From contig JAGUYG010000048.1 in assembly GCA_020061465.1 (NCBI GenBank), positions 1 to 64,000 on the forward strand: 64,000 nucleotides of DNA, in the 5' to 3' direction. Under the pieces are notes generated by a model, which worked only from the letters and a program-made list of their open reading frames with translations, was not told the DNA's origin and searched no databases. Of the stretch, positions 1 through 64,000 are shown piece by piece. This DNA is from Ignavibacteriales bacterium. Lineage in GTDB: Bacteria; Bacteroidota; Ignavibacteria; Ignavibacteriales; Ignavibacteriaceae. Positions within the stretch are counted from its first letter, which is position 1; the number at the start of each line of letters is the position of its first letter. The position numbers were made by a program, and so were the translations under genes.

Positions 1-10
1 CCCGACCGTC

Positions 11-34
11 GGAACGATCCTTTGGAAAGGTTCC
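11..34. repeat. Small palindromic hairpin, intergenic repeat family
   Basis: GGAAC (11-15) pairs with GTTCC (30-34), and CCTTT (19-23) pairs with AAAGG (26-30), so the segment can fold into small hairpins. The string GGAACGATCC also occurs, as its reverse complement, near 4189-4198 between polA and the permease. This suggests a dispersed repeat and not a local terminator. No gene is seen from 1 to 315. Confidence 0.5.
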
Positions 35-62
35 TTAGGAAAAGCTTTCGGGAAAAGAACTA

Positions 63-190
63 AAATCCCGAAGGGATGGTATGATTCTAACAAAACAATA
101 CCCCAACAGTTAAATCCCAATGGGATGATAGGATTATAGTAATCAATACACTCGTAAGAAATATAATCCCGAAGGGATGATATTATTTTT
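63..190. repeat. Three tandem ATCCC-N3-GGGAT hairpin repeats, about 50-nt period
   Basis: Three similar units of about 25 nt are seen. Each holds an inverted repeat: ATCCC/GGGAT at 65-69/73-77, 114-118/122-126 and 166-170/174-178. Each palindrome is followed by a conserved TGRTAKKATT-like tail. The periods are 49 and 52 nt. The intervening sequences differ. The unit is shorter than a usual CRISPR repeat and diverges between copies, so it is called a degenerate intergenic hairpin array. Confidence 0.65.
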
Positions 191-315
191 TTTGTATTAA
201 TAGCCAAAAAAAACAAATCCTAAGAATTTTACCAGCCACATCAAAGCAATGTTGTTCCTGATTGGATTTCGTTTTAGAAATTTAACTAAAATTCAAAAGA
301 AAGAATTTCACCTGA

Positions 316-1326
316 TTAATTTTTGCTCAGCAATTTTTCAATCTTATTTATTATTAAATCAATAGATAATTGTTTCATGCACTCGTGGTTGTATGGACAA
401 ACTAATTTATTACATACAATACAGAATAAATCATCTTTAATTATGTAATCCGAACGGTTTGAGTATGGTCCGTGTTTTTTAGGATCGGTTGGACCGAAAA
501 TGCCTAAAGTGGGAATACCTAATGCCGCTGCAATGTGCATGGGTCCTGAGTCATTGGTGATTACAAGATCACATTTTTGAATAAGACCGGCTAACTGCAA
601 TATTGAAGTATCTGGTGCTAGTACAGCATTAGCTTTTAAGTTTTTGTAGATGTAATCGGCATCAGTCTCATCACCATTGCCCCACAAAATTAGAAAAGCC
701 GCATTAAATTTTTTTAGAAGCGCTTGGCAGATTTCAACCCATTTTTCTTTATCACATCTTTTTGATACCCATCCGCCGGAGGGGATAATTCCATAGATGG
801 TATTATCACTCAGTTTATCGCTTAAAAAATCGTTTGCAAAAATTATAGCTTCTTCATCGATATAAAAATGAATACGTTTTGAAACAATCGGAATTCCGAC
901 AGCTTTTAATTGTTCAAGGTTATGTTCAGCCGAATGCGAATCGCCCCTTCCCGAATCCACTTTAATATTATATGCAAATTTCCTGCCCCGGTATGCATGA
1001 CCAACCCGATATTTTGCGCCGGATAAAAACGTAATTTGTGCAGTGCGGGGGTTTGACCACAAATCAAAAACTAAATCATAATTTTCTTTACGTACACGTT
1101 GTATGATTTTTAAAAAAGATTCTTTCTTATTGAAAGTTAAGACCTTGTTTATGAATGGATTAAATATTAAAGCATCTTTAGCAAATTCTTCCACCAGGAA
1201 ATCAATTTTTGCCTTTGGGAAATAATTGAGAAGATTTTCCAGCACTATTGTAGATAATACAATATCGCCTATGCCCCGCGGCTTTATACAGAGGATTTTA
1301 TAAATACCTTTCGAATCGATTTTCAT
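316..1326 (-). CDS. Glycosyltransferase family 9 (heptosyltransferase-like)
   Basis: A 336-residue GT-B glycosyltransferase of the ADP-heptose:LPS heptosyltransferase family, which adds heptose or a related sugar to lipopolysaccharide or another cell-surface glycan on the cytoplasmic face of the inner membrane. The N-terminal donor motif KPRGIGDIVLST is near residue 15. The family signature NDSGPMHIAAALGIPTLGIFG is split around residues 256-275. A C-terminal cysteine cluster (CIVCNKLVCPYNHECM) is the type often seen in this family. No signal peptide is present. It lies 27 bp downstream of polA on the same strand, but no other LPS genes are adjacent. The exact sugar cannot be read from the sequence. 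Confidence 0.9.
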   Translation of the reverse strand: MKIDSKGIYKILCIKPRGIGDIVLSTIVLENLLNYFPKAKIDFLVEEFAKDALIFNPFINKVLTFNKKESFLKIIQRVRKENYDLVFDLWSNPRTAQITFLSGAKYRVGHAYRGRKFAYNIKVDSGRGDSHSAEHNLEQLKAVGIPIVSKRIHFYIDEEAIIFANDFLSDKLSDNTIYGIIPSGGWVSKRCDKEKWVEICQALLKKFNAAFLILWGNGDETDADYIYKNLKANAVLAPDTSILQLAGLIQKCDLVITNDSGPMHIAAALGIPTLGIFGPTDPKKHGPYSNRSDYIIKDDLFCIVCNKLVCPYNHECMKQLSIDLIINKIEKLLSKN

Positions 1327-1353
1327 GTTAGAAACAATATAAATAAATAGGTT

Positions 1354-4113
1354 TCAATGCGCATCCAGCCAATTGTCGCCGCTCCCTAGGTCTACTCCAA
1401 CTGGAACTTTCAACGGAAGCGCTTCTGCCATTAGCCTTTTGATAATTGGACTAAGTTCCTCGACTTCATTTTTATGCATATCAAACAAAAGTTCATCATG
1501 TACTTGTAAGACCATTTTAGTTTTACTTTTACGCTTTAGCAATTCATTATGGATGTTTATCATAGCTATCTTAATCATATCTGCTGCCGTGCCCTGTATA
1601 GGCATATTGATGGCAACGCGTTCTTCAAATTGTCTTACCACTCTATTGCTGCTGTTAATGTTACGTAAAAATCTCCTTCGTCCTAATACAGTCTCTGCGT
1701 ATCCTTTTTCTTTTGCTTTCATGACACACTCGTCCATAAAATCTTTCACACGTTTGAACGTGTTGAAATAAGTTTCAATAATTTCTTTCGCATGCTGCTG
1801 TGTTACGCCAAGCCTGGTTTTTAGTCCAAAGGGACCGATTCCATATAAAATTCCGAAATTAACCTCCTTTGCTTTACGGCGCATATCCGGAGTTACATCC
1901 AGTGGTTTTACCATAAACACTAATGATGCTGTACTTCTGTGTATGTCTTCATTATTATTAAATGCCTCTATCAATCCTTCATCACCGGAAAGGCTTGCCA
2001 AGATTCGCAATTCTATTTGACTGTAGTCCGCACTCAATAATGTGTAATCCTCGTTCCGCGGAACAAAAGCTTTTCTTATTTCTTTTCCAAGTTCAGTTCG
2101 AATAGGAATATTTTGTAAATTCGGATCGTTGCTCGATAATCTGCCGGTTGATGCAATAGTTTGATTAAAGCTTGTGTGAATCCTGGCTGTTTTTGGATTG
2201 ATTAAATTCGGCAGTGCATTGGCATAGGTAGATTTTAATTTTGAAACCTGGCGATAATCAAGAATCATATCGACTACTTCATGCTCGCCTCTAAGTGCTT
2301 CAAGCGAGCGAGCATCGGTTGAAAAACCCGTTTTTGTTTTTTTACCTGTCGCTAAACCTAACTTGTTAAATAGAATTTCCTGTAATTGCTTAGGTGAATT
2401 AATGTTGAACTCCGTTCCGATGCTTTCATAAATTTTTTGAGTATAATTATCGAGCAGTATTTGAAGATCATTACTTAGCTGTTTTAGTGCAACTGTATCT
2501 ATTTTTACTCCGCTTCGTTCCATATCTTCAAGCACTGGTACCAAGGGGAATTCAACTTCATGAGCAAGTTTTGTAAGATTATTATTCTCAAGTTCTTTAC
2601 TTAACTTTTGAAATAATCTAAATGTTATATCGGCGTCCTCGCATGAATAATTCGAGATGTCTTCAATCCTGGCATCGAAAATTCTTGAAGGTTCTTTTTT
2701 ATTTCCTATTAATTCGGTTAACGGTATCGGCTTATAGTTCAAATATTTTTGCGAGAGTTCATCCATCCCATGCTTTTGGTCGGGGTCGAGTAAATAGCTG
2801 GCTAACATAGTATCGAAGTAAAATCCGGATACCTCAATACCGTAGGATCGAAGCACCGCAATATCATACTTACCGTTTTGACAGACTTTCTTAATTTTAT
2901 CGTTCGAAAAAATATGCTTGAAAATTTTTATAAATGTATTTACCGGCAGCCTGTCACTTAAATCCTTTGTGAAAAGATCTTCACCGCCTTTAAAAGGATT
3001 AACAGCTACAAAATAAGCTTCATTAGGAACGAGGGAGAATGATACGCCAACAAGATTTAGATTAAAGTAATCCAATCCGTCGGTCTCCGTATCAAAAACC
3101 AAAACCGATTTCAGCTCTAATTTCTTTGCTAATTCCTCAGCTTCTTTCTCGTTTGTTATCAGTTTATATTTCACTTTAGAGGGATCGTAAACATCATTAC
3201 TTAAGGTAGCTTGCTCAACTTCTTGTTGTTTAGCAGGTTGATTATAAAAATTTAGCAGCCTGCTATAAAAAGTTTTAAATTCCAATTCGAGAAATATGCT
3301 TCGTAATTTTTCGAAATCCGGTTTAGTCATCTTTGCAGAATCAAAATTAAACTCAATAGGGACATCACATTTTATTGTTGCTAATTCCTTTGATAAAAAT
3401 GCATCTTGCTTTCCGGCAATCAGCTTGTTCTTTATACCTGTTTTCTCAATCTCATCAATGTGATCGTAAAGGTTTTCTATTGAACCATATTTCTGAATAA
3501 GCGGTACTGCCGATACGGGACCAATTCCTTTAACACCCGGAATATCGTCAGACTTATCGCCAATTAACGCTAAATAATCTATCATCTGTTTTGGTTCGAA
3601 TCCGAATTCTTTTTTCACTCTCTCGGGATCATAAAAAATAATTTCATCGGCGCTTTTGCCGGGTCTAATTAACTTCACTTTATCAGTAATTAGCTGATTG
3701 AAGTCCTTATCCGGTGTTACCATGTATGATTCTAATCCTTCTTTTTCAGCTAAACGAACTGCTGTTCCAATTATATCGTCTGCTTCATATCGTGGCTTTA
3801 TATAAATTGGAATACCCAATGCTTCTACTATTTGTTTTATTCTGGCTAACTGCGGAATCATATCGTCGGGCATCTCTTCTCTGGAAACCTTGTAGTTCGC
3901 AAATATCTCATGCCGGAAAGTTTTTTCTTTCGAATCGAAGGCAACTGCGATATAATTTGGTTTTGTATCTTCCAAAATTTTTAGCAGTTGACTGATAAAG
4001 CCGTACACTGCGGAGGTAGGTTCACCTTTAGTTGTAATTAATGGTCTGCTTATGAAAGCAAAATATGCTTTGTAAGCTAATGCCATAGCATCGATTATTA
4101 CAAACCGGTTCAT
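1354..4113 (-). CDS. polA: DNA polymerase I
   Basis: A full-length 919-residue family A DNA polymerase for gap filling, RNA primer removal and repair. The 5' nuclease domain covers about residues 1-290 and contains YEADDIIGT and GDKSDDIPGVKGIGP. The 3'-5' exonuclease domain (about 320-510) looks active: DTETDGLD, the NGKYD segment and YSCEDAD are all present. The polymerase domain has motif A (SADYSQIELRILA), motif B (RRKAKEVNFGILYG) and motif C (LQVHDELLFD). The start is an ATG followed by MNRFVIIDAMALAYKAYFAF, typical of the family. It is transcribed toward the GT9 gene. Nothing is missing. Confidence 0.98.
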   Translation of the reverse strand: MNRFVIIDAMALAYKAYFAFISRPLITTKGEPTSAVYGFISQLLKILEDTKPNYIAVAFDSKEKTFRHEIFANYKVSREEMPDDMIPQLARIKQIVEALGIPIYIKPRYEADDIIGTAVRLAEKEGLESYMVTPDKDFNQLITDKVKLIRPGKSADEIIFYDPERVKKEFGFEPKQMIDYLALIGDKSDDIPGVKGIGPVSAVPLIQKYGSIENLYDHIDEIEKTGIKNKLIAGKQDAFLSKELATIKCDVPIEFNFDSAKMTKPDFEKLRSIFLELEFKTFYSRLLNFYNQPAKQQEVEQATLSNDVYDPSKVKYKLITNEKEAEELAKKLELKSVLVFDTETDGLDYFNLNLVGVSFSLVPNEAYFVAVNPFKGGEDLFTKDLSDRLPVNTFIKIFKHIFSNDKIKKVCQNGKYDIAVLRSYGIEVSGFYFDTMLASYLLDPDQKHGMDELSQKYLNYKPIPLTELIGNKKEPSRIFDARIEDISNYSCEDADITFRLFQKLSKELENNNLTKLAHEVEFPLVPVLEDMERSGVKIDTVALKQLSNDLQILLDNYTQKIYESIGTEFNINSPKQLQEILFNKLGLATGKKTKTGFSTDARSLEALRGEHEVVDMILDYRQVSKLKSTYANALPNLINPKTARIHTSFNQTIASTGRLSSNDPNLQNIPIRTELGKEIRKAFVPRNEDYTLLSADYSQIELRILASLSGDEGLIEAFNNNEDIHRSTASLVFMVKPLDVTPDMRRKAKEVNFGILYGIGPFGLKTRLGVTQQHAKEIIETYFNTFKRVKDFMDECVMKAKEKGYAETVLGRRRFLRNINSSNRVVRQFEERVAINMPIQGTAADMIKIAMINIHNELLKRKSKTKMVLQVHDELLFDMHKNEVEELSPIIKRLMAEALPLKVPVGVDLGSGDNWLDAH

Positions 4114-4148
4114 AGTGAATAACTCATGTAATGAAAATGCATTTATAC

Positions 4149-4286
4149 GAGGGCGACCAAAAAATAATCTTAGAACTCTTTTCCAGGGGATCGTTCCAAC
4201 AGTTCAAGGTAACTTAATACACTGGATATTTCTTCAATAATTTGAAGGAGCGAAATTCAATTTGCCACTACATTCTGGTCACCCTC
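4149..4286. repeat. MITE-like element with 11-bp terminal inverted repeats
   Basis: GAGGGCGACCA at 4149-4159 is matched by TGGTCACCCTC at 4276-4286, with one mismatch. Together they bound a 138-bp non-coding segment between polA and the APC permease. The interior contains the string GGAACGATCC on the minus strand (4189-4198), also found at 11-20. No open frame is visible inside. The element reads as a non-autonomous palindromic repeat. No target-site duplication was clear. Confidence 0.4.
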
Positions 4287-4353
4287 TTGATTTAATTATT
4301 TTGATCCTTCAAGCCGGCACATTGATACTTCGATAAATTTGCATATCAAACAA

Positions 4354-5760
4354 TCAATTTTTCATTCTCTTCTTCCAATAAAAATATAACGGCAAACCTA
4401 ATAAAATTAACAAAAAGCCCATTGCCGCATCTTCGGTATCCGATAAAATTGTATTTACTAAAAACAAGAATGAAAATATTACAAAGATTACCGGAGTATA
4501 AGGATAACCCCAAACTTTGTATGGTCGTTTTGTATCCGGCATTTTTTTTCTTAGCACGATAACGCCGAAAGCACCAAGTGAATAGAACAACCAGGCAGCA
4601 AATATGACGTAATCCGATATGGTATCGAATGAACCGCTTAAAACTAAAACACAAGACCACAATCCTTGAATTACAAGAGAAACGTGCGGCGTACCAAATT
4701 TAGGATGAACTTTTCCGATTGGTTTGAAAAATAAATTATCTCTTGCCATTGCAAATTGAACTCTTGCCGTTGCTAACAAACTGCCGTTCAGTGCACCAAA
4801 GGTTGAGACTATTACGGCAATTGAAATAATTGCCGCTCCCTTATGTCCGAAAATAATTTCCGCTGCCGAGGCTGCTACTAGTGGTGACTCAGCCATTGTT
4901 TCAATCGGCAGCACATATAAAAACGCCAGATTAATTAACACATAAACCGCCATCACTATCAATGTTCCGTAAAGTAAACCGAGCGGTACATTTCGTTGGG
5001 GATTTTTTACTTCACCTGCAACAAAAGTTACATTATTCCATCCATCATACGCCCAAAAAGCTCCTGCTAATGCAAGCCCGATTATTGTAAACATACTTGT
5101 CATGGTCTCTTGTGGTATTGAGAAGGAGGTATAAATATTTGATATACTGCCTTCCCCATAAGTAAACAGAAGTGCAGATAAAATTATTATGGTGGCTATC
5201 TTTACAAATGTTACCACAGTTTGAACAATTCCGCCAAAAATTACGCCTATATAATTAATTCCGGTTAAAAATAATATTGCAAGAATTGCTACACTCTTAG
5301 TCCCAAAATCAACGAATGGATATATATTACCGACGACAGGAATATAAAGATAAAATTCTTGAAACTGCTGCGGTAGATTTGGATATGCAAAGAAGTATCC
5401 CAAATATTCGGCAAAAACGTAAGCAATTGCTGCCTGGCTTCCGGTTTGAATTACTGCAAAAATTGCCCAGCCGTAAAAGAATGCAAGCGTATTTCCGTAC
5501 ATCTTTCGGAAATAGACATACTGCCCTCCTGTCGCCTCTATCATTCCTGCAACTTCGGCATTGCATAGTGCACCGATAAAAGTAATTACTCCTGCCGCTA
5601 TCCATACTAATAGGAGCAGTTCTGGTGACATTAATTGCCCTGCCATGGTTGCCGGTTTCCGGAATATTCCGCTTCCAATCATCGAACCGGCTACGATCAT
5701 TATTGCAGCGGTTAAGCTTAGTGCGCGCACCAATTCTTTCTTAGGTTCTGAAATTTTCAT
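4354..5760 (-). CDS. APC-family amino acid permease
   Basis: A 468-residue secondary transporter of the amino acid-polyamine-organocation superfamily, in the inner membrane. The substrate-binding motif of TM1 is present (MIVAGSMIGSGIFRKPATMAG, split around residues 20-40). About twelve hydrophobic segments follow along the whole length. The C-terminal PYKVWGYPYTPV is typical of the LAT/amino acid permease branch. The start is MKISEPKKELVRALSL, a short cytoplasmic tail before TM1. The gene is divergent from the NhaC gene across a spacer of 850 bp. The substrate is not predictable; a neutral amino acid is most likely from the family. Confidence 0.9.
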   Translation of the reverse strand: MKISEPKKELVRALSLTAAIMIVAGSMIGSGIFRKPATMAGQLMSPELLLLVWIAAGVITFIGALCNAEVAGMIEATGGQYVYFRKMYGNTLAFFYGWAIFAVIQTGSQAAIAYVFAEYLGYFFAYPNLPQQFQEFYLYIPVVGNIYPFVDFGTKSVAILAILFLTGINYIGVIFGGIVQTVVTFVKIATIIILSALLFTYGEGSISNIYTSFSIPQETMTSMFTIIGLALAGAFWAYDGWNNVTFVAGEVKNPQRNVPLGLLYGTLIVMAVYVLINLAFLYVLPIETMAESPLVAASAAEIIFGHKGAAIISIAVIVSTFGALNGSLLATARVQFAMARDNLFFKPIGKVHPKFGTPHVSLVIQGLWSCVLVLSGSFDTISDYVIFAAWLFYSLGAFGVIVLRKKMPDTKRPYKVWGYPYTPVIFVIFSFLFLVNTILSDTEDAAMGFLLILLGLPLYFYWKKRMKN

Positions 5761-6182
5761 AAGCGGCTTTAGAGTTTATTATTATTTGGGGAATGAAAAT
5801 ACCGATTAGTGATATAAATTCAAATCGGGAAGAATAATACCGAAGACCATTTCAACTATTTTTACCATCTTATATAAAACCATGCTAATATGATTACTCT
5901 GATACCTGCACATCGTAATGCATTTTGCTGCATTGACATGAAAAAGTAAAGCATCCATTGGGGGGGATTCTAATAAAAGTTAAATTCGAAATAGTTCCCA
6001 ACTTTTCCAAAGGATCTAGTGGACGTGAGAATAGCAATATTGGCATTATAGCTTATTAATGTATACAGAATATTCAAAAACAATTCTTTTTAGCCCTGGC
6101 TCTGCAGGATTATGATTGACAAAATTTGTTCAGCATATTGCTTAATGTAATTTTAATTCGTGTTATGCAAATCCAAAGAATC

Positions 6183-6330
6183 GAGACTGTGTAAAAACTT
6201 AAAACTGTCATTTCGAAGGAGCGGAGCGACTGAGAAATTTTTACTAAATGCAAGATTTATCTTCCGAAAGCTTTCGGAGTCGAAATGATAACGGCACTTT
6301 TCTGAAGGATCATTCTGATTACACAGCCTC
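6183..6330. repeat. Nested palindromic intergenic element (TCATTTCGA type)
   Basis: The outer arms are GAGACTGTGTAA (6183-6194) and TTACACAGCCTC (6319-6330), with one mismatch. The inner arms are TCATTTCGA (6208-6216) and TCGAAATGA (6280-6288), a perfect match. A 14-bp perfect palindrome CCGAAAGCTTTCGG lies at 6264-6277. The text TCATTTCGAAGGAGCGGAGCGACTGAGAAAT resembles, from memory, a repeat very common in intergenic DNA of Bacteroidota and Ignavibacteria genomes. It has no coding potential and is probably a non-autonomous mobile or REP-like element. Confidence 0.7.
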
Positions 6331-6468
6331 AATCCTTTTGATGGAAATGAGATTACATCTCTTCCTTCTTAATTAGATTCAAACTTAACCCGGCTTCTAT
6401 ATAATTGTGTTGAGAACGGGTCAATCGGCATTTTCATCTAAAAATTGAGTAATTATTTTCAAAACAAA

Positions 6469-6490
6469 TGATGTCATCTCTATTCTGCGC
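6469..6490. repeat. Dispersed repeat TGATGTCATCTC, copy 1
   Basis: TGATGTCATCTC at 6469-6480, followed by TATTCTGCGC, matches the right arm of the inverted repeat at 20999-21020, where the same 12-mer is followed by TCATCTGTGCG. Two copies in unrelated spacers point to a dispersed intergenic repeat. Confidence 0.4.
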
Positions 6491-6610
6491 TAGTTGACTT
6501 CACAACTTAGTGCGAAATAAAGATCGCCAACCTTGCATTTTTTATTCTTAGAAATTACTTTGTAACCGGTTTTTCAATTATTCTTTCACACACAAAAAGA
6601 GATACATCTA

Positions 6611-8032
6611 TTGACCTCAGATTACGGCTGGCTTTCGATAATCCCTCCTATTTTAGCTATCATGCTTGCAATTAAAACCCGGCAGGTTTTTTTATCGTTA
6701 TTCCTTGGAATATTTTCTGGTTGGGTAATCATTTCCGGCGGTGACATTTTCAGTGGATTAGCTAAAGCCGTACAGGCTTGCGTTGACGTATTTAAAGATG
6801 AAAGCAATACCCGCGTGATAATATTTTCTGCATTAGTTGGCGCACTAATTACCTTAACACAAAGCACGGGAGGTGTGCATGGTTTTATCGATTTAATTCA
6901 GAAGAAAAAATTAGTTCACACAAGAAGAAGAGCTACGGTTTTATCGTTTTTGGTAGGCTGCTGTGTATTTATTGAGTCAAGCATTTCCTGTCTTGTTACC
7001 GGAACAATTTTTCACCCTATCTTCGAAAGGTTTAAGATTTCCCGGGAGAAATTAGCGTATATATGTGATACCACTTCATCGCCAATCTGTATACTCATTC
7101 CGCTAAATGCATGGGGGGCTTATGTTATCGGCTTATTGTCAAATGAAAAAATTGAAGATCCATTTTCAACTTTCTTTCAAACTATTCCTTTAAATTTCTA
7201 TGCGATTCTCTCTGTACTGCTTGTTGGGTTTATTGCATTTTCATATAAAGATTTTGGTGCCATGAAAAAAGCAGAAAGACGCTCGCTTGAAGAGGGTAAG
7301 ACAATCGCCGATGGCGCAGTGCCTGTAATTTCAGAAGAAGTTTCTTCACTTAAGCCGAAAAAGGGGATACCTCATCGTGCATTAAATATGATTATCCCCA
7401 TTTTAACAATGGTAATTATGATGCCGGTTAGTTTGTTTATAACCGGTAACGGTGATTTAACCGCAGGTTCAGGTTCAACTTCAGTTTTATGGGCGGTTTT
7501 ATCGGCAATTGTTGCAGCAGGAATTTTAGCAATGATACAAAAAATTCTTTCGCTGCACGAGGTTATGGAGTTAACCATTAAAGGCATCGGCGGATTAATT
7601 CCCTTAGCAATCTTAATGACCTTCGCTTTTGCAATAGGTGATACATGCAGAACTCTCGGAACAGGTATTTATGTTGCGGGAGTTGCAGATGAATTCTTAA
7701 ATCCCATGTTTGTTGCTCCTCTTCTTTTTGTTACATCTGCATTCATTTCATTTTCGACGGGAACGAGTTGGGGAACGTTTGCCATAATGATTCCTATTGC
7801 TGTTCCAACTGCGCTGTTAATGAATTTAGCTTTACCGCTTCCGGTTGCTGCCGTTTTAAGCGGCAGCGTTTTCGGGGATCACTGCTCGCCAATATCGGAT
7901 ACAACGATGGTTTCTTCAATGGCTTCTGCCAGTGATCATATAGATCATGTGAGAACGCAAATTCCTTATGCATTAACTGCCGCCGCCGGTGCGGTAATGC
8001 TTTTTACCCTGTTTGGGTTATTGCTGAATTGA
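6611..8032 (+). CDS. nhaC: NhaC-family Na+/H+ antiporter
   Basis: A 473-residue inner-membrane protein of the NhaC antiporter family, which exchanges sodium (or a similar cation or organic ion) for protons. It has a dozen hydrophobic segments. Family-typical stretches include FIESSISCLVTG, CDTTSSPICILIPLNAWGAY (about residues 155-175), STGTSWGTFAIMIPIA and SGSVFGDHCSPISDTT near the C-terminus. The start is TTG, giving MTSDYGWLSIIPPILAIMLA. A later ATG would remove the first membrane helix. It may form a transport cluster with the small membrane protein at 8643 and the symporter at 8922. Some family members exchange malate/lactate or other ions, so the substrate is not certain. Confidence 0.9.
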   Translation: MTSDYGWLSIIPPILAIMLAIKTRQVFLSLFLGIFSGWVIISGGDIFSGLAKAVQACVDVFKDESNTRVIIFSALVGALITLTQSTGGVHGFIDLIQKKKLVHTRRRATVLSFLVGCCVFIESSISCLVTGTIFHPIFERFKISREKLAYICDTTSSPICILIPLNAWGAYVIGLLSNEKIEDPFSTFFQTIPLNFYAILSVLLVGFIAFSYKDFGAMKKAERRSLEEGKTIADGAVPVISEEVSSLKPKKGIPHRALNMIIPILTMVIMMPVSLFITGNGDLTAGSGSTSVLWAVLSAIVAAGILAMIQKILSLHEVMELTIKGIGGLIPLAILMTFAFAIGDTCRTLGTGIYVAGVADEFLNPMFVAPLLFVTSAFISFSTGTSWGTFAIMIPIAVPTALLMNLALPLPVAAVLSGSVFGDHCSPISDTTMVSSMASASDHIDHVRTQIPYALTAAAGAVMLFTLFGLLLN

Positions 8033-8089
8033 ATTTATCGGTAAATATTCGTTTTGTAATTGATAAAAAAATGTGTTAAATATTCGCCC

Positions 8090-8449
8090 ATGATTTTTAC
8101 AATTATTACAACTCAAAGCGGAAAGAAATTTTTTGCTCAACTAAATATCTTGTTGCTTTTATTGAATCTTCTTTCATTCATTTCAATTCAAAGCACCAAA
8201 TATGAAAATAAACTTTGTGATGATTCACAGAACCCGGAATTTTATTCAATATCTTCTTCACAAATAATTTCTCTAACCGTTGAAAAAAAGAATAGCGCTA
8301 ACGAACAAGACCAAAGCAGGTTTGATGAATATATTGATACATTAACTAAGAATAGAATTACAGCAAGCCTTTCAATACTAAGCAAATCATATAACGGAGC
8401 GGTTCGTTTCAACTTTTTCCTCTCATCGCATTTTGCTACAAGCACCTAA
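8090..8449 (+). CDS. Small hypothetical exported or membrane-anchored protein
   Basis: An open frame of 119 codons from the ATG at 8090 (or 129 from a TTG at 8060). No family was recognised. Residues 17-35 (AQLNILLLLLNLLSFISI) form a hydrophobic segment that could be a signal peptide or anchor. The rest is polar and serine-rich, ending in HFATST. No clear Shine-Dalgarno precedes either start. It lies 57 nt after nhaC in the same direction. An antisense open frame overlaps it but has no hydrophobic or motif support. It may be a real small secreted protein or a decayed gene. Confidence 0.45.
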   Translation: MIFTIITTQSGKKFFAQLNILLLLLNLLSFISIQSTKYENKLCDDSQNPEFYSISSSQIISLTVEKKNSANEQDQSRFDEYIDTLTKNRITASLSILSKSYNGAVRFNFFLSSHFATST

Positions 8450-8642
8450 TTTGCAGCCTTTCCGGCATCTACAATAATTAAATTTATTTAAAACTTTGAC
8501 GCAAAAAAGAGGAGCTGAACTCTGTTTTGTGACGAAAAAAGAAGTTTGCAATGATTTAGTCTAACGCTTCAAAGCTTAGCAAGACAAATCTATCAGACAC
8601 GAGTTTTTTATCTAATTATTTTTTTAAGAGAAAGGTCCTACA

Positions 8643-8762
8643 ATGACTGAAGTAAAAAGCAAAAAATCGGATGACATATTCTTTTATATATTCATTTCAA
8701 CATTAGTTTTAGGATTATTAGGAGCAGTAGGTTATCTAATTTATTCTGTAGTAGCTGCTTAA
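8643..8762 (+). CDS. 39-residue single-span membrane protein
   Basis: A short frame encoding MTEVKSKKSDDIFFYIFIST followed by a hydrophobic span ending in YLIYSVVAA. The first 11 residues are charged and the remainder forms one transmembrane helix. The Shine-Dalgarno GAAAGG sits about 8 nt before the ATG. A terminator-like hairpin follows at 8836. It lies between two ion-coupled transporters. It has the shape of a small transporter-associated or stress membrane peptide, but no family was recognised. Confidence 0.6.
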   Translation: MTEVKSKKSDDIFFYIFISTLVLGLLGAVGYLIYSVVAA

Positions 8763-8835
8763 TATTTACAATAAAATTTAGAGAGATGTTGAATATAATC
8801 GGGCAAATCAGGTAATTTGAATTTAGTATTTTCAA

Positions 8836-8881
8836 AGAGCGGGTTAATTCAGTCTTAATTCCTCCAACACCCGCTCTTATT
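8836..8881 (+). terminator. Terminator-like hairpin before the DAACS gene
   Basis: AGAGCGGGT (8836-8844) pairs perfectly with ACCCGCTCT (8869-8877), followed by TATT. The loop is 24 nt and the T-tract is weak. It probably ends the transcript of the small membrane protein upstream of the symporter. Confidence 0.55.
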
Positions 8882-8921
8882 CAAACTACATAGTAATTAA
8901 ATCATATTCCGAAGGCACCTG

Positions 8922-10469
8922 ATGAAAAGAATGAAACTGCCTAAACTGCACAATCAAATTCTCATCGCATTAATTGCCGGGGCAATTTTTGGTTCAATCT
9001 TTAATGTAAACACAAAAACTCTAAGCATCAGTTACAAATCTGATAAAGTCAATGTGACTGAAACAATTTTAAATTGGGAGGTATTTGGTTTTATAAAAAT
9101 GATTGAATCTCCCGACACGATATTATTCAATTCAAAACAGCAGCTAGAAATCATTTCAACCTTTAAATCGCTAAAAAGTTCAGATACTCCTTTTCAAGCC
9201 TTTGCCGTTAACTGCTACATAAAAGGAGAGGAGAGCAGTAAATTACCCATAAAAGTTTTTAAGGAGGCAACATCATTATCAAAAGAAAAATCAATCGCAA
9301 CAGGAATAAAATGGATTGGAGATATTTTCATCCGGCTTCTCACTATGATTGCCGTTCCTCTTGTTTTAGCTTCTTTAACAGTTGGGGCAGCAAGTCTTGG
9401 TGACTTGAAAAAATTCGCAAGGATTGGCGGAAAAACAATTTCTTTTTATCTAATAACTACTGTGATTGCAATTTCCATCGGGCTTCTTTCGGCTAATATA
9501 ATTCAACCCGGAAAGCAGATGGCTGTGGAAACTAAAGAAAGACTGCTCTCAGTTTACACAGGTGAAGTTGAATTAAAAATTGAAAAGGCAACCGACTATA
9601 ATATTATACAAGAAATTGTAAATCTCGTACCAAAAAATCCAATATCAGCTTTGGCAAACGGTGAGATGATTCAAATAGTATTTTTTTCGCTTCTGTTAGG
9701 ATTGATTCTGAGTATGGTGGATAAAGATAGAGCTTCGCCTGTAATAAATTTTTTTGATGGACTCAGCGAAACTTTAATTCGTATGGTAAACGTTATAATG
9801 CTGATGGCACCAATTGGTGTATTCGCTCTAATATCGGCTACTGTTAGTGAATTCGGATTTGATATTTTACAAACTCTTTTTTGGTATGCAATTGCTGTAG
9901 TGTTAGGCTTGTTTATTCATACCGTCGGAACTTATTCTATTATAATTAAAACCTTCAGCAAGATTAAACTGAGAGATTTTTTTAAAGGGATAAGAAAAGC
10001 ACAAGCAATAGGTTTTACTACAAGTTCAAGCGCCGCTACTTTGCCTGTAAATATGGAATGCTGCCAGGATAATTTAGGTGTGTCAAAATCAATATCGGGT
10101 TTTGTTTTACCTCTCGGAGCTACAATAAATATGGACGGAACTGCATTGTATCAAGGCGTTGCCGCCGTTTTCATTGCGCAGGTTTTTGGGATAGAATTAA
10201 ATCTAATTCAGCAGTTAACTATTGTATTTACTGCCACTCTTGCTTCAATCGGAACTGCTCCGGTACCGGGAGTAGGATTAATTATGCTTGTAGTAATTTT
10301 AAAAGCCGTCGGAATTCCGGAGGAAGGAATTGCACTTATCTTAGGAATCGATAGAATTCTCGATATGTGCAGAACCGTGACCAATATATCCGGTGATGCG
10401 GCTGTTGCAGTTAGTGTGGCTACATCGGAGAAAGAAATAAATTACCCGGTTATGAATAAAATGGCTTAA
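8922..10469 (+). CDS. Dicarboxylate/amino acid:cation symporter (DAACS/GltP type)
   Basis: A 515-residue inner-membrane symporter of the SDF/glutamate transporter family. The two re-entrant hairpin signatures are present: a serine-rich motif (TSSSAATLPVNMECC near residue 369) and the sodium/substrate motif NMDGTALYQGVAAVFIAQ (about 405-423). The end has GIDRILDMCRTVTNISGD, also typical. The first helix (about residues 11-28) is followed by roughly 90 extra residues before the usual second helix region (IGDIFIRLLTMIAVPLVLAS at about 130). This segment is longer than in archaeal GltPh and is predicted to face outside. The start is an ATG with weak upstream AAGG. Substrate: glutamate, aspartate or a C4-dicarboxylate, from the family. 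Confidence 0.92.
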   Translation: MKRMKLPKLHNQILIALIAGAIFGSIFNVNTKTLSISYKSDKVNVTETILNWEVFGFIKMIESPDTILFNSKQQLEIISTFKSLKSSDTPFQAFAVNCYIKGEESSKLPIKVFKEATSLSKEKSIATGIKWIGDIFIRLLTMIAVPLVLASLTVGAASLGDLKKFARIGGKTISFYLITTVIAISIGLLSANIIQPGKQMAVETKERLLSVYTGEVELKIEKATDYNIIQEIVNLVPKNPISALANGEMIQIVFFSLLLGLILSMVDKDRASPVINFFDGLSETLIRMVNVIMLMAPIGVFALISATVSEFGFDILQTLFWYAIAVVLGLFIHTVGTYSIIIKTFSKIKLRDFFKGIRKAQAIGFTTSSSAATLPVNMECCQDNLGVSKSISGFVLPLGATINMDGTALYQGVAAVFIAQVFGIELNLIQQLTIVFTATLASIGTAPVPGVGLIMLVVILKAVGIPEEGIALILGIDRILDMCRTVTNISGDAAVAVSVATSEKEINYPVMNKMA

Positions 10470-10852
10470 TAACTCGCATTATGCACTATCCTTTAAGGTC
10501 ACTGCCTTAGACCTTGTCAAAATGATCCCGAATGCTTTTCCAATAGAACCTTCGATTGGGAAAGGATGCTGAATTTATGATCAACCTTGAAGGTTTTGAG
10601 AAGCTACCTTCAAGGTTTTATGAGATTTTGTGTAAGATGACATTTCTTCTTTTTGATTTTCTTTCAAGACTCATCCCTAATTATGTTTTATTTAATCCAC
10701 ATCAAGTATAATTTTTTCTACAGCCTTGTAAAAACTTAACTGATAGGTCTCACTAATTATTTTACACAATAGACTTCTAAGAGCGAAATTTGCGCTTTAA
10801 TTTTCGTGCATAAGTCTTTAATTTGCCGTCAAATTAAAAAATATTTTTATTG
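10470..10852. other. 383-bp spacer with hairpin repeats
   Basis: No gene is seen. Between 10490 and 10620 the spacer holds a run of imperfect palindromes. Around 10721-10740 is AGCCTTGTAAAAACTTAA, which resembles the outer end of the element at 6183 (ACTGTGTAAAAACTTAA). No good promoter was recognised before the EEP gene. Confidence 0.5.
10583..10617. repeat. AACCTT-type hairpin pair
   Basis: AACCTTGAAGGTT (10583-10595) is a palindrome around a central G. Close behind is ACCTTCAAGGT (10606-10616), another palindrome. The same AACCT/AGGTT theme occurs at 63878-63913 at the other end of the window. These are small dispersed intergenic hairpins. Confidence 0.5.
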
Positions 10853-11929
10853 ATGAAAGTTCGTTTAATGACAAAATTTACATTCACTTTGCTGCTCATC
10901 CTATTAAATTTCGTACTAACCGGTAATGCATTTTCAAAAATAATAGATAACGATACTTTAGTTGCAGCCTTCTGGAACTTAGAAAATTTATTTGATGTAG
11001 TTGATGACCCTGCAAAGAACGATGAAGATTTTCTTCCGAAAGGTGTTAAAGAATGGACCGCAGAACGGCTCGATAAGAAGATGTATAATCTTTCAAGAGT
11101 TATTCGCTCCATGAACAACGAAAAAGGTCCGGACATCATCGGCGTTTGCGAAGTTGAACATCAGCATCTTCTTGATACTATGATAGCAAAATTTTTATCC
11201 GACAAACCCTATGTAACTGCTTATGCTGAATCTCCCGATAACAGAGGAATCGACGTCGGATTAATTTTCGATTCAACCAAATTTTCGGTTATCTCAATTT
11301 CAGCCGATACGGTTAAATTGCCCGATTTATGGCCCACACGGCTGATTCTAAATGTCAATCTATTATTTAATTTAGTGGATACTATCCACACATTTATCAA
11401 CCATTGGCCTTCAAGAGTAGGCGGTGAAGAACGCTCTGAACCGAATAGGAAAGCCGCAGCAAAAACACTCAGAAATTCCGTCGTAAAAATTTTAACGGCA
11501 AATTCTTACGCTAAAATTTTAATCATGGGAGATTTTAATGACGAACCGCTGAACAGCTCAATATTAAAATATCTGGGCGCTCAACCTTTCATTTGCGGTG
11601 AGCAGAAAGATTTTAACTTAACCGAAGATTCAACAGCACTGTTTAACCTTTCCTATTCATCTTATGCCAAAGGTGAGGGAAGTTACATGTACAGAAGTAA
11701 TTGGAATATGCTGGATCAGATAATTGTTTCAACGAGTCTGATGGTTGACGAAAATTTTTCTTATATCTGTGATTCATTCGAAGTATATAAACCGGATTTT
11801 ATCGTAACGCGCTCGGGTTCATTTAAAGGTGCACCTTTTCCGACTTACGGCGGTAAAAGGTACCTTGGCGGCTACAGCGATCATTTTCCTGTGTTGGCAA
11901 AATTTATTTTCAGAGGAGTAAAAAGATGA
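10853..11929 (+). CDS. Secreted endonuclease/exonuclease/phosphatase-family hydrolase
   Basis: A 358-residue protein of the EEP (DNase I-like) superfamily. The metal and catalytic residues can be seen: FWNLENLFD near residue 43, GVCEVEH near 98, an INHWPSR His near 181, MGDFNDEP near 224 and a C-terminal GGYSDHFPV. A signal peptide covers about residues 1-27 (MTKFTFTLLLILLNFVLTGNAF portion), so it acts outside the cytoplasm. Substrates in this superfamily include DNA, phosphoinositides and other phosphodiesters; this one cannot be resolved. The ATG directly after a TTG was chosen. It overlaps the following SDR gene by 4 nt (ATGA), so the two are translationally coupled. Confidence 0.85.
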   Translation: MKVRLMTKFTFTLLLILLNFVLTGNAFSKIIDNDTLVAAFWNLENLFDVVDDPAKNDEDFLPKGVKEWTAERLDKKMYNLSRVIRSMNNEKGPDIIGVCEVEHQHLLDTMIAKFLSDKPYVTAYAESPDNRGIDVGLIFDSTKFSVISISADTVKLPDLWPTRLILNVNLLFNLVDTIHTFINHWPSRVGGEERSEPNRKAAAKTLRNSVVKILTANSYAKILIMGDFNDEPLNSSILKYLGAQPFICGEQKDFNLTEDSTALFNLSYSSYAKGEGSYMYRSNWNMLDQIIVSTSLMVDENFSYICDSFEVYKPDFIVTRSGSFKGAPFPTYGGKRYLGGYSDHFPVLAKFIFRGVKR

Positions 11930-12618
11930 CGAAAGAAATTTTGATCTTCGGAGCTTCAAGTCCTTTAGGACAGGGTGTAACAAACGTTCTTCTAAAACAT
12001 GATTACGATAAAATATTTTTGTTTGACAGAAAAATTTCAAACAGTTTTAATGATGACCCGAATATTTCAAACTTTAAAATTGAGGATTTATCAATAGAAG
12101 AGAATGTTATAAAAGCACTTTCTGTTGTGAAACCTTCAAAAGAAAAAGAGTTATTTTTATTCAGCTCTATAGGAGGATATGCAGGAGGAAAATTTTTATG
12201 GGAAACAGAAACCTCTGAATTTGACGATATGATTTTGCGAAATCTTAAAATTAACTATCTGATTGCAAAGCATTTTTCTTTATTAGTCAAGCAGTCTGCC
12301 GGAGGTTCACTTTGTTTTACCTCTGCGTACGTAGGGCTTCATCCTGAAATAAAAAAAGTTCTTTACGAGGTTTCGAAGGCGGCTTTAATTCATTTAATTA
12401 AATCTCTTGCATTGGAGGGTAAGGAAATCAATCTAAGTGTAAACGGCATTGCTCCGTACATGATAGATACACCGGCAAACCGGCAATGGATTAGCAGCAC
12501 TGATTATGAAAAATGGACTAAACCCGAAGAGATCGGGGAATTAGTTCACAATCTTTTTGCCTCTTATAAATTTATTTCGGGAAATACAATTTTTTTGTCT
12601 TCAAGATTCGCAGTTTAA
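11926..12618 (+). CDS. Short-chain dehydrogenase/reductase family protein
   Basis: A 230-residue Rossmann-fold protein. The nucleotide-binding glycine motif GASSPLGQG lies at residues 9-17. A serine in FTSAYVG and the YEVSK motif (about 146-150) give the catalytic Ser-Tyr-Lys set. VNGIAPYMIDTP, following the active site, is the usual SDR cofactor/substrate loop. The ATG has a good Shine-Dalgarno (GAGGAG) inside the end of the EEP gene. The substrate is unknown. Coupling to a secreted EEP hydrolase is odd and gives no clear pathway. Confidence 0.85.
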   Translation: MTKEILIFGASSPLGQGVTNVLLKHDYDKIFLFDRKISNSFNDDPNISNFKIEDLSIEENVIKALSVVKPSKEKELFLFSSIGGYAGGKFLWETETSEFDDMILRNLKINYLIAKHFSLLVKQSAGGSLCFTSAYVGLHPEIKKVLYEVSKAALIHLIKSLALEGKEINLSVNGIAPYMIDTPANRQWISSTDYEKWTKPEEIGELVHNLFASYKFISGNTIFLSSRFAV

Positions 12619-12784
12619 ATTGTTTTTTACCTATTTTTACGCTGTTTATTTAATTTTCATTAACAAATTCTTTATTGACTTTGTATATCGAAATCCTTAA
12701 TGTAGCATCACATTTTTTAAGAATATTATGGAGCCTTTCTCTCCTCAAGCATCATTTATTTAATTTATTAGGAGGTTACTCTTT

Positions 12785-13483
12785 ATGGAATTTACAGGTA
12801 TTTTCTCGTCGATTTTTAATGTAATAGCCCAAACCACTGCAGATAGCGGCGGGGCTTTAAATTGGCTTACCGAAAAATTTGAAGCGGGCGGCGGATTTAT
12901 GTATCCTATTCTAGCAGCTTTAGTTTTGGGATTAGCTTTTTCAATCGAACGATTATGGACGCTGTCACGCGCTAGAGTTAATACAAAACAATTTATCGTA
13001 AAAGTAAAAAGAGCTCTCGATGAAGGCGGAGTTCAAGCAGCTATGGATGTTTGCGCAAACACCCGTGGACCGGTTGCCTCAGTTTTTCATGCAGGCTTAC
13101 TCCGGGCTGAAGAAGGATTGGAAGCCGCCGAGAAAGCGATTATCTCTTATGGTGGTATCGAGATGAGTTTCCTCGAAAGAGGTTTGATATGGATTTCCAC
13201 ATTCATTACAATTGCACCCATGCTTGGGTTTACCGGAACGGTGCAGGGTATGATTGCTGCCTTCGATGCTATTAAAGAAGCCGCACAAATTTCACCCGCA
13301 ATTGTTGCCGAAGGTATTTCTATTGCTCTTTTAACCACGCTTTTCGGTCTGGTAGTGGCAATGATACTTCAAGTCTTTTACAATTACTTCGTTTCCAGAA
13401 TTGACCGGCTTGTAGGCGATATGGAGGAAAGCTCTATCGAATTAATCGATGCTTTGTATGAATTAAAAATACATAAAAAATAA
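12785..13483 (+). CDS. exbB: MotA/TolQ/ExbB proton channel family protein
   Basis: A 232-residue inner-membrane subunit of the proton-driven motor that energises TonB (or Tol) across the envelope. There is a long N-terminal segment with one membrane helix (about residues 38-58). The conserved TolQ/ExbB domain follows, including ERGLIWISTFITIAPMLGFTGTVQGMIAAF (split about 130-160) and ALLTTLFGLVVAMILQVFYN (about 180-200). The ATG has a strong AGGAGG sequence 9 nt upstream. Two ExbD genes follow directly. No TonB gene is in the window, but a TonB receptor lies about 8 kb downstream. Confidence 0.92.
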   Translation: MEFTGIFSSIFNVIAQTTADSGGALNWLTEKFEAGGGFMYPILAALVLGLAFSIERLWTLSRARVNTKQFIVKVKRALDEGGVQAAMDVCANTRGPVASVFHAGLLRAEEGLEAAEKAIISYGGIEMSFLERGLIWISTFITIAPMLGFTGTVQGMIAAFDAIKEAAQISPAIVAEGISIALLTTLFGLVVAMILQVFYNYFVSRIDRLVGDMEESSIELIDALYELKIHKK

Positions 13484-13521
13484 ATAAGCTGTTATCCATC
13501 ATCTAAAAAGAGCCATTGGTA

Positions 13522-14049
13522 ATGATTAAAAAGAAAAAAATACCGGAAGCTTCGATACCCACCAGTTCTATGGCGGATATAGCTTTTTTACTTCTATTGT
13601 TTTTCTTAGTAGCCACTGTTATAGATGTTGATACGGGTATCGGTTTAACTCTGCCTGAATATGTGGAAGACATTGAAACGGTAGAAGTGCCGAAAGACCG
13701 TATGGCTGCTCTGCTGATTAATGAAAGAGGCGATATTCTATTGGACGGTGAACAAGTATCCGTATTTCAAATTAAAAATAATTTGAAAAAAAGAATCGTT
13801 GAAAAAATTGAGCTTCCGAAGGCAAAAAAATTAATTGTCTCACTTAAAACCGACAGAAAGACATTCTATAACACTTACGTCCAGGCATTGGATCAAGTAA
13901 AGTTATCCTTTTTTGAGGTAAGAGACGAGTATTCAAATGCAAACTTTGGAAGAAGATATATCGATCTTAAACCCGATCAGCAGGATGAAGTTAAGGAAAA
14001 AATTCCTATAATTATTTCTCTTGCCGAACCGGAAGTTGTTAAAAAATAA
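13522..14049 (+). CDS. exbD: Biopolymer transport protein ExbD/TolR, first copy
   Basis: A 175-residue ExbD. After a short basic N-terminus it has [21 protein letters not shown], the single membrane helix with the essential Asp that carries protons. The periplasmic domain follows ([20 protein letters not shown] and onward) and is longer than in the second copy. The ATG at 13522 is preferred to a TTG six bases earlier because AAGAG lies about 9 nt before it. It probably works with the upstream ExbB and the downstream second ExbD in a heteromeric complex, as is common in Bacteroidota. Confidence 0.9.
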
Positions 14050-14066
14050 GTTTGAGGTAAATAATA

Positions 14067-14480
14067 ATGAAATTTGAAAAGCGAAGAGCTACTACAAAGC
14101 AGGAAATTCCTACTGCATCTATGCCCGATATAGTTTTCATGCTTTTACTGTTCTTCATGGTAACAACCACTTTACGGGAAGTTGATGTACTTGTAGATTT
14201 TAAATTGCCCGATGCACAAGCCATCGAGAAAATTGAAAACAAAAGATTAATCTCCTATATATGGGTTGGCAATACAGGAAAAATCCAAATTAACGACAGC
14301 ATAGTCATGTTGGGAGATGTGCAGCCCCTTATGTACACTAAAAGACAGGAACTTCCTAATATAATAGTTTCTCTTAGAATTGACCGGAATTCCGATATGG
14401 GATTAGTAACCGATATCCAGCAAGAACTGAGAAAGGCTTATTGTTTACGTATCAATTATTCGGCTAATATTAAAATTTGA
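14067..14480 (+). CDS. exbD: Biopolymer transport protein ExbD/TolR, second copy
   Basis: A 137-residue ExbD paralogue of the preceding gene. The membrane helix is PTASMPDIVFMLLLFFMVTT with the conserved Asp. The periplasmic domain is compact. GAGGT about 9 nt before the ATG is a clear Shine-Dalgarno. It starts 17 nt after the first exbD and is followed by a perfect intrinsic terminator at 14514, so exbB-exbD-exbD is one transcription unit. Confidence 0.9.
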   Translation: MKFEKRRATTKQEIPTASMPDIVFMLLLFFMVTTTLREVDVLVDFKLPDAQAIEKIENKRLISYIWVGNTGKIQINDSIVMLGDVQPLMYTKRQELPNIIVSLRIDRNSDMGLVTDIQQELRKAYCLRINYSANIKI

Positions 14481-14513
14481 TTCTTATTCAAATAAGAAAT
14501 TTTTATTTAATTT

Positions 14514-14541
14514 AAGGCAGGTAAATTTACCTGCCTTTTCA
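14514..14541 (+). terminator. Intrinsic terminator after exbB-exbD-exbD
   Basis: AAGGCAGGTAAA (14514-14525) is followed immediately by its exact complement TTTACCTGCCTT (14526-14537), then TTC. The 24-bp perfect palindrome with a T-rich end is a textbook Rho-independent terminator. Its A-rich left flank means it may also work in the other direction. Confidence 0.85.
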
Positions 14542-14556
14542 ATTTACAGAGGATAT

Positions 14557-15009
14557 ATGAGCTTAAAAGATAGAATCAATCAGGATTTGAAGGATGCATT
14601 AAAGAGCGGTGATAAACTCCGGTTAGAAACTATTCGTTCAATAAGGGCACTTATTCTGGAATTTGAAAAATCCGGGTCCGGAAAGGAACTAACGCCCGAC
14701 GCTGAAGTAAATATGCTAAGCGGTGCCGTAAAAAAAAGAAAGGATTCTATTGAGCAATTTAGAAATGCCGGCAGAATTGACCTTGCCGAAAAAGAGGAAA
14801 AGGAACTTAATATCCTCTTGCAATACCTGCCCGAGCAGCTTGGTGAGATGGAGCTGAACAATATTATTAAATCGATTGCCGAAAGTGTCGGTGCAGCTTC
14901 AAAGGATGATTTCGCCAAGCTAATGCCGGCGGTAATGAAAGAAGTTAAAGGGAAAACCGATGGTAAACTGGTTAGAAGTTTGGTTGAAAAATATTTAGGC
15001 ATGACTTGA
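14557..15009 (+). CDS. yqeY: GatB/YqeY domain-containing protein
   Basis: A full-length 150-residue YqeY protein. It resembles the C-terminal tRNA-interacting domain of the amidotransferase subunit GatB but stands alone. Typical pieces are the N-terminal DLKDALKSGDKLRLETIRSI, the middle RKDSIEQFRNAGR and LLQYLPEQL, and the C-terminal KLMPAVMKEVKGKTDGKLV. Its exact function is not known. It may affect tRNA-dependent amidation. The stop overlaps the TTG start of cvpA by 4 nt, so it leads a YqeY-CvpA-MutS2 operon. Confidence 0.93.
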   Translation: MSLKDRINQDLKDALKSGDKLRLETIRSIRALILEFEKSGSGKELTPDAEVNMLSGAVKKRKDSIEQFRNAGRIDLAEKEEKELNILLQYLPEQLGEMELNNIIKSIAESVGAASKDDFAKLMPAVMKEVKGKTDGKLVRSLVEKYLGMT

Positions 15010-15527
15010 ACGTAATTGATGTCATAATTCCCCTAATCCTTCTTGTGGGATTTATTTTGGGTTTCAAGGACGGATTTGTAAGGAAGATTATTGGGCTTAT
15101 CGGCTTTGCAGTAGCGATTATTCTTGCCATTAATTTTGCAGCCGATATAGGACGAGTGATCGAGACAGTATTTAAAATTGAGTTCTATCTCGCCGAAATA
15201 ATCGGAGGCATTTCAATTTTTTCTATAATAATTCTGTTCACTTCAATTATAAAGAGAGTTGTCCATCCTTTCGATAAAGTAAATAATTTAGTTAATCAAT
15301 TAGGAGGCGGGGTCGTTGGAGTAATCCAGATTCTCTTCTTTTTGAGCGCAGTTTTGTTCATCTTGAAAATCTTCGACATTCCAAACGAGAACGATTCAAA
15401 GGGGTCCTTATTTTATTCCAAAGTTTACAACATAATTCCGGATGTAGTTGATTATATAAGCAGTCAAAATCCGCAAAACAAAAATTTTATTAAAGATTTC
15501 ATTAACGGGAGAGATACGACGAAATGA
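15006..15527 (+). CDS. CvpA family inner-membrane protein
   Basis: A 173-residue integral membrane protein. Four hydrophobic segments are visible (about residues 5-25, 28-48, 62-82 and 100-120), the usual CvpA layout. Family text NVIDVIIPLILLVGFILGFKDG (split) opens the protein, with GFVRKIIGLIGF following. CvpA is linked in other bacteria to colicin V production, bile and envelope stress, with no settled mechanism. The start is TTG overlapping the yqeY stop. The stop overlaps the mutS2 ATG (ATGA). Confidence 0.85.
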   Translation: MNVIDVIIPLILLVGFILGFKDGFVRKIIGLIGFAVAIILAINFAADIGRVIETVFKIEFYLAEIIGGISIFSIIILFTSIIKRVVHPFDKVNNLVNQLGGGVVGVIQILFFLSAVLFILKIFDIPNENDSKGSLFYSKVYNIIPDVVDYISSQNPQNKNFIKDFINGRDTTK

Positions 15528-17872
15528 TTTCGGGTTCTGTGATAGAAAAATTAGAATTCAATAAGGTTCTTCATTACATATCAAATTATTCGCATACAGA
15601 AAAAGGAAAAGAAAAAGTTTTCTCGCTAAAGCCGCTTAACGGCATAAGAGAAATTTTAAGCGAGGGAGAACTTGTAAGCCAGGCAAAAAATTTATTAAAT
15701 CTTCGTGCAGCGCCGCCTTTTGAATACGTACCTGATTTAAGCGAAGCTTTGTTAAAAAGCAAAATTGAAGGAGCGGTACTGGAAGGGAAAAAGATATTCG
15801 AAATTTACCGGCTTGCCGTAATCTCCAGAAATATTTATTCGTATCTGAAAAGTAATTCCGATAATGCGCGGGCATTATTCGATACAGGAGCAAGATTATT
15901 AGTAGACAAAATGTTCGAGCACCATATTCAAAAAATTATAAATGACGAAGGAGATGTAAAACCCAACGCAAGTCCTAAATTATCGGAAATAAAAAATGAA
16001 ATTGCCGCAAAGAGCAGTGAACTTGTCAGGTCGGTAAACCGCCTGATTAAGAACTTGCGAGACAGAGAGATTGTACGTGAGGATTACATTACTCTTCGAG
16101 ACGGAAGAATTGTTATACCTGTTAAAGCCGAACATAAGCGCCATATAAGAGGTTTTATACACTCCGAATCTGCTACAGGGCAAACGGTTTATATTGAACC
16201 CGAAGAAACTCTCGAATTGAATAATGAGATTATTTCTCTCAACTTTGCCGAAAGAAGAGAGGTTGAACGATTATTAAGAGAGCTTACTAAAAAAATCGGC
16301 GGCTACAGCGATGAACTAATGGACTCGCTATATACTCTTTCGGACCTGGACTCAATATTTGCCCGTGCAAAATACTCAATTGAAATAATCGGTGCATTTC
16401 CGAACATAGATAACAAGAAACCCCTTGAAATTATAGATGCACGACATCCGGTTTTACTGAAAAGAATCGGACGCGAAAAAACGGTTCCTTTACATGTTAA
16501 ATTAAACGGCGGAAACGTCATTCTAATTACCGGTCCAAATGCAGGCGGTAAAACGGTGGTGCTGAAGACAATCGGTTTGACTTCTATGATGGTTCAATCG
16601 GGAATTCATGCGCCTCTTAGTGCAGATTCAAATTACCATTTTTTCAATAAAATATTAATCGATATAGGCGATGAACAGTCTATCGAAGATGACCTTTCTA
16701 CTTTTAGCTCGCATCTTTCTAACATAAAAAATACACTGGAAGATGCCTCCGTGGACTCACTCGTTCTGTTAGATGAAATCGGTACCGGTACCGATCCAAC
16801 CGAAGGTTCAGCTTTGGCAATTGCCGTTTTAATTTCACTACGCAATAAAAAAAGCACTGTTTTCGCTACCACGCATCACGGCAGTCTTAAGCTCCTTGCA
16901 AATGAGCTGGATGGATTTCAGAATGCGGCAATGGAATTTGATAACGTTAATTTAAAACCTACTTATGTCTTTAAGCAAGGCATACCCGGTTCAAGTTATG
17001 CATTTGAAATTGCCGAAAGAATAGGGTTTAAGAGAAATTATTTGTCGCTTGCAAAACAGTATATAGATCCCGACAAGCATAAAATTGAAAAATTTTTGGT
17101 AGAGCTTGAAACTAAATCAAAATCGCTAGAAGAAAAATTAAAAGAGGCTGAGTTGGAAAATTCACGTCTAACGGGATTGTCTAATCTTTACAAGACAAAT
17201 CTTGAAAAGCTTGAGAAAGAAAAGAAAGATATTCTTAAGCGTGCAAAAGAAGAAGCTGAGATTTATCTAAAAGATGTAAACAAAACTTTTGAAGCCGTAA
17301 TTAAAGAGCTTAAAGAAAAAAAAGCCGACAGCGAGACTATTAAAGCTTCACGAAAAATTCTTACCGAATTAAAACTAAAAAATAAAGCCTTGTTCGATGA
17401 GGAAAACATTTTAGAAGAGGAAGAAAAATCACTTAAAACAGGCGATATAGTAAAACTAAAAAACACCGAAACTAAGGGTGAAATTTTATCCATAGATATC
17501 GAAAAAAGAAAAGCCGTTATAAAAACCGGTTCAATTAAAATGCAAGTTGCTACGAAAGATTTACAACATGCCTCCAAACCGGAGCCGGTACCGGTATACC
17601 ATCACGAATTCATGCATGCGCAAAGAGACCTTAAATTTAGAATCGATATCAGAGGCGAAAAACCCGAAGAAGCCGAATTTGAAGTTCTCCGATTTGTTGA
17701 CGAAGCATATATGGCAGGCTTGGAAAGAATTGAAATACTCCATGGAAAGGGGACAGGTGCATTAAAACGAACTGTGGGAAAAATTTTAAAGTCGCACGAT
17801 AAAGTAAAAAATTATTATTTTGCCCCTATCGAATTAGGCGGAGAAGGTGTAACCATTGCTGAACTAAAATAA
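15524..17872 (+). CDS. mutS2: Endonuclease MutS2
   Basis: A full-length 782-residue MutS2 protein, an ATPase that binds branched DNA and, in several bacteria, suppresses recombination or rescues collided ribosomes. The N-terminal core and clamp cover about residues 1-300. Walker A is GPNAGGKTVV near 335. Walker B/signature is LLDEIGTGTDPTEGSAL near 413. A long coiled coil spans about 520-620. The C-terminal Smr nuclease domain has IDIRGEKPEEA and the HGKGTGALK motif near 755. The start ATG overlaps cvpA by 4 nt. The MutS mismatch-binding domain is absent, as expected for MutS2. Confidence 0.97.
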   Translation: MISGSVIEKLEFNKVLHYISNYSHTEKGKEKVFSLKPLNGIREILSEGELVSQAKNLLNLRAAPPFEYVPDLSEALLKSKIEGAVLEGKKIFEIYRLAVISRNIYSYLKSNSDNARALFDTGARLLVDKMFEHHIQKIINDEGDVKPNASPKLSEIKNEIAAKSSELVRSVNRLIKNLRDREIVREDYITLRDGRIVIPVKAEHKRHIRGFIHSESATGQTVYIEPEETLELNNEIISLNFAERREVERLLRELTKKIGGYSDELMDSLYTLSDLDSIFARAKYSIEIIGAFPNIDNKKPLEIIDARHPVLLKRIGREKTVPLHVKLNGGNVILITGPNAGGKTVVLKTIGLTSMMVQSGIHAPLSADSNYHFFNKILIDIGDEQSIEDDLSTFSSHLSNIKNTLEDASVDSLVLLDEIGTGTDPTEGSALAIAVLISLRNKKSTVFATTHHGSLKLLANELDGFQNAAMEFDNVNLKPTYVFKQGIPGSSYAFEIAERIGFKRNYLSLAKQYIDPDKHKIEKFLVELETKSKSLEEKLKEAELENSRLTGLSNLYKTNLEKLEKEKKDILKRAKEEAEIYLKDVNKTFEAVIKELKEKKADSETIKASRKILTELKLKNKALFDEENILEEEEKSLKTGDIVKLKNTETKGEILSIDIEKRKAVIKTGSIKMQVATKDLQHASKPEPVPVYHHEFMHAQRDLKFRIDIRGEKPEEAEFEVLRFVDEAYMAGLERIEILHGKGTGALKRTVGKILKSHDKVKNYYFAPIELGGEGVTIAELK

Positions 17873-17880
17873 GGTGAAGC

Positions 17881-19374
17881 GTGATAAAAAAAATCTTAAT
17901 AGCAAACAGAGGCGAGATTGCAGTTCGAATTATACGGGCATGCCGGGAAATGGGAACAACCTCTGCCGCCGTTTATTCTGAAGCCGATCGGACTTCTCTG
18001 CATGTTAGATTGGCTGATGAAGCTCATCTTATCGGCAAAGCCGTTTCTTCAGATTCCTATCTCAATGCCGAGAAAATAATCTCACTAGCAAAAAAAATTC
18101 ATGCAGATGCTATTCATCCTGGTTATGGTTTCTTTTCCGAAAATGCAAAGTTTATAGCGGAAGTTGAAAAAGCCGGACTTATTTTTATAGGTCCTTCATC
18201 AACTTCTGTAGAACTAATGGGGAGCAAAACCGCAGCCAGGCAGTTGATGCAAACACACGGAGTTCCGATTGTGCCCGGTACAACCGAATCGATTACATCA
18301 ATCGATTCCGGACTTAAAGCGGCTGAAAAAATCGGATTTCCTATTTTGCTGAAAGCAGCAGCCGGCGGCGGCGGGAAAGGAATGAGAAAGGTTCTTCACC
18401 CGAAAGATTTTAAGGATGCTTTTGAAGCAACTCAACGCGAAGCACTAAAATCTTTTGCTAACGATTCTATTTATATTGAAAAGCTGATCGAAAATCCCCG
18501 CCATATTGAAGTGCAAATAATTGCCGATAAGCATGGAAACTATGCGCATCTTTTCGAAAGAGAATGCTCTATTCAGAGAAGGCATCAAAAAATTATTGAA
18601 GAAGCTCCTTCTTCTTTTGTAGATGAATGTACAAGACTAAATATTACCAATGCTGCAGTAAACGCCGCAAAAGCTTGTAATTATACCAATGCAGGCACAG
18701 TAGAATTTCTAATGGATTCAAATAAAAATTTTTATTTCTTAGAAATGAATACACGCTTGCAGGTTGAACACCCCGTTACCGAATTTATAACAGGCATTGA
18801 TTTGGTTAAAGAACAAATATCAATCGCCAACGGACACAGGCTCTCCTTTAAACAGGATGCCCTTAAGGTATCCGGTCATTCCTTCGAATGCAGAGTTTAT
18901 GCTGAAGATCCGTCAAATGAATTTCTACCGTCAACCGGCAGAATTTATGAATATATAGAGCCTTCGGGACCCGGTATTCGTGTGGATTCCGGTTTTAACC
19001 GCGGCTCAGTTATAGATGTTTACTATGATCCGCTTATCTCGAAGCTTGTTTGCTGGGGTGCTGATAGAAACCAAGCTATTCGAAGAATGATACGAGCGCT
19101 TAATGAATATCATATTGCCGGCGTTACCACTAACTTGAGTTTTTTAATTCAGATTTTTCGGAATAAGGATTTTACTGACGGAAACTTTGATATAAATTTT
19201 TTAGAACAAAAGTTTAATTATTTTGATGCTCTGCAATTGAATGAAGCCCGTGAAAAAAGCAGTGATGCAGCGGCAGTTTTTGCAGCATTAATTAAGACAC
19301 TGAGAATATCGAACGGCACTATTCAAAATGAAGAATTAACAACTAACAATTGGAGCAATCAGCTCTATGAATGA
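17881..19374 (+). CDS. accC: Biotin carboxylase subunit of an acyl-CoA carboxylase
   Basis: A 497-residue ATP-grasp biotin carboxylase that carboxylates the biotin on its carrier protein with bicarbonate and ATP. The N-terminus has ILIANRGEIAVRIIRACREMG. The glycine-rich ATP loop AAAGGGGKGMR is near residue 160. The active site EMNTRLQVEHPVTE is near 286. The GTG start is 9 bp behind mutS2. It overlaps the biotin carrier gene by 8 nt. At 497 residues it is longer than AccC of E. coli (about 449), which fits an acyl-CoA (for example propionyl-CoA) carboxylase subunit as well as acetyl-CoA carboxylase. No carboxyltransferase is nearby. Confidence 0.93.
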   Translation: MIKKILIANRGEIAVRIIRACREMGTTSAAVYSEADRTSLHVRLADEAHLIGKAVSSDSYLNAEKIISLAKKIHADAIHPGYGFFSENAKFIAEVEKAGLIFIGPSSTSVELMGSKTAARQLMQTHGVPIVPGTTESITSIDSGLKAAEKIGFPILLKAAAGGGGKGMRKVLHPKDFKDAFEATQREALKSFANDSIYIEKLIENPRHIEVQIIADKHGNYAHLFERECSIQRRHQKIIEEAPSSFVDECTRLNITNAAVNAAKACNYTNAGTVEFLMDSNKNFYFLEMNTRLQVEHPVTEFITGIDLVKEQISIANGHRLSFKQDALKVSGHSFECRVYAEDPSNEFLPSTGRIYEYIEPSGPGIRVDSGFNRGSVIDVYYDPLISKLVCWGADRNQAIRRMIRALNEYHIAGVTTNLSFLIQIFRNKDFTDGNFDINFLEQKFNYFDALQLNEAREKSSDAAAVFAALIKTLRISNGTIQNEELTTNNWSNQLYE

Positions 19375-19867
19375 ATTCGTTGTAACAATATCGGGCAAAA
19401 GGAGGGAAGTGCGTGTTTTAAGTCCGCAAACATTAAGCTTGGATGGGCAAGTATATGCTTATGAATTAATCTCCATTGATTCCTCAAATTATATTTTAAG
19501 AATAGACGATAAATTCTTCCACATTTCTTATCACAAAAAAAAGAACGGTGAATTTCTTGTAACGGTTGATTCGGAAACATACGATGTTCTAATCCAAACT
19601 TCACTTCAGGAAAAAGCAGCAAAACTGATAGAGCACAAAACTGCGGGTAGCCGAAAAATCGATATAATAGCTCCGATGCCGGGTATGTTATTGAAGATTA
19701 AAAAAGGAAAAGGAGAGCGTATAAGACAGGGAGAATCAATTATGATTCTTGAAGCCATGAAGATGGAAAATGATATAAAGTCTCCAAAAGAAGGCGTAAT
19801 CCTAGATATACATGTGCAAGAATCGAAAGCAGTAGAAAAAGGCGAGCTGCTTTTTAGCCTCGAATAA
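19367..19867 (+). CDS. Biotin carboxyl carrier protein
   Basis: A 166-residue biotin/lipoyl-attachment protein. The C-terminal domain (about residues 95-166) has the biotinylation motif EAMKMEND, where the central Lys carries biotin. APMPGMLLKIKKGKG precedes it as in other biotinyl domains. The first 90 residues form a beta-rich linker domain like that seen in carriers of acyl-CoA carboxylases and decarboxylases, unlike the Pro/Ala-rich AccB. It overlaps accC, so the two subunits are made together. It receives carboxyl groups from the AccC partner and hands them to a carboxyltransferase encoded elsewhere. Confidence 0.9.
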   Translation: MNEFVVTISGKRREVRVLSPQTLSLDGQVYAYELISIDSSNYILRIDDKFFHISYHKKKNGEFLVTVDSETYDVLIQTSLQEKAAKLIEHKTAGSRKIDIIAPMPGMLLKIKKGKGERIRQGESIMILEAMKMENDIKSPKEGVILDIHVQESKAVEKGELLFSLE

Positions 19868-20013
19868 GCTTCTTTCCGTTTAACATTTAGAATAAACCCT
19901 AACTTCCTATTTTATAATAAATTACGGAAAATTCCAGGATTTCCGGGATAAGATATTTTAATATTCAAGTAACAAAAGTCTTCAAATAATCATAATCAAT
20001 TGCTAAATTTTTG

Positions 20014-20042
20014 TTGACTCTCACTTCTCGTTTCGCTAAAAT
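20014..20042 (+). promoter_or_regulatory. Sigma-70-type promoter of the lipoprotein gene
   Basis: TTGACT (20014-20019) and TAAAAT (20037-20042) are separated by 17 nt. The expected transcription start is near 20049, giving a leader of about 58 nt to the TTG start at 20107, which has its own AGGAGG sequence. Confidence 0.6.
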
Positions 20043-20106
20043 TGTTACTCATTAAGCAATCGTGCAAGGTAAAATAACTAAACACAAAACTTTAATAGGA
20101 GGTTAC

Positions 20107-20922
20107 TTGAAAACTTTAAAAATTTTCCTGGCTTTCATTATGTTATTATTCGCATTTACAGCAGCGGTTACCATAACAAGCTGCAGTGAGGATGAAACTA
20201 TCACTCCACCTGTTGACGATACATCGGTACCAAAAAATCTTTTCCCCTTAATTGCAGGTCGTGTTATAGTATATGGACAGGGTAGTTTACTTGCCGCTGA
20301 TACCGAAACTCCAATACCGGGAAGTGAAAACGGCTTTGAATCCAAATGGATTGTAACGGGCACATCAAACTTAGTCCCGCATCCTACTCTGCCTGTAACT
20401 TTAGTTTTAGATACAACGAAAATTCCCGCTTTAGGAGCAGTTAGTGTTAGAACATTTTTTATAGGACAGGATACGGTAACAGGCAACTTCGACTTCCTTA
20501 CCAGTCTTGGTTTTTTCTATAGAAGTGTAAAAATTTACGCAACACCGGGTGATTCCGCATCAGGTATTCGTGCCGATTCTTTGAAATGGATCTCATTGGC
20601 AAAGCCGAGCGAGGGTTTAGATAAAGAATGGACGGCATTTTCGGGGGTATTCTTTGCTTCGGCTTACGGCACTGAAATTAGATTAGAGATTCTCGCAAAG
20701 TTCACCGGTAAAGAAACTCTGACCATCGGTGGTCAAGCATACGAAAGTTATATTCTTCGCGCTTATAGAAAGGTATTTCTCCAAGCAAACAATCAAGAAT
20801 TGTCTATTGGTGAAACAGCAAAATTATGGTTAGCTCCGAATGTAGGTCCCATTAAAATCATTTTAATTGGTGATGCCGAATCACCCGGGAAAAGCCAAAC
20901 CATGACGGCAAAGAATTTTTAG
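20107..20922 (+). CDS. Hypothetical lipoprotein upstream of a TonB receptor
   Basis: A 271-residue protein with no recognised family. It starts with a lysine and a hydrophobic stretch (KIFLAFIMLLFAFTAAVTI) ending in a lipobox-like TSC, so Cys at about residue 27 should be lipidated. The mature part is beta-rich with threonine- and glycine-rich stretches. The TTG at 20107 was chosen because AGGAGGT lies 4 nt before it; an in-frame GTG at 20062 lacks this. The TonB receptor begins about 240 bp downstream after an inverted repeat. The pairing suggests an outer-membrane role, but a shared substrate is only inference. Confidence 0.75.
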   Translation: MKTLKIFLAFIMLLFAFTAAVTITSCSEDETITPPVDDTSVPKNLFPLIAGRVIVYGQGSLLAADTETPIPGSENGFESKWIVTGTSNLVPHPTLPVTLVLDTTKIPALGAVSVRTFFIGQDTVTGNFDFLTSLGFFYRSVKIYATPGDSASGIRADSLKWISLAKPSEGLDKEWTAFSGVFFASAYGTEIRLEILAKFTGKETLTIGGQAYESYILRAYRKVFLQANNQELSIGETAKLWLAPNVGPIKIILIGDAESPGKSQTMTAKNF

Positions 20923-20970
20923 CTTTTTACATGAAACAACCGGCTTTGAAATCCTAAAATGAGCAGAGAT

Positions 20971-21010
20971 GAGATGACATCACTAATTTTTAGCGATATG
21001 ATGTCATCTC
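20971..21010. repeat. 12-bp inverted repeat / possible terminator
   Basis: GAGATGACATCA (20971-20982) and TGATGTCATCTC (20999-21010) are perfectly complementary with a 16-nt loop. No T-tract follows. The right arm recurs at 6469-6480, so this is a dispersed repeat. Being just downstream of the lipoprotein, it could also attenuate transcription into the receptor gene. Confidence 0.5.
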
Positions 21011-21159
21011 TCATCTGTGCGTAAGGTTAGTTAATCAGTTTATCCTTATAAATCGAGGGTACACATTCATTTTATCAAATGGGATTTTCTCTATTTGATT
21101 AATTTTAGAGTAATGGAGCATTGTTCAAAAAAATATTTTTAAGTAACGAGAGGGTAAAA

Positions 21160-23400
21160 GTGAGACAATCGATTCAATCGTTATTCATAGGTTTATTGAT
21201 ATCTATCCTCCTCATCGGGGCGGAAGTAACTCATGCACAAAATTCCGGTATTTTAAGCGGAAGCGTCTTAGATACGCAAACCGAAGATGGTATTCCATTA
21301 GTGAATATTGTACTTAAAGAAACTTCTTATGGTGCTGCCACAAATCAATATGGAAACTTTATTATATCCGGTTTACCTCCGGGGAAATATACTGTTTCCG
21401 TTTCTGCCATCGGATATGAAACACAGGAGACTGAGGTTCAAATAAACAGCGGACAGCGGACTCAACTTAATATAAAGCTTAAAAACTTAGCCGTTGAAGT
21501 TGGAGAAGTGTTAGTCTATGGAGCTTCATTAAGGCGGGAGAGAATTACAGAGGCGCCTTCATCTATTTCCGTTATAAATGCTGAAAAAATTCAACGCAAT
21601 GGAGGACATGGGCAGCTTGCCCGGCTACTTGAGGGAGAAGCAGGTATAGACATTGCGCAAAGCGGTTTATTCGACTTCAACATAAATGCGCGAGGATTTA
21701 ACAGTTCTTTGAACAGAAGATTATTAATCTTGTTAGATGGAAGAGACATGGGCACCGCTTTTTTGGGCGCAACCGAATGGAACGGACTTTCCACACCTCT
21801 TGAAGATTTTGGAAGAATTGAATTTGTTAGAGGACCCGGTTCTGCGCTTTACGGAGCTAATGCGTACAACGGCGTTATAAATATAAGCTCTATACCTCCC
21901 AGAAATAATCCTGGTACACGAATTTCTGTTGGTGGCGGTGAAATGGATGCAATGAGAGGCGATATTAAACATGCAGGTACTTTTGACAAATGGAGCTATC
22001 GACTAAATGTAGGTGGATACCAGGGTAAGTCATTCAGTAAAAGCAGAAAAAATGCTAACTTCGAATATGAAGGACTGAATCCTGTACTTAACAATGAGGT
22101 TATTGATCTTAATACAGACCCTGTTCGTTCGATATACGGAGCCTTAAGAGTTGATCACGAATTTGCAAACGGCAGCATAGGAACCATTGAGGGCGGTTTA
22201 ACACAAGTTGAAAACGAGGCGATAGTTACTGGTATCGGACGTGTACAAGTTCAAAAGGCTACAAGACCATGGGCAAGATTAAATTATAATGGGCATGGTT
22301 TTAATGTTCTGTTTTGGGCAAACGGCAGGCATAACGTTAATCCGGAAAAATCTCTATCAACCGGATTGGATTTAGTTCAAGATGCCTGGATTACTCACGC
22401 CGAAGCCCAATACAATTTTACAGCATTAAAAGATAAAATATTTGTTGTTGTCGGTGCTTCACATCGTATGGTCAATATTGATACTGAGGGAACACTGATG
22501 CTTGAAAAAAGAAATGATAACACAAGTGGTCTTTTTTCACAAATTGAGTACAAGGTTTTAGATAATTTAAAAGCAGTTGCAGCCGCACGCTGGGATAGAA
22601 GCACTCTTCATAGCAGCAGAGTTTCTCCTAAATTTGCTTTAGTATGGAATCCCTCAAATGGACATTCAATAAGGGCAACATTTAATCAAGCGTTCCAGCC
22701 ACCTAATTATTCGGAACAATATCTTTATGTAAAAAGACCTGCAGAACCCGGCGCGACAAGCACAATTTTATATAGGGGAAATAACAAGCTAATACCCGAA
22801 GAAATTACCGGCTATGAGATAGGTTACAAGGGAATATTTGTTAACAGTGTATTTTTCACATTCGATCTATACTTTAATAGATTAAAAAATTTCGTTACCG
22901 ATTTAGGTCCAAGCGGTGAAAGATATTATGATTTTAATGATAAAATAACTTATGCTGTGTGGTCATATAACAACGCCGGCAAAGTTGATGAATATGGTTT
23001 TGAAGCGGCAGTAAATTATTACTTATCGGATTCATGGATTGTTGATGCAAATTTTACTTATTTCCGGTTCGATGTTCTTGAGAAAGCAGTGAACGATATT
23101 TTATTGCCGAATACACCCAGGTATAAAGTTAACGGCGGATTAACTTATCGCCATCCCGGTGGGCACAGTGCGGAGGTTAACATTAAATACGTTCCAACAT
23201 TTCCGTGGGCAGCAGGGATATTCAGGGATGCAGATATTAAGGCATATACAATAGTTAATCTAAGCGGAACGTTTGTGATATCTAAACTATTCAGTGTTAA
23301 CGCAAATATTTATAACTTGCTTGATAGAGAGCACTACGAAATTTTGGGTGGTTCATTGTTGAGAAGGAGAGCTATTTTAACCGGCGTTGTAAATTTTTAA
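21160..23400 (+). CDS. TonB-dependent outer-membrane receptor
   Basis: A 746-residue outer-membrane receptor. A signal peptide (about residues 1-27) is followed by a carboxypeptidase-regulatory-like domain (GSVLDTQTEDGIPLVNIVLK, about 33-105). The plug domain follows (about 110-220, with the RGPGSALYGANAYNGVINI signature), then a beta-barrel that ends in Phe (GVVNF), as outer-membrane barrels usually do. The GTG at 21160 was chosen because GAGAGGG lies 5 nt upstream and it gives a clean signal peptide; a TTG at 21121 adds 13 residues. No SusD-like partner follows, so it is not a classical glycan utilisation pair. The substrate is unknown. It would be energised by ExbB/ExbD. Confidence 0.9.
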   Translation: MRQSIQSLFIGLLISILLIGAEVTHAQNSGILSGSVLDTQTEDGIPLVNIVLKETSYGAATNQYGNFIISGLPPGKYTVSVSAIGYETQETEVQINSGQRTQLNIKLKNLAVEVGEVLVYGASLRRERITEAPSSISVINAEKIQRNGGHGQLARLLEGEAGIDIAQSGLFDFNINARGFNSSLNRRLLILLDGRDMGTAFLGATEWNGLSTPLEDFGRIEFVRGPGSALYGANAYNGVINISSIPPRNNPGTRISVGGGEMDAMRGDIKHAGTFDKWSYRLNVGGYQGKSFSKSRKNANFEYEGLNPVLNNEVIDLNTDPVRSIYGALRVDHEFANGSIGTIEGGLTQVENEAIVTGIGRVQVQKATRPWARLNYNGHGFNVLFWANGRHNVNPEKSLSTGLDLVQDAWITHAEAQYNFTALKDKIFVVVGASHRMVNIDTEGTLMLEKRNDNTSGLFSQIEYKVLDNLKAVAAARWDRSTLHSSRVSPKFALVWNPSNGHSIRATFNQAFQPPNYSEQYLYVKRPAEPGATSTILYRGNNKLIPEEITGYEIGYKGIFVNSVFFTFDLYFNRLKNFVTDLGPSGERYYDFNDKITYAVWSYNNAGKVDEYGFEAAVNYYLSDSWIVDANFTYFRFDVLEKAVNDILLPNTPRYKVNGGLTYRHPGGHSAEVNIKYVPTFPWAAGIFRDADIKAYTIVNLSGTFVISKLFSVNANIYNLLDREHYEILGGSLLRRRAILTGVVNF

Positions 23401-23416
23401 CTGAATAATAATCACG

Positions 23417-23473
23417 ATTTGTGGCTTAATAGAACATAAAATATTAATTTTACATTATATTTAAGCCACAAAT
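23417..23473. repeat. 13-bp inverted repeat after the TonB receptor
   Basis: ATTTGTGGCTTAA (23417-23429) and TTAAGCCACAAAT (23461-23473) are perfect complements, with 31 nt between them. The position between the receptor stop and the SPOR gene fits a terminator or mRNA-stabilising hairpin, but there is no T-tract. Confidence 0.5.
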
Positions 23474-23485
23474 TGATTAGCTATA

Positions 23486-23905
23486 ATGAAAACCATACAA
23501 TTACACACAGCGTTATTTATCCTGCCATTTTTCTTCTTTGCTTGTTCCTCATCCGAACAAACTGTTTCGGATAAAAAAGAAGAAGTGTACGTTTTCGATT
23601 CCGTTCCAGCCGATACCTCTTTAAAGCTTCCGGAATTTGTAATCGAATATCCGAGTCTAAACGTAACTTATTATGTCGTTCAGATAGGTGCGTTTACTAC
23701 ACGTGAGAGAGCTGAAAAATTTTCTGAAGACAGCAGAAAGAAATTAGGGAAGGATTTAACAATCTCTTTTAGCAACAATGTAAACCTTTTTGTTGTTCAG
23801 TTAAGTCCGTTATATACTTCACGGCAGGAAGCCGAAAAAATGCGAAATTATCTCTGGACTATTGATGATTTTAAAGATGCATGGATATTAACGGTGAGTA
23901 AATGA
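23486..23905 (+). CDS. SPOR-domain lipoprotein
   Basis: A 139-residue exported protein. The N-terminus has a short signal with a lipobox (FFFFACSSS), so Cys20 should be lipidated. Residues about 60-139 form a SPOR domain (YYVVQIGAFTTRERAEKFSE, then VQLSPLYTSRQEAEKMRNYL), which binds denuded glycan strands of peptidoglycan, usually at division sites. The acidic linker between them is about 30 residues. It stands alone behind the TonB receptor. Confidence 0.85.
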   Translation: MKTIQLHTALFILPFFFFACSSSEQTVSDKKEEVYVFDSVPADTSLKLPEFVIEYPSLNVTYYVVQIGAFTTRERAEKFSEDSRKKLGKDLTISFSNNVNLFVVQLSPLYTSRQEAEKMRNYLWTIDDFKDAWILTVSK

Positions 23906-24219
23906 GTAATTTTTTATTTCTAAAATTTATCGGCTATAAAACTTTAGCCTTTCCTGTTGCTCAAGATGTATGCAGCATATAGGTAACTAAGTAACCCATG
24001 TTACATAGAATTTATTGTATTTAAGAAAAACTTTCCAACGGAGTTCTTTCCAAAGAACCTCCGGTTGGAAATTTCCCCCAGTTACCCCCGAAGTATTCTT
24101 ACGGCTTCTCTTGGTAAGTGGAAGGGATGAGAGATATGAGTTCAACTTTTTTACGAATGGCGAGTAACTAATTAATTTAATCTTTATAGAGTAATATCTA
24201 ACTAAAACAAGGAGGTCTC
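23906..24219. other. 314-bp spacer before ssb
   Basis: No gene with good support is seen. A 26-codon frame beginning at an ATG overlapping the SPOR stop (about 23903) has no Shine-Dalgarno of its own. A long hairpin sits at 24032-24071. A strong AAGGAGGT precedes the ssb ATG. No clear promoter hexamers were found. Confidence 0.5.
24032..24071. repeat. 40-nt hairpin with two bulges
   Basis: TTTCCAAC...GTTGGAAA, GGAG...CTCC and TTCTTT...AAAGAA stack into one long hairpin over 24032-24071 with a tiny loop. The TTCCAAC/GTTGGAA theme resembles other spacers of this window (about 4190-4200 and 63830-63860). Confidence 0.55.
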
Positions 24220-24639
24220 ATGGCATTTTCATTAAACAAAATTATGCTAATCGGACACTTAGGGAGAGATGCCGAAACGCGGTTTACTCCAAACAACCTT
24301 TCGGTCACAACTTTTACGATGGCGACAACTTACAGTTATAAGGGGAAAAATGGAGATTGGGTTAATGAAACAACCTGGCATAATATTGTCGGTTATAATC
24401 TAAGCGATTTCTTTAAAGAGAATCTTAAAAAAGGAAAGAAATTTTATGTAGATGGAAGGCTCAACAGAAGAGATTATACCGATAAGGAAGGAATAAAAAG
24501 ATATTCGACCGAGGTAATAGTTGATAGGATAATACCGCTTGATCCGGTTGAAGCAAGCAGTACAGTAAAAGAAGAGGAGCATGTTAACGGCGGAAGTGCC
24601 GAAATAAATGTTGAGAATAATGAAGATCTACCGTTTTAA
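24220..24639 (+). CDS. ssb: Single-stranded DNA-binding protein
   Basis: A 139-residue SSB that coats single-stranded DNA and recruits replication and repair proteins. The OB-fold domain covers about residues 1-108 and begins with SLNKIMLIGHLGRDAETRFT. The linker is short, and the C-terminal tip NEDLPF is the acidic-hydrophobic peptide that binds SSB partners. The ATG follows AAGGAGGTCTC, a strong ribosome-binding site. Confidence 0.96.
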   Translation: MAFSLNKIMLIGHLGRDAETRFTPNNLSVTTFTMATTYSYKGKNGDWVNETTWHNIVGYNLSDFFKENLKKGKKFYVDGRLNRRDYTDKEGIKRYSTEVIVDRIIPLDPVEASSTVKEEEHVNGGSAEINVENNEDLPF

Positions 24640-24673
24640 TATTATGTTCAACTTCGAGGGGTTTAAATAATTA

Positions 24674-25948
24674 TTGGATGTAGGCTGGGAACTAAAACTA
24701 ATTTTACTGCTTTTATTGTTTTTAGCATCTGCTTTTTTTTCGGGTTCAGAAGTAGCGCTGTTTTCTATTGAAAAGAGGAAGGTCAAAAATACTTTTAAGC
24801 AAAACAGCTTGAAAAGCAGATATCTGCTGGAACTTCTTGATCATCCCCGCAGGCTTCTTGTTACAATTCTTGTGGGAAATACATTAGTAAATGTAGCAGC
24901 GTCGATTATTGCGGTAACGATAGCTCTTGAATTGGCACGCGGTTCCGGATTTCCGGAAGATGCCGCACTGTCAATTCAAATTATAATTTTGACTATGCTG
25001 GTTATTATTTTCGGAGAACTGATTCCTAAAGTTTGGGCTTCGAAAAATTCGATTTCCTTTGCAAGATTTGTGGCAATTCCTATGTATTGGGTTAGTGTAA
25101 TCATTTACCCTGTAACTGAAACGCTTACTGAGGCAATTAAAGGGCTCGGCAGCAAGATAAAAATAGATAAGAAAAAATCTGCTATCTCAACTGAAGAACT
25201 TAGCGAACTTGCCGACCTTAGCCATGAACTCGGTACCATTGAAGAAAACGAACATGGTATTATTCAAAGCATAGTTGAATTCCACTCTGTTACCGTAAGA
25301 GAAGTGATGACCCCCCGCGTAGATATGGTATCTGTTTCTTTAGATACTTCATTTGAAAAAATGATTGAAGTTATCAATACTTCCGGCTACAGCAGAATAC
25401 CGCTATACAAAGAAGACCTCGATGAAATTATAGGAATCATATACGTAAAAGATCTACTGCCGTATATAAAAGAACCATTAAAACAGAAAAGCTTTTCTCC
25501 TTCTAAAATTGCACGTAAGCCTTTATTTGTTCCCGAAACAAAATTAATCAACGATTTACTCCATGAATTTCAAGAAAAAAAGATGCATATTGCAATAGCA
25601 GTTGATGAATATGGCGGTACAGCGGGTCTGGTTACGTTAGAAGATGTTATTGAAGAAATTATCGGTGAAATTCGAGATGAATACGATAAAGAAGAAAATG
25701 CTGTAACGAAGATAGATGCTAATACATATTTACTGTTAGGCAAACTGCCCATTGATGAATTGAATGAATTATTAAATACTAATATTGACAGTTCTGGAGA
25801 AGATTTTGAAACTGCAGGAGGAATGGTACTAAATTATGCCGGTCAAATTCCTAAAGAAGGTTACGCTTTTGTCTTAGCAGGTTACCGTTTTACGGTTAAA
25901 GAAGTCTTAAATAAAAGGATCAAAAAAGTATTAGTCGAAAAAATTTAG
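24674..25948 (+). CDS. Hemolysin-family CNNM/CBS/CorC_HlyC protein
   Basis: A 424-residue inner-membrane protein with a CNNM (DUF21) membrane domain (about residues 1-185, opening with a long hydrophobic stretch and AFFSGSEVALFS). A CBS pair follows (about 200-325, REVMTPRVDMVSV then EYGGTAGLVTLEDVIEEIIGEI), then a C-terminal CorC_HlyC domain (about 340-424). Proteins of this family export or regulate Mg2+/Co2+, and the Bacteroidota member GldE belongs here. The start is TTG after GAGGGG; no better start exists. It lies 34 bp behind ssb. Confidence 0.9.
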   Translation: MDVGWELKLILLLLLFLASAFFSGSEVALFSIEKRKVKNTFKQNSLKSRYLLELLDHPRRLLVTILVGNTLVNVAASIIAVTIALELARGSGFPEDAALSIQIIILTMLVIIFGELIPKVWASKNSISFARFVAIPMYWVSVIIYPVTETLTEAIKGLGSKIKIDKKKSAISTEELSELADLSHELGTIEENEHGIIQSIVEFHSVTVREVMTPRVDMVSVSLDTSFEKMIEVINTSGYSRIPLYKEDLDEIIGIIYVKDLLPYIKEPLKQKSFSPSKIARKPLFVPETKLINDLLHEFQEKKMHIAIAVDEYGGTAGLVTLEDVIEEIIGEIRDEYDKEENAVTKIDANTYLLLGKLPIDELNELLNTNIDSSGEDFETAGGMVLNYAGQIPKEGYAFVLAGYRFTVKEVLNKRIKKVLVEKI

Positions 25949-26013
25949 GAGATTAAATACTAACCAAAAATATTTGAAATTTTAATTGTAAGTAAAAAAC
26001 AAATAACAAAACC

Positions 26014-26144
26014 CAAATTACAAATAAACACCAAATAACAAATTCATAATCTTATCGAAACGATCCCGAATACGTTCGGGAAAAACTTATCACTCTGCAG
26101 TTTGATTTATTGATATTTGAAGATTGAACATTATTTGTAATTTG
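26014..26144. repeat. AT-rich inverted-repeat element
   Basis: CAAATTACAAATAA (26014-26027) is repeated in inverse as TTATTTGTAATTTG (26131-26144). The flanks (AACAAATAACAAAACCC and TTTTTTGAGATTTGGAATTTT) are also roughly complementary, so the whole 25985-26170 area reads as one palindromic element. In the middle is CCCGAATACGTTCGGG (26065-26080), a 6-bp stem hairpin. The spacer between the CNNM gene and 26213 contains no gene. Confidence 0.5.
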
Positions 26145-26212
26145 TTTTTTGAGATTTGGAATTTTATATCTGAGAGATTTTCTCTTAATTTCTAAAGATT
26201 AAGAATCTATCA

Positions 26213-26590
26213 ATGAAGAAAGGGTGTTTCATTAAGCTCATTGTCGTTTTAACTATATTAACGGCGGCGGTATTATACTTTGTTCAAAACTATTTTGATA
26301 GATTAATTCTGCTGCCGGGTAAAAAAATCCTTAAAAGCACTTTAATCGAAAATTGGGATACTAATCTTAAACATGTTTACGATACTCCGGAAAAAGATTC
26401 ACTTAAAGTATTGGTAAATAATTTTCTGATGCAGATCGATTTAACCGATAGTTTGGATGAAACTATGATAGAGAATTTTGCGGTTGAATTTTCAAGAGCA
26501 ATTAAAGACAGCCTAATAACAAACAAAGAATATAATAAATTAAAAAACATAATAACGGTTGAAGAAGATGAGAGATCAAAGAAAAACTGA
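26213..26590 (+). CDS. Hypothetical small membrane-anchored protein next to MCE
   Basis: A 125-residue protein without a recognised family. Residues about 7-26 (IKLIVVLTILTAAVLYFVQN) form one membrane helix. The rest is a charged, probably helical extracytoplasmic domain (about 30-125) ending in EEDERSKKN. Its last 23 nt overlap the start of the MCE gene, so the two are coupled. It is reasonable to infer a partner of the MCE protein, but nothing in the sequence proves it. Confidence 0.7.
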   Translation: MKKGCFIKLIVVLTILTAAVLYFVQNYFDRLILLPGKKILKSTLIENWDTNLKHVYDTPEKDSLKVLVNNFLMQIDLTDSLDETMIENFAVEFSRAIKDSLITNKEYNKLKNIITVEEDERSKKN

Positions 26591-27482
26591 AATAAAAGTA
26601 GGCATTACCGTAGTTACCGCATTGCTAATTTTTTTATGGATATTGGGGTGGGCAAAGAATTTAACCATTGCCTCCGGTCAAAAAAGTGTGATGGTTAGCT
26701 TTACAAATGTCGCCGGTCTTGAAATTGGTGACGATGTTACTGTTAGCGGAGTAAGAAAAGGTTTTGTTGAAAATTTTAGGATAAACAAGAGCGGTGTTAC
26801 GGTTAAATTGAGCATTGACGCAGATACAGATTTAAAAGAGGATGCTGTTTTCGCTCTTACAATGCTCGACATGATGGGTGGTAAAAAAATTGACATCACG
26901 CCTGGTAATTCAGAAAGCAATCTGGATTATTCTACTATTCATCCGGGTATTTTTCATGCCGATATTCCGGCGGTCATGTCGATGGTCGGAAACATGAAAG
27001 ACGATTTAGTTATTACTCTTGGCGAAATCAAAACAACACTTACATCGCTCAACAAAATGTTAACTGATGAAAGAATGAATGAGAACTTGCGGTCTTCCTT
27101 AAACAATTTGAGCGAATTGTCTTTTAAATTAAATAAAATGATTGAAGCCAACAGCACTGAAGTAACTTCACTTATCAAAAACACTAATGAGCTTACTTTA
27201 ACCGCAAAGGAATTTATTGATGAAAATAAAACTTCATTAAGTGAGAGCGTTTCCGGTTTAAAATCTGTACTGAATAATTCAAATATGCTGCTGGATAACT
27301 TGAATAAATTTGCGGATGAAACCAAGGAACAAAAGAATAACCTGGGGTTACTGCTTTACGATAGAAATTTAGTCGACAGCTTAAGGATAACCATTCAGCA
27401 AGTAAATGATGTAACAAAAATTTTAATTGAGCAGCTTAAAGGAAAAGGAATTAATGTTGATGCAAAAATTGATCTCTTCTAA
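26568..27482 (+). CDS. MlaD/MCE-family protein
   Basis: A 304-residue MCE protein, the periplasmic substrate-binding part of lipid transporters that move phospholipids between membranes. It has an N-terminal anchor (about residues 10-30, VGITVVTALLIFLWILGW) and an MCE domain (about 35-115, VSFTNVAGLEIGDDVTVSGVRKG and MGGKKIDITPG). A long helical, Asn/Leu-rich coiled-coil region follows to the C-terminus. The ATG at 26568 was chosen over a TTG three codons earlier. The ABC permease (MlaE) and ATPase (MlaF) are not beside it. Its end overlaps the gamma-glutamyltransferase start. Confidence 0.88.
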   Translation: MRDQRKTEIKVGITVVTALLIFLWILGWAKNLTIASGQKSVMVSFTNVAGLEIGDDVTVSGVRKGFVENFRINKSGVTVKLSIDADTDLKEDAVFALTMLDMMGGKKIDITPGNSESNLDYSTIHPGIFHADIPAVMSMVGNMKDDLVITLGEIKTTLTSLNKMLTDERMNENLRSSLNNLSELSFKLNKMIEANSTEVTSLIKNTNELTLTAKEFIDENKTSLSESVSGLKSVLNNSNMLLDNLNKFADETKEQKNNLGLLLYDRNLVDSLRITIQQVNDVTKILIEQLKGKGINVDAKIDLF

Positions 27483-29166
27483 ATTCATTCTTGTATTTAC
27501 AGCATTTTATCTGCTTACATTCACAATTAAAGCCGAATCACCCGATCCGGTACGAGCGAAGAACGGTATGGTGGTTTCGGCAAGTAAATTAGCTTCGAAA
27601 GTAGGATTAGAAATTCTTAAGCGTGGAGGAAATGCCGTAGATGCATCAGTGGCTGTGGGATTTGCGCTTGCAGTTACTTATCCCGTTGCAGGAAATTTAG
27701 GCGGCGGCGGTTTTATGGTTATCCGATTGCATGACGGAACAACAACAACTGTAGATTATCGCGAGAAAGCTCCGCTTGCCGCTCGTGAGGATATGTTTCT
27801 AAACGAAAAAGGTGAGTTCGTTCTTAAATTAAGCAGTGAGGGTGTTTTATCTTCCGGAGTACCTGGAAGCGTAGCTGGATTAATTTACGCTTTAGAAAAG
27901 TATGGAACTATGCGCCTTGAGCAGGTGATCCAGCCTGCAATAAATTTAGCCATGGATGGTTTTCCTCTCGATTATAGATCTGCAGCTTCATTTAAAAGTA
28001 CTATGAGTGAATTTAAGAAATACCCGTCATCGCTTAAAGTATTTTCAAAAAATGGAATTTCCTATGAGGAAGGTGAGATATTTAAGCAGCCGGATTTGGC
28101 AAAAACTCTTCTCCGAATAAAAGAAAATGGAAAGGATGGTTTTTACTCCGGTGAAACAGCAGAACTTTTAGTTAAGCAAATCCGATCGCTCGGAGGCATA
28201 ATCACTTTAGAGGATCTGAAAAAATACACTCCTGTAGAAAGAATACCAGTAACCGGAAATTACAGGGGGTATGAAATCATATCAATGGGACCGCCAAGTG
28301 CAGGCGGTATTGCACTGATTCAAATGCTGAACGTTCTTGAAAATTTTATATTCAATAAAGAGGAATGGGGGAGCAGCCGTTATCTTCATATGTTAGTAGA
28401 AGCTATGAAATATGTTTATGCCGATCGATCCGTTCACTTAGGTGATGAAGATTTTTATCCTGTTCCAAAAGATTGGCTGTTATCCAAAGAGCATGCAAAA
28501 GAAATCTTCGCCAAAATAAATTTCGATAAAGCAATTCCTTCATCCGAAATCAATCCGTTATCGGATGGTTATTTTGAAGAAAGCACGGAGACTACACACT
28601 ATTCAATTTACGATTCTTACGGAAATGCGGTTAGCACTACAACTACAATAAATTCCGGTTATGGAAATAAAATAATTGTCGATGGAGCAGGTTTCTTAAT
28701 GAATAATGAAATGGACGACTTTAGTTCGAAACCGGGTGCACAAAATCAATTCGGGCTTCTCGGAAACGAAGCAAATGCGATTCAGCCTGAAAAACGGATG
28801 TTAAGCTCAATGACTCCTACCATTGTGTTAAAAGATAATAAACCGTTTATGATTATCGGTTCACCGGGAGGTTCAACTATAATGACTGTGGTTCTTCAGG
28901 TAATCTTAAACTGTTTGGATTTTACGATGGATATTCAAAAAGCAATCGATCAGCCGCGCATTCATCATCAATGGCTACCGGATGAGATAAGATATGAGGA
29001 GTTCGGTTTAACTATCGACGTAATAGAAAAACTACAAAAATTGGGGCATAAATTTGGAAAGCCAACATCGTTAGGCAGAGCTGAAGGAATTATCATCGAC
29101 CGTTTGAACAACATAATTTACGGTGCAACCGATCCGCGCGGATTTGGTGCGGCAGCCGGTTACTAA
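27454..29166 (+). CDS. ggt: Gamma-glutamyltransferase
   Basis: A 570-residue Ntn-hydrolase that cleaves gamma-glutamyl amides such as glutathione and transfers the gamma-glutamyl group. It is made as a precursor and self-cleaves. A signal peptide covers about residues 1-25. The large subunit has KNGMVVSASKLASKVGLEIL and GGNAVDAS. The nucleophile Thr is in TETTHYSIYD (about residue 393), followed by GNAVSTTTTINSGYG, and the small subunit ends with ATDPRGFGAAAGY. The ATG at 27454 follows GGAAAAGG at the right distance; a TTG at 27427 is upstream. It overlaps the MCE gene by 29 nt, suggesting translational coupling. Located in the periplasm. Confidence 0.95.
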   Translation: MLMQKLISSKFILVFTAFYLLTFTIKAESPDPVRAKNGMVVSASKLASKVGLEILKRGGNAVDASVAVGFALAVTYPVAGNLGGGGFMVIRLHDGTTTTVDYREKAPLAAREDMFLNEKGEFVLKLSSEGVLSSGVPGSVAGLIYALEKYGTMRLEQVIQPAINLAMDGFPLDYRSAASFKSTMSEFKKYPSSLKVFSKNGISYEEGEIFKQPDLAKTLLRIKENGKDGFYSGETAELLVKQIRSLGGIITLEDLKKYTPVERIPVTGNYRGYEIISMGPPSAGGIALIQMLNVLENFIFNKEEWGSSRYLHMLVEAMKYVYADRSVHLGDEDFYPVPKDWLLSKEHAKEIFAKINFDKAIPSSEINPLSDGYFEESTETTHYSIYDSYGNAVSTTTTINSGYGNKIIVDGAGFLMNNEMDDFSSKPGAQNQFGLLGNEANAIQPEKRMLSSMTPTIVLKDNKPFMIIGSPGGSTIMTVVLQVILNCLDFTMDIQKAIDQPRIHHQWLPDEIRYEEFGLTIDVIEKLQKLGHKFGKPTSLGRAEGIIIDRLNNIIYGATDPRGFGAAAGY

Positions 29167-29178
29167 CTTAACTTGTAT

Positions 29179-29556
29179 ATGATCATCGGAATTGGCATAG
29201 ACATCATTGAAATAGAAAGAATCAAAAAAAGCGTTGATTCTTACGACGAAAAATTTTTAAATAAAATTTATACTAAGCGCGAGCTGGATTATTGTTTATC
29301 AAAACCAAATAAGTACCAGCATCTTGCTGCCCGCTTCGCAGCAAAAGAAGCTGTTTATAAAGCAATATCAAGCATATCTGGTTTGGTCGTAGGCTGGAAG
29401 AACATCGAGATTTTTAATGAACCCAACGGAATGCCGGTTGTAAAACTTAGCGGTAAAGTAAAAGAAATTTTATCCCATGACAGGGAATTGAAGATTTCTA
29501 TTAGCCACTCACGCGATTACGTTGCTTGTGTTGCCATTGTGTATAAGAATGATTAA
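29179..29556 (+). CDS. acpS: Holo-[acyl-carrier-protein] synthase
   Basis: A 125-residue phosphopantetheinyl transferase that puts the 4'-phosphopantetheine arm on ACP from coenzyme A, for fatty acid synthesis. The first motif is GIGIDIIEIERIKKS, with the metal-binding Asp. RFAAKEAVYKA near residue 57 carries the Glu and Lys of the active site. ISISHSRDYVACVAI ends the protein. The ATG at 29179 follows a TTG codon that is probably not used. It lies 12 nt after ggt. Confidence 0.94.
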   Translation: MIIGIGIDIIEIERIKKSVDSYDEKFLNKIYTKRELDYCLSKPNKYQHLAARFAAKEAVYKAISSISGLVVGWKNIEIFNEPNGMPVVKLSGKVKEILSHDRELKISISHSRDYVACVAIVYKND

Positions 29557-29618
29557 GAGTAACAAATCTGCTTATCCTGTTCAATAATATGAATGCGAAT
29601 CGATAAATGAAGAAATCT

Positions 29619-29699
29619 TATTCTTCAACCTCCTGAATTTCTTTACCATACATAATCGGGTATAACCAACCCATTGGAAAATCCTTATCAAATTGCATA
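29619..29699 (-). CDS. Possible 26-residue small ORF
   Basis: On the minus strand of an otherwise empty 270-bp spacer there is a 26-codon frame beginning MQFDKDFPMGWLYPIMYGK and ending in EVEE. The composition (Trp, Tyr, Gly, acidic tail) looks like protein. It has no Shine-Dalgarno. It could be a small peptide, the remnant of a longer gene, or chance. Confidence 0.15.
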
Positions 29700-29829
29700 T
29701 ATTTACACAATAATTAGGATAGATTCCGTTAATAAGATAAAAATACTACCGGAAAACGCTGTTGGTAACTGAGCGTTATAGTTCATTACAAAGAGATTTT
29801 TCCGATTTATCATAGATCTAAGTAAGTAT

Positions 29830-30027
29830 TTGCGTTTGATTTCAAGAAAAAGTTTCGATACAATCAGTTATATTCTGATGGGAATAGTTTTACTAGTAAT
29901 TATTCTTTTATGGTTTAAGATAATTTCAGAAAATTGGTTTCTTTACATAATCGGAGCCGGTATAGTTCTGTTGGTATTCCGGTTAGGGTTTAGAATTTAT
30001 TTCATAATTAGTGAAAGAAAAAAATAA
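29830..30027 (+). CDS. Small two-span membrane protein before HNH gene
   Basis: A 65-residue protein with two membrane helices (about residues 12-30 and 36-58) and a basic end (SERKK). The start is TTG; a second TTG lies two codons later. No Shine-Dalgarno is obvious. It overlaps the HNH gene start by 17 nt. No family was recognised. The coupling suggests it is expressed, but its function cannot be read. Confidence 0.6.
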   Translation: MRLISRKSFDTISYILMGIVLLVIILLWFKIISENWFLYIIGAGIVLLVFRLGFRIYFIISERKK

Positions 30028-30574
30028 GGAGGAGTTTGACTTCGAACCTGCAAAACGAATTAACGGAAAGCTTAACGCAAAGGTATTAATCCTGAACCAA
30101 AGCTACGAACCCCTTACCATCTGCAACATAAAAAAGGCAGTGGTGCTAATTTATCTCGGTAAAGCCCAGGTAATTCAAGATGATAGAAAAAAGCTTGTAC
30201 GGGGCGTAAGCAAAAACTATCCATGGCCTAGTATAATCAGATTGAGCCGCTTTATTCGTGTTCCTTACAAACGGGTAGTGCTGACGAGAAAGAATATTCT
30301 GAGGCGCGATGCTTATAAATGTTCATATTGCGGAAGAGGCGATTTGCCTTTAACGATGGACCACGTTGTGCCTAAAGCCCATGGCGGAAACGATACATGG
30401 GAAAATTTAGTTTGTGCATGTACTTTTTGTAATAATAAGAAAGGAGATAGAACCCCTGCTGAGGCTAATATGAATTTACTATCTAAACCTTTTAAACCAA
30501 GTCATATTATGTTTCTTAAAAACGTTGTAGGAAAGCTTGATGAAAATTGGAAACCTTATCTCTATTTATCTTAA
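30011..30574 (+). CDS. HNH endonuclease family protein
   Basis: A 187-residue cytoplasmic protein with a central HNH zinc-finger nuclease motif (about residues 102-155): CSYCGR, then LTMDHVVPKAHGG with the catalytic His, then CTFCNNKKGDRTP. The N-terminal 95 residues (KVLILNQSYEPLTICNIKKA) are typical of a family widely kept in Bacteroidota and Ignavibacteria outside mobile elements. The start is GTG inside the previous gene. It is not next to any phage, restriction or defence gene, so a housekeeping repair role is more likely than defence. That is inference. Confidence 0.9.
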   Translation: MKEKNKEEFDFEPAKRINGKLNAKVLILNQSYEPLTICNIKKAVVLIYLGKAQVIQDDRKKLVRGVSKNYPWPSIIRLSRFIRVPYKRVVLTRKNILRRDAYKCSYCGRGDLPLTMDHVVPKAHGGNDTWENLVCACTFCNNKKGDRTPAEANMNLLSKPFKPSHIMFLKNVVGKLDENWKPYLYLS

Positions 30575-30762
30575 CTAACCTTTTTATCTGCATATTATTT
30601 CAATGATAGAAAAGTAAAATTATTATTCAAGAGGGCGCTCTAAAAAAATACTTTCGATGAATAGAAGTTTTTATTTTCGATTGAATTATGAGAAACAAAA
30701 TCTAATCTTAATCTTTTTAGAGCAGACCGACTCATTTTTTTTCAATTACTTATACAGAAGGC

Positions 30763-31743
30763 ATGGCAAAAAAAAGAATTCTAAGCGGAATGCGTCCTAC
30801 CGGTAAATTGCACATCGGACACTATGTGGGTGCATTGGAAAATTGGGTAAATCTTCAGGATGATTATCAAAGTTATCATCTGATTGCGGATTATCATGTG
30901 CTTACTACAGATTTGAACACCGACGACATCTATCAAAATACAATTGAGATGTTGATCGATTGGTTAGCAGCCGGATTAAATCCGGAGAAAAGTCCTATGT
31001 TCCGTCAGTCAAAAATTAAAGAGCACGCCGAACTTAACTTGATTTTCGGAATGCTAATATCCGTTAACAGGCTTGAAAGAAATCCGACGCTTAAAGACCA
31101 GGTAAGAGATTTACATATTGAGAATATTATTTACGGGCATCTCGGTTATCCTGTTTTACAGGCAGCAGATATTCTGATTTATAAAGGGAATTATGTGCCG
31201 GTAGGAGAAGATCAGGTGCCGCACATTGAAATTTCAAGAGAAATTGCAAGACGTTTTAACAATCAATATGGTGAAGTATTCCCCGAGCCCGAACCTTTGC
31301 TTACCAATTTTGCAAGGCTCTCCGGTTTGGATGGAAATGCTAAGATGAGCAAATCGCTAGGTAATACTATTCTTCTTTCGGATGATCCTGAAACAGTAAA
31401 AGCTAAGATGAAAAAAGCAGTTACCGATCCAAACAAAGTACGGAAAGGTGACCCCGGTAATCCCGATATTTGCCTCGTGTTTTCTTATCACAAAAAATTT
31501 AATCCCGAAGAAGTTCCTGAAATCGACGAAGGCTGCCGTTCGGGTGAGCTTGGGTGCGTCGACTGCAAAATGAGATGTTCAGATAAAATATCTGCTTTTC
31601 TTTCTCCTATAATCGAAAAGCGAAAATATTTTGAAGAGCATATTCCGGAAGTTTTGGACATATTACACCTCGGTGAGATGAGAGCCAAAGAAATTGCATC
31701 AGCTACCATGGCTGAAGTAAGAGAAAAAATGAAAATTGGATAA
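30763..31743 (+). CDS. trpS: Tryptophan--tRNA ligase
   Basis: A 326-residue class I aminoacyl-tRNA synthetase. The HIGH motif is in TGKLHIGHYVGA near residue 12, and the KMSKS motif is in AKMSKSLGNT near residue 197. Both are intact. The C-terminal region has a cysteine set (GCVDCKMRC). The ATG is followed by AKKRILSGMRPTGKLH. It leads a cluster trpS-scpA-scpB-pseudouridine synthase-dacB-lysS with gaps of 3 nt or overlaps. Confidence 0.97.
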   Translation: MAKKRILSGMRPTGKLHIGHYVGALENWVNLQDDYQSYHLIADYHVLTTDLNTDDIYQNTIEMLIDWLAAGLNPEKSPMFRQSKIKEHAELNLIFGMLISVNRLERNPTLKDQVRDLHIENIIYGHLGYPVLQAADILIYKGNYVPVGEDQVPHIEISREIARRFNNQYGEVFPEPEPLLTNFARLSGLDGNAKMSKSLGNTILLSDDPETVKAKMKKAVTDPNKVRKGDPGNPDICLVFSYHKKFNPEEVPEIDEGCRSGELGCVDCKMRCSDKISAFLSPIIEKRKYFEEHIPEVLDILHLGEMRAKEIASATMAEVREKMKIG

Positions 31744-31746
31744 GAA

Positions 31747-32466
31747 GTGTATAAAATAAAATTAGAACAGTTTGAAGGACCGTTAGATTTGCTGTTGTTT
31801 TTCATCAAGCGTGATGAATTAAACATTTACGATATACCGATCTCGAAAATAACAAAAGAGTTTCTGGAGTATGTTAATCTGGTAAAAATGCTGGACCTTG
31901 AAACAGCCGGCGATTTTATCTTGATGGCTTCTACGTTAATGCACATCAAAGCGCGTATGCTTTTACCCCGCGAAATTAATGAAAAGGGTGAAGAAATTGA
32001 TCCCAGAGCTGAATTAATTGCGGCACTGCTTGAGTATAAAAAGTATAAGGAAATGTCCGAAGAATTGTTATTCTTCGAATCCAATCAACGAAAAATTAAT
32101 TTTAGGGGAAATTTTAAAGGCGATGAAAAAATTTCGCCGCCGGAATATGAAATGCTGCTAAAAAATATATCCGTCTATGATCTTGCAAAAGTATTCAAAA
32201 AGGTAATTGAAGGAATAAAAGTAGAAGTTATTCATGAAATTACAAGAATAAATGTTACCATTGATGAGCAGATTGACTATATCTTCCAAAGACTTAATGA
32301 AAACCGCGAGCTTCACTTTCTTAGTTTAGTGGAAAATATGAAGGAGAAAATAAGAATAGTAATTACTTTTATTGCACTTCTCGAATTAATCAAAGCCGGA
32401 AGCATAAGAGTTAAAGAATCTTCGAATTATAATGACTTTGTGTTGATGAGAGTTAACCATGGATAA
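31747..32466 (+). CDS. scpA: Segregation and condensation protein A
   Basis: A 239-residue kleisin. With ScpB it binds SMC to make the bacterial condensin that organises and segregates chromosomes. The N-terminal domain (KLEQFEGPLDLLLFFIKRDE, about residues 4-23) binds the SMC neck and the C-terminal winged helix (about 165-239) binds the SMC head. The start is GTG, 3 nt after trpS. It overlaps scpB by 8 nt. No SMC gene is nearby. Confidence 0.95.
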   Translation: MYKIKLEQFEGPLDLLLFFIKRDELNIYDIPISKITKEFLEYVNLVKMLDLETAGDFILMASTLMHIKARMLLPREINEKGEEIDPRAELIAALLEYKKYKEMSEELLFFESNQRKINFRGNFKGDEKISPPEYEMLLKNISVYDLAKVFKKVIEGIKVEVIHEITRINVTIDEQIDYIFQRLNENRELHFLSLVENMKEKIRIVITFIALLELIKAGSIRVKESSNYNDFVLMRVNHG

Positions 32467-33106
32467 AATTTACAATTCTGTTGTTGAAGCGTTAATTTTT
32501 TCTTCGGAAGACCCACTCTCCGCTTACGATATAATAAAAGCCGTACAGGGAATTGACGGAGAAGATATTAAAATTGCTCCCGAAGAAATAGAACAGTGTA
32601 TAGAAGAATTAAACGCTGTTTATAATGAACAAAAGTTTTCTTTCAGAATTAAAAAAATTGCAAACGGATTTCTCTTTGCAACAAGACCGGAATACGCTAA
32701 ATATTTGGGTTATCTTTCATCAGAAAAAAGTAAAAGAAGATTAAGTCATGCAGCGCTCGAAACGCTTGCAATTGTCGCATACAAGCAGCCGATAACTAAA
32801 CCCCATATAGAATCGATTAGAGGTGTTAATTCCGATTATATTTTGAATACACTTCTCGAAAAAAAATTGATTACTATCTCCGGCAGAGCGGAAACAATAG
32901 GAAGACCATTGTTGTACGCAACTACCGATGAATTTTTAAAATATTTTGGCTTATATAAATTAAGCGATCTTCCTAAACCGAGAGAGATCGAAGAAATAAT
33001 GAAAGACGAAGATTTTATCGAACAAAAACAAAAAATTTTGATGAACCTTTTTGAAGAAGCGATTGACAACCAGAATATAGAGACGAATGATAACACGACT
33101 GAATAA
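32459..33106 (+). CDS. scpB: Segregation and condensation protein B
   Basis: A 215-residue ScpB with two winged-helix domains. Typical text includes VEALIFSSEDPLS near the start and LETLAIVAYKQPITKPHIESIRGVNSD around residue 105-130. It dimerises and bridges ScpA in the SMC-ScpAB complex. It overlaps scpA by 8 nt and the next gene by 20 nt. Confidence 0.95.
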   Translation: MDKIYNSVVEALIFSSEDPLSAYDIIKAVQGIDGEDIKIAPEEIEQCIEELNAVYNEQKFSFRIKKIANGFLFATRPEYAKYLGYLSSEKSKRRLSHAALETLAIVAYKQPITKPHIESIRGVNSDYILNTLLEKKLITISGRAETIGRPLLYATTDEFLKYFGLYKLSDLPKPREIEEIMKDEDFIEQKQKILMNLFEEAIDNQNIETNDNTTE

Positions 33107-33797
33107 ATATTTAGCCGATTGCGGTGTTGCCTCCAGGCGAAAAGCTGAGGAGTTGATTTTACAGGGAAGAATTTCCGTAAACGGACAGACGGTGCACAAT
33201 CTTACGATAAAAATTGACAGTGAAAAAGACACTGTTGAGTTTGACGGCGAAAAACTAAAATCGAAAGCCAATGTGTATTATCTATTAAATAAACCGAAGG
33301 GTATAATTTCATCAACTAACGATGAAAAAAAGAGAAGAACGGTTTTGGATTTAATCAAATCGGATAAAAGAATTTTCCCTGTTGGAAGGCTTGATTATAA
33401 TACAACCGGTGTGTTATTTCTTACGAACGATGGAGAGTTTTCTCATTGGCTTACTCATCCAAAAAATAACATTCCACGTGTGTATGAAGTAAAATTAGAT
33501 AAACCTTTAGTTGAAGATCACCGGCAAAAACTGTTAAAGGGTATCTATATTGAAAATAAAATGTCTAAATTCACAAAAATAATATTTCCTAATGCCGGTG
33601 ATAAAAAATCAGTCGAATTAGCCTGTGTTGAAGGAAGAAACCATTTTGTTAAAAAAATGTTCGGAGTTTTGGGTTATCGGGTGAATGAACTTAATCGAAA
33701 AAGTTTCGGTGGTATTAAAGCGGATATTAAAGTTGGAATGTACCGCAAACTTACCGCTGACGAAGTTAAGGAGCTATACGATAGATATGATAAATAA
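33087..33797 (+). CDS. 23S/16S rRNA pseudouridine synthase (RluB/RsuA family)
   Basis: A 236-residue pseudouridine synthase. The N-terminal S4 RNA-binding domain (about residues 2-60) is RLNKYLADCGVASRRKAEEL. The catalytic domain has the active-site motif GRLDYNTTGVLFLTNDGE (Asp near residue 94) and RVYEVKL. It most likely makes the RluB site in 23S rRNA, by analogy with scpB-rluB neighbours elsewhere. The dacB start lies inside its last codons. Confidence 0.93.
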   Translation: MITRLNKYLADCGVASRRKAEELILQGRISVNGQTVHNLTIKIDSEKDTVEFDGEKLKSKANVYYLLNKPKGIISSTNDEKKRRTVLDLIKSDKRIFPVGRLDYNTTGVLFLTNDGEFSHWLTHPKNNIPRVYEVKLDKPLVEDHRQKLLKGIYIENKMSKFTKIIFPNAGDKKSVELACVEGRNHFVKKMFGVLGYRVNELNRKSFGGIKADIKVGMYRKLTADEVKELYDRYDK

Positions 33798-35289
33798 ATT
33801 TTTGTATTATTTAATTGTTATAAACATAGTTACGGTTTCCTTGTTTTCACAAAACTCATCATCCGATACTACCAGGAAATTTTCTTACTCTACAATTCCG
33901 GAGTTTTGGAGCCAGATGGAAGATATTTTCAACGATCCAAATTTTAGTAATGCTAATTGGGGCGTGTTGATTCAATCTCTCGAAACGGGCGAATATTTTT
34001 ATAAACGGAATGAAGATAAATTATTTATACCAGCCTCAAACTTGAAGCTGTTTACAACGTCTGCGGGGTTATTCCTCCTGGGGGCGGATTACAGATTTTC
34101 CACCAACGTTTACATGAAAGGCTATATCGATGGTTCGGTTCTGAAAGGCGATTTGGTAATTCAGGGCAGGGGAGATCCTACAATTTCAAGCAGGTTTTAC
34201 AATAACGATATGTATAGGGTTTACTCTGCCTGGGCAGATTCTTTACTTGAACTTGGTATTGACGAAATTACCGGCAACATTATCGGCGATGATAATTTAT
34301 TCGACGATAAAAATTTAGGCGAAGGCTGGGCATGGGACTATGAAAGCTATTGGTACTCGGCTCCTTCAGGTGCAGTCTCATTCAATGACAACACAGTTGA
34401 TATCATAATAACTTTCGATAATGAAACTCAGAAGGCGAAAATTTCTATTTTGCCGGATAGTAGATATATTATTGTTAAAAATAATATTACCGTCGTTCCG
34501 CAGGATTCGCTTACCTCAATCGATGTATATAGAGAAAGAGGAACTAATTTTGTTTCCGTTCATGGTACGCTCAAAATAAATTCCGATACTATAAAAACAT
34601 TCGTTACGGTAAATAATCCTACACAATATTCGATGGTTGTCCTGTCCGAAGTGTTGAAGCGCCGCGGTATAACTATCGGTGGTTTCCCTATGGATGTGGA
34701 TGACATTGCAAAACCGCTCGAGTATTCAGGCATGCAAAAGCTATTTTCTTTTAACTCTCCGCAGCTCAAGGAAATTATCAAAGTAGTTAATAAGAACAGT
34801 CAAAATTTTTACGCAGAGCAATTGTTAAAGACAATCGGACTTGAGACTTACAACTATGGCAGCATCGAAAACGGAGTAAAGGCAGCCGAACGTGTTTTCC
34901 AGGAAATGGGCATTAATACCGAAAATATGATAATTGTTGACGGCAGCGGACTTTCAAGACTAAATCTAATTACACCGAGACATATTATCTCGCTGCTGAG
35001 CTATATGTATAAAAGCAAATATTTCATTTCGTTTTTTAATTCATTACCGATTGCGGGTGTCGACGGTACACTTGGCATGAGAATGAAGAATACAAAAGCC
35101 GAGAATAAAGTGCGTGCAAAAACCGGATACCTCGAAGCCGTAAGAAGTCTTTCCGGTTATGCTTTTACAGGTGATAATGAACCGGTAGTGTTTTCAATTT
35201 TGGTTAATAATTTTAACGTGCCCGTTAAGCTTGCAGAAAATCTACAGGATTTAGTCTGCTTGCGTTTAGTTAATTTCAAAAGAAAATGA
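33787..35289 (+). CDS. dacB: D-alanyl-D-alanine carboxypeptidase/endopeptidase (PBP4/S13 family)
   Basis: A 500-residue exported penicillin-binding protein that trims or cleaves peptidoglycan stem peptides. A signal peptide covers about residues 1-22 ([16 protein letters not shown]). The three S13 motifs are PASNLK (SxxK, nucleophilic Ser near residue 84), SQN (near 338) and AKTG (near 445). The ATG at 33787 was chosen because it starts the signal peptide and overlaps the preceding gene by 11 nt. Its stop overlaps the first in-frame ATG of lysS. Confidence 0.95.
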
Positions 35290-35300
35290 TTGGAGGAAAT

Positions 35301-36812
35301 TTGGATAATAATATTCAGCAGGATTTGAATGTACTTATTAAAAGACGTTATGAAGAGTTGATGGAATTAAAAGAAAAAGGGATTGAGCCATTCGCTTATT
35401 CTTATAATATTACTTCCGATTCGGAAGATATTATAAACAATTTTAACGAAAACGATAAAAGATTTGTCAGCATTGCCGGAAGAATCATGGCGCTCCGCCG
35501 GATGGGTAAAGCTTCTTTTGCCCATGTTCAAGATCATAAAGGAAGAATTCAGATTTATCTAAAAAAAGATGAACTGGGTGATACTTACGATGCATTTAAG
35601 TTGATGGATATTGGCGACATTATAGGTATTGAAGGTTTCGTATTTAAGACTAAGACCGGTGAGATTTCCGTGCACGTGAATTCATTAACGCTTCTATCAA
35701 AATCTCTACGCCCTTTACCTATCGCAAAAGAAACAGTTGATGAAGAGGGGAATAAGATTATTCATGATCAATTTGCAGATATAGAATTACGCTACAGGCA
35801 GCGCTATGTGGATTTAATTGTGAACCCTCACATAAAGGAAGTATTTATTAACCGGAGCAAAATTATTACATCGTTTCGTTCTTTTTTAGATGACTGCGGT
35901 TACCTTGAAGTTGAAACTCCCATCCTGCAGCCTTTGTATGGCGGTGCTGCCGCACGTCCCTTCATAACATATCACAATACACTCGATACTTATTTGTATC
36001 TTCGGATAGCCGATGAACTGTATTTGAAGCGTTTAATAATAGGGGGATTTAACGGTGTCTACGAAATATCGAAAGATTTCAGAAATGAGGGAATGGATCG
36101 TTCGCATAATCCGGAATTCACTATGCTTGAATTATATGTGCCTTATAAAGATTATGATTGGATGATGAAATTTGTAGAAGACATGATTCACACCGTTTGT
36201 ATGAATGTGTTCGGTACGCTTGAATTTGAGTATGGAAACTACAAGATAGATTTTAGCTCACCGTGGAAAAGAATTTCGATGGTCGATGCGATCACAGAAA
36301 AAACCGGCATTGATATTCTTAGCATTAACGACGAAGAATTAAAAAATGCAGCAAAAAAAATCGGAATTGATGTTGACAAAGTTGAAGGGAGAGGCAAACT
36401 TATCGATGAAATTTTTAGTTTAACCGTTGAACCGGAATTGATACAACCGTGTTTTATAGTAGATTATCCGATTGAACTTTCACCTCTTGCGAAAAAACAC
36501 AGAAAAAAGAATGGTTTGGTAGAAAGATTTGAAGCATACGTTGCAGGTAAGGAAATTTGCAATGCTTTCTCTGAATTAAATGATCCTATCGATCAAAGGG
36601 AAAGATTTGCTGCTCAATCCAAACTGAGTGAAGAGGGTGATGAGGAAGCCCATCAGATAGATGAAGATTTTCTCCGTGCTCTCGAATATGGTATGCCTCC
36701 TACTGCCGGCTTGGGAATAGGAATTGACAGATTGCTTATGCTCTTAACGAATCAATCTTCAATTAGGGATGTTATCTTTTTCCCGCAAATGAAACCGGAG
36801 CCAAAAGGTTAA
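35301..36812 (+). CDS. lysS: Lysine--tRNA ligase, class II
   Basis: A 503-residue class II lysyl-tRNA synthetase. The OB-fold anticodon domain is about residues 50-160. The catalytic domain has motif 2 ([20 protein letters not shown] near 255) and motif 3 ([16 protein letters not shown] near 475). The TTG at 35301 is proposed as start because GGAGG lies 4 nt before it. The ATG at 35286, which overlaps the dacB stop, has no Shine-Dalgarno. Either start gives a full catalytic protein. Confidence 0.93.
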
Positions 36813-36884
36813 TTGTTTATTTTAATTTGACTCTCAAATTTCATTAGGACTTCTTATTTTAATTATGTCAGACAAGGTCAACTA

Positions 36885-37850
36885 ATGAAGATTAAATTTT
36901 TACTTGTTTTCTTTCTTCTAATTTTAAGCGGGAATAATTTTGCACAGGTCCCCGAAAATTTTGAACATTTGCTTCTAAGCAGCAGTATCGATTCGTCAAA
37001 TCCGTCAACAACTATTCAGCATAAAATTCCTCTTCATTTAGCGGTACGAAATTCCAATCAAACTAAATTTGATCCATTTAGTACTGAAATTAATTACGGA
37101 ACTTTAGCCGGTATGGGTGCAATAGCTTTAGGAACGGGAATAGCGGTTCATATCTATCAAAAAAATGCATGGTGGAAGGATCAAAGATCAAGCTTTCATT
37201 TCACTAATGATTGGGAATATGCATTGTGGATTGATAAAGTGGGTCACTTTTACGGAGCGGCGCTTCTTACTCACTTACTTTCAGCAGGCTTCGAAGCCGG
37301 CAATGTTCAATCAGAATCCGCAGCAATATACGGAGCGTTGGCTGCTACGGCATTTCAAATGTATGTTGAGATTGAAGACGGCTTCGGTCCCGATTGGGGC
37401 TTTAGTATAGGTGATGCTGCCTTCAATATCTTAGGAGCGGGCTATGCGTTAAGTCAATACTATTTTCCCTATTTAAAAAATTTCCAAACAAAGTTCAGTT
37501 ATTATCCCTCTAAAAAAATGAGAGAGGGAATTCACAAAGGAAATGGAATTGACGACTATGAGGGGCAAAAATACTGGATCAGTGCCAGGGTTAAAAATCT
37601 TTTGCCGGATGCCGTTTCAAAATTCTGGCCTGCTTTCCTGAACATTGCGGTTGGTATGGGAGTTCGTGATCTTGACGGATCGGGCGGCGGTAAACAGGAA
37701 TTTTACATTGCATTAGACCTGGATGCCGAAGAATTTCCTCTTTATGGTCCTGTTTGGCAGTTTATTAAAAATTCTCTTAATTATATTCACTTTCCCATGC
37801 CAGGGATTAGAATTTCACCCGATGCGGTTTTTTTTGTTTTGTGTTATTAA
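36885..37850 (+). CDS. DUF2279 (YfiM-like) outer-membrane protein
   Basis: A 321-residue exported protein with a signal peptide (about 1-21, ending NNFAQ). The DUF2279 region covers about residues 95-200 and has GHFYGAALLTHLLSAGFEAG and EIEDGFGPDWGFSIGDAAFNILGAG (split), with small hydrophobic spans. A second part (about 230-321) is beta-rich. This family occurs widely in Bacteroidota-type outer membranes and has no known function. It stands between lysS and a GT2 gene. Confidence 0.8.
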   Translation: MKIKFLLVFFLLILSGNNFAQVPENFEHLLLSSSIDSSNPSTTIQHKIPLHLAVRNSNQTKFDPFSTEINYGTLAGMGAIALGTGIAVHIYQKNAWWKDQRSSFHFTNDWEYALWIDKVGHFYGAALLTHLLSAGFEAGNVQSESAAIYGALAATAFQMYVEIEDGFGPDWGFSIGDAAFNILGAGYALSQYYFPYLKNFQTKFSYYPSKKMREGIHKGNGIDDYEGQKYWISARVKNLLPDAVSKFWPAFLNIAVGMGVRDLDGSGGGKQEFYIALDLDAEEFPLYGPVWQFIKNSLNYIHFPMPGIRISPDAVFFVLCY

Positions 37851-37859
37851 GGAAATGTC

Positions 37860-38588
37860 TTGAAATATAGTATAATAATCCCTACTCTTAATGAGGAAAA
37901 ACTGCTGCCAAAATTATTAATGCAGTTAACAGCAAACGAGCTAAGAAATAAATTTGATATTGAAATTATTGTATCGGATGGAGGCAGCAGCGATAAAACC
38001 GTAGAAATAGCTCTTTCGTTTGCCGATAAAGTTACAGTGCACCATGGTGCAGATAAACAAAATATAGCGGCAGGAAGAAATGAAGGAGTGACGTTTGCGG
38101 CAGGCGATATTTTAATATTTTTAAATGCAGATGTCCGTCTGCCAAATACTATTAAGCTGTTTGAATTTCTTGAAAATAATTTTGCGGGAAGTGAATATTT
38201 AGCTTTGACGGGTAAAGTAAAAATTTTTCCGGAAGAAGAAATTATAGCTGATAAGTTTTACCAGTTTATTTACAACAGCTATTTCAGGGTGTTGAATATG
38301 ATCGGAATCGGGATGGGTAGGGGAGAGTGTCAGGTTATTAAAAGAAAAGCCTTTGAAGCCGTTAACGGATTTAATGAAGCACTTGCCGCAGGAGAGGATT
38401 TCGACATGTACAGACGAATCCGAAAAAATGGAAAGATACTTTATACCGGTGAACTTTGCGTGTTTGAATCTCCGCGCCGCTACAGAAAAATAGGCTACAA
38501 AGCCGTAACTTTATCATGGCTTAAGAATGGTTTTTCGGTCTTCCTGCAAAATAAATCAAGCTCTAAGGAATGGGAAGAGGTTAGATAA
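37860..38588 (+). CDS. Glycosyltransferase family 2
   Basis: A 242-residue GT-A glycosyltransferase that adds a sugar from a nucleotide donor. The N-terminus has IIIPTLNEEKLLPKLL, then VSDGGSSDKT and the DXD-like NADVRLP near residue 93. A C-terminal hydrophobic patch might sit at the membrane. The TTG start has AAGGA about 8 nt before it. It is followed by a Wzi-like barrel, so a role in surface polysaccharide is plausible. Confidence 0.88.
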   Translation: MKYSIIIPTLNEEKLLPKLLMQLTANELRNKFDIEIIVSDGGSSDKTVEIALSFADKVTVHHGADKQNIAAGRNEGVTFAAGDILIFLNADVRLPNTIKLFEFLENNFAGSEYLALTGKVKIFPEEEIIADKFYQFIYNSYFRVLNMIGIGMGRGECQVIKRKAFEAVNGFNEALAAGEDFDMYRRIRKNGKILYTGELCVFESPRRYRKIGYKAVTLSWLKNGFSVFLQNKSSSKEWEEVR

Positions 38589-38589
38589 T

Positions 38590-40239
38590 TTGAAGATATT
38601 TTTATTCATCCTAATTTTTTTCTGCGTCAATTTATATTCACAAAGTGAATACGTGGATTCGGATCGCTCTGTATACAATTTTCTTTCAAGACATGATGCA
38701 CTGCATACAATCGAAAATTATAATTCATTTGAAATCCCGAAAACACGAAGAGAGATCGCAGAATATTTAAATCAGATTAATGAAAAAAGTGAATCTCTAT
38801 CTCCCATTGACAAACAAATTTTAGCAGATTTTCTCTCGGAATTTGAATTCGATCGGACCGGTATTTTAACTAAAGCCATTTCACCATTTGCGGTAATAGA
38901 ATACTCACCGCTTTCTGAAAAAGAAAAGTATTTATTTTATTTTGTCGATAAAGATAGGGCAAATCTTTTCATCAATCTTACCACCCAAGTAGGAATGATT
39001 TTTAATAATAAAATTCATCCTCAGACTTCAAACTCAACCACATACGCAGGTTATGGCGGAATTATTCGCGGTACCTTTCTGGATAAATTCGGATTTATGG
39101 TTAAAGGCGAGAACAGCAAAGTATTCGGCAACAAAGCCACAGCCTTATTAAAAAAAGAGATTAGGTATAATTTCAAGTTTAATGAAAACGAAAAAGAAAC
39201 TTTTTTTGATGAGGCTTCAGGTTACATCACAGCAGATTTTCGGACTGTAATATTTAAACTCGGTCGCGATAGACTTAAAATAGGATACGGAGCGATAAAA
39301 TCTTTATTTGACGATAATGCTCCTCTCTTCGATTACTTAGGCTTTGATATCAAATATGACTTTTTTTCTTTCTCGTATTTTCACGGAAAATTGTTGGGTG
39401 AGCAGAAGTATTTTGCCGATTTAGTAACGGGCGGTTACTATACAATAAGCGATAAATTCGTCGGTTATCACCGGATAGGTTTTGAATTTTCAAAGAATGT
39501 TAGTTTTGGTATGGGAGAAATAATTGTTTATGGAAACAGACCGATGGACCTTTCGTACGTTAATCCGTTTAATTTCTATAAAACAATTGAGCATTCAAAT
39601 CGGGATAGAGATAATGCAATGCTGTTTCTGGACGTAAAAAATAACTCTATCAAAGGATTAAAAATTTATGCTAACTTATTAATTGATGATATTTCTTTTG
39701 ACAAGTTAGGTTCAGGATGGTACGGGAATCAAACTATGATTAATGCAGGTATTTATTCGTCCGGTTTGTTTAACTACATACCGATAGAAGTATTATTTGA
39801 ATATTTTCGGATTGAACCTTATACATTTACTCACAGGCTTCAGTATAACAACTTCACAAATATGGGTTATAATTTTAGTTCATTTCTTCAACCCAACAGC
39901 GAATTATTTGTTTGCGGATTTAATTACTATTTAAATTATAGATTAATATTAAACATGAATTTCGGATACTCGGTTCACGGTGCCAATCCTGTAATCAACG
40001 GGAATGTTCGCAACGTAGGAGGCGATATAAACTTAGGGCACAGAACAAACGATCCCGAGTCTGTAAAATTTCTTGGTGGTGATTTAGAATACTCACGTTT
40101 TATTTCGGCTTTAATTACTTTTGAGCCGGTCAATCAATACTTTATACTGCTGAAGGCAGAGTACACAAATACTGCACTTCAAAATTCGGTAAAGAAGAAG
40201 GAGTTAAACACGTTTATTACTTTTCAGTTAACCTTCTAA
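38590..40239 (+). CDS. Wzi-like capsule assembly / outer-membrane barrel protein
   Basis: A 549-residue exported protein. A signal peptide covers about residues 1-20 (IFLFILIFFCVNLYSQ). The rest is a beta-barrel-like sequence rich in aromatic residues that ends in Phe (TFQLTF). It resembles the Wzi family, the outer-membrane lectins that hold capsule to the cell surface. The TTG at 38590 was chosen because AGAGG lies 9 nt before it and it starts the signal peptide; an upstream GTG or ATG would run through the previous gene. Wzi assignment is by general resemblance. Confidence 0.72.
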   Translation: MKIFLFILIFFCVNLYSQSEYVDSDRSVYNFLSRHDALHTIENYNSFEIPKTRREIAEYLNQINEKSESLSPIDKQILADFLSEFEFDRTGILTKAISPFAVIEYSPLSEKEKYLFYFVDKDRANLFINLTTQVGMIFNNKIHPQTSNSTTYAGYGGIIRGTFLDKFGFMVKGENSKVFGNKATALLKKEIRYNFKFNENEKETFFDEASGYITADFRTVIFKLGRDRLKIGYGAIKSLFDDNAPLFDYLGFDIKYDFFSFSYFHGKLLGEQKYFADLVTGGYYTISDKFVGYHRIGFEFSKNVSFGMGEIIVYGNRPMDLSYVNPFNFYKTIEHSNRDRDNAMLFLDVKNNSIKGLKIYANLLIDDISFDKLGSGWYGNQTMINAGIYSSGLFNYIPIEVLFEYFRIEPYTFTHRLQYNNFTNMGYNFSSFLQPNSELFVCGFNYYLNYRLILNMNFGYSVHGANPVINGNVRNVGGDINLGHRTNDPESVKFLGGDLEYSRFISALITFEPVNQYFILLKAEYTNTALQNSVKKKELNTFITFQLTF

Positions 40240-40254
40240 TAAATTGGAGATAAG

Positions 40255-41868
40255 ATGAATATCAAGAATATTAAGTTTCCTTACATTGCTTTGATTCTTA
40301 CTATCGGGATTGTGTTAGGAATTCAATTTGAGAAAGTTTTTTCGGGCGATGGCTTAAGGGAGAATATTCTGAAGTTTAACGATGTTCTTACCTACACCGA
40401 AAAATATTACGTCGAAGAGGTGGACACTCAAATGCTTGTTGAAGCTGCAATAAACGGAATGCTAAATAAACTGGATCCTCATTCGGTTTACATTTCTCCT
40501 AAACAAATGGCTAATATAGAAGAATCGTTCAGGGGTGACTTTGAAGGAATAGGAATTGAATTTCAGGTGGTAAACGATACGCTTACCGTAGTCTCTCCCA
40601 TTACCGGCGGACCAAGTGAAGCGCTGGGAATTCTATCCGGCGATAGAATTATTAAAATAGAAGGTAAGGATGTTATAGGGATTTCCAACGAAGAAGTAAG
40701 ACAGAAATTAAGAGGAAAAGCAGGAACGAAAGTAAGCGTTACCATAGTTCGTGCCGGAATAACCGGCGAACTTCAGTTTAATATTACAAGGGACAAAATT
40801 CCTCTTTACTCTGTCGATACACATTTTATGATGGATCACAAAACCGGTTATGTAAGTGTTTCAAGGTTTTCCGAAACAACCGTTAATGAACTTTCCGATG
40901 CGTTGAAGGACCTTGAAAAGCAGGGTATGCAGCAATTAATTTTAGACCTTCGCAGCAATCCCGGCGGTTATTTAAATCAAGCCGTTCAGATGGCTGATTT
41001 ATTTTTAGACGGCAAGAAAAAAATTGTGTACACAAGAGGACGGCGAAGTGAATTCAATGAAGAATATTTTGCTAAAAATGCAGCGCCTTTCGAAAATATT
41101 CCATTGGTTATCCTTGTAAACCGTGGCAGCGCTTCGGCAAGCGAAATTGTTGCTGGCGCCGTTCAGGATTGGGATAGAGGCATTATCGTCGGTGAAACAA
41201 CTTTCGGTAAGGGGCTGGTGCAAAGACAATTTCAATTATCCGATAATTCAGCGCTTAGGCTTACGATCTCAGAATATTATACTCCTTCCGGACGCTTAAT
41301 TCAAAGACCTTATAAAGATAAAAAAGATAAAACAGAGTATTATTCTGAATTGAGTGAAATAGATGAGATAGAGGGGGATAATATTAATCATACTGCCGAA
41401 CAAGATTCCTCTAAACCTGTCTTCAAAACTAACGGCGGAAGAGTAGTGTACGGCGGTGGGGGAATTACACCGGATTATATTATAAAAACCGAAAGCCTTA
41501 CAAAGTATACTACCAACCTCATGCGAAATAACATCTTTTATCAATACATTCTTGCCTTCATTGATCAGAAGGGAAAGAAAATCTCATCTGCTTACAGTGC
41601 TGATCTGGATAAATTTAGGAATGAATTTAAATTCACTGAAAAAGACTTAGGTGATTTTATTCAATTCGCTAATGGCAAGGAGGTTGAATTTATCGAATCG
41701 GATTATAAAAAGGATAAAGATTATATCGAGGCAAGGCTGAAAGCTCAGATAGCAAGAAATTATTGGAAAAATGAAGGCTGGTATTCTGTACTGCTTAGCA
41801 TTGATAATCAAGTTCACAAGGCTGCTTCATTATTTGATGAAGCAAGGGATATAGCTAAAATTAAGTGA
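40255..41868 (+). CDS. S41-family C-terminal processing peptidase
   Basis: A 537-residue periplasmic serine protease of the Ctp/Prc family, which removes or degrades C-terminal ends of proteins. It has an N-terminal membrane anchor or signal (about 8-25) and a PDZ domain (about 80-170, GIGIEFQVVNDTLTVVSPI). The S41 catalytic domain holds the dyad Ser in RGSASASEIVAG (near residue 296) and the Lys in TFGKGLVQ (near 321). A C-terminal helical region follows. GGAGA precedes the ATG. It overlaps the next gene by 4 nt. Confidence 0.94.
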   Translation: MNIKNIKFPYIALILTIGIVLGIQFEKVFSGDGLRENILKFNDVLTYTEKYYVEEVDTQMLVEAAINGMLNKLDPHSVYISPKQMANIEESFRGDFEGIGIEFQVVNDTLTVVSPITGGPSEALGILSGDRIIKIEGKDVIGISNEEVRQKLRGKAGTKVSVTIVRAGITGELQFNITRDKIPLYSVDTHFMMDHKTGYVSVSRFSETTVNELSDALKDLEKQGMQQLILDLRSNPGGYLNQAVQMADLFLDGKKKIVYTRGRRSEFNEEYFAKNAAPFENIPLVILVNRGSASASEIVAGAVQDWDRGIIVGETTFGKGLVQRQFQLSDNSALRLTISEYYTPSGRLIQRPYKDKKDKTEYYSELSEIDEIEGDNINHTAEQDSSKPVFKTNGGRVVYGGGGITPDYIIKTESLTKYTTNLMRNNIFYQYILAFIDQKGKKISSAYSADLDKFRNEFKFTEKDLGDFIQFANGKEVEFIESDYKKDKDYIEARLKAQIARNYWKNEGWYSVLLSIDNQVHKAASLFDEARDIAKIK

Positions 41869-42686
41869 AAAAATTTTTATTAGCCGTGTTATTCGCTGCG
41901 GCATTAATAATAGCCTCTCCGCATTTATTCAGCGGAAAGAAAAGCTATACTTTGAGTTTCTCTTCAGAAAAATCTTTACAAGTTGGTGAGGAATTAAGAT
42001 ATGTTGTTAGCTATTCGTTTTTGAACCTTGGTGAAGTTAGATTAAAAGTTAAAGATAAAAAGATTGTGAACAAACAGACCGTTTACATTGCCGTTGCTTA
42101 CATCGACTCTTACAAAGGAATTCCCTTTGTGGATTTACACCAGATTTATGAAACCCACATGCGAGCTGATTATTTTTCAAATCATTTTAAAGCTTTGATA
42201 AGAGCTGAAAAATATACCGCCTATACAAATTATTTTTTTGATTACGAAAAGAAAACCATCGCGGTAAAAAAAGGCAGGGTAAGTCCGCCGCAAGTTTGGA
42301 CAGATTCTGTAACAACGGCAGAACATATTTATCAGGACGGACTTTCAATATTTTATTTTGCTAGAATGAATTTCGGTAAAAAATGGTCTATCGATGTACC
42401 GTGTTTCGTAACCGAGCAAAAAGTAAAAACTCGTTTAAATTTTTATGATGAACCGGTTAAAGTGTCAATTGATGCTGTCGACTACGATATTAACTGTGTC
42501 AGACTTGACGGATACACCGATTTCGTAAGTGTTTTTGGATTAACGGGTTATTTTGAGGGCTGGTTTACTAATGATGAAGCTTCAGTGCCGGTAGTGGCTA
42601 AAATGAAAGTGATTATAGGCAATATCCGCCTGGAATTAAAAGAATGGAAGAGGGAAGGATGGACTCCGCCAAAATATCGCAATTAG
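41865..42686 (+). CDS. DUF3108 domain-containing exported protein
   Basis: A 273-residue exported protein with a signal peptide (about 1-22) and a DUF3108 domain (about 35-260). Typical pieces are GEELRYVVSYSFLNLGEVRL and DGLSIFYFARM. The family is beta-rich and found in Gram-negative envelopes with unknown function. The GTG start overlaps the S41 protease stop (GTGA). The end overlaps the gamma carbonic anhydrase start. Confidence 0.82.
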   Translation: MKKFLLAVLFAAALIIASPHLFSGKKSYTLSFSSEKSLQVGEELRYVVSYSFLNLGEVRLKVKDKKIVNKQTVYIAVAYIDSYKGIPFVDLHQIYETHMRADYFSNHFKALIRAEKYTAYTNYFFDYEKKTIAVKKGRVSPPQVWTDSVTTAEHIYQDGLSIFYFARMNFGKKWSIDVPCFVTEQKVKTRLNFYDEPVKVSIDAVDYDINCVRLDGYTDFVSVFGLTGYFEGWFTNDEASVPVVAKMKVIIGNIRLELKEWKREGWTPPKYRN

Positions 42687-43222
42687 ATAGTGAAATTAAG
42701 CTTTTTCCATACCTTGATTTCTTTCCGAAAATTCATGAATCTGTTTTTTTGGCTTCAGGAACAAAAATAATAGGTGATGTAAGTATCGGCAAAAACTCAA
42801 GTGTATGGTATAACACAGTAATTCGCGGCGACGTTAATTATATTCGCATCGGTTCTTTTACAAATGTTCAGGATTGCTCGATGCTGCATGTTACAAACGG
42901 TAAATTTCCCTTAAATATAGGCAATAAAGTAACTATCGGGCATTCCGTTACACTGCATGGCTGTACATTAGAAGATTTGTGTCTCATTGGTATGGGTGCT
43001 GTAATTTTAGACGGTGCACTGATACGAGAAAAAACTATGGTTGCTGCAGGTTCTGTAGTAAAACAAAATTTTGAAGTTCCAAGCGGCAAACTTGCTGCTG
43101 GAGTGCCTGCAAAAATTGTACGGGACCTCAGTTTAGATGAAATTGAAGAGATTGAAAGATCAGCGATGCGGTATAAAAAATATACTGAGTTAACAATAGA
43201 ATCGTTGAAAAAGATTTATTAG
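42659..43222 (+). CDS. Gamma carbonic anhydrase family protein
   Basis: A 187-residue left-handed beta-helix protein with hexapeptide repeats. It could hydrate CO2 or act as a transferase-like paralogue. The three metal-binding His positions can be seen: MLHV, then IGHSVTLHG (two His). The C-terminal helix (DEIEEIERSAMRYKKYTEL) is typical. The ATG at 42659 was chosen because GAGGGAAGG is directly upstream; an ATG five codons earlier has no ribosome-binding site. It overlaps DUF3108 by 28 nt. Confidence 0.9.
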   Translation: MDSAKISQLDSEIKLFPYLDFFPKIHESVFLASGTKIIGDVSIGKNSSVWYNTVIRGDVNYIRIGSFTNVQDCSMLHVTNGKFPLNIGNKVTIGHSVTLHGCTLEDLCLIGMGAVILDGALIREKTMVAAGSVVKQNFEVPSGKLAAGVPAKIVRDLSLDEIEEIERSAMRYKKYTELTIESLKKIY

Positions 43223-43227
43223 TAAAA

Positions 43228-44094
43228 ATGAAATTAAAATTTTGGGGTACAAGAGGTTCCATACCCGTTCCCGGGAAAGATACCGAAAAATACGGCGGCA
43301 ATACGCCCTGCGTTGAAATACGAACGAATCAAAACAACGTCATTATTTTGGACGGCGGAACCGGTATTAGAGAGTTAGGAAATAACCTTGTTAGAAACGG
43401 TAATGAGGATATTTTTATTCTTCTTAGTCATTATCATTGGGATCATATTCAGGGCATTCCTTTCTTTACACCTCTTTATCATCAAGATAGACAAATTACT
43501 TTTTATGGTCTTAGCGGCGACGACGGTGACATAGAGAGCATGCTGTCCCGTCAAATGACACGCGACTATTTTCCGGTTTCATTCAAAGATTTAGCAGCTA
43601 ACGTTGATTTCAGGAAAATTAAACCGGGAGATTCATTTACGTTAGGTGAACTGAATATCGAAACTATCCATACAAATCACTCATCTCCGGCATTAACTTA
43701 TAAAATTTACGACAAAGGAAAGAGTATAGTTTATATGCCTGACAATGAAATTGTTGTAAAGGAATCGCTTGAAAAAACTTTATTTGATGAATTCGAAGAA
43801 TTAAATAAACCATTAATTGAATTTTGTATGGGCAGCGATTATTTAATCCATGATACTATGTATGAAGAAATATCTGTTAGGGGGAAAAAAGGATGGGGAC
43901 ATTCGAGCAATCTAAGCGCAGTTCATTTTAGCATATTGGCTGATATTAAAAATCTCGTACTCTTTCACTTCAATCCCGAATATAGTGACAGCAAGGTTGA
44001 TGAAATGGTTACTCAAGCAAAAGAAGTTCTTAAAAGGCAAAATTCCGGAATAAATTGTTTTGCTGCTAAAGAAGGAATGGAAATTGAAGTTTAG
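43228..44094 (+). CDS. MBL-fold metallohydrolase
   Basis: A 288-residue metallo-beta-lactamase-fold hydrolase. The metal motif HYHWDHIQG is near residue 70. Further ligands include the His in NHSSPA (about 151) and the Asp near VYMPDNE (about 171). The opening KLKFWGTRGSIPVPGKDTEKYGGNT is typical of a group related to phosphodiesterases and RNase Z-like proteins. The substrate cannot be read. It is followed by a good terminator. Confidence 0.9.
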   Translation: MKLKFWGTRGSIPVPGKDTEKYGGNTPCVEIRTNQNNVIILDGGTGIRELGNNLVRNGNEDIFILLSHYHWDHIQGIPFFTPLYHQDRQITFYGLSGDDGDIESMLSRQMTRDYFPVSFKDLAANVDFRKIKPGDSFTLGELNIETIHTNHSSPALTYKIYDKGKSIVYMPDNEIVVKESLEKTLFDEFEELNKPLIEFCMGSDYLIHDTMYEEISVRGKKGWGHSSNLSAVHFSILADIKNLVLFHFNPEYSDSKVDEMVTQAKEVLKRQNSGINCFAAKEGMEIEV

Positions 44095-44097
44095 CTC

Positions 44098-44127
44098 AAG
44101 GTGGATTAAATTTGCACCACCTTTTTG
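44098..44127 (+). terminator. Intrinsic terminator after the MBL hydrolase
   Basis: AAGGTGG (44098-44104) pairs with CCACCTT (44117-44123), with a 12-nt loop, followed by TTT and then GGGG. The stem lies 4 nt behind the stop codon. The ybeY gene starts soon after, at 44137, so read-through may occur. Confidence 0.7.
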
Positions 44128-44136
44128 GGGTATTAA

Positions 44137-44568
44137 GTGATAAAGAACTTAACAGTTAATTGTAAAAATAACAGCAAAGTTGAAAAAGCCTTTGTTCATA
44201 AAATTATAAGTGAACTTAGAAAAGAGCTTCTATTTAGTGTTTCATCCTTACAGATTAACTTCATTTCCTCATTCGAGATAAAAGAAATAAACAAAAAATT
44301 TCTTAAACATAATTATTCTACGGATATTATTACATTTAATTATTCCGGCAGCAATATTGAATTGGACGGAGAAATGTTTATCTCCGAAGACAATGCGTTA
44401 AATAACTCTAAAAAGTATAACGTTCCGTTTGTAAGCGAAATAACCCGGCTCATTATTCACGGAATTCTTCATTTGATTGGTTACGACGATAATACAATTA
44501 AAACTAAAAGAAGAATGAAAAAATTAGAAAATCAATTGGTGCTTAAATATCGTTCAAAATTTTTGTAG
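44137..44568 (+). CDS. ybeY: rRNA maturation RNase YbeY (Asp variant)
   Basis: A 143-residue metallo-RNase involved in 16S rRNA 3' processing and ribosome quality control. The STDIITF motif is near residue 61 and the metal-binding motif HGILHLIGYDDN is at 108-119. The usual third ligand His is here Asp118 (H-x3-H-x5-D). From memory, such a variant is also seen in Bacteroidota homologues. The start is GTG. It is not next to phoH or era, its common neighbours. Confidence 0.9.
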   Translation: MIKNLTVNCKNNSKVEKAFVHKIISELRKELLFSVSSLQINFISSFEIKEINKKFLKHNYSTDIITFNYSGSNIELDGEMFISEDNALNNSKKYNVPFVSEITRLIIHGILHLIGYDDNTIKTKRRMKKLENQLVLKYRSKFL

Positions 44569-44772
44569 GTTAAAAAGTGATATCTAATATTGTATTGAAA
44601 AATTACGAAAATATCCTTCATTTTGTACATAAATTAAAAATTATTTAATTGATGAAAATATGCAGACGGCAGAAATCCAAATATTATTCATATATTTAGG
44701 CGCAAGTAATTATTCTCTGCCATTAAAAAGTAACATTTTACATTAATCCTATTCAATCATAAAAAAGAAAAC

Positions 44773-47097
44773 ATGAGTAAAAATTTAGTATTAGTAGAAT
44801 CTCCAGCAAAAGCAAAAACAATAAACAAATATTTAGGTAAGAATTTTATTGTAGAAGCAACAGTCGGTCACATTAGAAATTTACCCAAGACTAAGTTAGG
44901 TGTAGATATTGAGAATAATTACATACCGCAGTTTGTAACAATTCGCGGTAAAGGGGATGTAATAAAAAAAATTAAAACACTTGCGGCTAAGAGTAAAAAT
45001 ATTTACATAGCCACAGACCCTGATCGAGAGGGGGAGGCAATTGCACAAGATATCGCAGACATATTAAACGGCAAATCAAAGGAAAATATATTCCGGGTTC
45101 TTTTTAACGAGATAACAAAATCCGGAGTGGAACGTGCCATGCAAACACCTCGCCCAATCGATACTCGATTAGTAGCTTCGCAGCGTGCTCGCAGAGTTAT
45201 GGATAGAATTATTGGGTATAAAATGTCGCCATTCTTATGGAAGGCAATTATCGAAATGTCAGGCAGCAATTCTCTTTCGGCAGGAAGAGTACAATCGGTT
45301 GCACTTAAGTTGATATGCGATAGGGAAGATGATATCGAAAAATTTATAACAACCGAGTATTGGTCGATCTGGGCAATTTTCGAAACCGAAAAAGGTGAAA
45401 CTTTTAGAGCCAAACTTTTTAGCATCGATTCAAAAGATATTAAGATTCAACCCAAGCCGGTAATGACTGAAGCCGACTGGGTAGAGTTTCGTCAGAATAA
45501 CATAGCCATTTCAAGCGAAGGGGAAGCATTAAAATGCTTTAATGCTATTAAAGCGAAGTCTAAGTTTGAAATTCTAAATGTTATTAAGCGCCACATAAAA
45601 AGAAACCCGCCCTTGCCGTTTATAACGAGTACATTACAGGCAGAAGCCTCCAAGCGTTTGAAGATGCGCCCAAAGCAAACAATGGGAATAGCACAAAAGT
45701 TATATGAAGGGGTCGATTTAGGTCCTGAAGGCACTGCCGGATTAATTACCTATATGCGTACAGATTCCGTTAGAATTAGCGATGAATTTGCAGCCGAAGC
45801 ACGCAATTTTATTGCTTCAAATTTCGGAAACAATTATGTAGCGGAAATAAATAACAACGGGAAAAAGAAAAAGGCAAACGTTCAAGATGCGCATGAGGCA
45901 ATACGACCGACAAACATGAGCTACACTCCTGAAATGGTAAAACAGTATTTAGATAAAAAATCTTTCCAATTGTATGAGTTAATCTGGAAAAGATTCCTTG
46001 CATCGCAGATGAGTCCCGCAAGGCTTGAAACTACCATTGTAGAGATTAAAGCCGATGAATTTTTGTTTAAAGCTTTTGGTACAGCAGTGCTGTTTAACGG
46101 ATTTTTCCAGGTATACGAAGAATTGCCTGAGCGAAAAGAAAATGCAGAGGATAAGGAAGAATACCGTAACGAATCCATCCCGGTTGGTTTAGAAAAATCT
46201 CAATCACTGCAGCTCGATGAATTGAAAAAAACTCAACACTTTACCAGACCGCCTGCAAGATTTACAGAAAGTACATTAATTAAAGCATTGGAAAGTAAAG
46301 GAATCGGAAGACCGAGCACTTATTCATCTATCGTTAGTACAATTCAGGACAGAAAATATGTGGATCAGATTGATAGAAAGTTAATTCCGACTAAACTCGG
46401 TAAAGAAGTTAATTCTATTCTTGTTAAAAATTTTCCCGATATTATTAACGAAGATTTTACCGCAAGCATGGAAAGCGAACTTGATCAGATTGCACAAGGG
46501 GAGAATGAGTATGTTAATGTTCTAAACGATTTTTATCACCCATTCTCCCACGCACTTGAACAGGTGGAAAACAATGTTGAAAAAATTGCGTGCGACCTCT
46601 GCGGGGGTGAGATGATTATAAAAATAGGCAGGTTCGGAAAGTTTCTGGCATGCAATAACTATCCCGATTGCAAAAACATTAAGTCATTCAAAGAATATAA
46701 TCTTCAAAATCAAGAGCCTGAATACACTGGTGAGAAGTGCGAGAAATGCGGAAGCAGAACTGTTTATAGAGAAGGAAAGTACGGAAGATTTATCGGGTGC
46801 GAAAAATACCCCGAGTGCGATTATATTAAAAACATCACCCTAGGAGTAAAATGTCCCAAATGTAAAGAGGGCGACATCGTTGAGAGAAAGTCACGTAAAA
46901 ATAAATTATTTTACGGCTGTTCGAGATATCCTGATTGCGATTTTGTAGCCTGGTATAAACCGATTCCAAATCCTTGTCCTAATGGCGATTCGGAATATAT
47001 GGAGCAAAGATATTCTATAAAGAAAGGAAATTATTTGAGGTGTCCCCTCTGTGGTGAAGAAGTTATAACCGAGCCAGTTGAAGAATCAGAAGAATAA
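44773..47097 (+). CDS. topA: DNA topoisomerase I
   Basis: A 774-residue type IA topoisomerase that relaxes negative supercoils. The Toprim domain opens with LVLVESPAKAKTINKYLG and has ATDPDREGEAIA near residue 78. The catalytic Tyr is in ITYMRTDSVRIS near 322. The C-terminal part has three clear four-cysteine zinc ribbons (about 612-640, 659-685, 696-724) and a fourth, weaker one at the end with CPNGDS...CPLCGEE. The ATG follows a weak AAGAAAAC. The Xer gene begins 1 nt after its stop. Confidence 0.97.
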   Translation: MSKNLVLVESPAKAKTINKYLGKNFIVEATVGHIRNLPKTKLGVDIENNYIPQFVTIRGKGDVIKKIKTLAAKSKNIYIATDPDREGEAIAQDIADILNGKSKENIFRVLFNEITKSGVERAMQTPRPIDTRLVASQRARRVMDRIIGYKMSPFLWKAIIEMSGSNSLSAGRVQSVALKLICDREDDIEKFITTEYWSIWAIFETEKGETFRAKLFSIDSKDIKIQPKPVMTEADWVEFRQNNIAISSEGEALKCFNAIKAKSKFEILNVIKRHIKRNPPLPFITSTLQAEASKRLKMRPKQTMGIAQKLYEGVDLGPEGTAGLITYMRTDSVRISDEFAAEARNFIASNFGNNYVAEINNNGKKKKANVQDAHEAIRPTNMSYTPEMVKQYLDKKSFQLYELIWKRFLASQMSPARLETTIVEIKADEFLFKAFGTAVLFNGFFQVYEELPERKENAEDKEEYRNESIPVGLEKSQSLQLDELKKTQHFTRPPARFTESTLIKALESKGIGRPSTYSSIVSTIQDRKYVDQIDRKLIPTKLGKEVNSILVKNFPDIINEDFTASMESELDQIAQGENEYVNVLNDFYHPFSHALEQVENNVEKIACDLCGGEMIIKIGRFGKFLACNNYPDCKNIKSFKEYNLQNQEPEYTGEKCEKCGSRTVYREGKYGRFIGCEKYPECDYIKNITLGVKCPKCKEGDIVERKSRKNKLFYGCSRYPDCDFVAWYKPIPNPCPNGDSEYMEQRYSIKKGNYLRCPLCGEEVITEPVEESEE

Positions 47098-47098
47098 T

Positions 47099-47977
47099 AT
47101 GGATATTAGTTTATTGATCTTCGAATATCTTGATAATCTAAAGAACATTAAAAGGTATTCGGGAAATACTATTAAAGCCTATAGGGAAGATTTGGTTTCA
47201 TTTACAAATTTCTGCCGAATCCACAACCGGGAAGAAATAAGTAAAATCTCCGAGAAATTTATTAAATCGTTTTTAGCTGAGTTAAATGAGCACAATTTGG
47301 ATAAGATATCAATTTCCCGCAAGCTGTCATCTCTTAGGGGTTTATTCAAATTCGCGTATTTAAATGGTTTCACAAACTTCAATCCCTTGACCAATATTTC
47401 AAATCCAAAATACATCAGAAAATTACCGGGTGTCGTTCCCACCGAAATAATACTCAAAGTATACACTATTGCCGAAGAAAGCGAAGACGATCATGCTCTT
47501 GTAAAAATTATTTTTGAATTATTATATGGCTGTGCACTGCGTGTTTCGGAATTGTGCAGATTAAAGTTAGAGGATCTTGACATTGACCGTAAAACCCTTC
47601 ACATTTGGGGTAAGGGAAATAAAATTCGATATGTACCTGTAGGGGATAAATCATTACAGATTATTCACGAGTATTTATTAACCAGAGATTTGAAGAATAA
47701 AGATCCGCTGCTTATAACCGAGAAGGGTATTCAAATCTACCCTAGATTAGTGCATCGATTAATTAATAAATATCTTTCAAAAGTTTCTGACTTAAAGAAA
47801 AAAAGTCCGCATATATTAAGACACAGCGCCGCTACGCACATGTTAGATAATGGTGCCGATTTGAGAGCCGTTAAAGAAATATTAGGACATGAAAATCTTT
47901 CTACCACTCAAATTTATACCCATGTGAGTATAGAAAGATTAAAAAAAACATATAAAAAGGCGCATCCAAAATCTTAA
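47099..47977 (+). CDS. Tyrosine recombinase XerC/XerD
   Basis: A 292-residue site-specific recombinase that likely resolves chromosome dimers at dif. The N-terminal SAM-like domain covers about 1-90. The catalytic domain has Arg in CALRVSELC (about 147), the HILRHSAATHML box (about 238-250), ILGHENLSTTQIYTHV with the second His and the Tyr nucleophile (about 262-276). The ATG at 47099 begins MDISLLIFEYL; a TTG 7 codons upstream is inside topA. TopA-Xer adjacency is common and argues for the housekeeping enzyme and not a mobile integrase. Confidence 0.94.
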   Translation: MDISLLIFEYLDNLKNIKRYSGNTIKAYREDLVSFTNFCRIHNREEISKISEKFIKSFLAELNEHNLDKISISRKLSSLRGLFKFAYLNGFTNFNPLTNISNPKYIRKLPGVVPTEIILKVYTIAEESEDDHALVKIIFELLYGCALRVSELCRLKLEDLDIDRKTLHIWGKGNKIRYVPVGDKSLQIIHEYLLTRDLKNKDPLLITEKGIQIYPRLVHRLINKYLSKVSDLKKKSPHILRHSAATHMLDNGADLRAVKEILGHENLSTTQIYTHVSIERLKKTYKKAHPKS

Positions 47978-47992
47978 CTAAATGGAGGATTT

Positions 47993-48304
47993 ATGAACAT
48001 CTCAATAACCGCTCGAAAATTTAAAGCCCGCGACACATTGAAAGATTTCATTACGGATGAAGTCAAAGTACTCAGTAAATACAATGATGACATTCAAAAT
48101 GTGGATGTCATATTAAGTTATCAAAACAATAAAGACAGCATTAAAATTGGTGAAATAATTGTTCAAGTACCCGGACAGATACTCAAAGCAGTTGGGGAAT
48201 CGGACGAATTCAAAAAATCTGTTAGTGCTGCTATTGAGAAATTAATTAGGCAGCTAAAAAAGCTAAAAACGAAAAGAACTATGCGAATTAAGAATGAAGA
48301 TTAG
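47993..48304 (+). CDS. hpf: Ribosome hibernation-promoting factor (HPF/YfiA)
   Basis: A 103-residue short-form HPF/RaiA protein. It binds the 30S decoding region and keeps idle ribosomes inactive or in dimers. Typical text is NISITARKFKARDTLKDFI and a basic C-terminal helix (LIRQLKKLKTKRTMR). The GGAGG sequence is about 7 nt before the ATG. It overlaps hprK by 11 nt. The long-form C-terminal dimerisation domain is absent. Confidence 0.92.
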   Translation: MNISITARKFKARDTLKDFITDEVKVLSKYNDDIQNVDVILSYQNNKDSIKIGEIIVQVPGQILKAVGESDEFKKSVSAAIEKLIRQLKKLKTKRTMRIKNED

Positions 48305-49307
48305 CCAGAAATCTATTTCTCGCATCGAAAGCATTTCGGTGGGATTTCTTTATAACAATTCAAAAAATGCTTTTAAGTTGAAACTCTTTTCTGATGATTC
48401 GGGATTCGAAAAAAAAATCTTTGAGCAGAATTTACACAGACCCGGCCTGGCACTTGCCGGGTTTGTGGATTTATTTTCTTACAGCAGAGTGCAGGTGTTT
48501 GGAAATACTGAGATGCGATACCTTTCACAGCTTTCGGATTCAAAAAAACGTGAAGCATTAAATAGAATATTTCATTTCGAAATTCCTTGCATCATTTTAA
48601 CGGACGGAAACAAACCTTTTCCGGTTTTAGTCGAGTTAGCAAATAAAAATAATGTAGCACTTTTCGGCAGCCCTTTCTCTACTACAAAACTTGTTTACCT
48701 CGTAAGCGATTTTTTGGACGATCAATTTGCACCGCGTGTATCAATTCATGGTTCTTTTGTAGATGTATATGGAATCGGTGTTTTGTTCGTGGGTAAATCC
48801 GGCATCGGTAAAAGTGAGGTAGCACTTGACCTCATCGAACGCGGGCACAGGTTGGTTGCCGATGACGTCATTATTCTTACCAAGAAAGGTGAAGGAATAT
48901 TGATAGGATCGGGTACTAATCTTGCTAAACACTTTATCGAAATACGGGGCTTAGGAATTATTGACGTTGAACGAATGTTTGGCATAAGGGCAATTCGTTT
49001 TCAGAAAAGGCTTGAAATTATAGTAGAGCTTGAAATTTGGGATGATAAAGCCGAATATACCCGAACCGGACTCGATGAGCGGAATGTTAATGTTCTTGAT
49101 GTGGAAATACCGTATGTTAAGCTGCCCATTCTACCTGGGAAAAATATTACCGTAATTTCCGAGGTTATTAGCTTGAATTATCTTCTAAAGCATTATGGTT
49201 ACGATGCTGCTCAAGAATTTCAATCCCGGCTAAAAGATAGAATCCGGAATGTTAACAATATTGACGATTTGCGGGGAGTTGATTATTTTGAACACGATTT
49301 TGAATAA
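48294..49307 (+). CDS. hprK: HPr(Ser) kinase/phosphatase
   Basis: A 337-residue bifunctional kinase/phosphorylase that acts on Ser46 of HPr in Gram-positive carbon control. The N-terminal domain covers about 1-145. The P-loop GKSGIGKSEVALDLI is near residue 163, followed by HRLVADD and the C-terminal capsid-like KLPILPGKNI. All expected parts are present. It overlaps hpf by 11 nt, so hibernation factor and kinase are made together. No HPr or PTS sugar gene is within the window. Confidence 0.94.
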   Translation: MKISQKSISRIESISVGFLYNNSKNAFKLKLFSDDSGFEKKIFEQNLHRPGLALAGFVDLFSYSRVQVFGNTEMRYLSQLSDSKKREALNRIFHFEIPCIILTDGNKPFPVLVELANKNNVALFGSPFSTTKLVYLVSDFLDDQFAPRVSIHGSFVDVYGIGVLFVGKSGIGKSEVALDLIERGHRLVADDVIILTKKGEGILIGSGTNLAKHFIEIRGLGIIDVERMFGIRAIRFQKRLEIIVELEIWDDKAEYTRTGLDERNVNVLDVEIPYVKLPILPGKNITVISEVISLNYLLKHYGYDAAQEFQSRLKDRIRNVNNIDDLRGVDYFEHDFE

Positions 49308-49324
49308 AATTAGAGGCAGAAACC

Positions 49325-49353
49325 TTGACAAATAACACTTAATTTTATACATT
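49325..49353 (+). promoter_or_regulatory. Strong sigma-70-type promoter of the M23 gene
   Basis: TTGACA (49325-49330) and TACATT (49348-49353) are separated by 17 nt. The ATG is at 49367, only 13 nt after the -10 box. Transcription should start near 49360, leaving a leader of about 7 nt without a Shine-Dalgarno. Confidence 0.65.
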
Positions 49354-49366
49354 CACCCACCGATTT

Positions 49367-50296
49367 ATGAAAAAATTATACTACTTTTCCCAGTCAAAAC
49401 TGCAATTTATTGAGATTAAAAACTACAAAAGGAAACTCGCTTTATTTTTAGTTGGGGCAATTTTTATTTGTAGTTCTATATTAATAGGCGGATATTCGTT
49501 AATTTATTCTTTAACCAATCAAGATTTTAGTTTGTCTTCACTTCAAGTTCAAAATGAAATGTTAAAGAATAAATTAATGGAGTTGAAGGACCGATATGCC
49601 TTGCTCAATAATCAGTTAGATAGTATAACTCAGGTTAATAACGAATTAAGAATTGCGGCTAACTTACCTCCCATTTCCGCCGAGGAAAGAATGCTCGGTA
49701 TAGGAGGTAGCTCTTTAGATAATTCATTTGATTTCCTTAATAACCAATCGGATCTGAAATTAAATAATGCACTATCCTATATAGAAGAAGTAACAAGAAA
49801 AATAGAATTCGAAAAGAGCCAATACATAGAAATCTCTAACAAATTAACTGAAAACAAAAAATTATTTGAAGCCTTGCCGGCAATAAAACCTTGCACAGGG
49901 ACTGTATCCGCACACGGATTCGGAATGCGTTTACACCCTATACTGAACATAAGAAGAATGCATGAAGGCATCGATATCATTACTGATGTTGGTACTCCTG
50001 TTCATGCTGCAGGAAAAGGAGTTGTGGATTTTGTTGGATACAGGGGCGGCTATGGTTTGGCAGTAGAAATTGACCACGGCTTTGGCTATAGAACGTTGTA
50101 TGCTCATCTATCTGCAGTTAAGGTTAAAGAAGGACAAAAAATTCAAAGAGGGGATTTGATGGCCAAATCCGGAAACACAGGGCTATCTGCCGGACCACAT
50201 TTGCATTATGAAGTGCAACACAATGGTATCAAACAAAATCCAATCGAGTTTTTCTTCGACGATATGGGGTTCTTCGAATTCAAATCAAAAAAATAA
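49367..50296 (+). CDS. M23-family metallopeptidase (murein hydrolase-like)
   Basis: A 309-residue membrane-anchored protein. Residues about 24-46 form one membrane helix. About 60-175 is a coiled coil with Asn/Leu-rich heptads. The C-terminal M23 (LytM) domain covers about 190-300 and has HEGIDI (His and Asp ligands, near 201) and HLHYEV (near 281), with GYGLAVEIDHGFGYRTLYAHLS between. It should cut peptidoglycan cross-bridges or, if inactive, activate amidases; the zinc ligands appear present. The layout (TM, coiled coil, LytM) matches division-type M23 proteins. Confidence 0.92.
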   Translation: MKKLYYFSQSKLQFIEIKNYKRKLALFLVGAIFICSSILIGGYSLIYSLTNQDFSLSSLQVQNEMLKNKLMELKDRYALLNNQLDSITQVNNELRIAANLPPISAEERMLGIGGSSLDNSFDFLNNQSDLKLNNALSYIEEVTRKIEFEKSQYIEISNKLTENKKLFEALPAIKPCTGTVSAHGFGMRLHPILNIRRMHEGIDIITDVGTPVHAAGKGVVDFVGYRGGYGLAVEIDHGFGYRTLYAHLSAVKVKEGQKIQRGDLMAKSGNTGLSAGPHLHYEVQHNGIKQNPIEFFFDDMGFFEFKSKK

Positions 50297-50317
50297 TTTT
50301 ATGTGGAGAACTAGTAG

Positions 50318-50539
50318 ATGATTTGGACAGTTGAATTAGCTTCCTACTTAGACGATGCACCATGGCCGGCTACTAAAGAAGAGTTGATCGATTATGCTGA
50401 TAGAATTGGTGCTCCATATGAAGTAATTGAAAATCTGATGGAATTAGAAGATTCCGACGAACCTTATGAATCCATCGAAGATATTTGGCCGGATTATCCC
50501 ACTGATGAAGATTTCTTCTACAATGAAGATGATTTTTAA
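50318..50539 (+). CDS. DUF2795 domain protein, very acidic
   Basis: A 73-residue protein. Residues about 7-45 match the DUF2795 pattern (YLDDAPWPATKEELIDYADR). Twenty-four of 73 residues are Asp or Glu, against two Lys/Arg, with an acidic tail (DEDFFYNEDDF). Function unknown. GTGGAG lies about 11 nt before the ATG. It starts 21 nt after the M23 gene, so it is probably cotranscribed. Confidence 0.82.
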   Translation: MIWTVELASYLDDAPWPATKEELIDYADRIGAPYEVIENLMELEDSDEPYESIEDIWPDYPTDEDFFYNEDDF

Positions 50540-50667
50540 TCAGCAGTCTGATTCTCCACTTTAACGTTTAGCGAAAAGGTTCATAAATTACCGGCACGAA
50601 AGATATTTTTTTTATTAGCGACCTTTAGTCTTAGTTCGGAATAAAAATACTTTTTTAGAGTGTGCTC

Positions 50668-51792
50668 ATGTATGATGAATGGGAAGGAATATACGGACAG
50701 GAAAATGCTATCAGGATACTTACACAACTAATTTCTACTTCACAAATACCCCACGCCTATATTTTTAAAGGAATTAATGGCACGGGAAAAGAGCTGACCG
50801 CCATTCGTTTTATCACATCCTTAAACTGCAAATCAAACCCTTCGAAAAATGAATCTTCTATCAAACACAAAATTGAAATTTATTCAGAGCCTTATGTAAA
50901 ATATATTTTCCCTTTCCCGAGAGGGAAAAAAGAAACTTCCGGCGATGAACCGTTTGAAAAATTAACTGCCGAAGAAATGCAGATTATTCAAAATCAAATT
51001 AATTCTAAGATAAATAATCCTTACTATAAAATATCCATTCCGAAGGCTAACCAAATACGAATTAACAGCATAAGAGATATTAATAAATTCATAGCGCTGG
51101 ACTATTCAGATATCTATTACAGACTTATTCTAATTTCGGAAGCACACTTAATGAATGAAGATTCACAAAATGCTTTACTAAAAAATTTAGAAGAACCTCC
51201 GCATGGGGTAGTTTTCGTTCTCACTACTCCTTACCCTGAAAAATTGTTCGAAACCATTCGTTCAAGATGTTGGCAGCTAAATTTTCAACCCTTACAGCCG
51301 GTTCATATAAAGGAAATCTTGATGAAATATTTCAAAGTTGAAGAACATCTGGCGGAAGCAGCTGCACCGTTTGGTAATGGTTCGGTAATTGCATCATACA
51401 ATTTGATTGAACACGACTTTGAATCTCTTTTGGAAAAAACAATCAGTGTTCTTAGGTACTCCTTTGGCAGAAAGTATCATTCTGCCTTTATCGAAATAAG
51501 CAAGCTTATTGACGAGAATGCTGCCGATACATTAAGGCTGTTAATACAAATGATGATTATTTGGTTGAACGACGTTCAAAAATATCGTTTAGGAATTAAT
51601 GATTGTTTTTTTAATAAACATCGTGAAACCCTGGAAAAGTTTACAACAAAATTTCCTAATTTAAACTTAGTAAATATAACTTATAAGCTTGATTCATTAG
51701 CCGCAAGTTTGCAGAATAATATAAACGTAAATCTTGTGTTGCTTAATTTAATTATTGAGTTATCAAATTTAATTATAAAAAAAGGGGAATAA
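50668..51792 (+). CDS. holB: DNA polymerase III subunit delta'
   Basis: A 374-residue AAA+ clamp-loader subunit. WEGIYGQENAIRIL opens the protein. The P-loop-like GINGTGKEL has Glu in place of the usual Ser/Thr after Lys. SEAHLMNEDSQNALLKNLEEPP near residue 166 is the classic delta'/gamma signature, and the arginine-finger-type RSRCWQLNF follows. It has few Cys and no zinc module, unlike E. coli delta'. The C-terminus diverges. The ATG at 50668 follows AGAG; a GTG two codons earlier is less likely. Confidence 0.88.
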   Translation: MYDEWEGIYGQENAIRILTQLISTSQIPHAYIFKGINGTGKELTAIRFITSLNCKSNPSKNESSIKHKIEIYSEPYVKYIFPFPRGKKETSGDEPFEKLTAEEMQIIQNQINSKINNPYYKISIPKANQIRINSIRDINKFIALDYSDIYYRLILISEAHLMNEDSQNALLKNLEEPPHGVVFVLTTPYPEKLFETIRSRCWQLNFQPLQPVHIKEILMKYFKVEEHLAEAAAPFGNGSVIASYNLIEHDFESLLEKTISVLRYSFGRKYHSAFIEISKLIDENAADTLRLLIQMMIIWLNDVQKYRLGINDCFFNKHRETLEKFTTKFPNLNLVNITYKLDSLAASLQNNINVNLVLLNLIIELSNLIIKKGE

Positions 51793-51856
51793 CCTCTTAT
51801 TAAAAACAAATTCGATTTTTCTGAATGAAAAATCACAATAAACTAGAGAGGTAGCA

Positions 51857-53035
51857 ATGAAGAAAGTAGTAATAACAAACGCAAAACGTACCGCTATCGG
51901 TTCATTTAACGGCGCGTTAGCCGGATTCTCAGCTTCGCAGTTAGGCAGCTATGCGATTAAGGCTGTCTTAGATGAAAGCGAATTAGGTGTTAATCTCGTT
52001 GATGAAGTTATATTCGGAAATGTTTTAAGCGCCGGGCAAGGGCAAGCCCCTGCGCGGCAAGCAGCACTTTATGCCGGGCTTCCGGATAAAACTGAATGTA
52101 TGACCATTAACAAGATGTGCGGCAGCGGGTTGAAGTCAGTTATGCTTGCACAGCAAGCCATCGCTCTGGGTGATGCTGATATAATCATCGCAGGCGGGCA
52201 GGAAAGCATGACTAACGCTCCATATCTTCTACCAAAAGCTAGAAATGGTTATCGACTTGGGCATGGAGAAGTTTTAGACTCAATGATTACAGATGGATTA
52301 TGGGATGTTTATAACAATGTTCACATGGGTTCCTGTGCTGAAAAATGTGCAAGGGATTTCTCTTTTTCCCGTGAAGAATTAGATCAATTTGCCATAAATT
52401 CCTATCGTAAGGCTCAGGAAGCGCAGAAATCTGGAAGATTTATAGATGAGATCACTAAAGTTTCTGTCAAAAGTAAACAAGGAGAATCTTTTGTAGATAC
52501 TGACGAAGAACCGGGAAAAGTTATTTTCGAAAAAATTCCCACGCTTAAACCTGTTTTCGAAAAAGGCGGCGTAGTAACTGCTGCTAACGCTTCGAGCATA
52601 AATGACGGTGCCGCTGCTTTACTTGTTATGAGTGAGGAATCTGCCTTAAAACTTGGGCTAAAACCCCTAGTTGAAATAGTTGCTCAAAGTTCCGCAGCGA
52701 AAACTCCAATGGAATTTACCACAGCACCTGCCGATGCAATAAATAAAGTCTTGTCTAAAGCGAACTTGAATATTAAAGATATCGATCTGTTTGAGATAAA
52801 TGAAGCTTTTGCAGTGGTATCTCTCGCTGTTAACAAGTTGCTGCGTCTTGAAAGCAGTAACGTAAATGTTAACGGTGGCGCGGTTGCATTAGGTCACCCA
52901 ATCGGTGCAAGCGGTGCACGTATCTTAACTACTCTAATCTATGAAATGAAAAAAAGAAATGCTGTTTACGGATTAGCATCCCTGTGTATCGGTGGAGGAG
53001 AGGCATCTGCTCTAATAGTAAAGAATTATTCATAA
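51857..53035 (+). CDS. Acetyl-CoA C-acetyltransferase (thiolase)
   Basis: A 392-residue thiolase. It condenses two acetyl-CoA to acetoacetyl-CoA or cleaves 3-ketoacyl-CoA. The nucleophilic Cys is in NKMCGSGLKSV near residue 89. The other active-site parts are NEAFAV, GGAVALGHPIGASGAR (about 340-355) and CIGGGE near the end. GAGAGG precedes the ATG. Followed 76 nt later by a 3-hydroxyacyl-CoA dehydrogenase, so the pair fits short-chain beta-oxidation or a butanoyl-CoA pathway. Confidence 0.95.
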   Translation: MKKVVITNAKRTAIGSFNGALAGFSASQLGSYAIKAVLDESELGVNLVDEVIFGNVLSAGQGQAPARQAALYAGLPDKTECMTINKMCGSGLKSVMLAQQAIALGDADIIIAGGQESMTNAPYLLPKARNGYRLGHGEVLDSMITDGLWDVYNNVHMGSCAEKCARDFSFSREELDQFAINSYRKAQEAQKSGRFIDEITKVSVKSKQGESFVDTDEEPGKVIFEKIPTLKPVFEKGGVVTAANASSINDGAAALLVMSEESALKLGLKPLVEIVAQSSAAKTPMEFTTAPADAINKVLSKANLNIKDIDLFEINEAFAVVSLAVNKLLRLESSNVNVNGGAVALGHPIGASGARILTTLIYEMKKRNAVYGLASLCIGGGEASALIVKNYS

Positions 53036-53111
53036 GTTTCTGGGGCTTTGGGTAGTAAAAATTATTAAATATTATGATGTTATCTATAAAATAAAAATAA
53101 GGGAGCAAGAA

Positions 53112-53963
53112 ATGGATATTAAAAAAGTATCGGTAATCGGAGCAGGAACGATGGGTGGGGGAATAGCTCATGTATTTGCATTAAAAGGATTCTCTGTAGA
53201 CTTGATCGACACAAATTCCGGTATTTTGGATAAAGCCACTAGTAGCATTTCTAATAATTTGGACAGGCAGATTAAAAAAGAAATAATTAATGAACAAGAA
53301 AAGACTTCTGCTCTATCAAGACTAACTCCAATAATCGGAATAGAAAACACTAATAATAATTCAGATCTGATTATAGAAGCAGTATATGAGAATAAACCAG
53401 TAAAACTTGATATTTTCAATAAATTACATTCAATAGTTAAATCGGAATCTATATTTGCTTCAAATACTTCTTCTATTTCTATTACGGAATTAGCATCCTC
53501 TACACGTCCGGATAAGTTTATTGGAATGCATTTCATGAATCCTGTTCCGGTAATGAAACTTGTTGAAATCATTCGCGGATATTCCACTTCGGATGAAACT
53601 TTTAATGTAATTAAAGATCTTTCTATAAAACTCGACAAAACTCCCGTTGAAGTATTTGATTACCCGGGATTTATATCGAATCGGGTCTTAATGCCGATGA
53701 TCAATGAAGCGATATTTGCACTGTTTGAAGGTGTGGCATCTGCAGAAGACATCGATACAGTGATGAAATTAGGTATGAATCATCCAATGGGTCCTCTTAC
53801 TCTTGCCGACTTTATTGGTCTCGATGTTTGTCTTGCTATTTTGGAAGTTCTAAACGAAGGCTATGCCGATCCAAAATATAGACCTTGTCCACTATTAAAA
53901 AAGATGGTAGCAGCTAAAAAATTAGGGAGAAAAACCGGTGAAGGATTTTTTAAGTATTCATAA
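53112..53963 (+). CDS. 3-hydroxybutyryl-CoA dehydrogenase
   Basis: A 283-residue NAD(P)-dependent 3-hydroxyacyl-CoA dehydrogenase that interconverts acetoacetyl-CoA and 3-hydroxybutyryl-CoA. The Rossmann motif GAGTMGGGIAHVFALKG is at residues 10-26. The catalytic His is in GMHFMNPVPVM near 139, and NRVLMPMINEAIF is near 192. The C-terminal domain ends with GRKTGEGFFKYS. AAGGGAG lies before the ATG. It works with the thiolase directly upstream. No crotonase follows. Confidence 0.95.
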   Translation: MDIKKVSVIGAGTMGGGIAHVFALKGFSVDLIDTNSGILDKATSSISNNLDRQIKKEIINEQEKTSALSRLTPIIGIENTNNNSDLIIEAVYENKPVKLDIFNKLHSIVKSESIFASNTSSISITELASSTRPDKFIGMHFMNPVPVMKLVEIIRGYSTSDETFNVIKDLSIKLDKTPVEVFDYPGFISNRVLMPMINEAIFALFEGVASAEDIDTVMKLGMNHPMGPLTLADFIGLDVCLAILEVLNEGYADPKYRPCPLLKKMVAAKKLGRKTGEGFFKYS

Positions 53964-53976
53964 ATAGAACTAAAGT

Positions 53977-56097
53977 TTGAAGGCTAACAAAAAGAAATTA
54001 TTATTAAAGTATTTTATAAAGTCACGCCAATTTAAACGTGCTTTACAAAAGAAATTTTCCCAGCTTGCTTTACCGGATTATACTTCCTTTAGTATCTTAT
54101 CTGTCATAATAGGAATAGCTGCCGGTTTTTCGGCAGTTTTATTTCACAAATCAATTGAATTGTTAAACATCCTTTTTTTTGGACAATCAGCAGAAGGTTT
54201 CTATTTCTTAGGAGCCACCTCTGTTATTTTACTTCCTGCTTTGGGAATGTTCATTCAAGGAATTATGATTTTACTAGCTCCGGATGTTGCCAAGAAAAAA
54301 GGAGTTACTGAAGTTATTAAAGCTGTAACACTCAGAGGCGGTTATATTCCATTGCGTACAACCATATTTAATTTCATTGCTCCTGTTATATGCATTGGAT
54401 CGGGCGGTACGTTAGGTCCTGAAGGTCCAGCAGCTCAATTAGGGGGTGGAGTTGCCAGTAAATTAAGCAACTTGTTTGGCTTATCTGATGTTCGTATAAG
54501 AATTTTTACTGCTGCCGGTACAGGTGCAGCCATTGCAGCAATTTTCAACACACCTTTAGGCGGAGTTTTCTTTGCTCTCGAAATTGTTTTATTAAGTGAT
54601 TTTCATGCTCCAACATTGGCAGCTCTCATCCTTGCAACGGTTGCAGCCAGTGCAGTATCAAGAATTATTTTGGGAAATGAGTCTGTATTTCTTTTTTCCA
54701 TAGAGAACTCAATAGATTTTTCAAATTTATATTTATACGCAATTTTAGGGTTGATAGCTGGTGCCGTTTCATTATTCTTTATAAAATACTCTAATAGAAT
54801 TCAGTATTTGTTTCGAAAGAAAATATTAACAGGGTCTGTACCGCAGTGGCTGATAATGACCTTCGTTGGACTTGTAATCGGAGTTTGCGGATTTTTTTTT
54901 AAAGGTATATTTGGAATTGGATATGATGCAATAAATGAAATCTTATCAAATAAGTTGGCTTGGTACACCGTAATTGTCCTGATAGGTTTAAAGTTTATTT
55001 TAGTACCTATTACGTTACACTCAGGCGGTTTTGGTGGATTATTTGCCCCTTCATTGTTCATTGGTGCCGGAACGGGATACATTTTCACTTATGTAATTAA
55101 TTCAATTTGGAATTTAAATTTAGACCCCACGACAATGATTCTTGTTGGTATGGGAGCAGTACTCGGAGGTATTAATACCATTCCAATTTCAGCTATTCTT
55201 ATAATTTTTGAAATGACGCAAAATTATTCTTTTATTCTTCCATTGATGTTAGCCGTAATCATTAGTACAATGCTTGTTCAGATAGCATTAGGCGGCTCGG
55301 TACATTCACGGCACCTTGAGTCGGAGGGATACCGAATTACCGAAGGACGCGAAGTAAATCTCTTAAAGTCAATTCTGGTATCGGAGGTCGAACTTGAAAA
55401 GATAATCACCATTAGTGAAGTTAGTACCTTACCGCAATTAATGGCAAAATTAATCGAAACCCCGGGTAATTCTTTATTCACAGTAGATACATCAAATAAA
55501 ATAACAGGCGTAATTACATTAGAAGAGCTAAGACCGATAATAACTGAATATGAAAATATTAAAGAAGTTTTAATTGCGCGTGACTTAACTAATCCTGAAT
55601 TCACAATTGTAAAGACTAGGGACGATTTGGATTTTGTTTTTAACCTTTTCGGTAAATTTAATTTAGATCAGCTTCCGGTCTATGCTCCGGAAGATGACAA
55701 TAAAATATTAGGTGTCATTACTAGACAAAAAGTAATATCCGTTTATAACGAAGAAAGTCTTAAGATTGACATTAAAAGCGGATTAGCGAAAGAATTGAAA
55801 ACCTTGAATTTTGCAGAAGCCTCTGAAATTGCAGACGGATACTCAATAATTGAATATCAAGCAGTTCCTAATATCATTGGAAAGAGTCTTAAAGAACTTA
55901 GGCTGCGAAATAAATTCGGAGTAGAGGTATTAATGATCAAAAAAAGAAAAGACTTTTATTCAGATAAAACAGATCCGATTATTTATACACCGGATCCCGA
56001 ATACAAAATAAAAGAAACAGATACGTTAGTTCTTTTTGGAAGTAATGAAAATTTAAACCGCTTAAAAGTTGGGGATGCTGAGTCTAGACATATCTAG
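53977..56097 (+). CDS. CLC chloride transporter with CBS and RCK_C-like domains
   Basis: A 706-residue protein. The CLC membrane domain covers about 40-440. It keeps the gating Glu (GPEGP, Glu149), GGLFAPSLF near 355 and the central Tyr (TQNYS, about 417). The usual GSGIP serine is replaced (KKGVTE, about 108), and the inner proton Glu position is Ile203 (ALEIVL). A CBS pair covers about 460-600. A C-terminal RCK_C/TrkA_C-like domain (about 615-700) ends in DTLVLFGSNENL. The TTG start is 13 nt behind the dehydrogenase. It could be an exchanger or a channel. Confidence 0.9.
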   Translation: MKANKKKLLLKYFIKSRQFKRALQKKFSQLALPDYTSFSILSVIIGIAAGFSAVLFHKSIELLNILFFGQSAEGFYFLGATSVILLPALGMFIQGIMILLAPDVAKKKGVTEVIKAVTLRGGYIPLRTTIFNFIAPVICIGSGGTLGPEGPAAQLGGGVASKLSNLFGLSDVRIRIFTAAGTGAAIAAIFNTPLGGVFFALEIVLLSDFHAPTLAALILATVAASAVSRIILGNESVFLFSIENSIDFSNLYLYAILGLIAGAVSLFFIKYSNRIQYLFRKKILTGSVPQWLIMTFVGLVIGVCGFFFKGIFGIGYDAINEILSNKLAWYTVIVLIGLKFILVPITLHSGGFGGLFAPSLFIGAGTGYIFTYVINSIWNLNLDPTTMILVGMGAVLGGINTIPISAILIIFEMTQNYSFILPLMLAVIISTMLVQIALGGSVHSRHLESEGYRITEGREVNLLKSILVSEVELEKIITISEVSTLPQLMAKLIETPGNSLFTVDTSNKITGVITLEELRPIITEYENIKEVLIARDLTNPEFTIVKTRDDLDFVFNLFGKFNLDQLPVYAPEDDNKILGVITRQKVISVYNEESLKIDIKSGLAKELKTLNFAEASEIADGYSIIEYQAVPNIIGKSLKELRLRNKFGVEVLMIKKRKDFYSDKTDPIIYTPDPEYKIKETDTLVLFGSNENLNRLKVGDAESRHI

Positions 56098-56245
56098 AAG
56101 CTTCAAAAAGAATCAGGCAGAAATGCAAGAATGTGTCCGATAATGTATATTATGTAAACTTTCTACTTTCCTATTTTCAAACCAAACTTTGTATATCATA
56201 ACCTCTTTTAGAGCTACCGTAATTGTTAAGTGGAATATGCTAAAT

Positions 56246-56452
56246 TTATATTGCGTGAGATAATTTAAGGTAGAGATAAATTACAAGTAGTATGAATATT
56301 AGCCATATTATTGGGCTGCGTTTTTTAGTGCGGTATTTTTTTTTAGAACGAAATCCGAGTTTGCGTTTACGCCGTTCTTCTGCATCAGTTTCGGGTTTAT
56401 AAAAGCGCGGTGTATAATCAAAAATCCTATGTCTTGGTTTTTTCATGAACAT
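56246..56452 (-). CDS. Small basic protein with a C-terminal membrane helix
   Basis: A 68-residue protein. The first 45 residues are strongly basic (RRKRKLGFRSKKKYRTKKR), followed by one membrane helix (about 48-63, PIIWLIFILLVIYLYLKL). It reads like a tail-anchored peptide. It lies 7 nt after ftsY on the same strand, so it is the last gene of the purF operon. No family was recognised. Confidence 0.6.
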   Translation of the reverse strand: MFMKKPRHRIFDYTPRFYKPETDAEERRKRKLGFRSKKKYRTKKRSPIIWLIFILLVIYLYLKLSHAI

Positions 56453-56459
56453 GTTCTAC

Positions 56460-57404
56460 TCAAGAATCCTCGTTGAAAAGTGCATCTACAAATAATTGAG
56501 GGTCGAAGGTCTGTAAATCTTCGATTTGTTCACCAACTCCGATATAGCTCACGGGAATCTTCTGTCTATTGCAAATTTGAAAAACTACCCCACCTTTAGC
56601 GGTTCCATCCAGTTTAGTTATTACTAAACCAGTGATGTCCGTAACTTTGCTAAATTCTTCAGCCTGCTTCACTGCATTTTGTCCGGTTGCCCCATCGACA
56701 ACTAATAGAGTTTGGTGTGGAGCATCTGTAATGATTCCTGATATCACCCTTCGGATTTTCTTCAATTCTTGCATAAGATTAGATTTATTATGCAGTCTTC
56801 CGGCAGTATCGATTAGAACGATATCATATTCTTCAGTCTTAGCTTTTTTTAGTGCATCATAAGCTACCGATGATGGATCGCTCCCTTTGAATTTCTGTAT
56901 AATCTCGACACCGGCGCGTTCAGCCCAAATTCCCAATTGTTCATTTGCCGCCGCTCTAAATGTATCGGCAGCACCGACTAGTACTTTCAATCCTAACATT
57001 CTGTAGTTGTAAGCAAGTTTTCCAATTGTCGTTGTCTTCCCCGTTCCGTTAACACCAACAACAAGGATTACAAACGGCTTATTTTTATTTAGTTGAAACT
57101 CCTTCCCGTTTGTATTATTTATACTTAGTACATTCTTCAATTCTTTTTTAATTGAATCAATTAATCGGATATCCGATTTGTTTTTTTCTTCCTTGTACAG
57201 CTTCCGGGCTTGTTCAATAATCTGCTGTGCCAAATCAATTCCGATGTCTGACGTTACCAATGCTTCTTCCAACTCATCCAAAGTCTTTTCATCAACTACG
57301 GCTTTGCCTGTAACAGCTTCATTAAGCGCGTTTACGAGTTTAGTACGGGTTTTTGTTAATCCCTCTTTTAATCGTCCAAAATTAATATTTTTAAACAGAT
57401 TCAT
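56460..57404 (-). CDS. ftsY: Signal recognition particle receptor FtsY
   Basis: A 314-residue SRP GTPase that docks ribosome-nascent chain complexes at the membrane. The N domain is about 1-95. The G domain has the P-loop GVNGTGKTTTIGKLA near residue 117, DTAGRLHNKSNLMQEL and TKLDGTAKGG near 265. The acidic A domain is absent, as in many FtsY proteins. The start overlaps pgsA by 14 nt. Confidence 0.96.
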   Translation of the reverse strand: MNLFKNINFGRLKEGLTKTRTKLVNALNEAVTGKAVVDEKTLDELEEALVTSDIGIDLAQQIIEQARKLYKEEKNKSDIRLIDSIKKELKNVLSINNTNGKEFQLNKNKPFVILVVGVNGTGKTTTIGKLAYNYRMLGLKVLVGAADTFRAAANEQLGIWAERAGVEIIQKFKGSDPSSVAYDALKKAKTEEYDIVLIDTAGRLHNKSNLMQELKKIRRVISGIITDAPHQTLLVVDGATGQNAVKQAEEFSKVTDITGLVITKLDGTAKGGVVFQICNRQKIPVSYIGVGEQIEDLQTFDPQLFVDALFNEDS

Positions 57405-57963
57405 GCTTTTTCCTTCTTATAAACTCTGATGCTCTTATGCCGTATGCAATAAGAGATATTATCATTAAGGCTATGCTTAAATAATAAAAAAAGTTAAATA
57501 AAAAAAAATTCCTATCGATGTTAAGTATTATTAAAAGTATCACAATTCCTATGAAAGAAACGGTTATTTTACCAATAACATTAGATGGCAAAACTTTTCC
57601 TAAAAGATTAGATATAATTATTCCGCCTATAAAAATTACTAAATCCCTGCCGATGATGAGAAAGAAATAATATGCGGAAATTTCTTCGATAAGAAAAAGT
57701 TTAATAACTATTGCAGTTATAACTGCTTTGTCGGCAAGAGGATCAATAATTTTTCCGAGCTCTGTGATTTCGTTGTATTTCCTTGCAAGATATCCGTCTA
57801 AAGTATCCGTGATTGCTGCAAAGATGCAAATAATGAAGATAGTAGTCCGGGTTGCTTGAGAAGAAAAATCATCAAACAAAAACCATAGCGGGATGGCTAA
57901 AAGTAGTCTAAGTATGCTTAAATAATTAGACCTCGTTCTTATTTCCGCAATATTTATTTTCAT
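57391..57963 (-). CDS. pgsA: CDP-alcohol phosphatidyltransferase (PgsA-like)
   Basis: A 190-residue integral membrane enzyme. It joins CDP-diacylglycerol to an alcohol, most likely glycerol-3-phosphate (phosphatidylglycerophosphate synthesis). The catalytic motif D-x2-D-G-x2-A-R-x8-G-x3-D-x3-D is seen as DTLDGYLARKYNEITELGKI plus IDPLADK at about residues 53-77. Five or six membrane spans are visible. The ATG overlaps the end of the subtilase gene by 4 nt (ATGA). Confidence 0.92.
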   Translation of the reverse strand: MKINIAEIRTRSNYLSILRLLLAIPLWFLFDDFSSQATRTTIFIICIFAAITDTLDGYLARKYNEITELGKIIDPLADKAVITAIVIKLFLIEEISAYYFFLIIGRDLVIFIGGIIISNLLGKVLPSNVIGKITVSFIGIVILLIILNIDRNFFLFNFFYYLSIALMIISLIAYGIRASEFIRRKKHESV

Positions 57964-60900
57964 CTTATCACCGCAAATTTCCCCATCTTTTCTTCTAACT
58001 CGTTATTTGAATTATCAAGCCTGACTATTCGAAATATATAAATTCCCGAATTTAAAAGTTGACCCGATTTATCTCTTAAATCATATTCTAAACCCCCCGT
58101 CCCGCTTCTTGCCTCCAAATCGATTATCCGTTCTCCATTTAAATTCCAAATAGAAATTGTTGCGCGCTGCGGAAGATTGGCAAATGTAATTTTATTAGTA
58201 CCATTTGAATTTAATTTTACGGGACTGGGATATACATACACATCAGCAAGGTTTTCCGCAAAACTTCTAATCACAATTAGACTCCCTGCGCCGCTGTTTA
58301 TTTTTTTATAACCGGTGGCATTGGAGGAAAAAATATTTTCTAATTTTAGCTTATATTCAATTCCAACAGAACCGATCGGTCTTTTCTTTTCTAGAAACAG
58401 ATATAAAACTGCCGGATTGTTTTCATCAATTGAAATATGCGAAATGAAATTTTCAGGATTGAATTTATAATTTCCGATATTCATTGCGCTTACCGGATCG
58501 GCTGCCAAGTTAAGATTTATTTGCAATGAAAAAGGATCGATTAATTCGTAAGATGCTATGTAGAAATCATCACTCCCCTTCTCTTCTTGAACTATAAAAC
58601 TGACGGTATCGTTGGCAATAGGCGATCCAAAAAAATCAGATAAATCTTTACATGTTAACATTTGCAGTCCTTCCGGCAGATTACAATTAAATGTTAAGAG
58701 ATAAGAATATTGCGATGCTGCGGAGATTGAATTCGGATATTCAAACGATAGGACATTAAATGATTGTAAATTTGTTATACTGCTGCTTATTCTTTCAGAA
58801 AATTTTATTAGTACTGTATTTGCACTTTGACTTTCCGCCAAAATTAATTTTGCCGGTGCATGTGAATAAACTTCCAGCGCTTCACTCAAGGCGGAATACT
58901 GATTTTCTTTATCAGCCTTATAAGATTGAATTTTGTAGTAATAATTTTCATTTACCGATACATCACCATCATAATATTCTTCTGTTAAGCTTGAATCGAT
59001 GAGAGTAAATTCGTTTTTTGTTTGAGATCGGTAGATAAAGTATTTATCTGCCTCTCCTTTCCACATTAATTTTATTGTATCGGCACTAATACTAAAACCT
59101 TTCATCTCAACCGGAACAGCCGCTCGCTTTGATTCCTCAAATTCATAAAACTTTATACCATCGGCTGCTTGAAGTGCAATTTCAGTTACGCCATTGCTAT
59201 TAAGATCTCCTGAAAAAATTGCAGGAGTGTTTATTCCTTCTTTATAAAAAATTATCTTATCATTTAACCCTTCTCTTTTGAATACATAAGCATGAGGAAA
59301 TAAATTAACTACCAATTCATGTTTGCCGTCGTTATTTACATCAACAAATCTAAGACTATTAAACACATCTAAGAAAGCCATACTTTGAAATTCAGCCGAT
59401 TGATCAATGAATACAATTTCAGTGATGAGATTCAGCTTGTTATCTTTATAATTAAAAACAACCACTAATTGATAAGGAGCGATGCTTCTTGCATTTAATA
59501 TTACTGCAATATCATCAACGCCATCACCGTCATAATCTCCAACAGAGATGGTGTTATTGAATCGGCTGGTAAAGTCCGTAGCAATTGAGAATCCTTTTGT
59601 AAAGTTTCCGTTATTTATATTATAACTGAAAAGGTCTCCATCTCTATCCAAAAACCATAATTCTTTAACACCGTCATTATTACAATCCGCGATTACAACG
59701 TTTCTTGTTAAGTAATTACTCAATCCAAATGTTGTATCTATCGGAGAATAATTTCCAAGTTTTTGGTTTAACACAGGCTTACCAGAATTGCTAATATTCC
59801 AAATGCCAATTGATTCTTCTTTGGTTATTGTAACTATCTCCGGAATTCCATTTCCGGTTAGATCATCGACGAGAATCGGAAAAAAATCTCCGCTTGAATC
59901 TGAATACAAAGAACTAAATTGAAACTGATCGGCGCTTATTTGTTCGTCAAAATAACCGTTCCGTTCAAATGAGCTGATTAATTCTTTCTTGCCGTTATTG
60001 TTGAAATCAGTAATTGAGCGTGGAATTTTATTTTTAATTGAATCACCCGCCGTTAAAAACTTTTCTCCGTCAAATCTTAATAACTTATAATAAAGAATCT
60101 GACCCGGATAAAACTCATTGAACAATATTTCATTATCTGTATCGGTTGTAATTCTTACCGGATCGGGAAATATAGTTCCTTTAGGAAGACTAAATGGCAT
60201 TTCGTAGTTCGTCCATGGAATATCAAACGGATAAGTTTTAACTAAAAAATAGTTTTGCCCATCTTTCAGGATTGTCTTTAACCCTGCAAGATTCTCAATT
60301 TCAAAATAAATCTCATAAAATGTATTCGGTTCAACAATAGAAACCGGTAGAAATCCGAAATGTAAATTCTTAACAAATTGATTATTGACAGCAAATCCAT
60401 CAAGAGTTATAAAGCGGAATTCAGAAGTTCCCTGCTTTCTATAGAACATTTTTGAAACAGCAATTTGATCGGTGTAAATTTCTGCAAGAATGGTCGAATG
60501 TTGTCCGGAATAAACAGTCCCGAATCCCACAAGCTCAGCATCCGGAGTTTTGCGTTGAACATGGAAATTGATACGTTCTTCCGTCAATCTTCCATCATTC
60601 ATATAAACAATTAATCTAACAGTATAAACTCCTTCATTAAAATTAGTTAAATCGATTATCGCAAGTTTTTCATTGCTGAATTGATTCTTAATATTCGTTT
60701 TAATTTCAGTCCATACAGTAGGATTTTCCCCCTCACCTAATAGAAGATCGCATGCAATAAAATAGGGTGATAAAACCGTAGCGAAGATATTGAGCGTGTC
60801 CTCTTTCGTTGCAAAATCCTGCCATGGATAATTGAATTTTATTTTACCGGGTGCCAAAACAGATAATGCCTTGTGCATATTCAATCTTCCTGCTCCGCTT

Positions 60901-62198
60901 TTTGTATCCCACCCGGGGCTATTGATATCATTCGCCGTCGATTTTATAATTTGTTTTACTTCATCGTTAGTAAAACTTCCGAGAGAAAGAATTAATGCTG
61001 CAGTTGCTGAAACAAACGGCGCAGATGCCGAAGTACCGCTTACATTTGTATAAGAATTATTCAAGCCGGTTGTAAGTATCGAAGAACCCGGTGCAACAAG
61101 GTCTAACGTTGAACCAAAGTTTGAATTACCGGAAACATAATCTTCAACTGTGCTGCTCCCTACCGATATTACCTCCGTAAAACCGGATGGATAATGTGCG
61201 GCATCGGAAGCAGAATTACCCGAACTAGCAACCATTACAATGTTCTGCTTGTGTGCATATTTTATTACATCTCTTAGTACGTATGAGAATTTACTATCGC
61301 CAAAACTCATGTTAATCACTTTTGCGCCCATTTCTATTGCATAGAGAATAGCCGCAGCAACATCATCTTCCTCGCCGTATCCTCCCGGATCGAACGCTCG
61401 TAAATTTAATACTTTTATATTCGGAGCAGCACCCGCTATCCCTATTTGGTTATCAGTTTCGGCGGCTGCTATCCCTGCAATAAAAGTTCCGTGCCCGTGT
61501 TCATCAAAAGGATCGTTATCCCAATTAAGATAATCCCCTGCTGAAGTATCGAATGGAAAGCCTGTGCGATCAGTAAAATCCCATCCCATATAATCATCTA
61601 TAAAACCGTTTCCGTCATCATCTATTCCATTGAAACGTTTATCTCTTCCAAACGCATCAAACCCAATTTCACCTGAATTAAAATAGATTTTATTTTTCAA
61701 ATCAGGATGAAAATAATCCATTCCTGTGTCTATGATGGCAAGAATAATTGAATCCTCACCCATCGTAGTATTCCAAGCGTCGAATGCACGAATTTTTTCC
61801 AATCCCCATTGCTGTGCAACTGCACTGTCATTCGGCATAAAATCCAACCGGTACCTGATTGATTTTTGCACATATTCTACTGCGTTATCATCTGCCGCTG
61901 AAGAGAGAAATTTATCCGCTTCATCATCGTTCTTGAAGATGAGTTTAACGATGCGCGAAAGTTCACTGTGATCTTTCCCTAAACCTTTAGCAAAATATCC
62001 TGCTTTAATTATTTCAACTTCATTACTGATACTTTTGTTAAGAAGAGAGGGGAAAATTTTTTTCGTTTCGATTAACTCGTCAATTTTCACAGACGGAATT
62101 GTTTCTTTGTATTTGATGAAATAAACACTTTGCGGATGAATGAAGGCAAAACTTAGAATAATATATATTGAAATAAATTTTAGCCGGTTAAAGCTCAT
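57960..62198 (-). CDS. Secreted subtilisin-like S8 protease with T9SS sorting domain
   Basis: A 1412-residue exported protein. A signal peptide covers about 1-23. The S8 domain has Asp in AIIDTGMDYFHP (about 157), His in DEHGHGTFIAG (about 236) and Ser in GTSASAPFVSA (about 390). The middle (about 690-1010) has at least five FG-GAP/VCBS-like Asp/Gly repeats, such as DCNNDGVKELWF and DYDGDGVDDIAV. A fibronectin-like part follows. The last 85 residues are a type A T9SS sorting domain (VYVYPSPVKLN, then WNLNGERI and GIYIFRIV). The ATG at 62198 was chosen for AAGGA before it; it lies inside the last codons of purF. Confidence 0.93.
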   Translation of the reverse strand: MSFNRLKFISIYIILSFAFIHPQSVYFIKYKETIPSVKIDELIETKKIFPSLLNKSISNEVEIIKAGYFAKGLGKDHSELSRIVKLIFKNDDEADKFLSSAADDNAVEYVQKSIRYRLDFMPNDSAVAQQWGLEKIRAFDAWNTTMGEDSIILAIIDTGMDYFHPDLKNKIYFNSGEIGFDAFGRDKRFNGIDDDGNGFIDDYMGWDFTDRTGFPFDTSAGDYLNWDNDPFDEHGHGTFIAGIAAAETDNQIGIAGAAPNIKVLNLRAFDPGGYGEEDDVAAAILYAIEMGAKVINMSFGDSKFSYVLRDVIKYAHKQNIVMVASSGNSASDAAHYPSGFTEVISVGSSTVEDYVSGNSNFGSTLDLVAPGSSILTTGLNNSYTNVSGTSASAPFVSATAALILSLGSFTNDEVKQIIKSTANDINSPGWDTKSGAGRLNMHKALSVLAPGKIKFNYPWQDFATKEDTLNIFATVLSPYFIACDLLLGEGENPTVWTEIKTNIKNQFSNEKLAIIDLTNFNEGVYTVRLIVYMNDGRLTEERINFHVQRKTPDAELVGFGTVYSGQHSTILAEIYTDQIAVSKMFYRKQGTSEFRFITLDGFAVNNQFVKNLHFGFLPVSIVEPNTFYEIYFEIENLAGLKTILKDGQNYFLVKTYPFDIPWTNYEMPFSLPKGTIFPDPVRITTDTDNEILFNEFYPGQILYYKLLRFDGEKFLTAGDSIKNKIPRSITDFNNNGKKELISSFERNGYFDEQISADQFQFSSLYSDSSGDFFPILVDDLTGNGIPEIVTITKEESIGIWNISNSGKPVLNQKLGNYSPIDTTFGLSNYLTRNVVIADCNNDGVKELWFLDRDGDLFSYNINNGNFTKGFSIATDFTSRFNNTISVGDYDGDGVDDIAVILNARSIAPYQLVVVFNYKDNKLNLITEIVFIDQSAEFQSMAFLDVFNSLRFVDVNNDGKHELVVNLFPHAYVFKREGLNDKIIFYKEGINTPAIFSGDLNSNGVTEIALQAADGIKFYEFEESKRAAVPVEMKGFSISADTIKLMWKGEADKYFIYRSQTKNEFTLIDSSLTEEYYDGDVSVNENYYYKIQSYKADKENQYSALSEALEVYSHAPAKLILAESQSANTVLIKFSERISSSITNLQSFNVLSFEYPNSISAASQYSYLLTFNCNLPEGLQMLTCKDLSDFFGSPIANDTVSFIVQEEKGSDDFYIASYELIDPFSLQINLNLAADPVSAMNIGNYKFNPENFISHISIDENNPAVLYLFLEKKRPIGSVGIEYKLKLENIFSSNATGYKKINSGAGSLIVIRSFAENLADVYVYPSPVKLNSNGTNKITFANLPQRATISIWNLNGERIIDLEARSGTGGLEYDLRDKSGQLLNSGIYIFRIVRLDNSNNELEEKMGKFAVIR

Positions 62199-63669
62199 AG
62201 ATTTCCTTTTTGAAGCTGGTATCAACCGGTGTAGGATACTTTCCGGAGAAACAAGCGGTACAAAAATTATCCGGATTAGCTTCTTCTACTGCCTCTAACA
62301 TTTCATCAATCGTCAAATATTCCAGGCTGTCAACTTCTAAACTTTTTTCAATGCTTTTGATATCTCCGTTGTGCATGTTAGCAATAAGTTCTTCCTTACT
62401 CGGGAAATCCATTCCGTAAAAACAGGGGTGATGAATCGGTGATGAAGAAATTCTTAAATGAATCTCCTTCGGATTTGCTTCGCGGATTAAATTCACAAGC
62501 TGTTTTGATGTAGTCCCCCGAACAATTGAATCGTCTACTATCACAACAGTTCGTCCTTCAAGAACTCCTTTTACAATATTAAACTTAATGCGAACACCAA
62601 TTTCTCGTTTTTGTTGTCCGGGAAGAATAAAAGTTCTGCCGATATAGTGACTTCTTATTAAACCTATTTCTAATTTTGAATCGATCCCTAATTTATCTAA
62701 TTCGGTTTGATATCCTAATGCAGTTGTGTTTGAACTATCGGGCACACTTATAACAATTACCTTCTCCCCATCTTTATCATAAACAGGATGTTTGCGCGCC
62801 AACACCTTACCGAGGCGACGGCGCATCTTATCAACATTATGACCATAGATAAAACTGTCAGGTCTTGAAAAATATATGTATTCAAAAACGCAATGCTTTT
62901 GTTCAACCGGAATTTCGCTTATTCGATATGAATTCACTTTGTTATTATTTAGCGATGCATGATCTATAACGATCATCTCCCCTGCATTAACTTCACGGAT
63001 AAATTTTGCCGAAATTATATCAAATGCGCAAGTTTCAGATGCTACGACAAAGGCACCGTTCACTTTTCCAAGCACAAGCGGTCTAAATCCGTACGGGTCG
63101 CGTGCAGCAATTAATTTATCATCGGTAAGTATTGTAAGCGAATATGCACCTTCAAGCTTTGAAAGCGCTTCACGCACCTGCTCTATTTGGTTATCAAGTC
63201 TGCTTCTTGCAATCAAATGAAGAATGACTTCAGTATCGCTGGTTGTTTGAAATATAGATCCTTCATTTATTAATTCTTCCCTAAGCAGGGTTGCATTTGT
63301 TAGATTACCATTGTGAGCGACGGCTAAATTTCCGAGCCTGTAATTAACAACAAAAGGTTGAATATTTTTTCTTGATTTAGCAGAACCTGTTGTGGAATAC
63401 CGGTTATGCCCGATGGCAGAATGACCGGTTAAAAAATTTTCGAAGATTGTCGAATCTGCAAATACTTCCGAAACAAGCCCCTCCCCTTTGTGCACATTAA
63501 AAACCGAGTGTGCATTTTCGTTAATATGTTGAGTTACTATTCCTGCGGCTTCCTGTCCCCTATGCTGGAGGGCATGTAACCCGTAATAAGTTTTTAAAGC
63601 TGAATCTGCCGCACCGAAAATTCCAAATACACCGCAATGGCATTTGGGTTTATCATTAAATCCATTCAT
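62188..63669 (-). CDS. purF: Amidophosphoribosyltransferase
   Basis: A 493-residue enzyme making 5-phosphoribosylamine from PRPP and glutamine, the first step of purine synthesis. An 11-residue propeptide (MNGFNDKPKCH) precedes the nucleophilic Cys (CGVFGIFG), so the mature protein should begin at that Cys. The glutaminase domain is about 12-240. The PRPP loop VVIVDDSIVRGTT is near 360. Cysteines matching the iron-sulfur ligands of the B. subtilis enzyme are visible (KHCVFEY, HHPCFYG, FCTACFSG), so it is the 4Fe-4S type. It leads the purF-protease-pgsA-ftsY chain. Confidence 0.96.
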   Translation of the reverse strand: MNGFNDKPKCHCGVFGIFGAADSALKTYYGLHALQHRGQEAAGIVTQHINENAHSVFNVHKGEGLVSEVFADSTIFENFLTGHSAIGHNRYSTTGSAKSRKNIQPFVVNYRLGNLAVAHNGNLTNATLLREELINEGSIFQTTSDTEVILHLIARSRLDNQIEQVREALSKLEGAYSLTILTDDKLIAARDPYGFRPLVLGKVNGAFVVASETCAFDIISAKFIREVNAGEMIVIDHASLNNNKVNSYRISEIPVEQKHCVFEYIYFSRPDSFIYGHNVDKMRRRLGKVLARKHPVYDKDGEKVIVISVPDSSNTTALGYQTELDKLGIDSKLEIGLIRSHYIGRTFILPGQQKREIGVRIKFNIVKGVLEGRTVVIVDDSIVRGTTSKQLVNLIREANPKEIHLRISSSPIHHPCFYGMDFPSKEELIANMHNGDIKSIEKSLEVDSLEYLTIDEMLEAVEEANPDNFCTACFSGKYPTPVDTSFKKEIYEL

Positions 63670-63828
63670 ATAAAAAACATCTTCCGTTAATTGATGAATT
63701 GCAAATTAAAGAATAATTTCTACTTAAAAAATGCGGGTAAAATTACCGAAGTAAATTGACTGTCCAAATATAAAAAATACCACTTCTGTCGAGCAACCTC
63801 CGAAGCTTACAAAAAACTCCGATTCAAA

Positions 63829-63863
63829 AACCTCCAACGTCACTGCTTTAGACGTTGGAGGTT
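63829..63863. repeat. Perfect 13-bp hairpin, intergenic repeat
   Basis: AACCTCCAACGTC (63829-63841) and GACGTTGGAGGTT (63851-63863) are perfect complements with the 9-nt loop ACTGCTTTA. There is no T-tract on either side. It belongs with the AACCT hairpins that follow. Confidence 0.65.
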
Positions 63864-63877
63864 ACTTGCTATGATGT

Positions 63878-63913
63878 AACCTTTCAGGTTTAAATTCAGC
63901 AACCTGAGAGGTT
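63878..63913. repeat. Two AACCT-N3-AGGTT hairpins
   Basis: AACCT-TTC-AGGTT (63878-63890) and AACCT-GAG-AGGTT (63901-63913). The design (5-bp stem, 3-nt loop) is the same as in the ATCCC-N3-GGGAT units at 65-178, and the sequence matches the AACCTT hairpins at 10583-10617. Confidence 0.6.
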
Positions 63914-64000
63914 TCCTGGTTGGAGGCAGCTAACAACGCCCTATAGCAACTTCATGCAAAAGGATGAATCGAAAAGTGAAATCTTAAATCCTGCTCACCC

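Follow-up and report, generated by a model that had tools for sequence, protein, structure and literature searches.

Sequence comparison and structure prediction point to a CLC anion transporter, putatively dimeric and most likely a proton-coupled exchanger gated by a glutamate, Glu149, in which the central anion site would be built unlike that of CLC-ec1, the Cl-/H+ exchanger of E. coli (ClcA); we give this reading a probability of about 0.5. The protein, of 706 aa, is encoded within the window, by which we mean the whole stretch of 64,000 nucleotides analysed. By its fold and its gating Glu it is a regular CLC, and the alignments identify the residues of its central site as a natural variant. 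Across its lineage the buried Lys is gone (His or Asn instead), with Lys or Arg at the position of the central Ser and, in nearly all members, His at that of the central Tyr.

Gene and domain organization

The gene (Table 1) is a single open frame of 706 codons with a TTG start, and the longest listed ORF on the reverse strand of the same interval has 108 aa. The source genome is a draft of 4.2 Mb, in which the 706-aa protein is the sole CLC match found. Its nearest named relatives are Ignavibacteria, and no close relative was found among plasmids, where all 361 matching records lie below 60% identity.

The Voltage_CLC profile (PF00654) scores 282.9 bits against a curated cut-off of 24.8, and TrkA_C (PF02080) scores 34.4 bits against 27. 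The CBS region is matched by Pfam at E 2.3e-9; two CBS stretches pass alone at E<=1 and one at E<=0.01, and two beta-alpha units are seen there in the AlphaFold model. Among the NCBIfam equivalogs none reaches its cut-off, the best being PRK01862 (298.7 bits, cut-off 482), with PRK05277 (ClcA) at 186 bits against 350. The AlphaFold model, made with 36 aligned relatives, has a mean pLDDT of 82.8, superposes on CLC-ec1 (1ots) with Z 49.0 and rmsd 2.9 over 421 aligned residues, and, with regard to the CLC-F fluoride/proton antiporters, also matches the fold of 6d0j (Z 45.3). The best PDB match by sequence is 2ht2 (123.5 bits), then 3ejz (122.7), with the wild type 1kpk at 120.7; according to their structure titles, 2ht2 carries the Y445H and 3ejz the E203V mutation of CLC-ec1, in keeping with His443 and Ile203 of the protein.

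Taken together, these comparisons identify the product as a genuine and conserved member of the CLC family, to which a CBS pair and, at the C terminus, an RCK_C domain are joined. The original prediction, a CLC pathway joined to two cytosolic sensor-type domains, is thus borne out by the domain searches and by the confident fold of the membrane part, and its RCK_C-like domain was found by the TrkA_C profile near where it had been placed.

Table 1. Positions of the gene, its domains, its pore residues and its upstream neighbours in the window
Feature	Position	Strand	Remarks
Thiolase	51857..53035	+	Upstream neighbour
3-Hydroxyacyl-CoA dehydrogenase	53112..53963	+	Immediately upstream; its stop lies 13 bp before the CLC start
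CLC-CBS-CBS-RCK_C protein	53977..56097	+	706 aa; full-length orthologues known
CLC transmembrane domain	54244..55278	+	Pfam Voltage_CLC, residues 90-434, E 5e-84
Lys108	54298..54300	+	Aligned with CLC-ec1 Ser107 (central Ser)
Asn132	54370..54372	+	Aligned with CLC-ec1 Lys131 (buried Lys)
GPEGP with gating Glu149	54415..54429	+	Glu149 corresponds to CLC-ec1 Glu148; Pro148 in place of Arg147
Glu202 and Ile203	54580..54585	+	Glu202 kept; Ile203 at CLC-ec1 Glu203 (inner proton Glu)
TQNYS	55216..55230	+	Corresponds to CLC-ec1 TDNYQ (Tyr419), not the central Tyr
His443	55303..55305	+	Aligned with CLC-ec1 Tyr445 (central Tyr)
CBS pair (PF00571)	55369..55746	+	About residues 465-590; first weak, second 534-590
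RCK_C / TrkA_C domain	55870..56064	+	Residues 632-696, Pfam

Residues of the central anion site

In CLC-ec1, the central anion is stabilised by Lys131, which lies buried 7-9 Å behind it, and the inner gate is made up of Ser107 and Tyr445. The 706-aa protein, about 24% identical to CLC-ec1, shares with it the fold, the gating Glu, Glu202, the FAP stretch and the EMT-N/D-Y motif, but differs in the replacement of Ser107 by Lys, Lys131 by Asn, Arg147 by Pro, Glu203 by Ile and Tyr445 by His, and in the added CBS and RCK_C domains. These residue columns are not in doubt, since the alignment is gapless over residues 107-148 (a 41-residue spacing in both proteins) and from Glu414 to Tyr445 (a 31-residue spacing in both).

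Most of what had been foreseen for the pore agrees with this alignment: the central Ser motif is lost, KKGVTE standing in place of GSGIPE, the Glu of GPEGP is the gating Glu, and the inner proton position holds Ile203 and no Glu. The central Tyr, in contrast, had been taken as retained in TQNYS, and this has to be withdrawn, because that motif is the Tyr419 region and the gapless alignment sets His443 at Tyr445. The change from Lys131 to Asn132 had been missed.

These residues were compared in an orthologue set of 27 distinct aligned sequences, the 706-aa protein included, of which the 26 others are full length and 46-63% identical to it; full-length orthologues were found in two families (f1 and f2) of the same order. 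At residue 108, 16 sequences carry Arg and the other 11 Lys; residue 132 is His in all but the 706-aa protein itself (26/27, the one Asn being its own), and Pro148, Glu149 and Glu202 are each present in 27/27. Residue 203 is Ile in 20, Val in six and Leu in one, and residue 443 is His in 25, Gln in one and Thr in one. Retention of the pore residues in 26 other distinct sequences is more than chance would give. The residue just before, number 107 of the protein, varies (K, R, H, Q, N or E) and is basic (K/R/H) in 23 of the 27. The comparison of positions 108 and 203 that had been suggested as a check shows always Lys or Arg at the former and never Glu at the latter; lack of the inner Glu does not separate a channel from an exchanger.

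The orthologues form one lineage, with support of 100/100 in a 62-row tree, together with a CLC from another family of the same class (L067, 36% identity). The match to L067 ends at residue 589 in a frame of 597 aa, which leaves no room for an RCK_C domain.

Distribution among other CLC proteins

Two further sets of CLC proteins were surveyed, with residues given here in CLC-ec1 numbering. The first held 155 rows, the query and CLC-ec1 included, after removal of 14 duplicates and of the window's own two loci, and was drawn mainly from the class and phylum of the 706-aa protein, a small number of named Opitutales being included; CLC-ec1 and five rows with a gap at one of the sites were left out, so that 149 were counted, or 150 in the count of residues 107 and 131, where a letter at 445 was not required. 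Since part of this set was collected through its similarity to the 706-aa protein, its frequencies are not those of CLCs at large. The second held 120 loci, the bulk of them belonging to further families within the phylum and ten being named plasmid records, and gave 113 proteins, 105 of them counted; L254, L255 and L269 were duplicates, L198, L259, L260 and L279 had no hit of at least 300 aa, and L225 is listed as a duplicate yet also stands among the 113. Certain genomes are represented in both sets, and almost every row comes from one phylum; 231 of 267 rows are gapless with the right spacing.

In the first set, Glu148 is present in 149/149 and the inner Glu in 18/149; it is absent in 131/149, with Ile, Val or Leu in 126/149, and its loss is thereby ruled out as a special feature of the 706-aa protein. 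Residue 107 is His in 65, Lys in 21, Arg in 21, Ser in 19, Glu in 18 and another residue in five, and residue 445 is Tyr in 82, His in 25, Met in 20 and another residue in 22. In the second set, Glu148 is kept in 92/105 and Tyr445 in 85/105.

An exclusion pattern links residues 107 and 131. Among 255 CLCs scored, Lys or Arg at 131 occurs in 0/63 of those with Lys or Arg at 107 as against 134/192 of the others. By set, the figures are 0/42 (residue 131 being His in 39, Asn in two and Gln in one) against 94/108 in the first, and 0/21 against 40/84 in the second, the 21 including L290, whose Arg107 comes from a doubtful alignment and which was omitted from one of the trees. His131 is almost confined to rows with Lys or Arg at 107 (46/48 His131 rows among the 231 gapless ones). 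The converse is looser: 44/84 rows of the second set that lack Lys/Arg107 lack Lys/Arg131 too, as in His107/Ser131 or Ala107/Val131, and 58/255 overall have no basic residue at either position, so that not every CLC requires a charge there. A coupling between residues 107 and 147 was also considered and dropped: in the first set 42/42 Lys/Arg107 rows lack a basic 147, but in the second Lys107 goes with Arg147 in seven rows (five K-V-R, two K-I-R).

Several other variants came to light in the survey. The CLCs of Parabacteroides, Phocaeicola, Bacteroides and Prevotella (L281-L284) have His107, Ser131, Ala147 and Tyr445; to judge from these rows, Lys131 cannot be called universal even among familiar gut and oral genera of the Bacteroidales. 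The gating Glu148 is Leu in nine and Gln in four of the 105 counted in the second set, and LGP in place of EGP is seen in L191, L194, L195 and similar loci. Glu takes the place of the central Ser (GEGIPNV or GEGVPMV) in L027-L029, L050, L096-L098, L100, L101 and L103-L110, and residue 147 is Lys or Arg in each of the 18 Glu107 rows of the first set. Met stands at the central Tyr in 20 rows of the first set; such proteins (IRGHGIPE ... IMTE) include L054, L060, L062, L130, L132-L138, L140, L142-L145 and L201. Finally, small CLCs with frames of about 430-470 aa (L181, L199, L203, L227, L232-L235 and similar) show KGNN or AGNN for GSGIP, GREGT, and Val or Ile at 131, some with Lys107; from their motif we presume that they may be fluoride-type CLCs.

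The association between residues 107 and 131 is, however, confounded by descent, which on the present trees explains much of the pattern. Tests with independent pairs had only 3-4 and 5-6 pairs to work with and gave no significance, and independent origins of Lys/Arg107 are not supported. An AU test does not reject the window clade and the other large clade lacking Lys131 as one (p 0.26). It does reject the Lys/Arg rows of both clades as a single group, a nearly trivial outcome because these rows are thereby torn out of a supported clade; the trees were flagged for long branches and odd composition. Nearest in pattern are the 'GLEAP/GLESP' CLCs of the phylum (for example L031, L052 and L172), which resemble the 706-aa protein in Lys/Arg107, His/Gln131, a non-basic 147 and a hydrophobic 203, but have Leu147 and Tyr, Asp or Glu at 445, and form a separate clade in the tree, a joint origin not being rejected.

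Cytosolic domains and gene neighbourhood

An Asp in the second CBS unit is typical of the nucleotide motif; its position holds Asp in 18/27 orthologues and Lys in the 706-aa protein. A TrkA_C match (E<=0.01) is present in 35/36 of the relatives chosen for the alignment, among them proteins of 30-33% identity with GHGVPEV and Tyr at 445, so that the fusion is not tied to the unusual pore residues. Nor is the fusion a special feature, being common in the class and among these relatives and known from EriC (Gbs1174) of Streptococcus agalactiae, which shares the CLC domain and C-terminal RCK_C; the accessible part of that report does not mention a CBS pair (PMC5919688).

The best PDB match of the RCK_C domain is 4xtt, the RCK_C of S. 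aureus KtrA, which is described as a c-di-AMP complex with a pocket made of I163, I164, D167, I168, R169, A170, N175, I176 and P191 (PMC7288161). When these letters are matched to the 4xtt chain to deduce its numbering, the pocket Arg, R169, corresponds to Arg644, which is Arg in 27/27 orthologues, and P191 aligns with Pro674, whereas I163, I164, D167, I168, A170, N175 and I176 are replaced by L, K, R, L, N, E and V; of these, the I164 position is Lys639 and the N175 position Glu650, with Glu in 26/27. The domain thus shares with KtrA the RCK_C type and the conserved c-di-AMP-pocket Arg, but differs in the Asn175 to Glu650 and Ile164 to Lys639 changes and in being carried by a CLC and not by a K+ transporter subunit. 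A diadenylate cyclase gene is present in the source genome. The isolated RCK_C of EriC is reported to have given no c-di-AMP signal, in an assay of this domain and not of the full protein (PMC5919688). Control by c-di-AMP through RCK_C is, from these comparisons, possible. As for the CBS pair, a 2014 review takes a eukaryotic structure to suggest that CBS domains touch helices D and R, which carry residues 107 and 445, at their inner ends (PMC4188032).

Upstream of the gene lie a thiolase and a 3-hydroxyacyl-CoA dehydrogenase gene, and the dehydrogenase and CLC genes are probably on one transcript because of the short gap between them. A dehydrogenase homologue stands upstream in 14/26 testable orthologue loci, with a thiolase beside it in 13/26, and both are found in the L067 locus; the 26 include the locus in the window, and one (L034) that was counted on the strength of a match of 29 residues at the end of its contig; L004, which starts at a contig end, was left out. 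Further on, FtsY comes next on the opposite strand, in the window as at many of these loci. These neighbours hint at a link with acetoacetyl-/3-hydroxybutyryl-CoA metabolism, but the dehydrogenase is absent upstream in 12/26 testable loci, and we do not take the neighbourhood as proof of a substrate. No Rfam riboswitch was found at 50000-57000, where one sub-threshold snoRNA match was taken as chance. Elsewhere in the window, the minus strand encodes at 57960-62225 a 1421-aa subtilase (S8) with FG-GAP repeats, whose C-terminal stretch resembles, by eye, a secretion-system sorting tail.

Discussion

The mechanism that we propose places in the inner gate the positive charge that CLC-ec1 keeps behind its anion site. 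Lys/Arg108 would there hold the anion, or Glu149 when this residue swings in, and would help to close the gate, while protons may cross by water wires without an inner Glu, perhaps aided by His443. Judging from other CLCs, CBS and RCK_C would lie below the gate-bearing helices D and R and would probably tune the gate upon a nucleotide or osmotic signal. That the side chain of Lys108 reaches the anion is what we infer, relocation of the charge being the simplest account of the residue pattern.

CLC-ck2 of Citrobacter koseri, which reportedly has Ile at the inner Glu as the 706-aa protein does, is said to exchange protons still, with part of the selectivity signature missing. The literature likewise cites it as pumping H+ with a non-dissociable residue at that position (PMC3519907, PMC7253180), and several homologues without a titratable inner residue are reported to pump H+ (PMC7253180). 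In agreement with the original prediction, which held that some CLCs without this Glu exchange protons, its loss does not tell a channel from an exchanger.

Against charge relocation, the main rival is a helix C-D loop flipped as in CLC-K, by which Lys/Arg108 would face the cytosol or the CBS domains and serve in regulation or anion capture, leaving an anion site made of backbone amides. In bovine CLC-K the Ser is described as pointing away from the site, and backbone amides as important for selectivity (PMC9726985); a neighbouring residue 107 that is basic in 23/27 would also suit a solvent-facing stretch. The strictness of K/R at 108 (27/27), where 107 varies, and the link between a basic 108 and the loss of Lys131 speak against such a flip, and we regard it as conceivable but doubtful. 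The protein might instead be an uncoupled or leaky anion channel whose gate no longer alternates with Glu149 and is controlled by CBS and RCK_C. Both inner-gate residues, Ser and Tyr, are replaced, and changes of this kind reduce coupling in CLC-ec1, where S107G is reported to lower H+ coupling 3-fold (PMC6019066) and some Tyr445 mutants to look channel-like (PMC4188032), so that weak coupling or a channel is possible; CLC channels, too, are said to carry Val at the inner Glu (PMC3519907), where Ile203 is found here. Aliphatic residues are, however, usual at this position among the surveyed CLCs (126/149), bulky charged gate residues would hardly amount to a wider pore, and Glu149 is kept throughout the orthologues (27/27), which makes a channel unlikely.

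It is also conceivable that the transported anion is larger or doubly charged, for instance a short-chain organic acid of the adjacent thiolase and dehydrogenase. The dehydrogenase upstream in 14/26 testable loci, with the thiolase beside it in 13, and the presence of both genes next to the 36%-identical L067 lend some colour to this idea, but 12/26 loci have different neighbours, and FtsY adjoins many of the same loci, so that the gene order may be inherited without functional meaning; we hold such a substrate to be improbable. Hardly credible, finally, is a protein that no longer transports and serves as a membrane sensor with the CLC body as anion receptor: its altered gate and site and its two sensor-type domains would fit, but Glu149, Glu202 and the FAP stretch are conserved. 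A proton-coupled transporter with the charge relocated into its gate is the reading that we prefer. A bolder form of it, in which the bound anion is held in the gate by a fully charged basic side chain together with an imidazole, instead of by the buried Lys plus Ser/Tyr of CLC-ec1 and its well-studied kin, another anion (an organic acid or a divalent one) is transported and CBS/RCK_C confer control by (cyclic di)nucleotides, seems to us improbable as a whole.

The roles of Lys131, Ser107 and Tyr445 in anion binding and coupling are an active question that has been addressed mainly with point mutants of CLC-ec1. In this regard, the K131A mutant is reported to have a Kd for Cl above 20 mM and a turnover lowered about 20-fold, with a stoichiometry of about 3 as against 2 and coupling largely intact (PMC12248016). 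Lys131 is stated in print to be universally conserved and the central Tyr to be invariant, and a 2014 review describes CLC anion sites as being without full positive charges (PMC4188032). A search of the openly licensed literature, mostly at the level of titles and the first lines of abstracts, found neither a natural CLC whose central Ser position is basic nor a CLC-CBS-RCK_C protein, which is weak evidence of absence.

By its aligned residues, the orthologue lineage departs from the statements on Lys131 and the central Tyr, neither of which holds among the surveyed CLCs of the phylum, and both are hereby corrected. It would depart as well from the statement on full charges if Lys/Arg108 lines the anion site; a reading with both charge and imidazole in the gate, if true, would break all three. 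The orthologues are natural triple variants retained by evolution. Provided that they are active, they would reveal whether the gate itself can house the positive charge of the central site, and whether proteins lacking the central Tyr can still couple.
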